DNA of 36,216 bases from Verrucomicrobiota bacterium (GTDB lineage Bacteria > Verrucomicrobiota > Verrucomicrobiia > Limisphaerales > UBA9464), in contig CANGKZ010000048.1 in the NCBI GenBank assembly GCA_947454705.1, positions 1 through 36,216 of the forward strand, read 5' to 3'. The translations under genes and the position numbers were made by a program. The notes under the pieces are model-generated. The model was not told where the DNA came from and did no database searches. It saw nothing but the letters and a program-made list of their open reading frames with translations. Position 1 is the stretch's first letter; the number at the start of each line of letters is the position of its first letter. Below are positions 1 to 36,216 of the stretch, in pieces.

Positions 1-18
1 GTTACCACCCCGTTAGAG

Positions 19-157
19 TTGCTCAAACCTCTGCGGTTTCGCCCGTTTTGGGGCGAAATTGCTCAAACCTCCCTCCGCATCGGTTTGATCAACGCAAGTC
101 GTTGATATTCCGCATCATTCCGGAAGATTCGCGCTGATTCCGGGTTGCTCAGACCTC
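19..157 (+). repeat. Three direct copies of TTGCTCAAACCTC
   Basis: TTGCTCAAACCTC occurs at 19-31 and 59-71, exactly 40 bases apart. A one-mismatch copy, TTGCTCAGACCTC, is at 145-157. Between the first two copies sits a perfect 8-bp hairpin (37-44 TTTCGCCC pairing with 51-58 GGGCGAAA, loop GTTTTG). Function unknown. The series may continue to the left of the window. Confidence 0.75.
107..140 (+). repeat. Period-10 micro-array, ATTC units
   Basis: ATTC recurs at 107, 117, 127 and 137, exactly every 10 bases, with CG or GC following each unit (ATTCCG, ATTCCG, ATTCGC, ATTCCG). It is one of several strictly phased short arrays found in the intergenic gaps of this window. Confidence 0.6.
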
Positions 158-186
158 GCGCGGAGACTCAATGCGGAGATTTTTTT

Positions 187-328
187 ACCGCAGATGGACG
201 CAGATAAACGCAGATGCAGAGGGAGATAAGTCGCTTGATGCGCATCCAATTCGTTCACCTGCTGGGTGAATCTCAATGGCCTCCGTTCCGCGCATTCGAA
301 TCTGCGTCCATCTGCGTTCATCTGCGGT
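187..328 (-). repeat. Dispersed element B, copy 1, with inverted period-10 ends
   Basis: The ends are inverted arms of 29 bases (187-215 and 300-328) that match at 26 positions. Each arm is itself a period-10 array: CGCAGAT starts at 189, 199 and 209, and ATCTGCG starts at 300, 310 and 320. The body, read on the minus strand, aligns over about 100 bases with plus-strand DNA at 14593-14706 (shared CGGAGGCCATT, TCACCCAGCA, GACGCATC-like blocks), so this is a dispersed element present in both orientations. Both copies also keep a similar open frame (peptides with RRPxRxTQQxN and YLxLHxRxSASICG), which may simply reflect shared ancestry. Confidence 0.75.
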
Positions 329-354
329 TGATTTCTCCCTCAACTGCCTTTTTT

Positions 355-388
355 AGGTCGATAAGTTGAAGCGTTGAAGGGGAAACGG
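355..388 (-). repeat. Element C copy (TTCAAC period-8)
   Basis: TTGAAG at 366-371 and 374-379 is the reverse complement of the CTTCAAC unit with 8-base spacing, followed by GGGGAAAC. The same arrangement recurs at 14108-14130, 14371-14394 and, in the opposite orientation, at 17699-17728. Confidence 0.55.
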
Positions 389-416
389 AGATGCGTGCAG
401 GCACGCGCGCCGCTTC

Positions 417-451
417 CATTTTTAACTTCGAATTCCCAGTTTTTAATTCCT
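417..451 (+). repeat. Period-7 AT-rich array
   Basis: Five 7-base units in register: CATTTTT, AACTTCG, AATTCCC, AGTTTTT, AATTCCT (417-451). A closely related period-7 array is at 3202-3236. It ends 5 bases before the stop codon of the minus-strand gene at 457 and lies in that gene's 3' region. Confidence 0.6.
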
Positions 452-456
452 GCACC

Positions 457-1827
457 TCAGGGAACTTCCAGCAGCTTTCGAATCGCACCCATCAACACGC
501 CTTCCACCTGCGGGGCGACATTCGATGCATTCGGGCCCGTCTCGTATCCGCCCTGCGAGTAGGCGATCTCCGTGCCGATGTATCCGGGTCCGTAATCGCC
601 ATACGCCGCCATCGCCACAAACCGGTCGGGACGCGCCGCCTTGGCCGCGAGCTGGTACTCCACGAACAACTCGCCCGGCAGATGCAACAGGCGCGCTGAA
701 CCCAGAGTGAGGCAGGTGACGTCGATCTTGTGCTTCGCCTCGCAGCGCTGGAGCCACGACAATTGGGCGGCGCCCCCGGCGAGGAAGAATGCGGCGTCGC
801 GCGCCTTGAGACGTGCCGTTAGTTGCTCGGTCTTCAAATGCGGCGCCGCCGGCAACAGCACCGGCTCGATCTTCCAGCCCACGTCGGACGCCGCGATCGG
901 CTCACGCTTGGTGTCCTCCCACGCGCGACGCATGCCATCGGCCAAACGCTCCGCGAGGATGCGGCGATTCTCGTGCGATCCGTCGTTGTACTTGCCCGCA
1001 CCAAGATTCCCCCCCGCGCCGTTGAAATGAACATGCAGCGCACCGGGGACCGCGAGCTGACGCAGGAAGCGCGCAACCCCGGGGAAATCCGGATTCGGAA
1101 TACCGGTGCGATAATAGCTCTGCGGATGCACAGCGTAATAGCTCAACACCGCCACCGCATTCGTCCCGTTCCAGAAGCTCACCAGCGACACCTGCGGATC
1201 AATCGTTCCCTCCGGTTCCGCACGCAGGAGCGGATCCGGACACGCGGTGTAGCGGACGGCGCGCACCTTGCCGTCGGTTCCCATGATCCGGCGGTTCGAC
1301 GCCACCTTGGAAACCGGTGCCGTGCCCAACCCGAGTTGACTCACCGGCTGCGCGGATTTCAGGGATTCATGCACTGCCCCCTTGAGTCGAACCAGCACGT
1401 CGCGGGCAAAGGTTCCCTCGTAGTTCAACGGATCAACACCGGCCTTTTTGAGCAATTGTTCCGCACCAAAATCACAATCGGGTGCGTCATGCTGATGAAG
1501 CGTATGAACCGCGACCCGCGACATCGAAGTGCCGGCCCCCTCCGCCACCGCGGCGCGAAACGCATCGTGCCCCTCGTTGCCGATGCCGATCCAATCGATG
1601 GCGCACAGCACGATCGGTTCGCCGGATCCAATCAGCACGATTCCGCGGGCTCGCAGGCCGAGATCCCAGTGATTGGTTACCGGATCGTAGGCAAGGTGGC
1701 TTCCGATGGGTGGGGTGACGTCGAGGTCGAACGTCGCCAACCGCAGGGCATCGGCAGCCACAGCGGCAGTGGAGGCGAGCACGAAGAACCCGAACGCTGC
1801 AACGGCGAGCCCAATCCGGTGAATCAT
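457..1827 (-). CDS. Secreted neutral/alkaline ceramidase-like protein of unknown substrate
   Basis: A 456-residue exported protein. The N terminus (MIHRIGLAVAAFGFFVLAS..AVAA) is a typical Sec signal peptide, and the mature part opens with FDLDVTPPIGSHLAYDP. Motifs common in the hypothetical proteins related to neutral/alkaline non-lysosomal ceramidase are visible: HTLHQHDAPD around residue 90, YYAVHPQSYYR near 235 and FNGAGGNLGAGKYND near 270, the His-rich stretches being possible metal ligands. The substrate is unknown; such proteins are frequent in Verrucomicrobiota and Planctomycetota. I chose the ATG at 1827 because a promoter-like -35/-10 pair ends 7 bases before it. An in-frame ATG at 1839 lies inside the -10 box. 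The frame continues open far upstream to 2307 but overlaps repeats and the next gene, so that extension is rejected. Confidence 0.75.
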   Translation of the reverse strand: MIHRIGLAVAAFGFFVLASTAAVAADALRLATFDLDVTPPIGSHLAYDPVTNHWDLGLRARGIVLIGSGEPIVLCAIDWIGIGNEGHDAFRAAVAEGAGTSMSRVAVHTLHQHDAPDCDFGAEQLLKKAGVDPLNYEGTFARDVLVRLKGAVHESLKSAQPVSQLGLGTAPVSKVASNRRIMGTDGKVRAVRYTACPDPLLRAEPEGTIDPQVSLVSFWNGTNAVAVLSYYAVHPQSYYRTGIPNPDFPGVARFLRQLAVPGALHVHFNGAGGNLGAGKYNDGSHENRRILAERLADGMRRAWEDTKREPIAASDVGWKIEPVLLPAAPHLKTEQLTARLKARDAAFFLAGGAAQLSWLQRCEAKHKIDVTCLTLGSARLLHLPGELFVEYQLAAKAARPDRFVAMAAYGDYGPGYIGTEIAYSQGGYETGPNASNVAPQVEGVLMGAIRKLLEVP

Positions 1828-1834
1828 GCGTGGA

Positions 1835-1862
1835 ACCATAGTGCGGTCCCCGCGAGTGAGAA
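1835..1862 (-). promoter_or_regulatory. Putative promoter, leaderless geometry
   Basis: On the minus strand TTCTCA (1857-1862) and TATGGT (1835-1840) are separated by 16 bases, and the ATG at 1827 starts 7 bases after the -10 box. The geometry is identical to that at 34254-34289. Inferred from consensus only. Confidence 0.45.
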
Positions 1863-1948
1863 GGCGAAAGGCTTCATTCGGAACGACACTCAACCCAATC
1901 CTCCGCCCAAAATCGAAACACCCGGGCATAGAAAACACCGATCGCCAT

Positions 1949-1990
1949 GGAGTGCGGCGGGAAGCGCAGCGCCACGCCGCTTTGCTCAAC
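1949..1990 (+). repeat. REP-like hairpin family A, copy A1
   Basis: GGAGTGCGGCGGGAAGCGCA begins the copy. The stem is GCGGCG (1954-1959) with CGCCGC (1975-1980). In the copies at 7997, 13108 and 13979 the equivalent stem is GCGGTG with CACCGC, so both partners of one base pair have changed together. Faces copy A2 as an inverted repeat. Confidence 0.7.
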
Positions 1991-2000
1991 GCCGGCCGAG

Positions 2001-2136
2001 GAACGGATCGGATGAACCGCAGAGACGCGGAGCCGCAGAGTGGTGTTGAAGGCCTCTTTTTTGGTACCGATGCGATGGACCCGGTCGGTTTGAATCGAAG
2101 GGCGTTTTCGAAAGCGGTGTCGACGCTCCGCACTCC
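2001..2136 (-). repeat. REP-like hairpin family A, long copy A2
   Basis: Read on the minus strand this begins GGAGTGCGGAGCGTCGACAC and continues with TTCAAACCGACCGG, CATCGCA, AAAGAGGCC and a period-8 CTCTGCG-type array (CGCAGAG at 2018, CGCGGAG at 2026 and CGCAGAG at 2034 on the plus strand). It aligns over its whole length with copy A3 at 7997-8136. It starts 43 bases after the stop of the minus-strand gene ending at 2180, in the same direction as that gene. The stem-forming part is shortened in this copy. Confidence 0.75.
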
Positions 2137-2179
2137 ATAGCACGCAGCCTTCTTTCGCACTGCGATCTCCGGAATCCGC

Positions 2180-3112
2180 CTACCGGTATTTCCCCGCGCT
2201 CGTGGGTAGGTATTTGTCGAACCAGTCGGCGAAGGCGAGCAGGTCCCACAGCATCGAAAGCCATCCGTGCTTTCCTCCGGGATGCACCACCAGTTCCACC
2301 GTTCCACCCAATTTCCTCACCGCGGCCTGATACCGTTGCGATTGCTCCAGCGGCACCAGCGTGTCGGCGTCACCGTGATAAATCAGCGTCGGGGGAAGAT
2401 TCGAACTCAGGTGGTAAAGCGGGGACATTTCCCGAGCGATCACCGGCCAGGGAGCGTGATTCGTCCGGTCCATTCCAAACGCCCGCACGAAGCTCTTCGG
2501 CGGACCACCATCGTGCAGGTTCTCCGTGGACGGACCGAGGTCCACCAGATCGGTGACCGGATAGAAAATCGCCACCGTCTGCACCGCGCTCGATTCGCGA
2601 TCCACCGGATCCGGCGCGTTCGCCGGTCCCGGACCTCCTCGCGTGGCCAGCATCAAACTGAAGTGCCCGCCCGCGCTGCCGCCGACGACTCCGAGCCGGT
2701 TCGGATCGATGCCAAACTCCGCCGCATGCGCCCGGATGTAGCGAACCCCGCGGCTCACATCGTCGAACGATTCCATCACCGTCGATTCCGGCTGCGACAC
2801 ATGGCTCACCGCCAGCACCGTGTATCCGCGACGGATCAGCGGCGCGACCATCCAGGGATGAAACGCATTGGTGCCCGACTTCCATCCCCCGCTCACCATC
2901 AGCGCCACGCCCAATCCGTTCGGTTTTAGTGGCCGCACCACGTCGAGGATCAAGTCATGCCCGTGGCGTTTGCCGTAAACCAACTGTTCGCGTCGGGCGA
3001 TCGAGGGATGGAAATACATCCACACCGCGCCCGCGATCAGGAGCAGCAGAACGATCAAACCGGCGAAACCGAGGGCGATCCGCTTCAACCAGCGTTTTAG
3101 GGTCACATTCAT
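2180..3112 (-). CDS. Membrane-anchored alpha/beta hydrolase, BD-FAE/carboxylesterase type
   Basis: A 310-residue hydrolase. Residues 10-33 form one hydrophobic segment after a basic start (KRWLKR), so the enzyme is probably held in the inner membrane with its catalytic domain outside the cytoplasm. The alpha/beta-hydrolase triad is visible: nucleophile Ser146 in GGSAGG, an Asp in HGDADTLVP (248 or 250) and His282 in GGKHGW. It resembles the acetyl-esterase/BD-FAE group (dienelactone-hydrolase-like fold). The natural ester is unknown. The start is the ATG that gives the basic-hydrophobic N terminus; no Shine-Dalgarno sequence is visible. It is followed after 43 bases by hairpin element A2 and then by the ceramidase-like gene on the same strand; that gene has its own promoter-like sequence, so the two need not be co-transcribed. 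Confidence 0.85.
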   Translation of the reverse strand: MNVTLKRWLKRIALGFAGLIVLLLLIAGAVWMYFHPSIARREQLVYGKRHGHDLILDVVRPLKPNGLGVALMVSGGWKSGTNAFHPWMVAPLIRRGYTVLAVSHVSQPESTVMESFDDVSRGVRYIRAHAAEFGIDPNRLGVVGGSAGGHFSLMLATRGGPGPANAPDPVDRESSAVQTVAIFYPVTDLVDLGPSTENLHDGGPPKSFVRAFGMDRTNHAPWPVIAREMSPLYHLSSNLPPTLIYHGDADTLVPLEQSQRYQAAVRKLGGTVELVVHPGGKHGWLSMLWDLLAFADWFDKYLPTSAGKYR

Positions 3113-3201
3113 CCGGGTGACGCGAGGTTGCCCCGCACTCGTTTCCTTGGCCAGCGAACAAGGCGGATCCCCGAAACGCGGCGAGACTCACCCACGCCCG
3201 C

Positions 3202-3236
3202 CATTTTTCATTTTTAATTTCTCATTCAAAATTCCC
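3202..3236 (+). repeat. Period-7 AT-rich array
   Basis: CATTTTT, CATTTTT, AATTTCT, CATTCAA, AATTCCC: ATT recurs at 3203, 3210, 3217, 3224 and 3231, exactly every 7 bases. Related in unit sequence and period to the array at 417-451. It lies in the gap between two divergent genes, 51 bases upstream of the plus-strand start. Confidence 0.65.
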
Positions 3237-3286
3237 CCCACCCCGGACTGGCCAAAGCCCGCGGCGGCGGATAGGGATTGGCCACC

Positions 3287-4168
3287 ATGCGCGTCCTCCA
3301 CATCCACGCCCACTTCGACGACTTCGAATTCGTGGCCGCCGGCACCTTCGAATTGTGGCGCCAGACCCGGCCGGAGTTCCGCGGACGCGTGCTGGTGTGC
3401 ACCGACGGACGGAGCGGACACCAATTCCGCACCCGGGAGGAAACCGCGCGGGTCCGCCTGGCCGAACAGGAAGCCAGCGCCGCGCTCGGTGGATACGAAT
3501 TCGAGCTGCTCAAGAAACCGGATGGACGCCCGTTTGAAGAAGCGTGCCGGACCCTGACCACCGACCTTCTCGCCTCGCTCTGGAAATCGATCCGCGAGTT
3601 CGAGCCCGACTACATTCTCTGCCCGCCGCTTCCCACCGATCCCCAGGCCGGAATTCATCCGGACCACGTCACCGTCGCCGAGGCCGTTCGCCGCGTGGCC
3701 TACATGATCAATGTGCCGCATGCCTTTCTCGGGGAATTCCCAGCGGCCGACGAAACCGTGTCCCGCTGGGTCAAGACCCCGGTGATCCTCAACACCTACG
3801 ACGGCTACATGGCCGGGGCGAACGCCGTGGACCTCGCCGTAGAAGTGGAACCCGCCTTCGATCTCGTCGCCCGCGAATCCTGGTGTCACCAGAGCCAGAT
3901 CAACGAATGGCTCCCGTGGGTGGCCCGCCACCACATTGAGCCCACCGCCGATCTCGACGCTTGGAAGGCCCGCCTGCGCTCCCGCTTCCAGCGTCAGGCC
4001 CGCGAAATGGGGCTTCCGGCCGACCGTGCCTGGGAGGTGTTCACCGTCACCGCCTGGGGCACGGTTCCAGGATTGGAACAGCTCCTGCGCGATTTCCCCG
4101 CCCTGCACCAGGATCCCGAGCGGCACGAGCGGCTGCGCACCAAGCTCCGCCGGTGGAGCGGACACTGA
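3287..4168 (+). CDS. PIG-L family deacetylase
   Basis: A 293-residue member of the PIG-L/LmbE zinc deacetylase family (N-acetylglucosaminyl-phosphatidylinositol deacetylase, MshB, BshB and relatives). The N-terminal zinc motif reads HAHFDD (residues 7-12), a variant of the usual AHPDDE with Phe for Pro. The second zinc motif HPDH follows near residue 125. Known members remove acetyl groups from GlcNAc joined to inositol or another aglycone. Next to an inositol-type transport and oxygenase block, an inositol-glycoside substrate is attractive, but this is inference. An in-frame TTG at 3278 would add three residues; ATG 3287 gives the usual family start (MRVLHIHAHFDD). The following gene begins 74 bases later with its own promoter-like sequence. 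Confidence 0.88.
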   Translation: MRVLHIHAHFDDFEFVAAGTFELWRQTRPEFRGRVLVCTDGRSGHQFRTREETARVRLAEQEASAALGGYEFELLKKPDGRPFEEACRTLTTDLLASLWKSIREFEPDYILCPPLPTDPQAGIHPDHVTVAEAVRRVAYMINVPHAFLGEFPAADETVSRWVKTPVILNTYDGYMAGANAVDLAVEVEPAFDLVARESWCHQSQINEWLPWVARHHIEPTADLDAWKARLRSRFQRQAREMGLPADRAWEVFTVTAWGTVPGLEQLLRDFPALHQDPERHERLRTKLRRWSGH

Positions 4169-4206
4169 CCCTTGGTGCGGCTTCCCATTTCCCTGCCGTC
4201 GCACGC

Positions 4207-4236
4207 TTGCCCCAATCCGCCGGGCCTGACTAGGCT
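4207..4236 (+). promoter_or_regulatory. Putative promoter of the ABC-transport/MIOX block
   Basis: TTGCCC (4207-4212) and TAGGCT (4231-4236) are 18 bases apart. The ATG at 4243 follows 6 bases after the -10 box, so a transcript would be leaderless or nearly so. No Shine-Dalgarno sequence precedes the ATG, which agrees with this. Consensus-based inference. Confidence 0.45.
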
Positions 4237-4242
4237 ACGCTC

Positions 4243-5223
4243 ATGACATCCCCGCTGCGTGCGCTTGCGCTCTCTGCCGCCCTCGTGTTTGCCGCGATTG
4301 GAGCCGATTCGTACTCCATCGCCGTCATCCCCAAGGGAACGACCCACGAATTCTGGAAGTCGATCCACGCCGGCGCCGTGAAGGCCGAACAGGAACTCGC
4401 CGCCCAGGGCGTCAAGGTACGCATCTTCTGGAAGGGCCCGCTGCGTGAAGACGATCGCGACCAGCAGATCCAGGTGGTCGAGAACTTCACCGCCCGCAAG
4501 GTCAGCGGCATCGTGCTCGCCCCGCTCGATTCCCAGGCGCTCGTCGCCCCGGTCACCAGCGCCACCCAGGCCGGCATTCCGACGGTGGTCATTGATTCCG
4601 ATCTCAAATCCGACAAGCAGATCAGCTTCGTCGCGACCGACAATTTCAAGGGCGGCCAGATGGGTGCCAACGCGCTTGCTGAATTCCTCGGCGGCAAGGG
4701 CAACGTGATCCTGCTCCGATATCAGGTGGGCAGCGCTAGCACCGAAGCGCGCGAAGCCGGCTTCCTCGACGCCATCCAAAAGCACCCCGGCATCAAGGTG
4801 ATCTCCTCCGACCAACACGCCGGAGCCACCCGCGAACTCGCGTATCAGGCCTCGCAGAATCTTCTGAACCGTTTCGGTCGCGACGTGAACGGCGTCTTCT
4901 GCGCCAACGAGACCGCCACCATCGCCATGACCAAGGCGCTGCGCGACATCGGCAAGACCGGCGGCAAGGTGAAGGTCGTGGGCTTCGACTCCGGCACCCA
5001 GTCCGTGCTCGACCTCCGCCAGGGCGATGTCCAGGCCCTCGTCGTGCAGGATCCGCTCAAGATGGGTTACCTCGGCGTCCTCACCGTGGTGCAGAAGCTG
5101 CAGGGCAAGGCGGTCGAAAAACGCATCGACACCGGCGTCACCCTCGTGACCAAGGAAAACATGTCGGAACCCGCCAACGCCGCGCTCCTCGCACCGCCGA
5201 TCGCCAAGTTCCTCAAGGAATAA
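4243..5223 (+). CDS. ABC transporter sugar/polyol-binding protein (Peripla_BP_4 type)
   Basis: A 326-residue periplasmic binding protein of the ribose/galactose/inositol class. The signal peptide is MTSPLRALALSAALVFAAIGA, with no lipobox cysteine, so the protein is free in the periplasm. The family pattern is clear: IAVIPKGTTHEFWKSIHAGA at the start, QIQVVENFTARKVSGIVLAPLD, GIPTVVIDSD, SFVATDNFKGGQMGA, VFCANETATIAM, VVGFDSG and VQDPLKMGYLGV. The ligand cannot be read from sequence. The permease gene follows after 75 bases and a myo-inositol oxygenase gene after that, so I infer inositol or a related polyol. No lysine/arginine-rich cytoplasmic component or ATP-binding gene is present nearby. 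Confidence 0.88.
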   Translation: MTSPLRALALSAALVFAAIGADSYSIAVIPKGTTHEFWKSIHAGAVKAEQELAAQGVKVRIFWKGPLREDDRDQQIQVVENFTARKVSGIVLAPLDSQALVAPVTSATQAGIPTVVIDSDLKSDKQISFVATDNFKGGQMGANALAEFLGGKGNVILLRYQVGSASTEAREAGFLDAIQKHPGIKVISSDQHAGATRELAYQASQNLLNRFGRDVNGVFCANETATIAMTKALRDIGKTGGKVKVVGFDSGTQSVLDLRQGDVQALVVQDPLKMGYLGVLTVVQKLQGKAVEKRIDTGVTLVTKENMSEPANAALLAPPIAKFLKE

Positions 5224-5262
5224 GTTCAGAGCTTCCGTCACCGGTTCCAGCCAGCGCGTTTT

Positions 5263-5296
5263 CGATCTCCGATCTGCGATCTTCGAACTCCGATCT
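5263..5296 (+). repeat. Period-7 array, CGATCT units
   Basis: CGATCT at 5263, 5270 and 5277, CGAACT at 5284 and CGATCT at 5291: five units, exactly 7 bases apart. The array fills the place where the ribosome binding site of the permease gene should be and ends 2 bases before its GTG start. Confidence 0.7.
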
Positions 5297-5298
5297 TC

Positions 5299-6261
5299 GT
5301 GTCCCGCCTCGCTCGCCTCCTCCAATCCGGCGGCCCATTTTTGGGTCTGTTGCTGGTCTGCGGTCTCTTCGCCCTCACCGAGGAACGTGAATTCATTTTC
5401 ACGGGCGGGAACTTCAAGAACATCCTCACCCAAACCGTCATCGTTGCGGTCGGGGCCCTGGGGATGACCCTCATCATCATCGGCGGCGGCATCGATCTCA
5501 GCGTCGGATCCGTGGTGGCCTTCACCGGCGTCCTCGGAGCCAAACTGCTGGTGGCCGGCTGGAACCCCTGGGCCACCGCCGCGGCGCTCATCGCGGTCGG
5601 CGCCGGCATCGGACTGTTCAACGGCACCATCATCGCCGGGTTCCGCATGATGCCATTCATCGTCACCCTCGGCATGATGGGAATCGTCCGCGGTTCCGCC
5701 AAATGGCTCGGGCAAAACCAGACCATCAACGCCCCGCCCGAATCCCCCGTTCAGCGCCTCATGGCCCGGGTGAATCCGTCCGACTTCTGGCCCCTGCCCC
5801 CCGGCGTGTGGATCCTGCTCGGCCTCGCCGTGGTCATGGCCCTGCTGCTGCGGCGTACCGTTTTTGGGCGTCACGTCTTCGCCATCGGCGCCAACGAGAT
5901 TGCCGCCCGGTACAGCGGCGTGCGGGTGGGATCGGTGAAGGCCGCGACCTACGCCATCGCCGGCATGCTGTTCGGATTTGCGGGATTGCTCCAGATGTCG
6001 CGCCTCACCCAGGGCGACCCCACCGTGGCGGTCGGGCTCGAACTCGACATCATCGCCGCCGTGGTCATCGGCGGGGCCAGCCTGAGCGGCGGCGCGGGGA
6101 GCATTCTTGGATCGTTGATCGGAGCCCTGATCATGGCCCTGCTGCGGAATGGCACCAACCAACTCGGGTGGCAGACCTTCACCCAGGAAATCATCATCGG
6201 CGTGGTCATCGTCCTCGCCGTGGGTCTCGACAAGTGGCGCCAGGCCCGGAGCAGCCGGTGA
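5299..6261 (+). CDS. ABC transporter permease, RbsC/inositol-sugar type (BPD_transp_2)
   Basis: A 320-residue polytopic inner-membrane permease of the RbsC/XylH/IatP class. Family signatures include TLIIIGGGIDLSVGSVVAF (about residues 54-74), FNGTIIAGFRMMPFIVTLG, RRTVFGRHVFAIGANEIAARYSGV, which should contain the contact loop for the ATPase, and VVIGGASLSGGAGS. It should pair with the binding protein encoded just upstream. No ATP-binding subunit lies between or beside the two genes; transporters of this class need an RbsA/MglA-like double ATPase, which must be encoded elsewhere. The start is a GTG directly after a period-7 repeat, with no Shine-Dalgarno sequence. The N terminus (MSRLARLLQSGG before the first membrane segment) supports that start. 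Confidence 0.88.
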   Translation: MSRLARLLQSGGPFLGLLLVCGLFALTEEREFIFTGGNFKNILTQTVIVAVGALGMTLIIIGGGIDLSVGSVVAFTGVLGAKLLVAGWNPWATAAALIAVGAGIGLFNGTIIAGFRMMPFIVTLGMMGIVRGSAKWLGQNQTINAPPESPVQRLMARVNPSDFWPLPPGVWILLGLAVVMALLLRRTVFGRHVFAIGANEIAARYSGVRVGSVKAATYAIAGMLFGFAGLLQMSRLTQGDPTVAVGLELDIIAAVVIGGASLSGGAGSILGSLIGALIMALLRNGTNQLGWQTFTQEIIIGVVIVLAVGLDKWRQARSSR

Positions 6262-6403
6262 TTGCAAGCGGTTGGAAGTGTTCAACTCCGCAGCCGATAA
6301 ATGCCAATTTTCGCAGCGTTTTCCGGCTTGAGGATTTACCTTCAGTCGGCGAACACCGTTGCCGTTCAAGTTGCATCATCAATCTGATTCCTGATTTCGT
6401 TTC

Positions 6404-7309
6404 ATGAGCTCAGCCCCCTCCTCCAATTCCGCCACGCCGCTCCAGAGCCTCGATGAGGTCGAAGACTTCTACAAAACGCGCTATCCGGAGCCGATGAGCG
6501 AAGCCGCGAAGCCCAAGGTGGGCTATGCGCCGGACAAGAAGGAAACCGAGTTCCGCAACTACGAGGCCGACGCGCGTCCGACCGTGCGCGAGTTCTACCG
6601 CCTGAACCACACCTTCCAGACCTACGACTTCGGCGTGGCCAAGCGGAAGGAATACCTCGGGCTGAACCGCATGCAGATGGGCATCTGGGAAGCCGCCGAG
6701 TACCTGAATCAGCTGGTGGACGACAGCGACCCGGACACCGACATGTCCCAGCTCGAGCACCTCCTCCAGACCGCCGAGCATCTCCGCAAGGACGGCCAGC
6801 CCCGCTGGATGATCCTCACCGGCTTTGTCCACGATCTCGGAAAGATCCTCTGCCTTTGGGGCGAACCCCAGTGGGCGGTCGTCGGCGACACCTTCCCGAC
6901 CGGATGCGCCTTCTCGCAGAAAATCGTCTTCCCGAAATTCTTCGAAGCCAACCCCGACAGCAAGGACCCGCGCTTCACCTCGAAGAACGGCGTGTACACC
7001 GAGGGATGCGGACTCGATGCCGTGAACCTCTCCTGGGGCCACGACGAGTACATCTACCAGGTCTGCAAAAACTACCTACCCCTCTCCGGCCTCTACATGC
7101 TGCGGTACCACAGCTTCTATCCGTGGCACCGCGAAGGCGAATACAGCCACCTGCTCAACAACCAGGACCGCGAAAACCTCAAGTGGGTGCAGGCCTTCAA
7201 TCCGTACGACCTCTACACCAAGAGCCACGCCAAGCCCGATGTGAAGGCATTGCGGCCGTACTACGAGGACCTCATCGCCGAATTCTTCCCGGCGAAAGTC
7301 CGCTGGTGA
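6404..7309 (+). CDS. Inositol oxygenase (myo-inositol to D-glucuronate)
   Basis: A 301-residue, full-length homologue of eukaryotic MIOX, the di-iron oxygenase that cleaves the ring of myo-inositol to give D-glucuronate. The six iron ligands known from the mouse enzyme are all recognisable: His126 (TAEH), His143 and Asp144 (VHDLGK), His213 (WGHDEY), His236 (RYHSFYPWH) and Asp269 (NPYDLY). The blocks [26 protein letters not shown] and [10 protein letters not shown] are also intact, so the enzyme is probably active. It is cytoplasmic and has no signal peptide. It follows the binding protein and permease genes after a gap of 142 bases, which may hold a promoter, and ends at a clear terminator. 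The position suggests that the transporter delivers its substrate. Bacterial MIOX is much less common than the InoDH/iol route. Confidence 0.96.
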
Positions 7310-7321
7310 GTTCAAAACGAG

Positions 7322-7352
7322 AAACGCCCGCGAATCCGCTGGGCGTTTTTTT
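7322..7352 (+). terminator. Rho-independent terminator after the inositol oxygenase gene
   Basis: AAACGCCC (7322-7329) pairs with GGGCGTTT (7341-7348) around an 11-base loop, and the T-run extends to 7352. It starts 13 bases after the stop codon. Confidence 0.85.
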
Positions 7353-7372
7353 GTATCCCATCGCGCACTGAA

Positions 7373-7960
7373 ATGAAGGAACGGCTGGCGATCTTTGCGG
7401 CGGGTGCGGCCATCGTCCTCCTGCTCGGCCTCGGTCTCGGCGGCGGCGTGCTGCTCGGGCGATTGCTGCCGTCGGGCGACAAACCGCGCATCGCCGACAC
7501 CACCGCCGTCATCACCCAGATCCGCGCCCTCTCCCAGCTCGTCACCGTTCAGTACGTGTTCGAGAAGGTCGTCCGGATGGATGACATCCAATGGTACGGC
7601 CAGAACCGTCTGCTCATGATCGCGCACGGCGTGGCCAAGGCGGGAGTCGATCTGCAGCAGCTCAAGCCCGGGGACGTAACCATTCATGGCACCAAGCTGA
7701 GCCTGTCCCTCCCCAAACCGCAGTTGTTCGACGTGTACCTCGACGAGAACAAGACGGAGGTCGTGGAGCGCTCGACCGGTCTGCTGCGGAGCTTTGATCA
7801 GCAAATGGAGCAGGAGGCGCGTCGGCAGGCGGTGGAAGAAATCCGCAAAACCGCGCGGGCCTCCGGAATCCTTCGCGATGCTGCCGAACGAACCCGGCTT
7901 CAGCTGGAACTGCTGGGAAAATCCGCCGGCTTCACCGAAGTCGAAATCAAACTCCGTTAG
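7373..7960 (+). CDS. DUF4230 membrane-anchored protein
   Basis: A 195-residue protein with one N-terminal membrane segment (about residues 5-30, LAIFAAGAAIVLLLGLGLGG) and an extracytoplasmic domain of the DUF4230 type. Typical blocks are ITQIRALSQLVTVQYVFEKVV, LLMIAHGVAKAGVDL, VTIHGTKLSLSLPKPQLFDVYLDENKTEVVERSTGLL and a C-terminal helix rich in Glu, Arg and Ala ending with FTEVEIKLR. The function of the family is unknown. It begins 20 bases after the MIOX terminator and is followed 36 bases after its stop by hairpin element A3. The gene beyond (dprA) is convergent. Confidence 0.8.
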   Translation: MKERLAIFAAGAAIVLLLGLGLGGGVLLGRLLPSGDKPRIADTTAVITQIRALSQLVTVQYVFEKVVRMDDIQWYGQNRLLMIAHGVAKAGVDLQQLKPGDVTIHGTKLSLSLPKPQLFDVYLDENKTEVVERSTGLLRSFDQQMEQEARRQAVEEIRKTARASGILRDAAERTRLQLELLGKSAGFTEVEIKLR

Positions 7961-7996
7961 CGCGAAGCCTGGGCTGGAAAGGGGTCCACGTGCTTT

Positions 7997-8136
7997 GGAG
8001 TGCGGTGGCAGAGCGCAGCGTCGACACCGCTTTCGAAACCGCCCGTCATTTCAAACCGACCGGCCCCATCGCACCGGCCCCAAGAAAGAGGCCCTCTCCA
8101 CACCTCTGCGTCTCTGCGCCTCTGCGGTTCAGTCGC
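7997..8136 (+). repeat. REP-like hairpin family A, long copy A3
   Basis: The 45-base core 7997-8041 differs by one base from the identical cores at 13108 and 13979. Stem: GCGGTG (8002-8007) with CACCGC (8025-8030). The tail carries TTCAAACCGACCGG, AAAGAGGCC and a period-8 array of CTCTGCG (8104, 8112, 8120), the same arrangement as copy A2. It starts 36 bases after a stop codon in the direction of the gene. Confidence 0.8.
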
Positions 8137-8157
8137 TCCGCGAACGAAGGTTCCCCA

Positions 8158-8190
8158 CCTTCGCCTTTCACCTTTTTCCTTTTGCCTTCG
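8158..8190 (+). repeat. Period-7 array, CCTTTNN units
   Basis: CCTT starts at 8158, 8164, 8171, 8178 and 8185; the last four are exactly 7 bases apart (CCTTTCA, CCTTTTT, CCTTTTG, CCTTCGC). It ends just before the dprA stop codon. Confidence 0.55.
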
Positions 8191-8195
8191 CGGGC

Positions 8196-9314
8196 TCACA
8201 CCCGCGCCCGGTCCGCTCGCACGAACCGCTTTCCGGAGAGCTGACGAACCCGCTTTTTCATCTCCAAGCTGAACAGCCCCACGGACACCGTCGCCGCCGG
8301 AAGCCCCGTCGCCTCGATCACTTCCTCCAGCGACAATTCCCCATCCACATCCAGCGCCGCGAGCAGCGTCGCCTCCGATCCAGTGGGCTCCGCCGTCCGC
8401 ACCGGATTCCCCGCACCCGGACGCTCCGGAATCGGGGGAAACAGGTACTCAAACTCGGAGAGAATATCCTCCACCCCCTCGCACAACCGCGCCCCCTTGC
8501 GGATCAAATCGTGACACCCTTTCGACCGCGGGGAATCGATTCTCCCCGGCACCGCATACACCTGGCGTCCGTAGTCGGCCGCGAAATTCGCCGTGATCAT
8601 CGCCCCGCTGGTCGCATTCGCCTCCACCACCAGCGTCCCCATGGTCATCCCGGCGACGATCCGGTTGCGAATCGGGAAGGTCTGCTTGTCCGGAGTTCGA
8701 CCGAATGGAAACTGCGTGATCACGGCTCCCGTGGACGCGATCCGCTCAAACAGGTCCCGATGCTCCGCCGGGAACACGATGTCGATCCCCGAACCCAGCA
8801 CCGCGATCGTGCGCCCCTTCGCGGACATCGCCCCCGCATGCGCGGAGGCATCGATTCCCCGCGCCCCGCCGCTGACCACGGTCACGCCGGCATAGGCGAG
8901 CTGATACGACATCCGGCGCGCCACCTCGATGCCGTAATGCGTCGTCAACCGCGACCCCACCACCGCAATCCCGCCGCGATCCTCCGCCGTCAACGCCCCC
9001 TTCACATACAGCACCACCGGCGGGTCATAGATTTCCTTCAACAACGGAGGATACAACGGATCGGACCCGATCAACACGTGGCACCCCGCCGCTTCAATGC
9101 GCTTCAACTCGCGGTCCAGCGCCCCCACCTCCAGGCCATTGGCAATCGAGTTTGCGGTCTCCGGTCCAATCCCGGGAACCGCCAGCAACCGCTCGCGCCC
9201 TGCCGACAAAATGGCCACCGGGTCCCCATCGAACCGGTCCAGCAACTGTCGAAGACGAACCGGACCGAGGTGATCCAGCATGTTGAGCGCGATGAGGGCC
9301 TCTCGGGAATTCAT
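8196..9314 (-). CDS. dprA: DNA-processing protein DprA
   Basis: A 372-residue DprA, the cytoplasmic protein that binds incoming single-stranded DNA during natural transformation and loads RecA. Order of parts: an N-terminal helix-hairpin-helix region (about 1-70, VPGIGPETANSI), the Rossmann-like core with GSRLTTHYG, VSGGARGIDASAH, FPIRNRIVAG and TSGAMITANFAADYGRQVYAVPG, and a C-terminal winged-helix DprA domain (about 305-365, LSLEEVIEATGLPAATVSVGLFSLEMKKRVRQLSG). Length and order are normal for the family. It is a lone gene convergent with the DUF4230 gene; no other competence gene is in the window. The ATG start gives MNSREALIALNML; no clear Shine-Dalgarno sequence is visible. Confidence 0.95.
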   Translation of the reverse strand: MNSREALIALNMLDHLGPVRLRQLLDRFDGDPVAILSAGRERLLAVPGIGPETANSIANGLEVGALDRELKRIEAAGCHVLIGSDPLYPPLLKEIYDPPVVLYVKGALTAEDRGGIAVVGSRLTTHYGIEVARRMSYQLAYAGVTVVSGGARGIDASAHAGAMSAKGRTIAVLGSGIDIVFPAEHRDLFERIASTGAVITQFPFGRTPDKQTFPIRNRIVAGMTMGTLVVEANATSGAMITANFAADYGRQVYAVPGRIDSPRSKGCHDLIRKGARLCEGVEDILSEFEYLFPPIPERPGAGNPVRTAEPTGSEATLLAALDVDGELSLEEVIEATGLPAATVSVGLFSLEMKKRVRQLSGKRFVRADRARV

Positions 9315-9485
9315 GTGATGAAAGCGCCATCCTGAACCGTTTTTTGCGGCTCCGGCAACTGTGCCTCTTGGTCACAGTCCCCAAAAAAGTCATTCCGGTC
9401 ATTTTGAGACGACGATTTGAAAATCGCTTTGACGTCCCAGTCGCATCGGCGCAGAAAGGGTCGTTCCCCGTTCCAACTCCTGCGT

Positions 9486-12400
9486 ATGAGTTCTCTCAAT
9501 ACCTCCCCATCCCCCTCGCGCTGGCTCCGACTGGCCTCCGGCCTGTTCGCAGCCCTTGCCACCCTGGTTTCCACCGAGGCCAAGGTGCTCGACAACTTCG
9601 ACGACAATGTGAAATCCGATTGGTCGGACTTCACCTTCGTCCCCGGCCTCGGCCTCCCGGTCGAATCCAACGGGCAATTCCGGTTTGAAATCCCCCCGGC
9701 CGGACAATCCCTCTTCACCGCCAGCCAGAAAAAGTCGGAAACCTTCGAACTCAAGGAAGGTCGGACCGTGGAGTTCCGGGCTGATGTCATTCAGACCGGC
9801 GGCAAGGATTCCTTTGCCGTCCTAGCTTTTATCCCGACCGCCAACTCCGCCGGCACGCTCTCCGGCTACGGATTCGCCAAGTCCACCACCGACATCCTCA
9901 TCACCAAGGGCATCAACAAGTACTTCGTCGCCGACAGCTGGCCCGCCGACGGAAAGAACGAAAACATCACCCTCTCCCTCACGCTCACCGTCCGGAACGG
10001 CAACGTGGAGATCACCGTCCGCATCCTCGACAAGGATGCCGCCAACAAGGTGATTTATGAGAAGACCGTCATCGATACCCCGGCCGCCGATGTCTTCGCC
10101 TCCGGCACCGATGATCCCGCCAAGCCGTTTATCACCACTGGATATTACACCCTCTACTGCTACGAGGACTTCTCCGCCGCCGCGCCGGAAAATCCCTACA
10201 AGGTGTATTACGACAACGCCGAGACCTTCGTGACCGACACCTCGGTGCTCGACGACTTCAACGACAATGTGAAGTCCGACTGGTCCGACTTCACCTTCGT
10301 CCCGGGTCTTGGACTTCCCGTCGAATCCAACGGTCAATTCCGCTTTGAGATTCCTCCCGCCGGACAATCCCTCTTCACCGCCGGGCAAAAGAAATCCCGC
10401 ACCTTCGAACTCACCGAAGGCAACCGCGTGGAATTCAAGGCCGACGTCATCCAGACTGGCGGCAAGGACTCCTTCGCCGTCCTCGCCTTCATCCCCACCG
10501 CCAATTCTCCGGGAACTCTGGCCGGCTACGGATTCGCCAAGTCCACCACCGACATCCTCATCACCAAGGGCATCAACAAGTATTTCGTCGCCGACAGTTG
10601 GCCCGCAGATGGGAAGAACGAAAACATCACCCTCTCCCTCACTCTCACCGTTCGGAACGGCAACGTGGAGATTACCGTCCGGGTCCTCGACAAGGACGCC
10701 AACGACAAGGTGATTTACAGCAAAACGGTCATCGACACCCCTGCCGCTGACGTCTTCGCCTCCGGCACCGATGATCCCGCGAAGCCCTACATCACCAGCG
10801 GATACTACACCCTGTACTGCTATGAAGATTTCTCGGCCGCCGCGCCTGAGAATCCGTACAAGGTCTATTACGACAACGCGGTCGTCTCCGCTCCGCCGGT
10901 CACCGCCAACACCGCCCCCATCATCACCATCACCGCTCCCGATGAAGCCGCGAACTTCCTGAGTGCCACCACCCAGGTTGCGCTCAAGGTCACCGACGAC
11001 AAGGCCATCGGCGACGACGCCATCGCCGTCGTGCTGAATGGGACCCGCTACACCAAGAGCAACGGCCTCACCCTCGGAGGCTCCGGCACCAGCCGCACCG
11101 CCACCCTTGGCGGACTCAAGGCCGACCAGGACTACACCGCCTCGGTCATCGTCACCGACAGCGACGGGGCCTCTAGCACCAACAGCGTCCACTTCGACAC
11201 CTTCACCAGCGCGGCCATCGTGATCGAAGCTGAGGACTACAACTACGGCGGCGGAAGCTTCTTCGACAACCCGAAGGTCTCCCAGGAAGGCGCCGGCGGT
11301 GCCAACTCCTTCGGCCAGCTCGCAGGCATTCAGGATGTGGATTTCAACGAAACCCGCACCAGCCCGAACGGCGGCGACACGATGTACCGCTCCGAAGATC
11401 CGATCCGCATGCAGCACTCCCTCGACGCCCGGCGCGCCAAGTACACCGCAGCCGGCGGACCCGACGCAGGCGTGTTCGACTACGACGTGGGCGATCTCGC
11501 CACCGGCGAATGGATGAACTACACCCGCACCATTCCGGCCGGATCGTATGAAGTCTATCTGCGCGAATCCGTCGCCAATCTCGAAACCGGCGACAGCGTG
11601 CTGGAAAAGGTCACAGGCGATCGCACTCAGCCCAACCAGTCCGTCCAGCTCCTCGGCACCTTCCTCGGAAAAAAGACCGGGTTCCAATATCGGAACTTCC
11701 CGCTCACCGATGGCGCCGGCACGGCCAAGACCATCCTTCGTCTGAACGGCGTCACCACGCTGCGTCTCCGCCACCTCACCGCCGACCTCCGCGATGCCGG
11801 ACGTTACTTGAACTACCTCGTGCTGCTCCCGGTCGCCGACACCGGCATCCAGCGCGCCGCAGTCACTTCGATCGTCCCCGCACCGGGCAGCACGCTCGAC
11901 ACGGTGGCGCCTGAGATCAACGTCGCCATCCAGAACAAGGACACCACGGTGGTCACCAGCACCGTCACCCTTTCGGTGAACGGCACCGCAGTCACTCCGC
12001 AGGTCTCCAGCACGACGGACGGCGCGAATGTGCGCTACGTGTTCACCAGCCTGCCCGCCAGCGGCGCAGCGAACTCCGCGGTGCTCGTCTATCGCGACAA
12101 CCTCGGGGTGAGCCAGACCAACCAGTGGACCTTTACCATCACCTACCGGGGACTCGATCCCGCCACGCGCGTCGCCGGCACCGGCAAGGACCGCGGGTTC
12201 AAGATCCGCGCCACCCAGGCTACCGAAGTGGGTGAAAACTCCCTCGACCGCGCCGAGCAACAACTCGCGCCCGGATCGAGCATCGCCAAACTGTTCGACA
12301 CCACCGCCACCGGCAGCCTGATCAACTTCTCCAAGAATGCGCTCGATGGTGGAACCGATGGCTACTTCGACGGCGACCTACCCTTCCCGGGTCAGACCTC

Positions 12401-12941
12401 CGACACCGGCGCGGACAACATCGCCATGGAAATCACCGGCGCGCTCGATCTGCCTGCAGGCATCGTCCGCTTCGGGGTCCTGAGTGACGACGGCTACAAG
12501 CTCGCCTTCGGCTCCGCGCCGGGCGCGAGCACCACGCCGCTCGTGTTCCACAACGGCGGACCTGCCAATGAGACCAACAGCATCGTGGTTCCCGCGGCCG
12601 GTCTCTATCCGTACCGGTTCGTGTGGTACAACCGCACCGGCGGCGCGCACCTGGAGTGGTTCACCGTCAGCGCCAGCGGCGACGCGGCGAAGCTGGTGAA
12701 CAGCACCGGTGGCATTCCGTCCTACATCACCTTCAACGCCGCAGCGTTGACCGCGGAATCGGCGGACACCGTCAACGGCACCTATACCACTGAAGCCGGC
12801 GCAACGGTGAACAGCGGAGCCAAGACCGTGACCCTCACCCGGGGTGCCGGATCGAAGTTCTATCGTCTGCGCAGCGACACCGTGGTCCGGATCAAGTCGA
12901 TCCAGCTCACCGCCACAACGGTCGTCCTGAGCTACGAGTAA
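9486..12941 (+). CDS. Large secreted multidomain protein with tandem 220-residue duplication
   Basis: A 1151-residue secreted protein without enzyme motifs that I recognise. A signal peptide occupies residues 1-32 (LRLASGLFAALATLVSTEA). Residues 34-253 and about 254-465 are near-identical repeats, each starting VLDxFxDNVKSDWSDFTFVPG and ending NPYKVYYDNA, and each looking like a beta-rich LamG/concanavalin-type or carbohydrate-binding module. An Ig-like/cadherin-like domain follows (about 475-570), then a region opening VIEAEDYNYGGG near 579 that resembles carbohydrate-binding modules of the CBM6 class, another Ig-like part (about 790-890), and a PA14-like domain near 960-1075 (LSDDGYKLAFG). 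No PEP-CTERM motif or membrane anchor is seen, so it is probably released or held by another route. Likely role: adhesion or polysaccharide binding (inference). ATG 9486 starts the signal peptide; an in-frame TTG at 9417 is rejected. Confidence 0.8.
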   Translation: MSSLNTSPSPSRWLRLASGLFAALATLVSTEAKVLDNFDDNVKSDWSDFTFVPGLGLPVESNGQFRFEIPPAGQSLFTASQKKSETFELKEGRTVEFRADVIQTGGKDSFAVLAFIPTANSAGTLSGYGFAKSTTDILITKGINKYFVADSWPADGKNENITLSLTLTVRNGNVEITVRILDKDAANKVIYEKTVIDTPAADVFASGTDDPAKPFITTGYYTLYCYEDFSAAAPENPYKVYYDNAETFVTDTSVLDDFNDNVKSDWSDFTFVPGLGLPVESNGQFRFEIPPAGQSLFTAGQKKSRTFELTEGNRVEFKADVIQTGGKDSFAVLAFIPTANSPGTLAGYGFAKSTTDILITKGINKYFVADSWPADGKNENITLSLTLTVRNGNVEITVRVLDKDANDKVIYSKTVIDTPAADVFASGTDDPAKPYITSGYYTLYCYEDFSAAAPENPYKVYYDNAVVSAPPVTANTAPIITITAPDEAANFLSATTQVALKVTDDKAIGDDAIAVVLNGTRYTKSNGLTLGGSGTSRTATLGGLKADQDYTASVIVTDSDGASSTNSVHFDTFTSAAIVIEAEDYNYGGGSFFDNPKVSQEGAGGANSFGQLAGIQDVDFNETRTSPNGGDTMYRSEDPIRMQHSLDARRAKYTAAGGPDAGVFDYDVGDLATGEWMNYTRTIPAGSYEVYLRESVANLETGDSVLEKVTGDRTQPNQSVQLLGTFLGKKTGFQYRNFPLTDGAGTAKTILRLNGVTTLRLRHLTADLRDAGRYLNYLVLLPVADTGIQRAAVTSIVPAPGSTLDTVAPEINVAIQNKDTTVVTSTVTLSVNGTAVTPQVSSTTDGANVRYVFTSLPASGAANSAVLVYRDNLGVSQTNQWTFTITYRGLDPATRVAGTGKDRGFKIRATQATEVGENSLDRAEQQLAPGSSIAKLFDTTATGSLINFSKNALDGGTDGYFDGDLPFPGQTSDTGADNIAMEITGALDLPAGIVRFGVLSDDGYKLAFGSAPGASTTPLVFHNGGPANETNSIVVPAAGLYPYRFVWYNRTGGAHLEWFTVSASGDAAKLVNSTGGIPSYITFNAAALTAESADTVNGTYTTEAGATVNSGAKTVTLTRGAGSKFYRLRSDTVVRIKSIQLTATTVVLSYE
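9585..10880 (+). repeat. Tandem 660-bp intragenic duplication
   Basis: Unit 1 runs 9585-10244 and unit 2 runs 10245-10880 with the same 660-base offset throughout and no indel that I can see. The protein copies differ at only a few positions, while many wobble bases differ (for example CCGGCC versus CCCGCC-type changes), so the duplication is not brand new and the protein sequence appears conserved in both units. Confidence 0.9.
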
Positions 12942-12966
12942 TCCTCGCAGGAGCAAACCCCTACTC

Positions 12967-13001
12967 AACGGCGGCCCGGCAACGGGCCGCCGTTTTCTTT
13001 T
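12967..13001 (+). terminator. Strong rho-independent terminator
   Basis: AACGGCGGCCCG (12967-12978) pairs perfectly with CGGGCCGCCGTT (12983-12994) around a GCAA tetraloop, followed by TTCTTTT. It begins 25 bases after the stop of the large secreted-protein gene. Confidence 0.92.
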
Positions 13002-13107
13002 AACCCGGGCCTTCTCCCGGGATTCATTGAACACCGAGGAGCCAAACGAAACTAAAACCCCAGCTCCCTCGAACAAAACCTCGCCCAGTACGGAGCGCTT
13101 TATTTTT

Positions 13108-13152
13108 GGAGTGCGGTGGCAGAGCGCAGCGCCGACACCGCTTTCGAAACCG
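13108..13152 (+). repeat. REP-like hairpin family A, copy A4
   Basis: A 45-base core identical to the one at 13979-14023 and one base different from 7997-8041. Stem: GCGGTG (13113-13118) with CACCGC (13136-13141), 17-base loop. It lies downstream of the terminator of the preceding plus-strand gene, in the direction of that gene. Confidence 0.8.
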
Positions 13153-13281
13153 AGCACAGATCAAGATCGACCGTCCAATCATGCCACTGCGGCAACACCA
13201 TTGCGCGTGGTGATCCTCGTCCCTCCGCACTCCGGTGAATCATGTCTCGCAATCGGATCGCGCACCGTCGAATCGCTCCCT

Positions 13282-13929
13282 ATGAACCCGCAATCTTCGG
13301 CCCCGGTTGCCGCCTCCGTACCGCACGCTGCGGAACCCGGAGTCTTCAATCTCCAACTAAAGGCCCTCTCTCTGCTGTTCGTTTTTCTCGTGCTCCCCAC
13401 ATTCCTCGCTGTGACCTGGTTCAATCACATGAAGCGGGTGCATCAGCACTGCATCAAAGCGACCGGAATTGCTTTTCGTCAGTACGCTGAGGAGCACAAC
13501 GGAAAACTGCCGTATCATACCAACGGTTTCGGCGATGCCCTTCTCCTGTTGGTCTCGGACCAGTACCTCTCGGAAGTCCGATACCTCTGCGGGCCAAATG
13601 ACCAGGGTGAAGAACTCCAAACTGCGTTGCACAGCGGAACCGATGTCCCCGAATCCGCCTGCAGCAGAGTTTACGTTCAGGGACTCGACCAAACAAACGA
13701 CTCGGCGATTTGCATTCTCTTTGATCGAAGGTCGGTGCGAGGAGGCGACCATCGAAACGGGTTCGGCCCGAAGCTCCGTGAGGTCTGCCTGCTTGATGGC
13801 AGTATGCAAACCATCCCAGACGACCGATGGCCCGAGTTTGTGCGCAAGCAGATTGAACTGCTCGTTGTAGCCGGCATCGACGCCAAGACGGCCCATGCCC
13901 TCTACGCCGAGAGCGGAACCAACAAGTGA
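13282..13929 (+). CDS. Small membrane protein of unknown function, pseudopilin-like pattern
   Basis: A 215-residue protein with one hydrophobic segment near residues 33-50 (LSLLFVFLVLPTFLAVTWF). After it comes CIKATGIAFRQYAEEHNGKLPY, a pattern seen in Verrucomicrobiota/Planctomycetota type II pseudopilin-like proteins (normally NLKQIGLALRMYAxDHNGxxP). Near the end LREVCLLDGSMQTIPDDRWPEF recalls the terminal DG motif of the same group. There is no prepilin peptidase site (GFTLxE), so this is either a divergent relative or an unrelated membrane protein. The gene is bracketed by two identical 45-base hairpin cores (13108 and 13979) in direct orientation. ATG 13282 is the first start outside the repeat; no Shine-Dalgarno sequence is visible. 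Confidence 0.6.
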   Translation: MNPQSSAPVAASVPHAAEPGVFNLQLKALSLLFVFLVLPTFLAVTWFNHMKRVHQHCIKATGIAFRQYAEEHNGKLPYHTNGFGDALLLLVSDQYLSEVRYLCGPNDQGEELQTALHSGTDVPESACSRVYVQGLDQTNDSAICILFDRRSVRGGDHRNGFGPKLREVCLLDGSMQTIPDDRWPEFVRKQIELLVVAGIDAKTAHALYAESGTNK

Positions 13930-13978
13930 ACCACTCCAACAATTCCACGACTGTTTCCCGCGGTACGTTTCATTTTTT

Positions 13979-14023
13979 GGAGTGCGGTGGCAGAGCGCAG
14001 CGCCGACACCGCTTTCGAAACCG
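13979..14023 (+). repeat. REP-like hairpin family A, copy A5
   Basis: Core identical over 45 bases to 13108-13152. Stem: GCGGTG (13984-13989) with CACCGC (14007-14012). Begins 49 bases after the stop codon of the preceding gene, in the same direction. Confidence 0.8.
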
Positions 14024-14093
14024 GCTGAAGCACCGGACCGACCGGCCACCAAGCTCACTGGCACAAGCGCAAACTCCGCACCTGTTCAACGCA

Positions 14094-14143
14094 TCGACCT
14101 GAAAACCGCAGTTGAAGGGTTTGAAGTTTGAAGCGTCGCGAGG
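14094..14143 (+). repeat. Dispersed element C, copy
   Basis: CGACCTGAAAACCGCAGTTG opens the copy, followed by TTGAAG-type units and GCGTCGCGAGGG. It aligns with 14359-14414 (shared AAAAC[C/G]GCAGTTGAAG and CGCGAGGG) and with the short copy at 355-388. Confidence 0.6.
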
Positions 14144-14212
14144 GATGGCTCATGTAAAACGCTCGGGCACGGAGTCACACGAAAGGATGGTCGAATGCGC
14201 TTCATGCATCCT

Positions 14213-14316
14213 AAAGCGCCAGAGGACTGGCGCACTCCACGACGCTGTCGCGACTCCACTCCCCGTTTGTGGAAATCCGCCAGGTCTTGGACTGCGGTAG
14301 TCCTCTACCGCTTTTG
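14213..14316. repeat. Inverted pair of hairpins with complementary loops
   Basis: Hairpin 1 (minus orientation, 14213-14238): GCGCCAG 14216-14222 pairs with CTGGCGC 14227-14233, loop AGGA. Hairpin 2 (plus orientation, 14289-14316): GCGGTAG 14294-14300 pairs with CTACCGC 14305-14311, loop TCCT. Read in the same orientation they share flanks (GGAsTGCG before, CGCTTT after) and the loop, while the stems differ by paired changes. The 8 bases AGAGGACT of hairpin 1 are exactly complementary to AGTCCTCT of hairpin 2. The flanks match the larger family A elements. Confidence 0.75.
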
Positions 14317-14358
14317 ACGACACCACTGCCGCCTGGACTGACTCCCACCTTCAACACC

Positions 14359-14414
14359 TCGATCTAAAAACGGCAGTTGAAGCATTGAAGGGGAATTCGA
14401 CGCTGCCGCGAGGG
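14359..14414 (+). repeat. Dispersed element C, copy
   Basis: CGATCTAAAAACGGCAGTTG, then AAGCATTGAAGGGGAATTCG and CGCGAGGG. Direct repeat of 14094-14143. The TTGAAGGGGAA segment also matches 374-384. Confidence 0.6.
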
Positions 14415-14592
14415 CTTTTCTTATTCGTTCGGAGTCCCGTCTTCAGACGGTTCGGGGAGTCGCGTCTCGAGACATGCAGTTGGTTGATTTTCAACCTTTC
14501 GATGGCCCCGCGTCCAACAGCAGAGCCTCGTAAACGCGGTACTCCAAACGTGTGAGGAACCCCGTCGCCTAAATCCGGCGGTTGAGAGAGAA

Positions 14593-14706
14593 AACAACCG
14601 CACGGCGGAGGCCATTCAGACTCACCCAGCAACTGAATAAATCGGAGACGCATCCAACGATTTATCTTCGTCTCCATCCGCGTTCATCTGCGTCCATTTG
14701 CGGTTC
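14593..14706 (+). repeat. Dispersed element B, copy 2
   Basis: Aligns with the minus strand of 187-328. Shared blocks are ACAACCGCA/TCAACCGCA, CGGAGGCCATT, TCACCCAGCA, the CGATTTATC/CGACTTATC segment and a terminal period-10 array with CAT at 14675, 14685 and 14695. The left part of copy 1 (one of its period-10 arms) is missing here, which suggests an internal deletion or array contraction. Confidence 0.7.
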
Positions 14707-14724
14707 GACCTGCCGATTTTTAAG

Positions 14725-14786
14725 TTCAACGTTTCAACCCCTCCAACCCCCGCATCCCAAATCCGTGAAAATCCGTGCAATCCGTG
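14725..14786 (+). repeat. Two micro-arrays: TTCAAC and ATCCGTG
   Basis: TTCAAC at 14725 and 14733 and TCCAAC at 14742 (steps of 8 and 9). Then ATCCGTG at 14761, 14771 and 14780 (steps of 10 and 9). The first repeats the unit at 17699-17728. Confidence 0.5.
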
Positions 14787-14863
14787 TCTCAAAAGCAGCT
14801 GGAAATCCGGCACCCCACAACACAGAATTCAACGCAGGACAGAGGCCCCATTCCACTCACCCC

Positions 14864-14870
14864 AAGGAGA
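14864..14870 (+). promoter_or_regulatory. Shine-Dalgarno AAGGAGA of the VOC gene
   Basis: AAGGAGA lies 6 bases before the ATG at 14877. It fixes the start of that gene against the longer open frame. It is one of the few strong Shine-Dalgarno sequences in the window. Confidence 0.85.
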
Positions 14871-14876
14871 CATCGA

Positions 14877-15260
14877 ATGAAGCTCAAGAGAAATCCCGTC
14901 GGATGGTTCGAGATCTACGTGCAGGACATGAAGCGGGCGAAGAAGTTTTATGAGAAGACCTTCCAGCTCAAACTGAAGGCCCTGAAGAGTCCGATTCCCG
15001 GGCTCAAAATGCTGGTCTTCCCGTCCGATCAAAAACTCCCGGGCTGCTCAGGAGCTCTGGCCCAAATGGACGGAAAGGATTCCGGCGGTGGAGGAACAAT
15101 CCTCTACTTCTCATGCGCGGACTGCGCAGTGGAGGAAGCGCGCGCGCTCAAGGCAGGCGGCGCCGTGTTCCGCGAAAAATTCAGCATCGGAGATTACGGC
15201 TTCATTTCACTGATCCTCGACACCGAAGGGAACATGATCGGCCTTCACTCATTGAAATAG
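14877..15260 (+). CDS. VOC (glyoxalase/bleomycin-resistance) family protein
   Basis: A 127-residue single-domain vicinal-oxygen-chelate protein. The N-terminal half shows the beta-alpha-beta pattern of the fold (GWFEIYVQDMKRAKKFYEKTFQLKLKAL), and the C-terminal half repeats it (ILYFSCADCAVEEARALKAGGAVF..FGFISLILDTEGNMIGLHS-like). Members bind a metal and act as dioxygenases, lyases, isomerases or resistance proteins; the reaction here cannot be read off. It is probably cytoplasmic. A strong Shine-Dalgarno sequence at 14864-14870 sets the start, although the frame is open from 14775. The next gene begins 32 bases downstream on the same strand, so the two may share a transcript. Confidence 0.88.
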   Translation: MKLKRNPVGWFEIYVQDMKRAKKFYEKTFQLKLKALKSPIPGLKMLVFPSDQKLPGCSGALAQMDGKDSGGGGTILYFSCADCAVEEARALKAGGAVFREKFSIGDYGFISLILDTEGNMIGLHSLK

Positions 15261-15292
15261 GGCCGATGCGGATTCGTCCGGCCTGATCCACG

Positions 15293-15889
15293 TTGAGCCC
15301 CATCACTCATTTTCTCGCGAGCTGGTCTCTTGCGGAGGGCTTCTCCAAATCTCGTCGTGATCGGGCGTGGATTACCGTCGCGGGCGTGGTTCCGGATCTC
15401 GACGGATTGGGCGTTGTGGTGGATGTGTTTCAACGGGTGACCGGCGCAACCGCACGCGATCCCTCATGGTATGAACACTTTCACCATTCCTTGCTGCATG
15501 GCCTTCCGGGAGCGGTGCTGTATCTGATTCTGACGATCGCATGCGGAACACGGAGTCCCCGAGTACTGGGCTTGGTGCTGATCTCGTACCATTTTCACCT
15601 GATCTGCGATCTCGCGGGTTCCCGTGGCCCCTCGCCTCTGGAACTCTGGCCAATTCACTATCTCGCTCCACTCAGTCACGCGTGGAGTTTCATGTGGCCC
15701 CACCAGTGGCCTTTGAACGCCTGGCCGAACACGGTCTTCACGGCTGCGCTCATTCTCTGGTCCCTCGGGCGCGCCGTTCGCAATGGCTCATCTCCGGTTT
15801 CGATTTTCAATCCTCATGCTGATACCGCAGTGGTCTCGGCACTCCGCGCGCGTTGGTCCCGATATGTGCGTCCCGGAACCGCAGGATAA
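15293..15889 (+). CDS. Membrane metal-dependent hydrolase-like protein (YdjM/DUF457 type)
   Basis: A 198-residue membrane protein resembling the YdjM-type inner-membrane metal-dependent hydrolases. The pattern is visible: SPITHFLASW at the start (His6), AGVVPDLDGLG (residues 30-40, Asp pair), WYEHFHHSLLHGLPGAVLYLIL (His cluster followed by a membrane segment), and SYHFHLICDLAGSRG (His and Asp before another segment). The conserved His and Asp residues are thought to bind metal in this family; the substrate is unknown. The only start that keeps the conserved N terminus is a TTG at 15293, with no evident Shine-Dalgarno sequence. It converges with the esterase gene, with 48 bases between the stops. 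Confidence 0.75.
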   Translation: MSPITHFLASWSLAEGFSKSRRDRAWITVAGVVPDLDGLGVVVDVFQRVTGATARDPSWYEHFHHSLLHGLPGAVLYLILTIACGTRSPRVLGLVLISYHFHLICDLAGSRGPSPLELWPIHYLAPLSHAWSFMWPHQWPLNAWPNTVFTAALILWSLGRAVRNGSSPVSIFNPHADTAVVSALRARWSRYVRPGTAG

Positions 15890-15937
15890 ACCCCGGATTC
15901 GAGATTGAAGAGGCAGCCCCCGATTCCCTCCCATCCT

Positions 15938-16783
15938 TCATCGAAACACCTCTTGAGCGAAGCGATGAAGGTCGCGCTTCCAAACCATCCAGGTGTGACC
16001 ACCAGACTCCCTATGCCACTGGTGGCGCACCCCAAGCGCATCGAGCTGCTCGTGAAATCGAGCAGCCACCGAGGACACCGGATCCTGGTCCCCCACCGAA
16101 AGCGAAAGCAAACGGAGCCTCGAAGAAAGCTCTGCGGGACGCGGAAGCAGTTGTTCCGGTGACGGGATAGGACCGGTCGGGGAAAAGGCCCCCACCCAGG
16201 CAAACCGATCCGAGTGCGAGAGACCGAAGCGCAGCGCCTGACGCGCCCCCATGGAAACGCCCGCGAGCGCGCGATGCTCCCGATCAGGCAGCACCCGAAA
16301 TCGCGATTCCACAAAAGGAACGACGGTGTCCAGAAGCTCCTCTTCAAACGCCACGAAAGCCTCTGCCTGCCGCTCCCAGGAAGACTCCACATCCACATCG
16401 CGCGAGGCTCGACCGTTTGGCATCACCACCAGCATCGGCACCAGGCGCCCATCGGAATACAGATTGTCCAGGATCGGTTCCAAAGCGCCTCGACGCGTCC
16501 AGGCCGTTTCGTCGTCCGACATCCCATGCAAGAGGTACAACACCGGATAGCGGAGCGACGGCGTGTAACCTGGGGGTTGATACACCACGAGAGATCGACG
16601 ACTCCCCACCCGGCGCGAGGGGTACTCTTCGGTGAACACGCGCCCGTGCTGAACTCCATCCTGCCATCGATCAAAGTGTCGTGAAGGAGAGCGAACCTGT
16701 TCTTCCGCGTTCAGGCCCCACGTGATGCCGAGCAACCCGAAGAATCCCGCGAGGATCCGTGCGAATGGCCGAAGGGTTTTCAT
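15938..16783 (-). CDS. Secreted esterase of the feruloyl/esterase D (antigen 85-like) type
   Basis: A 281-residue exported serine esterase. The signal peptide MKTLRPFARILAGFFGLLGITWGLNA precedes the mature enzyme. Alpha/beta-hydrolase features: LVVYQPPGYTPSLRYPVLYLLHGMSDDETAW (strand and oxyanion region), MPNGRA, nucleophile in LAGVSMGARQAL (GxSxG), Asp in LSVGDQDP, and His in ESGGHTWMVWKRDL. This set matches the putative-esterase family that includes xylan-associated feruloyl and acetyl esterases, so a role in trimming plant or algal polysaccharide is plausible. A GAGGAGG Shine-Dalgarno sequence at 16793-16799 lies 9 bases before ATG 16783 and supports this start over a GTG at 16789. Confidence 0.87.
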   Translation of the reverse strand: MKTLRPFARILAGFFGLLGITWGLNAEEQVRSPSRHFDRWQDGVQHGRVFTEEYPSRRVGSRRSLVVYQPPGYTPSLRYPVLYLLHGMSDDETAWTRRGALEPILDNLYSDGRLVPMLVVMPNGRASRDVDVESSWERQAEAFVAFEEELLDTVVPFVESRFRVLPDREHRALAGVSMGARQALRFGLSHSDRFAWVGAFSPTGPIPSPEQLLPRPAELSSRLRLLSLSVGDQDPVSSVAARFHEQLDALGVRHQWHRESGGHTWMVWKRDLHRFAQEVFR

Positions 16784-16792
16784 AAACACTCG

Positions 16793-16799
16793 CCTCCTC
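16793..16799 (-). promoter_or_regulatory. Shine-Dalgarno GAGGAGG of the esterase gene
   Basis: GAGGAGG on the minus strand, 9 bases before ATG 16783. The GTG at 16789 would leave only 3 bases, so the ATG is preferred. Confidence 0.8.
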
Positions 16800-16993
16800 G
16801 GATTCGCCGTCGATGGTGCTGAAACTCACCATCACTCTTATTTACGGCCACTTTGGAGGGAGGGCGCAATTATCACCTGTTTTAGCCGCTTTGAATCAAG
16901 GACAAGTCAGAGTGTGCGCGGAAAGTTCCAGTTTTTCTTCCGTGCTTTCGAATTGGGTCCGGTTGATGTGAACTCTCCAGGAATTCATCACGT

Positions 16994-17629
16994 ATGATTT
17001 TTTCTCCGTTTCTCCAAGGGTGCGGCGTCGGACTTTCCATCGCCGCCCCCGTGGGTCCGATCGGAGTTCTGTGCATTCGCCGTTCGCTTGCCGGCGGATG
17101 GAAGATGGGGCTGGCAACCGGATTGGGCGCGGCTGTCGCGGACGCGCTCTACGGGAGCCTCGCTGCCTTTGGCCTCCAAGCGGTGGGGCAGGTGCTGACC
17201 CGCTACGAATTCTTCCTCAGCCTGTTCGGTGGATTGTTTCTTTGCCATCTGGGCATTCAGACCTGGAGAAGCACCCCGGCCACGGATCCCGCACAAGCAC
17301 CTGCTGCATCCGATTTGGCCGGCGCCTTCGGATCCACCGTAGTCCTCACCCTGGCGAACCCGGCCACACTCCTCGCGTTTGCCGCGTTGTGCGCTGGATT
17401 CGGAATCGGAACCTCCATTCAAGGAGCCCAAATCCCGATGTGGATCGCGGGCGTCCTTGTCGGATCGGCCGCGTGGTGGTTGTTCCTCAGTGGATCCGTG
17501 GGTGCCTTTCGACACACCTTCACTCCCAAGTGGATGAAGTGGGTGAACCGGATTTCCGGCGGCATCGTGACCGCATTCGGCATCGGTGCCGTCATTCACG
17601 CGGCGCAGATCGCGCGGCTACGCAGCTGA
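16994..17629 (+). CDS. LysE/RhtB-family amino-acid exporter
   Basis: A 211-residue inner-membrane exporter of the LysE superfamily, which uses the proton gradient to expel amino acids or related compounds. The signature region GCGVGLSIAAPVGPIGVLCIRRSLAGGWKMGLATGLGAAVADALYG lies at residues 9-53 and includes the family APVGP motif. NPATLLAFAALCAG near residue 117 is the second conserved block (usual NPxxxxFF), followed by further hydrophobic segments for about six in all. Substrate unknown. It is divergent from the esterase gene with 210 bases between the starts; AGGA at 16979-16982 is a weak ribosome binding site. Confidence 0.88.
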   Translation: MIFSPFLQGCGVGLSIAAPVGPIGVLCIRRSLAGGWKMGLATGLGAAVADALYGSLAAFGLQAVGQVLTRYEFFLSLFGGLFLCHLGIQTWRSTPATDPAQAPAASDLAGAFGSTVVLTLANPATLLAFAALCAGFGIGTSIQGAQIPMWIAGVLVGSAAWWLFLSGSVGAFRHTFTPKWMKWVNRISGGIVTAFGIGAVIHAAQIARLRS

Positions 17630-17698
17630 ACCTGGGTTTACGGTAAGGAATCTGTGTGGGTCGACGGCGGTGGCACAAGCACGCCGCCGCCTTCCCCC

Positions 17699-17728
17699 TT
17701 CAACGCTTCAACTTTTCAACCCTTCAAC
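17699..17728 (+). repeat. Period-8 array, TTCAAC units
   Basis: TTCAAC at 17699, 17707, 17715 and 17723: four units exactly 8 bases apart. It lies between convergent genes, 8 bases before the stop codon of the cyclase gene. The same unit in either orientation occurs at 366-379, 14108-14130, 14371-14394 and 14725-14747. Confidence 0.7.
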
Positions 17729-17736
17729 TGCCGCAC

Positions 17737-18378
17737 TCACTTTCCCCGCTTGCGCAAGAGACAACGCGCCGGGGCGCCGTCGCCTCGGGCGAGCTTGATG
17801 GGAAGACAGAGGAGATCGTAGTTGCCCGGCTTGATGGCCGACAGGTTCAGGCCCTCGATGATCCACACCCGTGCGCCGAGCAGGATGTGATGGGTCTCCA
17901 CTCCGTCCTTATAAAACCCGCCGACACTCAGGTAATCGACACCCACCGTCTGAATGCCGCGATCCACCAGGTACTGCGCGCCATCCTTGGCGATATAAAC
18001 GAAGTCCTTGTCGAACGTCGGCTGCTTCCAACTCTCGGTCGAGTTGCGGGTCTTGAAGAGGATTCGTTCGCCCGCTTTGAGGCGGAGCTTCTTCAATTCG
18101 GCCGCACCGATCGCGGTCTTGTCCTTGATCGGCACCACGCGGGCAGGCCCGATCACGGCATCCCAGGGAATGTCATCCAGAGTCGGAGTCCCCGGCAGGA
18201 AGTGAAACGGCGAATCCATGTGGGTCCCGGCGTGGCTGCTGAGGTGCAGCGTCGAGACATTGCAAACATCGCCCTTCGCAGTCCCGGCGTGCATGGCCCG
18301 AAAAAACGGCGGATCGCCCGGCCAGCCGTGCATGCCGTTGTCGAGGGGAATGGAAACGTCCAGCCAGGGATTGCTCAT
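17737..18378 (-). CDS. Cyclase family protein (kynurenine-formamidase-like)
   Basis: A 213-residue member of the cyclase/KynB family of metal-dependent amidases. The family motif HxGTHxDxPxH is intact at residues 49-59 (HAGTHMDSPFH), and other family blocks are present: LDVSIPLDNGMHGWPGDPP at the N terminus, ILFKTRNS and VGVDYLSVGGFYKDGVETHHILLGARVWIIEGLNLSAI. Members hydrolyse N-formylkynurenine, isatin, or cyclic amides; no kynurenine-pathway gene is nearby, so the substrate is open. I use ATG 18378; a TTG at 18432 would overlap the end of the upstream gene. It lies 46 bases downstream of the glucose-dehydrogenase-like gene on the same strand and is probably co-transcribed with it. Confidence 0.85.
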   Translation of the reverse strand: MSNPWLDVSIPLDNGMHGWPGDPPFFRAMHAGTAKGDVCNVSTLHLSSHAGTHMDSPFHFLPGTPTLDDIPWDAVIGPARVVPIKDKTAIGAAELKKLRLKAGERILFKTRNSTESWKQPTFDKDFVYIAKDGAQYLVDRGIQTVGVDYLSVGGFYKDGVETHHILLGARVWIIEGLNLSAIKPGNYDLLCLPIKLARGDGAPARCLLRKRGK

Positions 18379-18424
18379 GTTCGGAAGATTTCGAAAAGGG
18401 ATTCGCCGCAGGGGTGCGTGGGGC

Positions 18425-19537
18425 TTAGCCAAAACGGATCACGTTCTTGATGCCAGTCGCGCGCCCAGTGAGGAGCTCGCGGTGGGCATCAATCGTGTGG
18501 CGACCGGTGATCAGCGCCTTCACCGCGTTGGGCCAGCGCTTCTGGAATTCGCCCAGATCGTGAATCGCTTCAGCAAAGGAATCCGGACTCGCATTCACCG
18601 TTCCCACGATGGCCTGGTTCTTCAACGTGATGTTGCGCATCAGGTTGTCGGCAAACACGGGAATCGGCCCCTTCTCCGCCGGGATGCCGGTGAAGATATA
18701 AATCCCGTTGATGCCGAGGACGCGCATCAGATCGAAGGAAACATGTCCCTCACCCACGGCTTCGTACACGAGGTCGATGTTGCCGACCTTCTGGGCCAGT
18801 TGCTCCGGAGTCACTTCCTTCGAGGAGATGTATTTAGCTCCGATGGACTCGGCGATGTCGGCCTTGAAATTCGGCTTCGGCGAGCGCGAGTACACGAACA
18901 CCTTGAACCCTTCGAGGCGCAGCTTCATGGCCCCGAGAAGGCCAATGGGACCGGCTCCGAGAACCACGGCGTTCAGACCGTGACCGCGTCCGAGTCCGTC
19001 GGTGTTGGGATGTTCCCAAGTCAGGCGCTTCTGCACCTGCCAGGCCTGGGTCATGCCTTTTTCCGCGATGGTGAGAGGCTCCGCCATCACGGCGAGCTCA
19101 CGCAACGAAGCGGGAACCGGCGTGAGGTAGGATTGCTCCTCCACGAAATACTCGGTCATGAAGCCGTGGCGCTGATTGATGCCACGCTCGGTGAAATCCC
19201 AGGTGCGGCAAAAATCCTGACGTCCTTCGCGGCACGGGCGGCAGGTGGGCTCGGGGCACGGACGGCGGACGCTGGGTACCACGAGATCGCCGGCCTTCAG
19301 TCCGCTGACCTTGGCGCCGGTCTCCACCACTTCGCCGAGGCACTCGTGGCCCAGCAGAAGATATTCGTCCCCCGCGGGCGGACGCCCGTAGGCGAAAGTG
19401 CAGATTTCGCGATCGGTCCCGCAGACCCCGACCTCGAGCGTCTTCACCTTGATCTGATAATCGCCGGCGAGCACCGGCTCCGGATGATCGATCAAGGCCA
19501 GTTCACGCCGCGTGGGAACGACACCGACACCCTTCAT
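18425..19537 (-). CDS. Zinc-dependent glucose 1-dehydrogenase-like oxidoreductase
   Basis: A 370-residue medium-chain dehydrogenase of the glucose-1-dehydrogenase subgroup. Catalytic zinc site: Cys in GVCGTDREI and His-Glu in LGHECLGEV. Structural zinc site: the four-Cys stretch CPEPTCRPCREGRQDFC. The following WDFTERGINQRHGFMTEYFVEE is typical of glucose dehydrogenases of archaeal type, and VVLGAGPIGLLGAMKLRLEG is the nucleotide-binding fold. Expected reaction: oxidation of glucose or a related aldose with NAD(P). The start at 19537 (MKGVGVVPTRREL) fits the family; ATG 19552 would add five residues (MKARV) and is possible. The cyclase gene follows 46 bases downstream. Confidence 0.88.
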   Translation of the reverse strand: MKGVGVVPTRRELALIDHPEPVLAGDYQIKVKTLEVGVCGTDREICTFAYGRPPAGDEYLLLGHECLGEVVETGAKVSGLKAGDLVVPSVRRPCPEPTCRPCREGRQDFCRTWDFTERGINQRHGFMTEYFVEEQSYLTPVPASLRELAVMAEPLTIAEKGMTQAWQVQKRLTWEHPNTDGLGRGHGLNAVVLGAGPIGLLGAMKLRLEGFKVFVYSRSPKPNFKADIAESIGAKYISSKEVTPEQLAQKVGNIDLVYEAVGEGHVSFDLMRVLGINGIYIFTGIPAEKGPIPVFADNLMRNITLKNQAIVGTVNASPDSFAEAIHDLGEFQKRWPNAVKALITGRHTIDAHRELLTGRATGIKNVIRFG

Positions 19538-19772
19538 GACACGTGCTTTCATCACTAACGTAGCTGCTGTCCTGAACTCAGGACGGGATTCAACCGGAGA
19601 CGCCTGCGCCACTCACTCCGAATACATGGATAGACAACGACACTGCCCCCGAACCATGGCGCATCCGAAAACGGGGCGGACGACGAGTTTCTTCAATCGC
19701 GGGAGGTTTGTCCATCCCCTCGCTCAACCACCCTTGGATCTCTAACTTCCTGGGCCCATGCAGCCCCAAGCA

Positions 19773-20777
19773 TCAGGTCTGTGAGTCCCGACTAAAGAAA
19801 TGACCACGAATCCATAGCATCGATCCAAGAATCGGCACCTGGAAGAGAAGCAGAAGCCAGAGCAGCATGGGTTGAAGGCTTTGAAGCATCGGGCGGACCT
19901 TCTCAAGCTGTTCGGCCGGAACCCCTGAAGAAGCGAAAATCGCGTCCAGGTTGCCACTTCTCCAGGTCAGCCAGCTGGAAAGAAACACGAGAACAAAGCT
20001 CACCGTGGTGATCCACCATCCATCGGATCGCAACGAATACACCGCCCAAGCGCAATAGGCCCAAACCCCGGCCAGGAGAAATGCCACCAACCCGCCGATG
20101 AACCCGGACAGCTGGATGCCAAAAAACGGCATCATGCCGTGATGAGTCAGGGCTCCAAGAATCAAAAAGGGAACCGATAGCGCCAACCCGAGACTCACGG
20201 TCAGCACAGATGGTGGGCACCGATCCGTCCAGCCCCCTCCGGTGTCGGCGCTCTCGCAGGTCAGTCTCACGCTCCGGGAGCTGTAGAACCAAACCCAGAC
20301 CAGCGGAATCCCCAGCAATACCGGGGTTATCACCACCAACATTCGGAACAATTGCACGTAGATCATGGTCACGGCCATGTGCTGGTTGGCTCCGTTCGAT
20401 GTCATTGCCCCCAGGGCTCCGGCGATATCCTTGAGAAACGCGAAGAGCACTCCGACGATCAATCCCGCGCAGATCAACCAAGTCCACGAAACGATGCCCA
20501 TCAGGATCCGGGCCCAACGGCGTCGTCGAATGGATCCGAAACCCAACAACATGAGTGTCGCGCCCGTACCGGAAAACACGACGGTGTTGGAGAAGGTTTG
20601 GCCCCAGTTTACGGGCATGCCGGACGCCTGCGCCATGGGTTTGGCAGCCAGGAGGAGCAGCACCCCAAACAAGAACACAACCGCTCCGAGCACGATGGTC
20701 AGCGCCCCGAATGCGATCAATCCGAGCGTCATGTCGGTGTACTCAACGGGAGGAGTTCGGAGGCGTGGAGGATTCAT
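19773..20777 (-). CDS. Polytopic membrane protein of unknown function
   Basis: A 334-residue integral membrane protein with about eight hydrophobic segments, for example LGLIAFGALTIVLGAVVFLFGVLLLL, ILMGIVSWTWLICAGLIVGVLFAF, MLVVITPVLLGIPLVWVWF and LLWLLLLFQVPILG. A loop with RLTCESADTGGGWTDRCPP falls between the two halves. I recognise no family motif or catalytic residue. The N terminus NPPRLRTPPVEYTD before the first segment looks like a conserved cytoplasmic tail, which favours ATG 20777 over an internal ATG at 20732. A single-gene unit; an inverted repeat lies just upstream (20798-20820). Confidence 0.65.
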   Translation of the reverse strand: MNPPRLRTPPVEYTDMTLGLIAFGALTIVLGAVVFLFGVLLLLAAKPMAQASGMPVNWGQTFSNTVVFSGTGATLMLLGFGSIRRRRWARILMGIVSWTWLICAGLIVGVLFAFLKDIAGALGAMTSNGANQHMAVTMIYVQLFRMLVVITPVLLGIPLVWVWFYSSRSVRLTCESADTGGGWTDRCPPSVLTVSLGLALSVPFLILGALTHHGMMPFFGIQLSGFIGGLVAFLLAGVWAYCAWAVYSLRSDGWWITTVSFVLVFLSSWLTWRSGNLDAIFASSGVPAEQLEKVRPMLQSLQPMLLWLLLLFQVPILGSMLWIRGHFFSRDSQT

Positions 20778-20797
20778 GAAGGCACGAGGGAACCGGG

Positions 20798-20820
20798 GCT
20801 TGCCACGACTCCCGGCAAGC
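20798..20820 (-). other. 7-bp hairpin upstream of the membrane-protein gene
   Basis: GCTTGCC (20798-20804) pairs with GGCAAGC (20814-20820) around a 9-base loop. It is 21 bases upstream of ATG 20777 on the minus strand. There is no T-run; it may be a protein-binding site or a 5' leader structure. Confidence 0.4.
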
Positions 20821-21030
20821 ATGGGGTTCGTGAACTGTTTTCCATTAAACCCGGCAACCCATTTACGGGTTTCGGATACATTTCCAATTTTTTAGGACGC
20901 TCCAGTCTAGCGATCAACGGGGCCTTCGACACCAAAAAGCAGGCACGATGTAGCCCATCCAAAGCTACGGGCTCAAACTTGGAATTCAATTTCACCCGTG
21001 CCTGAGTTTGAGACACGATCTCTCTTCGAA

Positions 21031-21408
21031 ATGCGACTCGATCAATGGCTGTGGGCAATCCGACTCTACAAGTCGCGGTCGCTTGCAGTGACCGCGATTC
21101 GTGCCGGTCATGTTCGCGCCAAGGGGCAAATCGCCAAACCAGCCCATACGGTTCACCCCGGGGAAACCATCACGGTTCAACAGGAAAACCTGCTTCGAAC
21201 CTTTCGCGTCCTCGGTGCACCGGAATCGCGGGTGGGCGCTCCACGCGTTCCCGAATTTGCCGAAGACCTGACCCCGCCCGCGGAATACCTTCGGGCAAAG
21301 GAAGACGCCCGACAGAAGGCGTTAATCCGGCCTGCCGGGGCTGGCCGACCGACCAAGCGCGATCGACGCGCCATGGAATCGTTTTCGCGATTCCTCAATC
21401 CGGAATAA
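21031..21408 (+). CDS. S4-domain RNA-binding protein, Hsp15 (HslR) type
   Basis: A 125-residue S4-domain protein. MRLDQWLWAIRLYKSRSLAVTAIRAGHVRAKGQIAKPAHTVHPGETITV is the classic Hsp15/S4 opening, and the basic tail (RPAGAGRPTKRDRRAMESFSRF) is typical of the Hsp15 group. In other bacteria Hsp15 rescues stalled 50S subunits carrying nascent chains and is heat-induced. The protein is cytoplasmic. A GTG at 20998 would add eleven residues, and some family members do have a short extension, so the start is not certain. It converges with the DsbD-like gene, 24 bases separating the stops. Confidence 0.85.
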   Translation: MRLDQWLWAIRLYKSRSLAVTAIRAGHVRAKGQIAKPAHTVHPGETITVQQENLLRTFRVLGAPESRVGAPRVPEFAEDLTPPAEYLRAKEDARQKALIRPAGAGRPTKRDRRAMESFSRFLNPE

Positions 21409-21432
21409 TCCGGAACCAGCAGGAAGCCCAAG

Positions 21433-23556
21433 CTACTGAGCGGCCCACTCCAAGGCCTCCTTCACCACGCCCGGAGTCAACACCGTCGGCAACACGCGGG
21501 GCGGTTTGGACGGATCTTTGGAGTAAACCAACACCAGCGGGACACCGCGTCGGCCAAATTTTTGGAGTTCAGCGGCGATGGCAGGATCGAGATCCGTGAA
21601 ATCGCCCTCGAGCGCCGCCACCTTCTGACTTCGGATCAGATCAGCCGTGGATTTGATTTCAATCGAGGTCCGTTTGTTGATCTGGCAGTTGAGGCAGCCA
21701 TCGGCGGTAAAATCAACCAGCACCGGACGCCCTTCGCTCACTGCCTTGGCCACGGCAGACTGGCTCCAAGGCTGCCAATCCACCTTGGGTTTGCGGGAAC
21801 CGGGAGAGGTCCGCCAATCCAATTGGCCTTCGAGAATTCCAAAATAACCAACCAGGAGGAGTGCGAGGGCCGTGATTCCAGCCCCGACCGTCTTGCCATC
21901 CTTTTGGCCGAATTCACCCCACACCCAGGCAGCGGCCGACACCAGTACCAGCAGGAGTCCCATCCAAAGAACACCGGCGGATCCGAGTCGACCGGCGGTA
22001 AACCAGAACACCCAGATTGCAGTGCCTAGAAGCGGGAATCCCATGGCCACCTTGAAGCGAACCATCCAGGCCCCAGGCTTGGGCATGAGCTTCAACCAAC
22101 CGGGCTTCCAGCAAAGCACCACGAACGGAGCCGCCAAACCGAGTCCCACGGTGAGAAAAATCGACAGCAGGACAACCGGCGGCTGGGTGAAGGCGAATCC
22201 GATGGCGGTGGCGAGGAACGGCGCCGTGCAAGGAGTCGCAAGAACCGCAGCAAGCACTCCATTGAAAAACGCACCCGCGCCCCCTTCCTTGGAGGTCAAA
22301 TCGCCGGCCACCCCCATCGCTCCGCCAGACAAAGTCACCTCAAACACACCGAACAAATTCAAGGCGACCAGAACAAGCAGGATGCACATCAGGACGCGGA
22401 ACTGGGGATTCTGGAATGCCGTACTCCACCCCGCGACGCCGCCCGCGGCTTGAACCGCCAGCGCGACTCCCGCCAGCACGAGGAAGGAGGTGATCACGCC
22501 CGCACCGTAGATCAGCCCCAGCTTGCGAACCCGTGCGGGATCGCTTCCGGCCTGCCGAACAAAGCCAAGGATCTTCAAGGCAAGCACCGGCAACACGCAG
22601 GGCATGATGTTCAGGATCAACCCGCCGATGAAGGCGAGTCCGAGCATCGGAATGAGCGTGGCGAATGAGAACGGTTCCGTCTTTGCACCAGCAACCGCAC
22701 CTGCGGGTGCCTCTCCAATGGTGAGAGCCGATTCGAAGGCCCGCTCCGAGGCGGTTCCCGGATTCGCCACGAGAAGTCCGCGAACCTCGGAAGGGTAGCC
22801 CGACTCCAGTTTCGCCACCGACTTGCGGAGTCGAATCAGCCCCGTGCCGGGATCGCTCTTCACCACCTCCGTGTGTGCGGACACTGCAGCATGAGCCCCT
22901 TCATAGGCGAAGAAGTCCCCGGTCGTCGCGTCAGTTTTCCACTCAATCAAAAGCTTTCGTGGCTCCGATGCTGCGGAGTCCTCCCAATACGCACGAACAT
23001 CAAGTTTTGCATCCGAGGCAGGAAGTTTGGCGCGGGCTGCGGCGATGGTGGCCGCGTGGGACGAGGGCAACGACTGAGTTCCGACCGAAAGGGTAGCCGC
23101 CACAGTTACCCGTCCCGGCACGCAATTGGACGCGCACTCCAGCCACGACACCTTGGCCTTCAGCTCCGAAGAACCGATGGCTGCAGTGGGAGCCACAGAG
23201 ATGGGGACCAAAAGCAAAACCGTGCCCTCATACGAGTGGGCATCCCCTGCCGGATCCGCGTGCTTGGCCGGAGTGGGCCACAGGATCTCTCCCGCCTTGA
23301 ACCCCTCGGGCAACGTCCAATCCACCTTGGTTCTCAACCCGGCACCGCCCGCCTCACTCGGATTGCGCCAATACGTGTGCCACCCTTGGGGCATTTGCAG
23401 TTCAACCCCGGCGGTAAACTGCTCCCCCGGTTTCACGGCCTCGCGATCCACCAAGAGTCGCACTTGGGTCAGTGCCTGAGCAAACGCAGGGGCGCTCAGC
23501 TGAGAAAGTAGACCAAGCCACAACGCGATCCGGAAGGAACGGAGGAAGCGATACAT
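21433..23556 (-). CDS. Thiol:disulfide reductase of the DsbD/ScsB type
   Basis: A 707-residue membrane protein that should carry electrons from the cytoplasm across the membrane to periplasmic thiol proteins. Order of parts: signal peptide (MYRFLRSFRIALWLGLLSQLSAPAFA), periplasmic N-terminal domain of about 270 residues with the paired cysteines in WLECASNCVPG, a multi-pass membrane domain (about 300-600) with the two redox cysteines in IMPCVLPVLALKILGF and LATPCTAPFLATAIGF, and a C-terminal thioredoxin fold with CLNC at about 621-624. All cysteines needed for electron relay are present. The long N-terminal domain is closer to ScsB than to E. coli DsbD. ATG 23556 starts the signal peptide; fifteen extra residues from 23601 are possible but unlikely. 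Confidence 0.92.
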   Translation of the reverse strand: MYRFLRSFRIALWLGLLSQLSAPAFAQALTQVRLLVDREAVKPGEQFTAGVELQMPQGWHTYWRNPSEAGGAGLRTKVDWTLPEGFKAGEILWPTPAKHADPAGDAHSYEGTVLLLVPISVAPTAAIGSSELKAKVSWLECASNCVPGRVTVAATLSVGTQSLPSSHAATIAAARAKLPASDAKLDVRAYWEDSAASEPRKLLIEWKTDATTGDFFAYEGAHAAVSAHTEVVKSDPGTGLIRLRKSVAKLESGYPSEVRGLLVANPGTASERAFESALTIGEAPAGAVAGAKTEPFSFATLIPMLGLAFIGGLILNIMPCVLPVLALKILGFVRQAGSDPARVRKLGLIYGAGVITSFLVLAGVALAVQAAGGVAGWSTAFQNPQFRVLMCILLVLVALNLFGVFEVTLSGGAMGVAGDLTSKEGGAGAFFNGVLAAVLATPCTAPFLATAIGFAFTQPPVVLLSIFLTVGLGLAAPFVVLCWKPGWLKLMPKPGAWMVRFKVAMGFPLLGTAIWVFWFTAGRLGSAGVLWMGLLLVLVSAAAWVWGEFGQKDGKTVGAGITALALLLVGYFGILEGQLDWRTSPGSRKPKVDWQPWSQSAVAKAVSEGRPVLVDFTADGCLNCQINKRTSIEIKSTADLIRSQKVAALEGDFTDLDPAIAAELQKFGRRGVPLVLVYSKDPSKPPRVLPTVLTPGVVKEALEWAAQ

Positions 23557-23634
23557 GGGAGGAGGGAGAAGAAAGGGCAAATCCGAGACTGCCGAATACA
23601 ATGTCGCCGCAATCCCGCAGCGCCAGTGGAAAAT

Positions 23635-23665
23635 AAAAAAGGCGCAGCCGAAGCTGCGCCTTTTT
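23635..23665 (-). terminator. Rho-independent terminator of the PEP-CTERM gene
   Basis: On the minus strand a perfect stem AAAAAGGCGCAGC/GCTGCGCCTTTTT encloses a TTCG tetraloop and is followed by further T residues. It lies 19 bases after the stop at 23685. Being nearly symmetrical, it could work in both directions. Confidence 0.92.
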
Positions 23666-23684
23666 CTGAAGAGGGACCGAACGC

Positions 23685-24338
23685 TTACTTACGGAAGCGA
23701 CGGGCACCGGCAACACCGAGCCAGGCGAGACCAGCGAGACCGGCCAGCGCGTAGGTGCTGGGCTCGGGAACCGCGGAAACCTTGGCGGTGAAGAAGGAGA
23801 AGACTGGGGAGGAAGGAGTTCCACCAGGGATGACCTGATTGACCCAAGCGCCACCGCCGTCCTTGACCCAGATGTCGTTATATCCGAAACCCTTGGTCGG
23901 GGCGACACCAGCAGCCAGCAAACCGGCAGTGTTCGCGGAGTCAACTCCGGTGAACTGAACGGTGTAGGTGAAGCTGGGAGGAACAACAGCGTTGTTGAAA
24001 TTGATGGTAACCTCGTTGTAGCCAGCCTTCACGTCGAGGGAGCTGGACTGATAGAGGAGGTTCTTCGGAGCGCCAGTGGCGTCCACGTCGTAGAAGCGAA
24101 CAGTCAACCCAGCGTTGCGGGTGTAGTTGGCGTTGTACGAGACCTGGAACTGGGTGAGCTCCTTCTGGGTCTGATTCGCGAAGATAACGGTTTGACCGAA
24201 TTCGCCGCCGTTAGGATTCACCACAGGGGAATTCGCAACGAAGGGAACTTGATAGACGGTGTCCGCGTTGACCGCGACTGCACTGAACAATGCCGATGCG
24301 CAGACTCCGGCGAAAACGACGTTAGATGTCAATTTCAT
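23685..24338 (-). CDS. PEP-CTERM sorting-domain exoprotein
   Basis: A 217-residue exported protein. The signal peptide is MKLTSNVVFAGVCASALFSAVAVNA. A beta-rich domain of about 150 residues without known motifs follows (VYQVPFVANSPVVNPNGGEFGQTVIFANQTQ..). The C terminus is a standard PEP-CTERM tripartite signal: VPEPSTYALAG, a membrane segment (LAGLAWLGVAGA) and a basic end (RRFRK). Exosortase would cut there and join the protein to the cell surface or matrix. No exosortase gene is in the window. The gene stands alone with its own terminator; GAGAAA before the ATG is a weak ribosome binding site. Its base composition is visibly less GC-rich than its neighbours. Confidence 0.93.
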   Translation of the reverse strand: MKLTSNVVFAGVCASALFSAVAVNADTVYQVPFVANSPVVNPNGGEFGQTVIFANQTQKELTQFQVSYNANYTRNAGLTVRFYDVDATGAPKNLLYQSSSLDVKAGYNEVTINFNNAVVPPSFTYTVQFTGVDSANTAGLLAAGVAPTKGFGYNDIWVKDGGGAWVNQVIPGGTPSSPVFSFFTAKVSAVPEPSTYALAGLAGLAWLGVAGARRFRK

Positions 24339-24548
24339 GATTTTCTCGTTTGTGGGTTAAAACAAAATTGCCGCTGCCCTACCGGGCCTTTGCATGCGCC
24401 GATCTAACGAAGGATTTCATCAGTGGTCAAGCGCATAAATTCCTAAACTCTTCAGCGAGCGGCGCATTTACACTCTTTCCCCTCTCCTGAAGCAAGTGCA
24501 ATTCGTGGAGATGCGCACAAAGAATGCCTCTGCGGGCGTAGGGACTGG

Positions 24549-25778
24549 TTATTGGGCCCTAGGGGCTGGCGAGACCACAACAAGCCGGAGAAACGCCGTC
24601 GGCGCAGCCCCCAGAGCCGCGTCCCAGCGGGTGAGGGAATCCGCCGACAGGGTCGTCGACACTTCACTCCAGGTCCCGGATTCCAATTCGGCTCGCGATT
24701 CGAGCCGATAGGACCGCCCTGGAATAGTGACGGCCTCCAAAACGGATCCAGACGCTGCCCAACGGAGCGTCGGCGGTGGAGCCACGGTGAGGGTGATAGG
24801 CCCAGAAGTGGCTATTCCACCGGCCGCATCGGTTGCACGAACACTCAACGTCCCGGCAAGAGTAGAATCGACCCCACTCCGAGAAAAACGAGCACTGGTG
24901 GCCCCCGGAAGATCAAGGCCGTTGAGCATCCACTGATATTGAATGGGTTCGGTGCCGGAAGCGGCCGCGGTCAACGCAAAATCCTCTCCCGCGTGGAGGG
25001 CGAGTTCACTGGGAAGCGGCTCAAGAGTAGGACCCGGAACCAAGACTTTCACCGCGACCGCAGGGGTGGTGACGGATCCCAAACTGTTCGAGACCCGCAC
25101 CTGATAGCTGCCGGCATCGGAGATTTGCAGCGGACTCAAAACCAGGCTCGAAGCCGTCTGACCGGGCAATTCCTGTCCATCTTTGATCCACTGATAGGAG
25201 AGCCCAACCCCGGAGGCGGTGACCGACAGAGTCACGGTCCCGTCCAGCGGCGCTGACTGGGGTGACGGCGGGACGTCCACCTGCGGAGGAGCCGTGGGGG
25301 CCGCTTCCAGAATGGTGATTACGTATCCCACGGAGAAGTTGAACCCGCTGAAGCGCGAGGTCTGCCAGCCGGTGACCGTCACCGGATACTCCCCGGGCTG
25401 GGTTGGGATTCCGGTGACAACACCTTGAGAACTGCCGGTGAGCCCGGGGGGAAGACCGTCGAATTCGTAGGAGAGGGCGTTGCCGAATTGGTCACTTCGA
25501 ATCGAGATTCGCGTTCCGGCGAAGGGAATGCCGTTGGTTCCAACGGAAGTCTTCACCGATTTTCCGCCCTGAGTGATCGTCACTCCCGTCGCACCGGAAA
25601 CCGCATGAACCACCCCACCGAGGGCGGCGACGCTGATCAGCCATCGAACCGCAGCCACCACCGGAGCGGAACCGGCATGAAGGCTCGTCGCTCCCATTCT
25701 TAGGAGCGGTGATATCTGCAAGGCGAGGGAAAGCAGAAGCGAGGCGGCTCGTGCGGTTGAAGATCCGGGTGATTTCAT
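24549..25778 (-). CDS. Secreted Ig-like-domain protein
   Basis: A 409-residue protein with a hydrophobic N-terminal region (about residues 8-62, long for a signal peptide, possibly with a second hydrophobic segment VAAVRWLISVAALGGVVHAV). Domain order: a putative-Ig/cadherin-like domain (about 65-155, LSYEFDGLPPGLTGSSQGVVTGIPTQPGEYPVTVTG), an I-set Ig domain (about 165-245, LSYQWIKDGQELPGQTASSLVLSPLQISDAGSYQVRVSNSLGS), a second Ig-like domain (about 250-330, IQYQWMLNGLDLPGATSA), and a C-terminal beta domain (RSYRLESRAELESGTWSEVST) of a kind seen at the end of many large Verrucomicrobiota exoproteins. No PEP-CTERM signal. Probable extracellular adhesion or binding protein. It diverges from hisD across 168 bases. 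Confidence 0.82.
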   Translation of the reverse strand: MKSPGSSTARAASLLLSLALQISPLLRMGATSLHAGSAPVVAAVRWLISVAALGGVVHAVSGATGVTITQGGKSVKTSVGTNGIPFAGTRISIRSDQFGNALSYEFDGLPPGLTGSSQGVVTGIPTQPGEYPVTVTGWQTSRFSGFNFSVGYVITILEAAPTAPPQVDVPPSPQSAPLDGTVTLSVTASGVGLSYQWIKDGQELPGQTASSLVLSPLQISDAGSYQVRVSNSLGSVTTPAVAVKVLVPGPTLEPLPSELALHAGEDFALTAAASGTEPIQYQWMLNGLDLPGATSARFSRSGVDSTLAGTLSVRATDAAGGIATSGPITLTVAPPPTLRWAASGSVLEAVTIPGRSYRLESRAELESGTWSEVSTTLSADSLTRWDAALGAAPTAFLRLVVVSPAPRAQ

Positions 25779-25908
25779 GGCGTTGGGTTCGGGTTGAGTT
25801 CGAATCGTACGACAGCCGACAGCGCACTTCGGTCACATCCGACTCGATTTCGATCCGAAGCCTCCGGGAATCAACGGGATTTCGAGCAGTCCGGGAGCGA
25901 GCCGCGTT

Positions 25909-25936
25909 TTGACTTCCGCAGGAGCCTCCGTAACCT
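25909..25936 (+). promoter_or_regulatory. Putative hisD promoter
   Basis: TTGACT (25909-25914) and TAACCT (25931-25936), spacer 16. ATG 25947 is 10 bases after the -10 box, so the leader would be only a few bases long. No Shine-Dalgarno sequence sits at the usual distance. Consensus-based inference. Confidence 0.5.
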
Positions 25937-25946
25937 GCGCCCACCA

Positions 25947-27242
25947 ATGAATTTCGTTCGATACTCCGACGCGGATTATTCCGAGCAGGTCCAGCGCGCT
26001 TGCGCTTCCTCGTCGCTCTTTGATGCCGTCATCGAGGAAAGAACCCGGACCATCGTGGAAAAAGTCCGGACCGGCGGAGACGCCGCATTGCTGGAACTGA
26101 CACGCCGGTTCGACGGGGCCGATTTGTCCCAGGAGGGCCTCACCGTCACGGCGGCCGATCGAATGGGCGCGGCGCTGGCGGCCGATGACGCGCTTCGCTC
26201 CGCGGTGGCGGAAGCCCACCGCAACATCGCCAGCTTTTCGAAACGCTCCCGACGCAAGGCGTGGAGTGCAAAAAACTCCCACGGAGGAACCGTCGCCGAA
26301 AAATTCGATCCCTTCACCCGCGTGGGAATCTACATCCCCGGGGGAACAGCCCCCCTCGTTTCAACCGCGCTGATGACCATCACGCTCGCGAAGGTCGCAG
26401 GCTGCCCGGAAATCGTGGTCTGCACTCCGCCTGGAAAGGACGGATCCATCAATCCCGCGTTGCTCTACGCCGCGGGGGTCGCAGGCGCAACCGAAGTGTA
26501 TCGGGTCGGCGGAGCCCAGGCGATTGCAGCAATGGCCCTCGGCACCGGCACGATACGACGGGTGCAGAAAGTCTTCGGCCCGGGCAACGCCTACGTGGTC
26601 GCGGCCAAGCGGTTGCTCTTCGGGCAAGTCGCCGTGGACCTGCTTCCTGGACCGAGCGAGGTGCTGGTGCTCGCCGACGACTCGGCGGAACCGAAGTTTA
26701 TCGCTGCGGATCTTCTCGCTCAGGCGGAGCACGGCTCCGGACACGAGCGCGTCTGGCTCATCACGCCTTCGCTGAAGCTGATTCGATCGGTTCAGGCTGA
26801 GCTGAAGCGCCAGCTCCCGAAACTCCAGCGACGCGAATTCATCGAACGCGCCCTCGCGGCGAACGGATGGATGATCCAGGTGAAATCGCTCGACGAAGGC
26901 ACCGATCTCGCGAATCGACTGGCCCCGGAACATTGCGAGCTGATGACCCGTGACGCCCGGAAACGTTCCGAACGCATCCTGACCGCCGGGGCGATCTTCC
27001 TCGGCAATCATTCTCCCACCGTGCTCGGTGATTACGTTGCCGGCCCCAGCCACACCCTCCCCACCGGAGGCGCCGGCGCGAGCTTCGCGGGCTTGACGGT
27101 CGATCAATTCCAGCGCCGCACCAGCGTCACCGAATACGGCCGCCCCGCCTTGAAAAAGGCCCTCAAGGCGGTGCAAACTTTTGCCGATTTGGAGGGACTG
27201 GATGCCCACGGACGCTCGGCATCAATCCGCATTCAAGGTTGA
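25947..27242 (+). CDS. hisD: Histidinol dehydrogenase
   Basis: A 431-residue enzyme of normal length that catalyses the last two steps of histidine synthesis (histidinol to histidinal to histidine, NAD and zinc). Zinc ligands are present: Gln259 and His262 (LAQAEHGSGHERVW), Asp362 (VLGDYVAGPSH) and His421 (LDAHGRSASIR). The catalytic pair Glu328-His329 lies in LAPEHCELM. The signature around residues 210-245 (FGPGNAYVVAAKRLLFGQVAVDLLPGPSEVLVLAD) is intact. Cytoplasmic. The frame is open upstream to 25794, but ATG 25947 gives the family N terminus. hisC follows after 18 bases, so the two form an operon. Confidence 0.97.
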   Translation: MNFVRYSDADYSEQVQRACASSSLFDAVIEERTRTIVEKVRTGGDAALLELTRRFDGADLSQEGLTVTAADRMGAALAADDALRSAVAEAHRNIASFSKRSRRKAWSAKNSHGGTVAEKFDPFTRVGIYIPGGTAPLVSTALMTITLAKVAGCPEIVVCTPPGKDGSINPALLYAAGVAGATEVYRVGGAQAIAAMALGTGTIRRVQKVFGPGNAYVVAAKRLLFGQVAVDLLPGPSEVLVLADDSAEPKFIAADLLAQAEHGSGHERVWLITPSLKLIRSVQAELKRQLPKLQRREFIERALAANGWMIQVKSLDEGTDLANRLAPEHCELMTRDARKRSERILTAGAIFLGNHSPTVLGDYVAGPSHTLPTGGAGASFAGLTVDQFQRRTSVTEYGRPALKKALKAVQTFADLEGLDAHGRSASIRIQG

Positions 27243-27260
27243 TCCGCACTCCACGCACTC

Positions 27261-28382
27261 ATGGCATCCAATCGATCCCTGGTTCGACCATTGGTCCAAG
27301 GCCTTCACGGGTACGTCCCGGGAGAGCAGCCGAAGATCCGAGGTCTGATCAAACTCAACACCAACGAGAACCCCTACCCTCCGTCGCCCAAGGTGCTGGC
27401 GGCAACCAAGGCCGCGGTGGACGGTCGGTTCCGATTGTATCCGAATCCCACCTCGCAGCCGCTCCGCGAGGCGCTGGCGAAACTGCACGGATGCAGCCCG
27501 TCCCAGGTGTTCATCGGCAATGGTTCCGACGAATTGCTCGCGCTCGCGTTGCGCGCGTTCGTTGAGCCGGAAACCGGCAGCAAGAGCATCGACGCCGCAA
27601 CGGTCCAATACTTCGATCCGAGCTACTCGCTCTATCCGGTGCTCGCCGCGATTCACGGCGCCCGCTGCCATCCGGTGCCGCTCGGGCCTGGTTTTTCGAT
27701 TCCTGCGATTCCCAAGAAACGCGGGAGTTCCCCAACCGCGTGGAATCCCGACGCTGCGCTCAGTTTCGTCACCACCCCCAACGCTCCGAGCGGAACCGGC
27801 TACCGCACCAGCGCTCTGGAAACCCTCTGCAAGGCCACCCGCGGCGTCGTGGTTCTTGATGAAGCCTACGTGGATTTTGCAAAGGAGAACGCCCTGGAGC
27901 TCGCACTCCGTCTGCCCAACGTTCTGGTCTTCCGTACCTTCTCAAAGGCCTATTCGTTGTGCTTCCAGCGGGTCGGATATTGCATCGGCCCGGCCGAACT
28001 CATCGACGCGCTGGATCGCATCCGGGACAGCTACAACGTCAACGGACTTGGCCAGGTCGCTGCCCTCGCGACGCTGAAGGACCTTCCCTACTACCGGAAA
28101 AACTTCCGCAGGATCATCGCCACCCGGGAACGACTCACCGAAGCACTCACCGAGCTCGGTTTTATCGTCGTCCCCAGCCAGACCAATTTCATCCTCGCCA
28201 AGCCCCCTGGCCCGCCGGCGGAGCAGTGGCTGCAGCAACTCCGCGAACACCGCATCCTGGTGCGTTGGTTCCGCAATTCGGCCATCGCCGATCACCTCCG
28301 GATCACCATCGGGTCCGAGGCCGAGGCCGAGCAACTGCTCCGCGTCGTCCGGCGCCTCGTTGCAAAATCGTCCCAGCGCTGA
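27261..28382 (+). CDS. hisC: Histidinol-phosphate aminotransferase
   Basis: A 373-residue PLP-dependent aminotransferase (fold type I) that makes histidinol phosphate from imidazole-acetol phosphate and glutamate. Family marks: LNTNENPYPPSP near residue 32, IGNGSDELL near 85, TTPNAPSGT with the Asn at 174, VVLDEAYVDF with Asp200, and the PLP lysine Lys229 in FRTFSKAYSL. The segment after the lysine reads CFQRVGY where LAGLRLGY is usual; the Arg is kept, so activity is expected. It lies 18 bases after hisD and 10 bases before the next gene, implying one transcript. HisC enzymes can also serve aromatic amino-acid synthesis. Confidence 0.95.
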   Translation: MASNRSLVRPLVQGLHGYVPGEQPKIRGLIKLNTNENPYPPSPKVLAATKAAVDGRFRLYPNPTSQPLREALAKLHGCSPSQVFIGNGSDELLALALRAFVEPETGSKSIDAATVQYFDPSYSLYPVLAAIHGARCHPVPLGPGFSIPAIPKKRGSSPTAWNPDAALSFVTTPNAPSGTGYRTSALETLCKATRGVVVLDEAYVDFAKENALELALRLPNVLVFRTFSKAYSLCFQRVGYCIGPAELIDALDRIRDSYNVNGLGQVAALATLKDLPYYRKNFRRIIATRERLTEALTELGFIVVPSQTNFILAKPPGPPAEQWLQQLREHRILVRWFRNSAIADHLRITIGSEAEAEQLLRVVRRLVAKSSQR

Positions 28383-28392
28383 GCACGAAGCT

Positions 28393-29322
28393 ATGGGAGT
28401 CCTCCGCATCGTTCGAAAACGCCGACGGCGGAGCGGCTCCAAACTCTCACCGCAGCAAAGGAACCGGCTCGTACTAGCAGGACTGCTGCTTCTCGCCGTC
28501 TGGTGGTGGATTCCGTCCATCCCGACGCCACGGATGTTTGAATCCTGGCCCGCGCCCGACAGCGGTTTCACGGCCTGGGAACCCATGTTCCAGGGAATCG
28601 ATTACTCCCGCGCCAACTTTGCGACACCCAGACCCATGAAATGCCACGCGGTCCGGATCGACCTCCGGAACCCCGGCGTGAGTTTTTTTGTAAAGCCTTC
28701 GAATGGCGATCGACCGCTGGACACCGACAGCCAGTTCCCCAGCGACTTCCTCCGCAAATACCACCTGCAGCTGGCCGTCAGCTCGAGCGCGTTCTTCCCG
28801 TTCGTGAAGTGGCCCGGACTGCCGGTGAGCATCATGGGCCTCTCCGTTTCCGACGGCGACCGCTACGCGAAGGCCGTCGACAATCTCGACTCCCTCGTCA
28901 TCACCGGCACCAAGGAGGTCCGAATCGTCCCCGCGCGCGGCGACACCCACGACGCGTGGAACGGCATGGGGGGAAATCTGACCATTCTCCGCAACGGCAT
29001 CGACCGCGCCGAAGCCCTCCCGGCCGAGGCCGCCAGCGCGGCTGGAGTCAGTGCCGACGGACGATACCTGTACTGGCTCATGGTCGATGGGCGTCAACCC
29101 GGCTGGAGCGAAGGCGCCACCCCCGGAGACAGCGCCCGCATGCTCAAATCGCTGGGAGCCTCCGACGCCATCAACTTCGACGGAGGAAGCGTGGTTACCC
29201 TCGTCCGTGAACGACGCTGGTTCGGAGCCACGGTCCTCAATCGCCCCTGCCACCCGTACCTCACCGGATTCGAACGCCCCATCGGCGGACTCCTCGGAAT
29301 TCGCGCCGCGCGGTTGCCGTAA
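28393..29322 (+). CDS. Phosphodiester glycosidase family protein (NAGPA domain)
   Basis: A 309-residue membrane-anchored protein. A basic start (RKRRRRSGSKLSPQQRNR) is followed by one membrane segment (LVLAGLLLLAVWWWIP, about residues 29-45) and an extracytoplasmic domain of the NAGPA/phosphodiester-glycosidase family. Typical blocks are MKCHAVRIDLRNPGVSFFVKPSNGD, LQLAVSSSAFFPF, GGNLTILRNG, YLYWLMVDGRQPGWSEGAT and the family hallmark DAINFDGGSVVTLV (usual NLDGGGSSTM). Bacterial members probably cut sugar phosphodiesters in cell-surface polymers; the substrate here is unknown. The gene begins 10 bases after hisC, so it is co-transcribed with histidine genes without an obvious link in function. 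ATG 28393 is preferred to a TTG at 28360 inside hisC. Confidence 0.85.
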   Translation: MGVLRIVRKRRRRSGSKLSPQQRNRLVLAGLLLLAVWWWIPSIPTPRMFESWPAPDSGFTAWEPMFQGIDYSRANFATPRPMKCHAVRIDLRNPGVSFFVKPSNGDRPLDTDSQFPSDFLRKYHLQLAVSSSAFFPFVKWPGLPVSIMGLSVSDGDRYAKAVDNLDSLVITGTKEVRIVPARGDTHDAWNGMGGNLTILRNGIDRAEALPAEAASAAGVSADGRYLYWLMVDGRQPGWSEGATPGDSARMLKSLGASDAINFDGGSVVTLVRERRWFGATVLNRPCHPYLTGFERPIGGLLGIRAARLP

Positions 29323-29346
29323 ACGCCATCCGCGGGCGTTATTCTT
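29322..29346 (+). terminator. Possible terminator after the his operon
   Basis: AACGCC (29322-29327) pairs with GGCGTT (29335-29340), followed by ATTCTT. A short 6-bp stem and poor T-run, so weak. It starts on the last base of the stop codon. Confidence 0.45.
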
Positions 29347-29383
29347 CCAACAATCGGGTGTAACCATTGCCCCTGCGATGGCG

Positions 29384-29389
29384 TAGAAC
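29384..29389 (+). promoter_or_regulatory. Possible -10 box of the haem-protein gene
   Basis: TAGAAC ends 7 bases before ATG 29397, the same spacing as at 1827 and 34289. No good -35 box is seen at 16-18 bases upstream, so support is weak. Confidence 0.3.
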
Positions 29390-29396
29390 GTGGACG

Positions 29397-32300
29397 ATGA
29401 AGCCTCGTCCAACTCCCCGTCGCGCGTTGCCGCTCTGCGTGGGACTCCTTGCGGCCTCCGCCGCGCTCGCCAACACGCCTCCGGTCGCCACGCCGCAAGC
29501 GATCAACACCTTCGCCAACACGGCGAAACCGGTGGTGCTGACCGCAGTGGATGCCGAGGGCGACCCCTTGATCTTCTCCATCGTCTCCCCTCCGTTTCGC
29601 GGACAACTCTCCGGCACCGCTCCGAATCTCATTTACACCCCGGGCGCGAACTTTACCGGCACGGACAATTTCTGGTACGTGGCCAGCGACGCCACCGGAA
29701 GCTCCGCTCCGACGCTCGTCTCCATCGGCATCAACGCGCCCGGCAATCAACCGCCCGTGGTGACCTGGACCGGCATCGCTTCCGGAACCCAGCTCGCGGC
29801 CCCGGCCACGATTCCCCTCTCCGCCACGGCGAGTGATCCAGATGGCACCATCGATCGCATCGATTTCCTTCTCGGCTTCGACACCCTCGTCACTTCCACC
29901 AACCCGCCCTACTCCGCAACGTGGCAGGGTGTCCCGCCCGGCACCTACACGCTGTCCGCCAAGGTCCGCGACAACGGCGGCTCCCGCACCTACGGCACGC
30001 CGGTGGTGGTCACCGTCACCGGCGCGGGCACTCCGGCCGCGCTGACCGTCAGCGGCGGAACCGGATCTGGCACGTATCCTCCCGGGTCCGCAGTTCGCAT
30101 TTTTGCACCCGTCGTCGCGGGCAAAGTGTTCAGCTCCTGGACCGGCACGGGCGTGGCGAACACCACCTCGGCGAGCACCGTGGTCCAGATGCCCTCCACG
30201 AACCTCACCGTCACCGCGGTGTACAAAACATCGTCCACGCCCCCGCCGCCGACCACCTACACGCTGAGCGTCACCAGCGGCACCGGCAGCGGAACCTACA
30301 CCGCCGGCACCACGGTCACTCTCACCGCAAATGCCGCACCCGCAGGCAAGGCGTTTCAAAATTGGTCCGGTGCCACGGTGGCCTCCCCAACCGCGTCCAC
30401 CACCACGCTGATCATGCCCGCAGCCAACACCGCGGTGACGGCCAACTACTACACCCTCAGCCCGGTCGCCCTGACCGTGGTCGGCGGATCCGGCAGCGGG
30501 AGTTATCTTCCGGGAACCCAGGTGCCCATCGTGGCCAATCCCGCCGGGCCCGGCGTTTCGTTCAGCCAGTGGACCGGTGCCACCGTGGCCAACGCGGCCG
30601 CTCCCACGACCACGCTGATCATGCCCCCGGCGCCCACCACCGTGACCGCTGGATCCGCCCCGTTGCCCGCGCCGGTAGTCGTGGCCGGAATCACCAATCC
30701 GATCCTGTTCGTGACCCAGATCCCGATCGGATTCGACTTCACCACCATCGGATCTGTGTTCGGAAATCACAAACCCACCACCGATTCCGCAGGCCGGGGC
30801 GGAGATCTCATGATCCGCTATCCGGACGGCACGTTGAAGAATCTCACCGCAGCGGCCGGCTACGGAGTGGCGAGCGGATTCCAGGGCACCAACGGCATCG
30901 CGGTGCGCGATCCCTCGGTTCATTGGGACGGCACCCGCGCGGTGTTCAGCATGGTCGTGGGTTCGGGATCCGCCGCCTTTCAAACGCCCGCCAATTTCTG
31001 GCAGCTCTACGAAATCACCGGCCTCGGCGCGAATGAAACGCCAGTGATCACGCGCGTGCCGAATCAACCGGCTGGCTTCAACAACCTCAGCCCCTGCTAC
31101 GGCACCGATGGACGCATCCTGTTCACCACCGACCGTCCCCGCTCCGGGCAGTCGCACTTGTATCCGCAGCTCGACGAATACGAACTCCAGCCCACGGTGA
31201 GCGGCTTGTGGAGCCTCGATCCGGCCAGCGGCGATTTGTTCCAGCTCGACCACGCCCCGTCGGGTGCGTTCACCCCGTTGGTGGACAGCTTCGGACGCGT
31301 GCTCTTCACCCGCTGGGATCATCTACAGCAGGACCAGGAGGCGGACCTCGATCGCGATGCCGTCGCCAAGGGCCTCTCCCTGCCCTTCGGCGTGTTCAAC
31401 TACTCCGACGAATCCTCCACCGCGCAGGTCCTCGCCGGCGTCACCACCGAGGTGTTCCCGGAATCCCGCCTCATTTCTGGTAACGTGAATGGACACACCT
31501 TCAACGTGTTCTTCCCCTGGATGGTGAATGAAGACGGCACCGAGGAGGAGACGCTCAATCACGTCGGACGCCACGAAATCGGCGGCTACCTCCAGCCCAG
31601 CCTGCTGAACGACAATTCGCTCGGCTACTTCTACAACACCGCACTCCGATTCAATCCGAACGTCGGCGAGCACTTCCTCCACATCAAAGAGGATCCCCGC
31701 ACCCCGGGCCTCTACTTCGGCACCGACGCGCCCGAATTTGGGACACACTCCGCGGGACAGATCCTGACCCTCAACGGACCCGCAGGACTCGATGCCGATC
31801 ACATGACCAACGGCTACATCACGCATCCGGAAACCAAGTCCTTCACCACCACCCCCACCACCAATCACTCGGGCCTGTACCGCAATCCGCTGCCGCTCAC
31901 CAGTGGACCCATGATCGCGCTGCACACCACCAACACCGCGCCCGAAACACGCCGTGGCGTGGGAAGCGACTACGCGTTTCGGATGAAGACGCTCAAGAAG
32001 GCCGGCACGTACTGGGTGGCCGATCAACCGCTCACCGCGGGACTCACGAAATCGGTCAGTTACTACGGCTACGGCGGCGGACTGGTGGCCTACAGCGGCG
32101 AGCTCTGGGAAATGAGCCCCGTGGAAGTCGTCGCGCGCCCCGTTCCCACCACCACCCACACGCCGCTGGGCGCGCCGGAACAGCAGATCCTGAATGAGGA
32201 AGGGGTCGATGCCACCACGCTCTCCGCCTACCTCAAGCAGAACAACCTGGCCCTCGTGGTGAGTCGCAATGTGACCACACGGGATCACGCGGATCGTCAG

Positions 32301-33005
32301 CAACCGTTCAATCTCCGCATCGCTGGAACGACGAACAAAACGATCGGCACCGGCGGAAAACTCTACGACATCGCCTTCCTGCAATTCTTCCAAGGCGATC
32401 AAATCCGCGGCTTCGGATTGTACAACACGAACTCCACCCCGCATGCCGGACGACGCGTCCTCGCCCAGCCGATGCACGACTCCGCGGCGACGGCCAACAA
32501 TCCGGTCGATCCCACCGCGCCACAGGGATCCGTGAAACTCGGAGCCGACGGATCCATGGCAGCCTTCGTGCCCGCGCGCCGGGCTCTCACCTGGCAGCTC
32601 ACCGATCCCACCGGCGGCGCCGTGGTCCGCGAACGGTTCTGGCTCACCTTCCAGCCTGGAGAAATCCGTACCTGCACTTCCTGCCACGGCGTGAACACAC
32701 ACGATCAGGCCTATCACCCCGCGCCCACCAACAAGCCCGAGGCGCTGCGCACGCTGCTCCAGGGACTCAAGGCCACGGTGAATCTGAGCGCATCGGCCGC
32801 GGCCGGATCCTCCCTGCCGGAGCCGGGCCGCATCACCCTCAACCTCGCCGCCGAACCCAGTACCGAGTATCGCCTCGAGGCCTCGCCCGATCTCCGCAAC
32901 TGGACCTCGGTCGGTCTCTACACCACCGATGAGGCCGGACGCCTGCGCATCCATTTGCGCGATATCACCGCATCCGCCGGCCGCTACTACCGCCTTGCCA
33001 AGTAA
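29397..33005 (+). CDS. Secreted multidomain haem protein with InlB-like repeats and HZS-alpha-like region
   Basis: A 1202-residue exported protein. Signal peptide: RRALPLCVGLLAASAALA. Then a cadherin-like/Big_9 domain (about 28-115, NFTGTDNFWYVASDATG), an Ig-like domain with SATASDPDGTIDRIDFLLG (about 118-210), and three InlB-type repeats of about 70 residues (about 212-420; each has SGGTGSGTYxPG.., FxxWTGATVA.., TTLIMPAxxT.VTA). The large C-terminal part (from about 425) resembles the hydrazine synthase alpha-subunit middle region found in many Planctomycetota and Verrucomicrobiota proteins (GFQGTNGIAVRDPSVHWDGTRAVFSMV, DGRILFTTDRPRSG, GRVLFTRWDHLQQD). A single haem-c motif CTSCH is at residues 1093-1097. 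A C-terminal beta domain ends the protein. Presumably a periplasmic or extracellular redox protein; partner unknown. A clear terminator follows. Confidence 0.82.
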   Translation: MKPRPTPRRALPLCVGLLAASAALANTPPVATPQAINTFANTAKPVVLTAVDAEGDPLIFSIVSPPFRGQLSGTAPNLIYTPGANFTGTDNFWYVASDATGSSAPTLVSIGINAPGNQPPVVTWTGIASGTQLAAPATIPLSATASDPDGTIDRIDFLLGFDTLVTSTNPPYSATWQGVPPGTYTLSAKVRDNGGSRTYGTPVVVTVTGAGTPAALTVSGGTGSGTYPPGSAVRIFAPVVAGKVFSSWTGTGVANTTSASTVVQMPSTNLTVTAVYKTSSTPPPPTTYTLSVTSGTGSGTYTAGTTVTLTANAAPAGKAFQNWSGATVASPTASTTTLIMPAANTAVTANYYTLSPVALTVVGGSGSGSYLPGTQVPIVANPAGPGVSFSQWTGATVANAAAPTTTLIMPPAPTTVTAGSAPLPAPVVVAGITNPILFVTQIPIGFDFTTIGSVFGNHKPTTDSAGRGGDLMIRYPDGTLKNLTAAAGYGVASGFQGTNGIAVRDPSVHWDGTRAVFSMVVGSGSAAFQTPANFWQLYEITGLGANETPVITRVPNQPAGFNNLSPCYGTDGRILFTTDRPRSGQSHLYPQLDEYELQPTVSGLWSLDPASGDLFQLDHAPSGAFTPLVDSFGRVLFTRWDHLQQDQEADLDRDAVAKGLSLPFGVFNYSDESSTAQVLAGVTTEVFPESRLISGNVNGHTFNVFFPWMVNEDGTEEETLNHVGRHEIGGYLQPSLLNDNSLGYFYNTALRFNPNVGEHFLHIKEDPRTPGLYFGTDAPEFGTHSAGQILTLNGPAGLDADHMTNGYITHPETKSFTTTPTTNHSGLYRNPLPLTSGPMIALHTTNTAPETRRGVGSDYAFRMKTLKKAGTYWVADQPLTAGLTKSVSYYGYGGGLVAYSGELWEMSPVEVVARPVPTTTHTPLGAPEQQILNEEGVDATTLSAYLKQNNLALVVSRNVTTRDHADRQQPFNLRIAGTTNKTIGTGGKLYDIAFLQFFQGDQIRGFGLYNTNSTPHAGRRVLAQPMHDSAATANNPVDPTAPQGSVKLGADGSMAAFVPARRALTWQLTDPTGGAVVRERFWLTFQPGEIRTCTSCHGVNTHDQAYHPAPTNKPEALRTLLQGLKATVNLSASAAAGSSLPEPGRITLNLAAEPSTEYRLEASPDLRNWTSVGLYTTDEAGRLRIHLRDITASAGRYYRLAK

Positions 33006-33021
33006 ACAGGGGAACCTCCAG

Positions 33022-33056
33022 AACGGCGGATCGCTTCGATGCGGTCCGCCGTTTTT
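33022..33056 (+). terminator. Strong rho-independent terminator
   Basis: AACGGCGGA (33022-33030) pairs with TCCGCCGTT (33045-33053). The stem continues inward by four pairs, one a G-T wobble, to a TTCGAT loop, and TTTTTG follows. It starts 17 bases after the stop. The outer AACGGCGG/CCGCCGTT is the same as in the terminator at 12967. Confidence 0.92.
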
Positions 33057-33071
33057 GTTTGGATCAGGTTC

Positions 33072-34127
33072 TCAACCGAGCGCGGATCCGACTGACACCA
33101 TGATCTTCAACGATTCCGGAGTCGGGCTCGATGCCAGATCGATCGCCGCGGAAGTTTGCTCCAGCGGAAACCGGTGGGTGATCCAGCGCCGGACATCGAG
33201 GGCGCGGCCGAAGACCAGTTTTGATACCGGCTTTTGCAGCCTGAAATCGGACGAGTAGCTGCCGGTCAGGGCTTTTTCATCCACGCAGATTTTCCCGAGA
33301 TCCATCGGACTGTCCTTGCCCCGCACCGTGTGGGCGAAGAGCAGCACCACTCCACCGCCGCGCAGTGCCTCCTGGGCCTGTCGCACGGCGGCATCCACCG
33401 GCACGGCAATCACTGCGGCATCGACGCCGCGGCCCGATGAAGCCTTGCGAAGTTGATCCACGAGGTTTGGATCCGCCGCATCGAGCGTGCGCCACGCGCC
33501 GGCCTGGCGCGCGAGTTTGCGTCGGGGCTCCAGCAGATCGGTCGCGATCACCCGCATGCCCCGCAGGCTTAGCAGCGAGGTGAACATCAGTCCGATCGGC
33601 CCCTGCCCCACCACCAGCACCACGTCCCCCTTGAGCAACGGCAATTGCTCCACGCCCTTGAGCACGGTGTTGACCGGTTCAAGCATCGCCCCTTCCTCGA
33701 ACGACGAGCGGGCCGGGATCTTCACCACGCCAGGAAGGCAGAACGGCATCACGCGGACGTATTCCGCGTAGCCGCCGCCCGCGGGTTCGAACCCCGCGGT
33801 GACGCCGGTTTTCTTGTACGTCTCGCACTGCGCGTAGGCGTGGTGCCGGCAGAAGTGGCAATCGAGGCACGGCACGTGATGATGCAACCCCACTCGGTCG
33901 CCGACCTCGAATCCACGCACGCGGGCGCCGACGCGGACAATCGTCCCCGCAGTCTCGTGTCCGAGCACGCGCGGGGCGGACACCGTTCCCTGCCGGACTT
34001 TCTTGATGTCGGTGGGGCACACGCCGCACGACGCCACGCGCACCAGCATTTCGTTCGATCCGATGCGGGGCACCGGCAGCGTCTCCACGCGGAGATCGTT
34101 CACCCCGCGATACACCACCGCCCACAT
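33072..34127 (-). CDS. Zinc-binding alcohol/polyol dehydrogenase (MDR family)
   Basis: A 351-residue medium-chain dehydrogenase of the sorbitol/threonine dehydrogenase type. Catalytic zinc site: Cys in SCGVCPTD and His-Glu in LGHETAG, with a Glu in MLEPVNTVLKG. Structural zinc site: four cysteines in CLDCHFCRHHAYAQC. NAD(P) fold: VVLVVGQGPIGLMFTSLLSLRG followed by ATDLLEPRRKLA. The substrate is not evident. The start at 34127 (MWAVVYRGVNDLRVETLPVPR) matches the family; a TTG at 34187 would add twenty non-conserved residues. It is convergent with the haem-protein gene and divergent from the DUF1501 gene, 161 bases away. No second gene follows it, so it appears to be a single-gene unit. Confidence 0.88.
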   Translation of the reverse strand: MWAVVYRGVNDLRVETLPVPRIGSNEMLVRVASCGVCPTDIKKVRQGTVSAPRVLGHETAGTIVRVGARVRGFEVGDRVGLHHHVPCLDCHFCRHHAYAQCETYKKTGVTAGFEPAGGGYAEYVRVMPFCLPGVVKIPARSSFEEGAMLEPVNTVLKGVEQLPLLKGDVVLVVGQGPIGLMFTSLLSLRGMRVIATDLLEPRRKLARQAGAWRTLDAADPNLVDQLRKASSGRGVDAAVIAVPVDAAVRQAQEALRGGGVVLLFAHTVRGKDSPMDLGKICVDEKALTGSYSSDFRLQKPVSKLVFGRALDVRRWITHRFPLEQTSAAIDLASSPTPESLKIMVSVGSALG

Positions 34128-34253
34128 CGTTTTTGGAATGGACTGAGTCACGGCCGCAGTGAACTCCACACCGCCGCCCGACGCCAAGTCCGGAGCCCAT
34201 TTGATTGCGAGCGTTGTCCCGATGTGGACGCCATCGCGTTTTCATCTCCCGCG

Positions 34254-34281
34254 TTGTCAGATCGTCGAGAGGGCTTATGCT
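34254..34281 (+). promoter_or_regulatory. Putative DUF1501 promoter, leaderless geometry
   Basis: TTGTCA (34254-34259) and TATGCT (34276-34281), spacer 16. ATG 34289 lies 7 bases after the -10 box. The upstream in-frame ATG at 34277 is part of the -10 box itself. Same geometry as 1835-1862. Confidence 0.55.
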
Positions 34282-34288
34282 TTCGCCC

Positions 34289-35773
34289 ATGGCATCCATC
34301 GCGGAAGAACTTCGACTGGCTCAGGCCCGCGCCCTGACGCGTCGGGAGTTCTTCGCGCGCAGCGGCGTCTTCAGCCTCGGCGCGCTCGCGTTGAACCAGT
34401 TTTCGCCGTTGCTTCTCGGCGCGACCAAGGCAAGCGGTCCCGGCGCTGGACCAGGGCCGATGGCCCCCAAGGCACCGCGTCTCGCGGCGCGCGCCAAGTC
34501 GGTCATCTACCTCCACATGTCCGGCGCACCGCCCTCGCTGGACCTCTTCGACTGGAAGCCCCGCCTGAAGGCCATGCACCTTCAGGACTGCCCGGAGTCG
34601 CTCATCGCGGGCAAGAAGTTCGCCTTCATTCGCGGCCGTCCGAAAATGCTCGGCTCGCCCTATCGCTTCACCCAGCACGGCCAGGCCGGAAGTTGGTTCA
34701 GCGAAACCATCCCGCATCTCGCCAAAGTGGCCGATGATATCACGGTAGTGCGGTCGATGTGGACGGATCAATTCAACCACGCCCCGGCCGAACTCATGGT
34801 CCACACCGGCAGCATGCGCGCCGGCGCGGCCAGCATGGGCTCGTGGGTCACCTATGGACTTGGTTCGCTGAACCAGGATCTTCCGGGATTCGTCGTGCTC
34901 CTGAGCGGCGGAACCGATCCCACCGGCGGCAAGAGCCTCTGGGGTTCCGGATTCCTTCCCGGCGTGTACCAAGGCACTCAGTGCCGCACCACCGGGGAGC
35001 CGATTCTCTTCGCCGAGAACCCACCCGGAATGGGCCGCGACACCCGGCGTCGCACGCTGGATGCGATCCGGTCGCTCAACGAATCCGAATCCCGCCTGTT
35101 CCGCGATCCCGAAACTCGAACCCGCATCGAGCAGTACGAACTCGCCTATCGCATGCAGGTGTCGGTGCCCGACGCGTTCGACATCGGACGCGAACCGGAA
35201 TCCATCCGCGAACTGTACGGCGCAAAGCCCGGTGAAGCTTCCTTCGCCAACAACTGCCTGCTCGCGCGTCGCCTCGTCGAAAAGGGCGTTCGCTATGTGC
35301 AGTTGTACGATTGGGGATGGGACATCCACGGCACCAGTCCGGGCGATGACCTGATGGAGCAGTTCCCGAAGAAGTGCCGGGATGTCGATCGCTCCTGCGC
35401 GGCGTTGATCACCGATCTCAAGCAGCGCGGGCTGCTCGATGAAACCCTGGTCATCTGGGGCGGCGAATTCGGCCGTACCCCGATGAACGAGGCCCGCGGT
35501 GGGTCCACCTTTCTCGGACGCGACCATCATCCGGCGTGCTTCTCCATGTGGATGGCCGGCGGCGGCATTCGTGGCGGCGGGTTGCATGGATCGACCGATG
35601 ACTTCGGCTACGCCATTGCCGAGGACAAGGTCACCATTCGCGACCTTCAAACCACAGTGCTGCACCAACTCGGCATCGACGCGCACGCATTCACCTTCCG
35701 CGATCAGGGCCTCGACCAGCATTTGATCGGCCCCACCGGCGAAGGCCGCGTCGTGTCCGAAATCCTCGGATAG
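34289..35773 (+). CDS. DUF1501 Tat-exported sulfatase-like protein
   Basis: A 494-residue protein of the DUF1501 family, related in fold to sulfatases and alkaline phosphatases and abundant in Planctomycetota and Verrucomicrobiota. A twin-arginine signal is near the start (LTRREFFARSGVFSLGALAL, about residues 13-32). Family blocks: SVIYLHMSGAPPSLDLFDWKP, GLPGFVVL-like NQDLPGFVVLLSGG, ESFANNCLLARRLVEKGVRYVQLYDWGWDIHG-type block near 330-360, DETLVIWGGEFGRTPMNE and GRDHHPACFSMWMAGGGIRGG (metal-binding His residues), and TVLHQLGIDAHAFTFRDQGLDQHLIG at the end. Function unknown; usually next to a DUF1553/DUF1549 cytochrome-like gene, here instead near the haem protein at 29397-33005. I chose ATG 34289 because of the promoter overlap; ATG 34277 would add four residues. 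Confidence 0.9.
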   Translation: MASIAEELRLAQARALTRREFFARSGVFSLGALALNQFSPLLLGATKASGPGAGPGPMAPKAPRLAARAKSVIYLHMSGAPPSLDLFDWKPRLKAMHLQDCPESLIAGKKFAFIRGRPKMLGSPYRFTQHGQAGSWFSETIPHLAKVADDITVVRSMWTDQFNHAPAELMVHTGSMRAGAASMGSWVTYGLGSLNQDLPGFVVLLSGGTDPTGGKSLWGSGFLPGVYQGTQCRTTGEPILFAENPPGMGRDTRRRTLDAIRSLNESESRLFRDPETRTRIEQYELAYRMQVSVPDAFDIGREPESIRELYGAKPGEASFANNCLLARRLVEKGVRYVQLYDWGWDIHGTSPGDDLMEQFPKKCRDVDRSCAALITDLKQRGLLDETLVIWGGEFGRTPMNEARGGSTFLGRDHHPACFSMWMAGGGIRGGGLHGSTDDFGYAIAEDKVTIRDLQTTVLHQLGIDAHAFTFRDQGLDQHLIGPTGEGRVVSEILG

Positions 35774-35800
35774 ACGGAAGCGGAGGGGGAATAGCGGAGG

Positions 35801-35828
35801 AGCTGGGAGTTGGAAGCTGGCAGATGGG
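35801..35828 (+). repeat. Period-7 array, AGCTGGN units
   Basis: AGCTGGG, AGTTGGA, AGCTGGC, AGATGGG: four units exactly 7 bases apart, 28-55 bases after the DUF1501 stop codon. Confidence 0.65.
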
Positions 35829-35980
35829 GTGAAGCGGAGATGGTAGATCCATCGAAAGATGCCGTTGCTTCCAAATACGCGTATCAGCTCCGAACGCTGC
35901 TCGCCCCCCTAGCTGGGTCAAGTCCGGGTCAGGATTTGACACTCTTGCGAGTAGGTCAGGAGAGAGGCTGGGTTAGGATT

Positions 35981-36082
35981 GTGGAGGTCGGCGCCTGGGA
36001 TAACTGCCGATTTGAGACGTCCGTTGAACCCGGGGTTCGCGGCTCAAATCGTGCATCGAGGGGCCCAGGCGCCGGGCTCCAC
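35981..36082. other. Nested palindrome of 102 bases
   Basis: Outer arms 35981-36000 (GTGGAGGTCGGCGCCTGGGA) and 36063-36082 are inverted and match at 17 of 20 positions. Middle arms GATTTGAG (36009-36016) and CTCAAATC (36043-36050) match perfectly. The inner arms GAACC (36026-36030) and GGTTC (36034-36038) enclose CGG. All three are centred close together, so the strand can fold into one long interrupted hairpin. It lies 28 bases after the transposase stop. Confidence 0.7.
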
Positions 36083-36109
36083 AAGCCGGCGACTTGGGAG
36101 TGCTCGTCT

Positions 36110-36216
36110 TCAAGCCACCAAGCTGTGGGCTTCATGCGGCGTGCGGTAGTCCAGCGACGTATGCGGTCGGCGTTCATTGTAGAGCCTGATTGCCTCCTCG
36201 ACGCTCGCTCGCGCCA
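36110..36216 (-). CDS. IS3-family transposase (OrfB/integrase core), C-terminal fragment
   Basis: Only the last 34 or so codons are inside the window; the gene runs off the right edge. The visible peptide is ARASVEEAIRLYNERRPHTS followed by LDYRTPHEAHSLVA and a stop (TGA at 36110-36112 on the minus strand). YNxxRPHxSLxxxTPxEAH is the standard C-terminal signature of IS3-type DDE transposases (rve integrase core); IS481 proteins end similarly. Whether the rest is intact cannot be seen. It is the only mobile-element gene in the window. Confidence 0.85.
   Translation of the reverse strand, partial: ARASVEEAIRLYNERRPHTSLDYRTPHEAHSLVA

Follow-up and report, generated by a model that had tools for sequence, protein, structure and literature searches.

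A CUT2 importer and myo-inositol oxygenase gene row that has lost its own ATPase and may be powered by a shared, stand-alone one

How can an ABC importer function when its operon encodes a binding protein and a permease and lacks the ATPase? This question is raised by a gene row in the window, the whole stretch of 36,216 nucleotides of Verrucomicrobiota DNA analysed here. An initial annotation had described four genes in a row and a missing RbsA/MglA-type ATPase. Profile searches recovered all four genes on the + strand where they had been placed, with scores above the Pfam cut-offs. The features are as follows.

3287..4168, + strand: PIG-L family deacetylase, a loosely linked member (PF02585, 57.7 bits against a cut-off of 28.2)
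4243..5223, + strand: CUT2 sugar-type periplasmic binding protein, SBP (PF13407, 206 bits)
5299..6261, + strand: CUT2 permease with a GTG start and without an adjoining ATPase gene (PF02653, 158 bits)
5890..5916, + strand: putative ATPase-docking (coupling) loop of the permease, cytoplasmic, residues 198–206 (ANEIAARYS), between membrane helices 6 and 7 of the model
6404..7309, + strand: myo-inositol oxygenase (MIOX), 301 aa (PF05153, 374 bits)
7373..7960, + strand: DUF4230 protein, a frequent MIOX neighbour (PF14014, 121.6 bits)

The Peripla_BP_4 binding protein and the BPD_transp_2 permease of a CUT2 importer are thus present above cut-off. The operon's own RbsA-type ATPase is absent in the window and present in relatives. 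The intergenic gaps between the PIG-L, SBP, permease and MIOX genes measure 74, 75 and 142 bases and therefore leave no room for an ATPase gene. A tblastn search with four RbsA-type ATPases gave a best E-value of 0.2, and neither a gene nor a remnant was found in the window or the gaps, in agreement with the initial annotation. The DUF4230 gene adjoins MIOX also in G005, G009, G011, G046 and G048.

MIOX is full-length, as had been proposed: the match covers positions 3–249 of the 249 of the PF05153 profile. The protein aligns with the inositol oxygenase 2huo (E-value 1e-79) and is homologous to 2huo and 2ibn over residues 34–301 with conserved blocks, including the [18 protein letters not shown] block and the DLYTK block. 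The iron- and inositol-binding residues are presumed. Unlike 2huo and 2ibn, the MIOX of the window is bacterial and lies beside a transporter gene. MIOX is present in 42 of 50 family genomes.

The SBP model (pLDDT 88) has the fold of a sugar-binding protein. Its best-scoring solved relatives are 4rxt, 4wut and 5dkv (30–36% identity), which presumably differ from the inositol binders. The entry 4irx, which we take to be IbpA, is matched with an E-value of 5.5e-20. At residue 270, 24 of the 29 SBPs linked to MIOX have Asp, whereas 23 of the 31 not linked to it have Asn, with kinship left in; this comparison of the pocket is only a lead. The imported substrate would be a cyclitol, most likely myo-inositol. 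The SBP would catch it in the periplasm, the permease would move it inward and MIOX would cleave it to glucuronate. A uronate isomerase (UxaC) had been considered as a possible neighbour, and PF02614 is absent from the whole genome (found in 7 of 14 control genomes). The KduI/IolB family (PF04962) is likewise absent genome-wide and found in 6 of 14 control genomes.

The genes for uptake and for oxidation belong to a single conserved cassette, as the initial annotation had supposed. MIOX lies at most 3.5 kb downstream of the SBP gene at 29 of the 60 scorable loci (20 contig-cut loci excluded). Of the four-gene order, SBP-permease-MIOX is found in several g1 genomes, in G003 (g2) and in G011 (g3), and PIG-L lies mostly elsewhere. 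In g7 the subunit genes are scattered. In the Verrucomicrobiota MAGs L274 and L283 the operon order is SBP-ATPase-permease-MIOX. In genomes of other base composition, such as L274, gene order was obtained by tblastn with reference genes, which may overlook further genes within or beside the row. Outside the family the ATPase status is local only.

A dedicated ATPase, defined by at least 57% identity over nearly the full length, was found in none of 16 genomes from the window's genus and four other family genera (g1, g2, g3, g5, g9). Partial matches of at most 56% in G006, G008, G011, G012 and G049 proved to be C3-type ATPases on direct comparison. In a quick tree, the dedicated and the stand-alone ATPases (see below) each form a clade with an SH-aLRT value of 100. 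ATPase hits with fewer than 380 aligned query residues were dropped. Most likely, the ancestral operon had its own RbsA-type ATPase, and these five genera would have lost the gene from operon and genome.

The window's genome encodes three full RbsA-type ATPases for five CUT2 permease systems, three of which have no adjoining ATPase. Two of the ATPases (C22 and C3) sit in their own operons. The other one (G000:C4:189309-190793) stands by itself, with a pilin-like gene on one side and a DinG-like helicase on the other, and is the kind of orphan RbsA-like gene that the initial annotation proposed to look for. It matches the RbsA profile NF008030 over 4–492 of 501, below the equivalog cut-off, and contains two ABC_tran stretches. 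A C4-type ATPase occurs in all 16 genomes of g1, g2, g3, g5 and g9 that have the permease. Since G008 has only the stand-alone and the C3-type ATPase and G048 only the stand-alone and the C22-type ATPase, the stand-alone ATPase is the only one of these classes common to all. Of the 24 genomes with a dedicated ATPase, 17 retain it as well, and hence it is not kept for the inositol-type transporter only. The presence/absence association of the ATPases is weak (p 0.04 for all genomes, 0.14 for high-quality ones).

In 20 extended regions from outside the family, the C4-type ATPase has a C3:209694-type permease near it in 7 and an SBP of its own type in 10; within the family neither is found near it (0 of 11 extended regions). 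The C4 ATPase is thus no orphan without history, and these partners indicate that it derives from another importer. This weakens the argument that an orphan needs a partner, although the count of three motors for five systems stands. The permease may now pair in trans with the product of an ATPase gene at another locus. The best candidate is the C4 ATPase, which would stem from another, scattered importer and serve as a shared motor.

The permease model (pLDDT 77) is weakly BtuC-like (best E-value 1.9e-3); PDB sequence searches with the permease and with the PIG-L protein returned no relatives. The loop between TM6 and TM7 is the expected docking site for the ATPase. Cys206 is present in 37 of 37 permeases with a dedicated ATPase. 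Ser206 is present in 26 of the 35 permeases without one, and every permease with Ser lacks the dedicated ATPase. Ranked by association with the dedicated ATPase, columns 206, 198, 205 and 202 are 1, 2, 3 and 5 of 311. In the family alone only column 206 holds the first rank; columns 205 and 198 are at ranks 6–8 and 202 falls outside the top 12. The loop and presence/absence counts omit five genomes of the family (G004, G010, G030, G046, G049) that have no window-type permease of at least 60%, and the loop tree and the rankings omit L259, which has no loop sequence.

The best tree needs five changes at residue 206, with some branches poorly supported, and a single founder event was rejected. 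Seven well-supported pairs contrast in ATPase status; 2–3 of them also contrast in the residue, always in the expected direction, and 4–5 do not (p 0.25–0.5). Three pairs differ in the residue; 1–3 of them agree and none disagree. These independent changes are too few. Cys206 is kept without a dedicated ATPase in G019 (86% complete), G027 (92%), G036 (74%) and G038 (86%); in G019 neither a dedicated nor a stand-alone ATPase was seen. The change of the loop in step with ATPase loss suggests that the transporter runs on a shared motor. With loss of the private ATPase, the private form 'ARLCG' would have given way to a general form ending in Ser-Gly. This form is also present in permeases with other ATPases, and thus the loop does not point to the C4 ATPase in particular.

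Several other explanations have to be weighed. The ATPase gene might lie within the missing 4% of the assembly, a draft in 80 contigs with 95.7% completeness. The compared genomes are likewise drafts in many contigs, mostly or entirely MAGs. However, none of the 12 high-quality genomes from g1, g2, g3, g5 and g9 yielded the dedicated ATPase, which was found in 15 of the 16 other high-quality ones, and this explanation is highly improbable. Decay of the system, with SBP and permease left over and no transport, would suit the loss of the ATPase from operon and genome and the scattered subunits in g7. It is improbable in view of dN/dS values of 0.01–0.13 in SBP, permease and MIOX pairs without the ATPase (rough values, as dS is near saturation in many pairs): the three proteins look to be under purifying selection despite the loss. 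Moreover, the gene order is kept in three genera, and the docking loop is altered, not eroded. The ATPase might also be borrowed from the complete C22 or C3 operon. Both ATPases are RbsA-type, and Ser-Gly loops occur in the permease of C22 (AARFSG) and in one of the two belonging to C3 (AARLSG). Each, on the other hand, is tied to its own SBP and permease in the window's genome, and G008 and G048, each lacking one of the two types, have the stand-alone ATPase; such borrowing is unlikely.

The initial annotation had further suggested that the set handles an inositol glycoside deacetylated by PIG-L. PIG-L adjoins the SBP gene in G000 and G007 and lies near MIOX in the g8 genomes G038, G039, G041 and G045. 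Such proximity was seen only in these six (in G005 both genes are at contig ends), although PIG-L occurs in 42 of 49 family genomes, in single copy except for an extra fragment in G047. In most family genomes having both, PIG-L and MIOX are on different contigs, and the cassette, with gene order taken from reference genes only, has no glycosidase. A defining role of PIG-L is therefore not supported and a glycoside is not indicated; the idea is improbable. The protein is also not identified as BshB1 (TIGR04001, 25.5 bits against an NCBIfam cut-off of 182.5).

The preferred reading is a CUT2 importer and MIOX row that lost its own ATPase and is powered by the shared stand-alone C4 ATPase, with the loop changed to match (probability roughly 0.6). 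The initial annotation had left the choice between a shared ATPase and a reduced system. Sharing fits better and reduction less well, because of the stand-alone ATPase, the signs of purifying selection and the changed docking loop.

The genomes in which a fructan-type importer has lost its ATPase largely coincide with these: 13 lost both, 13 kept both and 5 are discordant (Fisher p 0.0002, uncorrected for kinship). No score was given to G017, where the contig ends, or to G049, which is too divergent. G007, G011, G039 and G040 were scored as ATPase-lacking on a stretch read without the SBP, and in G007 and G040 contig ends are near; in these four an ATPase beside the SBP is possible at the locus. 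On balance it is plausible that an RbsA-type motor is shared across the order, that at least two CUT2 importers (inositol/MIOX and fructan) dropped their ATPases in several lineages and that the private inositol-type loop turned into the general form.

The analysis identifies a bacterial gene row in which uptake and MIOX are joined. If the motor gene was lost repeatedly and a nine-residue docking loop changed to match, nature would have run an experiment on why an ABC permease accepts one ATPase and not another and, if true, the loop switch documents an exchange of motors.

Among sugar importers, sharing of a motor is well established for the CUT1/type I class; in the open-licence literature searched, nothing direct was found on CUT2 motor sharing, MIOX in Verrucomicrobia or RbsC coupling helices. 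According to one report, each CUT2 system of Caldicellulosiruptor bescii has a dedicated ATPase, whereas the CUT1 systems have none (PMC8579813). CUT2 importers such as RbsABC share the SBP and permease families with the window, and relatives of the window have an RbsA-type ATPase; the window's dedicated ATPase is lost. IbpA-IatA-IatP of Caulobacter crescentus, a myo-inositol SBP, ATPase and permease, resembles the window's SBP and permease. It keeps its own ATPase IatA, deletion of which abolishes growth on inositol, and feeds the iol pathway (PMC2597717), whereas the system of the window is linked to MIOX. The multitask ATPases MsmX and MsmK are stand-alone and energise several sugar importers without their own ATPase (PMC7658222), as proposed for the C4 ATPase. 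They are MalK-like subunits of type I importers, however, whereas the C4 ATPase is not of this MalK/CUT1 type: it is RbsA-type, with two ABC stretches, and would serve CUT2 permeases.

The window, contig C48 of the source genome (G000; 5.45 Mb, 80 contigs, 95.7% complete), carries the four-gene row described in the initial annotation. A PIG-L deacetylase, a CUT2 sugar-type periplasmic binding protein (SBP), a permease and myo-inositol oxygenase (MIOX) are all above the Pfam cut-offs and are separated by gaps of 74, 75 and 142 bases:

3287-4168, PIG-L
4243-5223, SBP
5299-6261, permease
6404-7309, MIOX

Neither an ATPase gene nor a remnant of one is found in the window, in agreement with the earlier description. 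Residues 34-301 of the window MIOX are homologous to solved inositol oxygenases and the conserved blocks, which carry the iron ligands, are present. Two genes at 25947-28382 resemble hisD and hisC by eye.

An alignment of 16 SBPs was used as query for related loci. The best 80 of 545 relatives were named; they stem from Verrucomicrobiota MAGs, some labelled Limisphaerales or Pedosphaera. After leaving out 20 loci with contig-end cuts, 29 of the 60 scorable loci among these 80 have a same-strand MIOX gene that follows the SBP within 3.5 kb, and the two form a conserved cassette. The complete order SBP-ATPase-permease-MIOX is present in two of the 29 (L274 and L283), 12 consist of SBP-permease-MIOX without this dedicated ATPase and 15 of SBP-MIOX only. 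In three family genomes (G013 of genus g4, G025 and G031 of g7) permease and dedicated ATPase are on separate contigs. This pattern is most simply read as the remains of an ancestral four-gene operon, later thinned and scattered. MIOX is present in 42 of 50 family genomes.

At one of the 12 SBP-permease-MIOX loci (L245:147-4919, outside the family) a different RbsA-type ATPase, at 45% to the ATPase of the complete C3 operon of G000, sits upstream of SBP-permease-MIOX; the permease loop reads AARHCG. This is possibly a motor replacement within the operon. In g8 genomes the nucleoside phosphorylase PpnP (pyrimidine/purine) adjoins MIOX (L049:5058-5381, identified by PF06865; L051, L052, L066 and L069, by clustering). 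A second, divergent MIOX (53% identity) is encoded at G038:C55:9988-10878 (L061), with no reference importer genes in the surrounding 20 kb.

The dedicated ATPase was searched in 49 family genomes with the G043 protein, requiring at least 57% identity over nearly the full length. It is found in 24 genomes, all from g4, g6, g7 and g8 (the G045 match is a 65% fragment), in none of the searched genomes of g1, g2, g3, g5 and g9, and not in G019, G027, G036 and G038. G030 (g7), with a 61% fragment and no permease, was left unscored. Partial matches (53-56%) in G006, G008, G011, G012 and G049 turned out to be C3-type ATPases, 63-78% identical to the C3 one, which supports loss. The dedicated motor gene has most likely been lost.

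The initial annotation left two explanations, an ATPase shared with other transporters or a reduced system. The suggested search for an orphan RbsA-like ATPase gene elsewhere in the genome finds one. G000 has only three full RbsA-type ATPases. Two belong to complete operons, one on C3 and one on C22. The third, at C4:189309-190793, is isolated, with a pilin-like gene on one side and a DinG-like helicase on the other, both named by eye. Pattern matches show one Walker A and two Walker B motifs in this ATPase; the signature-motif pattern was uninformative, as it matched none of the four ATPases. These motors face five CUT2 permease systems, namely the C3 and C22 operons, the window, a lone permease at C3:209694 and a fructan-type set SBP-GH32-permease without ATPase (C13:1111-5530, L189), whose relatives in g7 and G042 have an ATPase within the operon.

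All 16 permease-bearing genomes of the ATPase-less genera (g1, g2, g3, g5 and g9) contain the stand-alone ATPase. Beside it, among the named classes, G008 has only a C3-type and G048 only a C22-type ATPase; thus only the stand-alone class is common to all 16. Reduction is disfavored by low dN/dS in pairwise comparisons between genomes that lack the dedicated ATPase: 0.02-0.08 for the permease (four pairs) and, in three pairs each, 0.01-0.13 for the SBP, 0.02-0.09 for MIOX and 0.02-0.06 for the stand-alone ATPase, values that are rough because dS comes close to 1 in many of the comparisons. Judged from these rough ratios, the function of all four appears to have been kept after motor loss. Together with a change in the permease loop, this favors sharing: the transporter probably draws on a shared RbsA-type ATPase acting in trans, and we infer a physical pairing of permease and ATPase.

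Stand-alone and dedicated ATPases form separate clades in a quick tree (SH-aLRT 100 each). By our tally, 39 of 49 family genomes carry the stand-alone ATPase (in two pieces in G034); in the order, 50 of 195 genomes have it at E 1e-150 or better, family members included. Outside the family, a C3:209694-type permease lies near it in seven of 20 extended regions, and in six of these an SBP gene of a single type lies between the two; four further regions have the same SBP type without such a permease. Neither partner occurs in the 11 extended regions within the family. The stand-alone ATPase therefore derives from another importer, scattered in this family. The C3:209694-type permease is present in 27 of 49 family genomes. 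Nine of the ten genomes lacking the stand-alone ATPase also lack this permease (exception G044), and 13 keep the ATPase without it. This distribution, with noise from draft gaps, fits a motor serving more than one client.

Co-occurrence was scored in the 44 family genomes with a window-type permease. The stand-alone ATPase is present in 17 of 24 with the dedicated ATPase versus 19 of 20 without (one-sided Fisher p 0.04, kinship ignored); the one genome with neither is G019 (86% complete). For the 28 high-quality genomes the numbers are 12 of 15 versus 13 of 13 (p 0.14, kinship ignored). The fructan-type importer has an operon ATPase in 16 genomes and none was seen in 16 others; 31 of these 32 also carry the window-type permease. 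Among the 31, ATPase loss tends to coincide in the two importers (13 both kept, 13 both lost, five discordant: G039, G040, G019, G027 and G047; p 0.0002, kinship ignored), as it is in the high-quality genomes (9, 11 and 3; p 0.0006, kinship ignored).

Enzymes of the MIOX family act on myo-inositol, and the presence of MIOX implies this compound as the putative substrate. The closest solved relatives of the SBP are 4rxt, 4wut and 5dkv, rather than the inositol-bound 4irx or 4rxm. At SBP position 270, next to the conserved Gln269, most MIOX-linked proteins have Asp (24 of 29) and most unlinked ones have Asn (23 of 31). The suggested uronate isomerase UxaC is absent from the whole of G000, as is KduI/IolB. 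Accordingly, the usual isomerase route does not seem to be open to glucuronate, and the standard iol route, if present at all, is incomplete. PIG-L, initially taken as a defining part of the set, does not hold this position: it is present in 42 of 49 family genomes and was seen close to the cassette in only six (two of g1, four of g8), and thus may be a member of an older cluster.

The loop change concerns residues 198-206 of the permease, the predicted docking loop. All 37 permeases with a dedicated ATPase in the genome or operon (24 family genomes, 13 outside loci) have Cys206. Among the 35 without, 26 have Ser206 (16 family, 10 outside) and nine Cys206 (G019, G027, G036, G038; outside L245, L249, L256, L265, L280). 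On a permease tree computed without the loop columns, residue 206 switches five times and every Ser row is without the dedicated ATPase. A stricter test by pairs is weak: in seven independent pairs differing in the ATPase, residue 206 differs in two to three, always in the expected way, and is the same in four to five, which is not significant. As a control, 311 columns were ranked by how strongly they associate with presence of the dedicated ATPase; the loop had already been noticed when this ranking was made. Residues 206, 198, 205 and 202 rank 1, 2, 3 and 5. Residue 206 is first in both the 44 family rows and the 28 high-quality rows (205 and 198 at ranks 6-8, 202 outside the top 12). In the 28 outside rows 202, 206 and 198 are first to third and 205 is ninth.

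The loop ends in Ser-Gly in all 33 rows of the permease type that accompanies the C4-type ATPase and also in the fructan permeases matched by the loop pattern. Thus, the private Cys form tracks the private motor and its loss tracks the general form, which gives no indication of which other ATPase is used. In the AlphaFold model of the window permease (mean pLDDT 77), the sixth and seventh long membrane helices, by our own count, flank two helices at residues 188-198 and 200-205. The top Foldseek matches of the model are BtuC-like permeases (best 1.9e-3, none under E 0.001), and in BtuC the ATPase-coupling helices are located in the corresponding loop.
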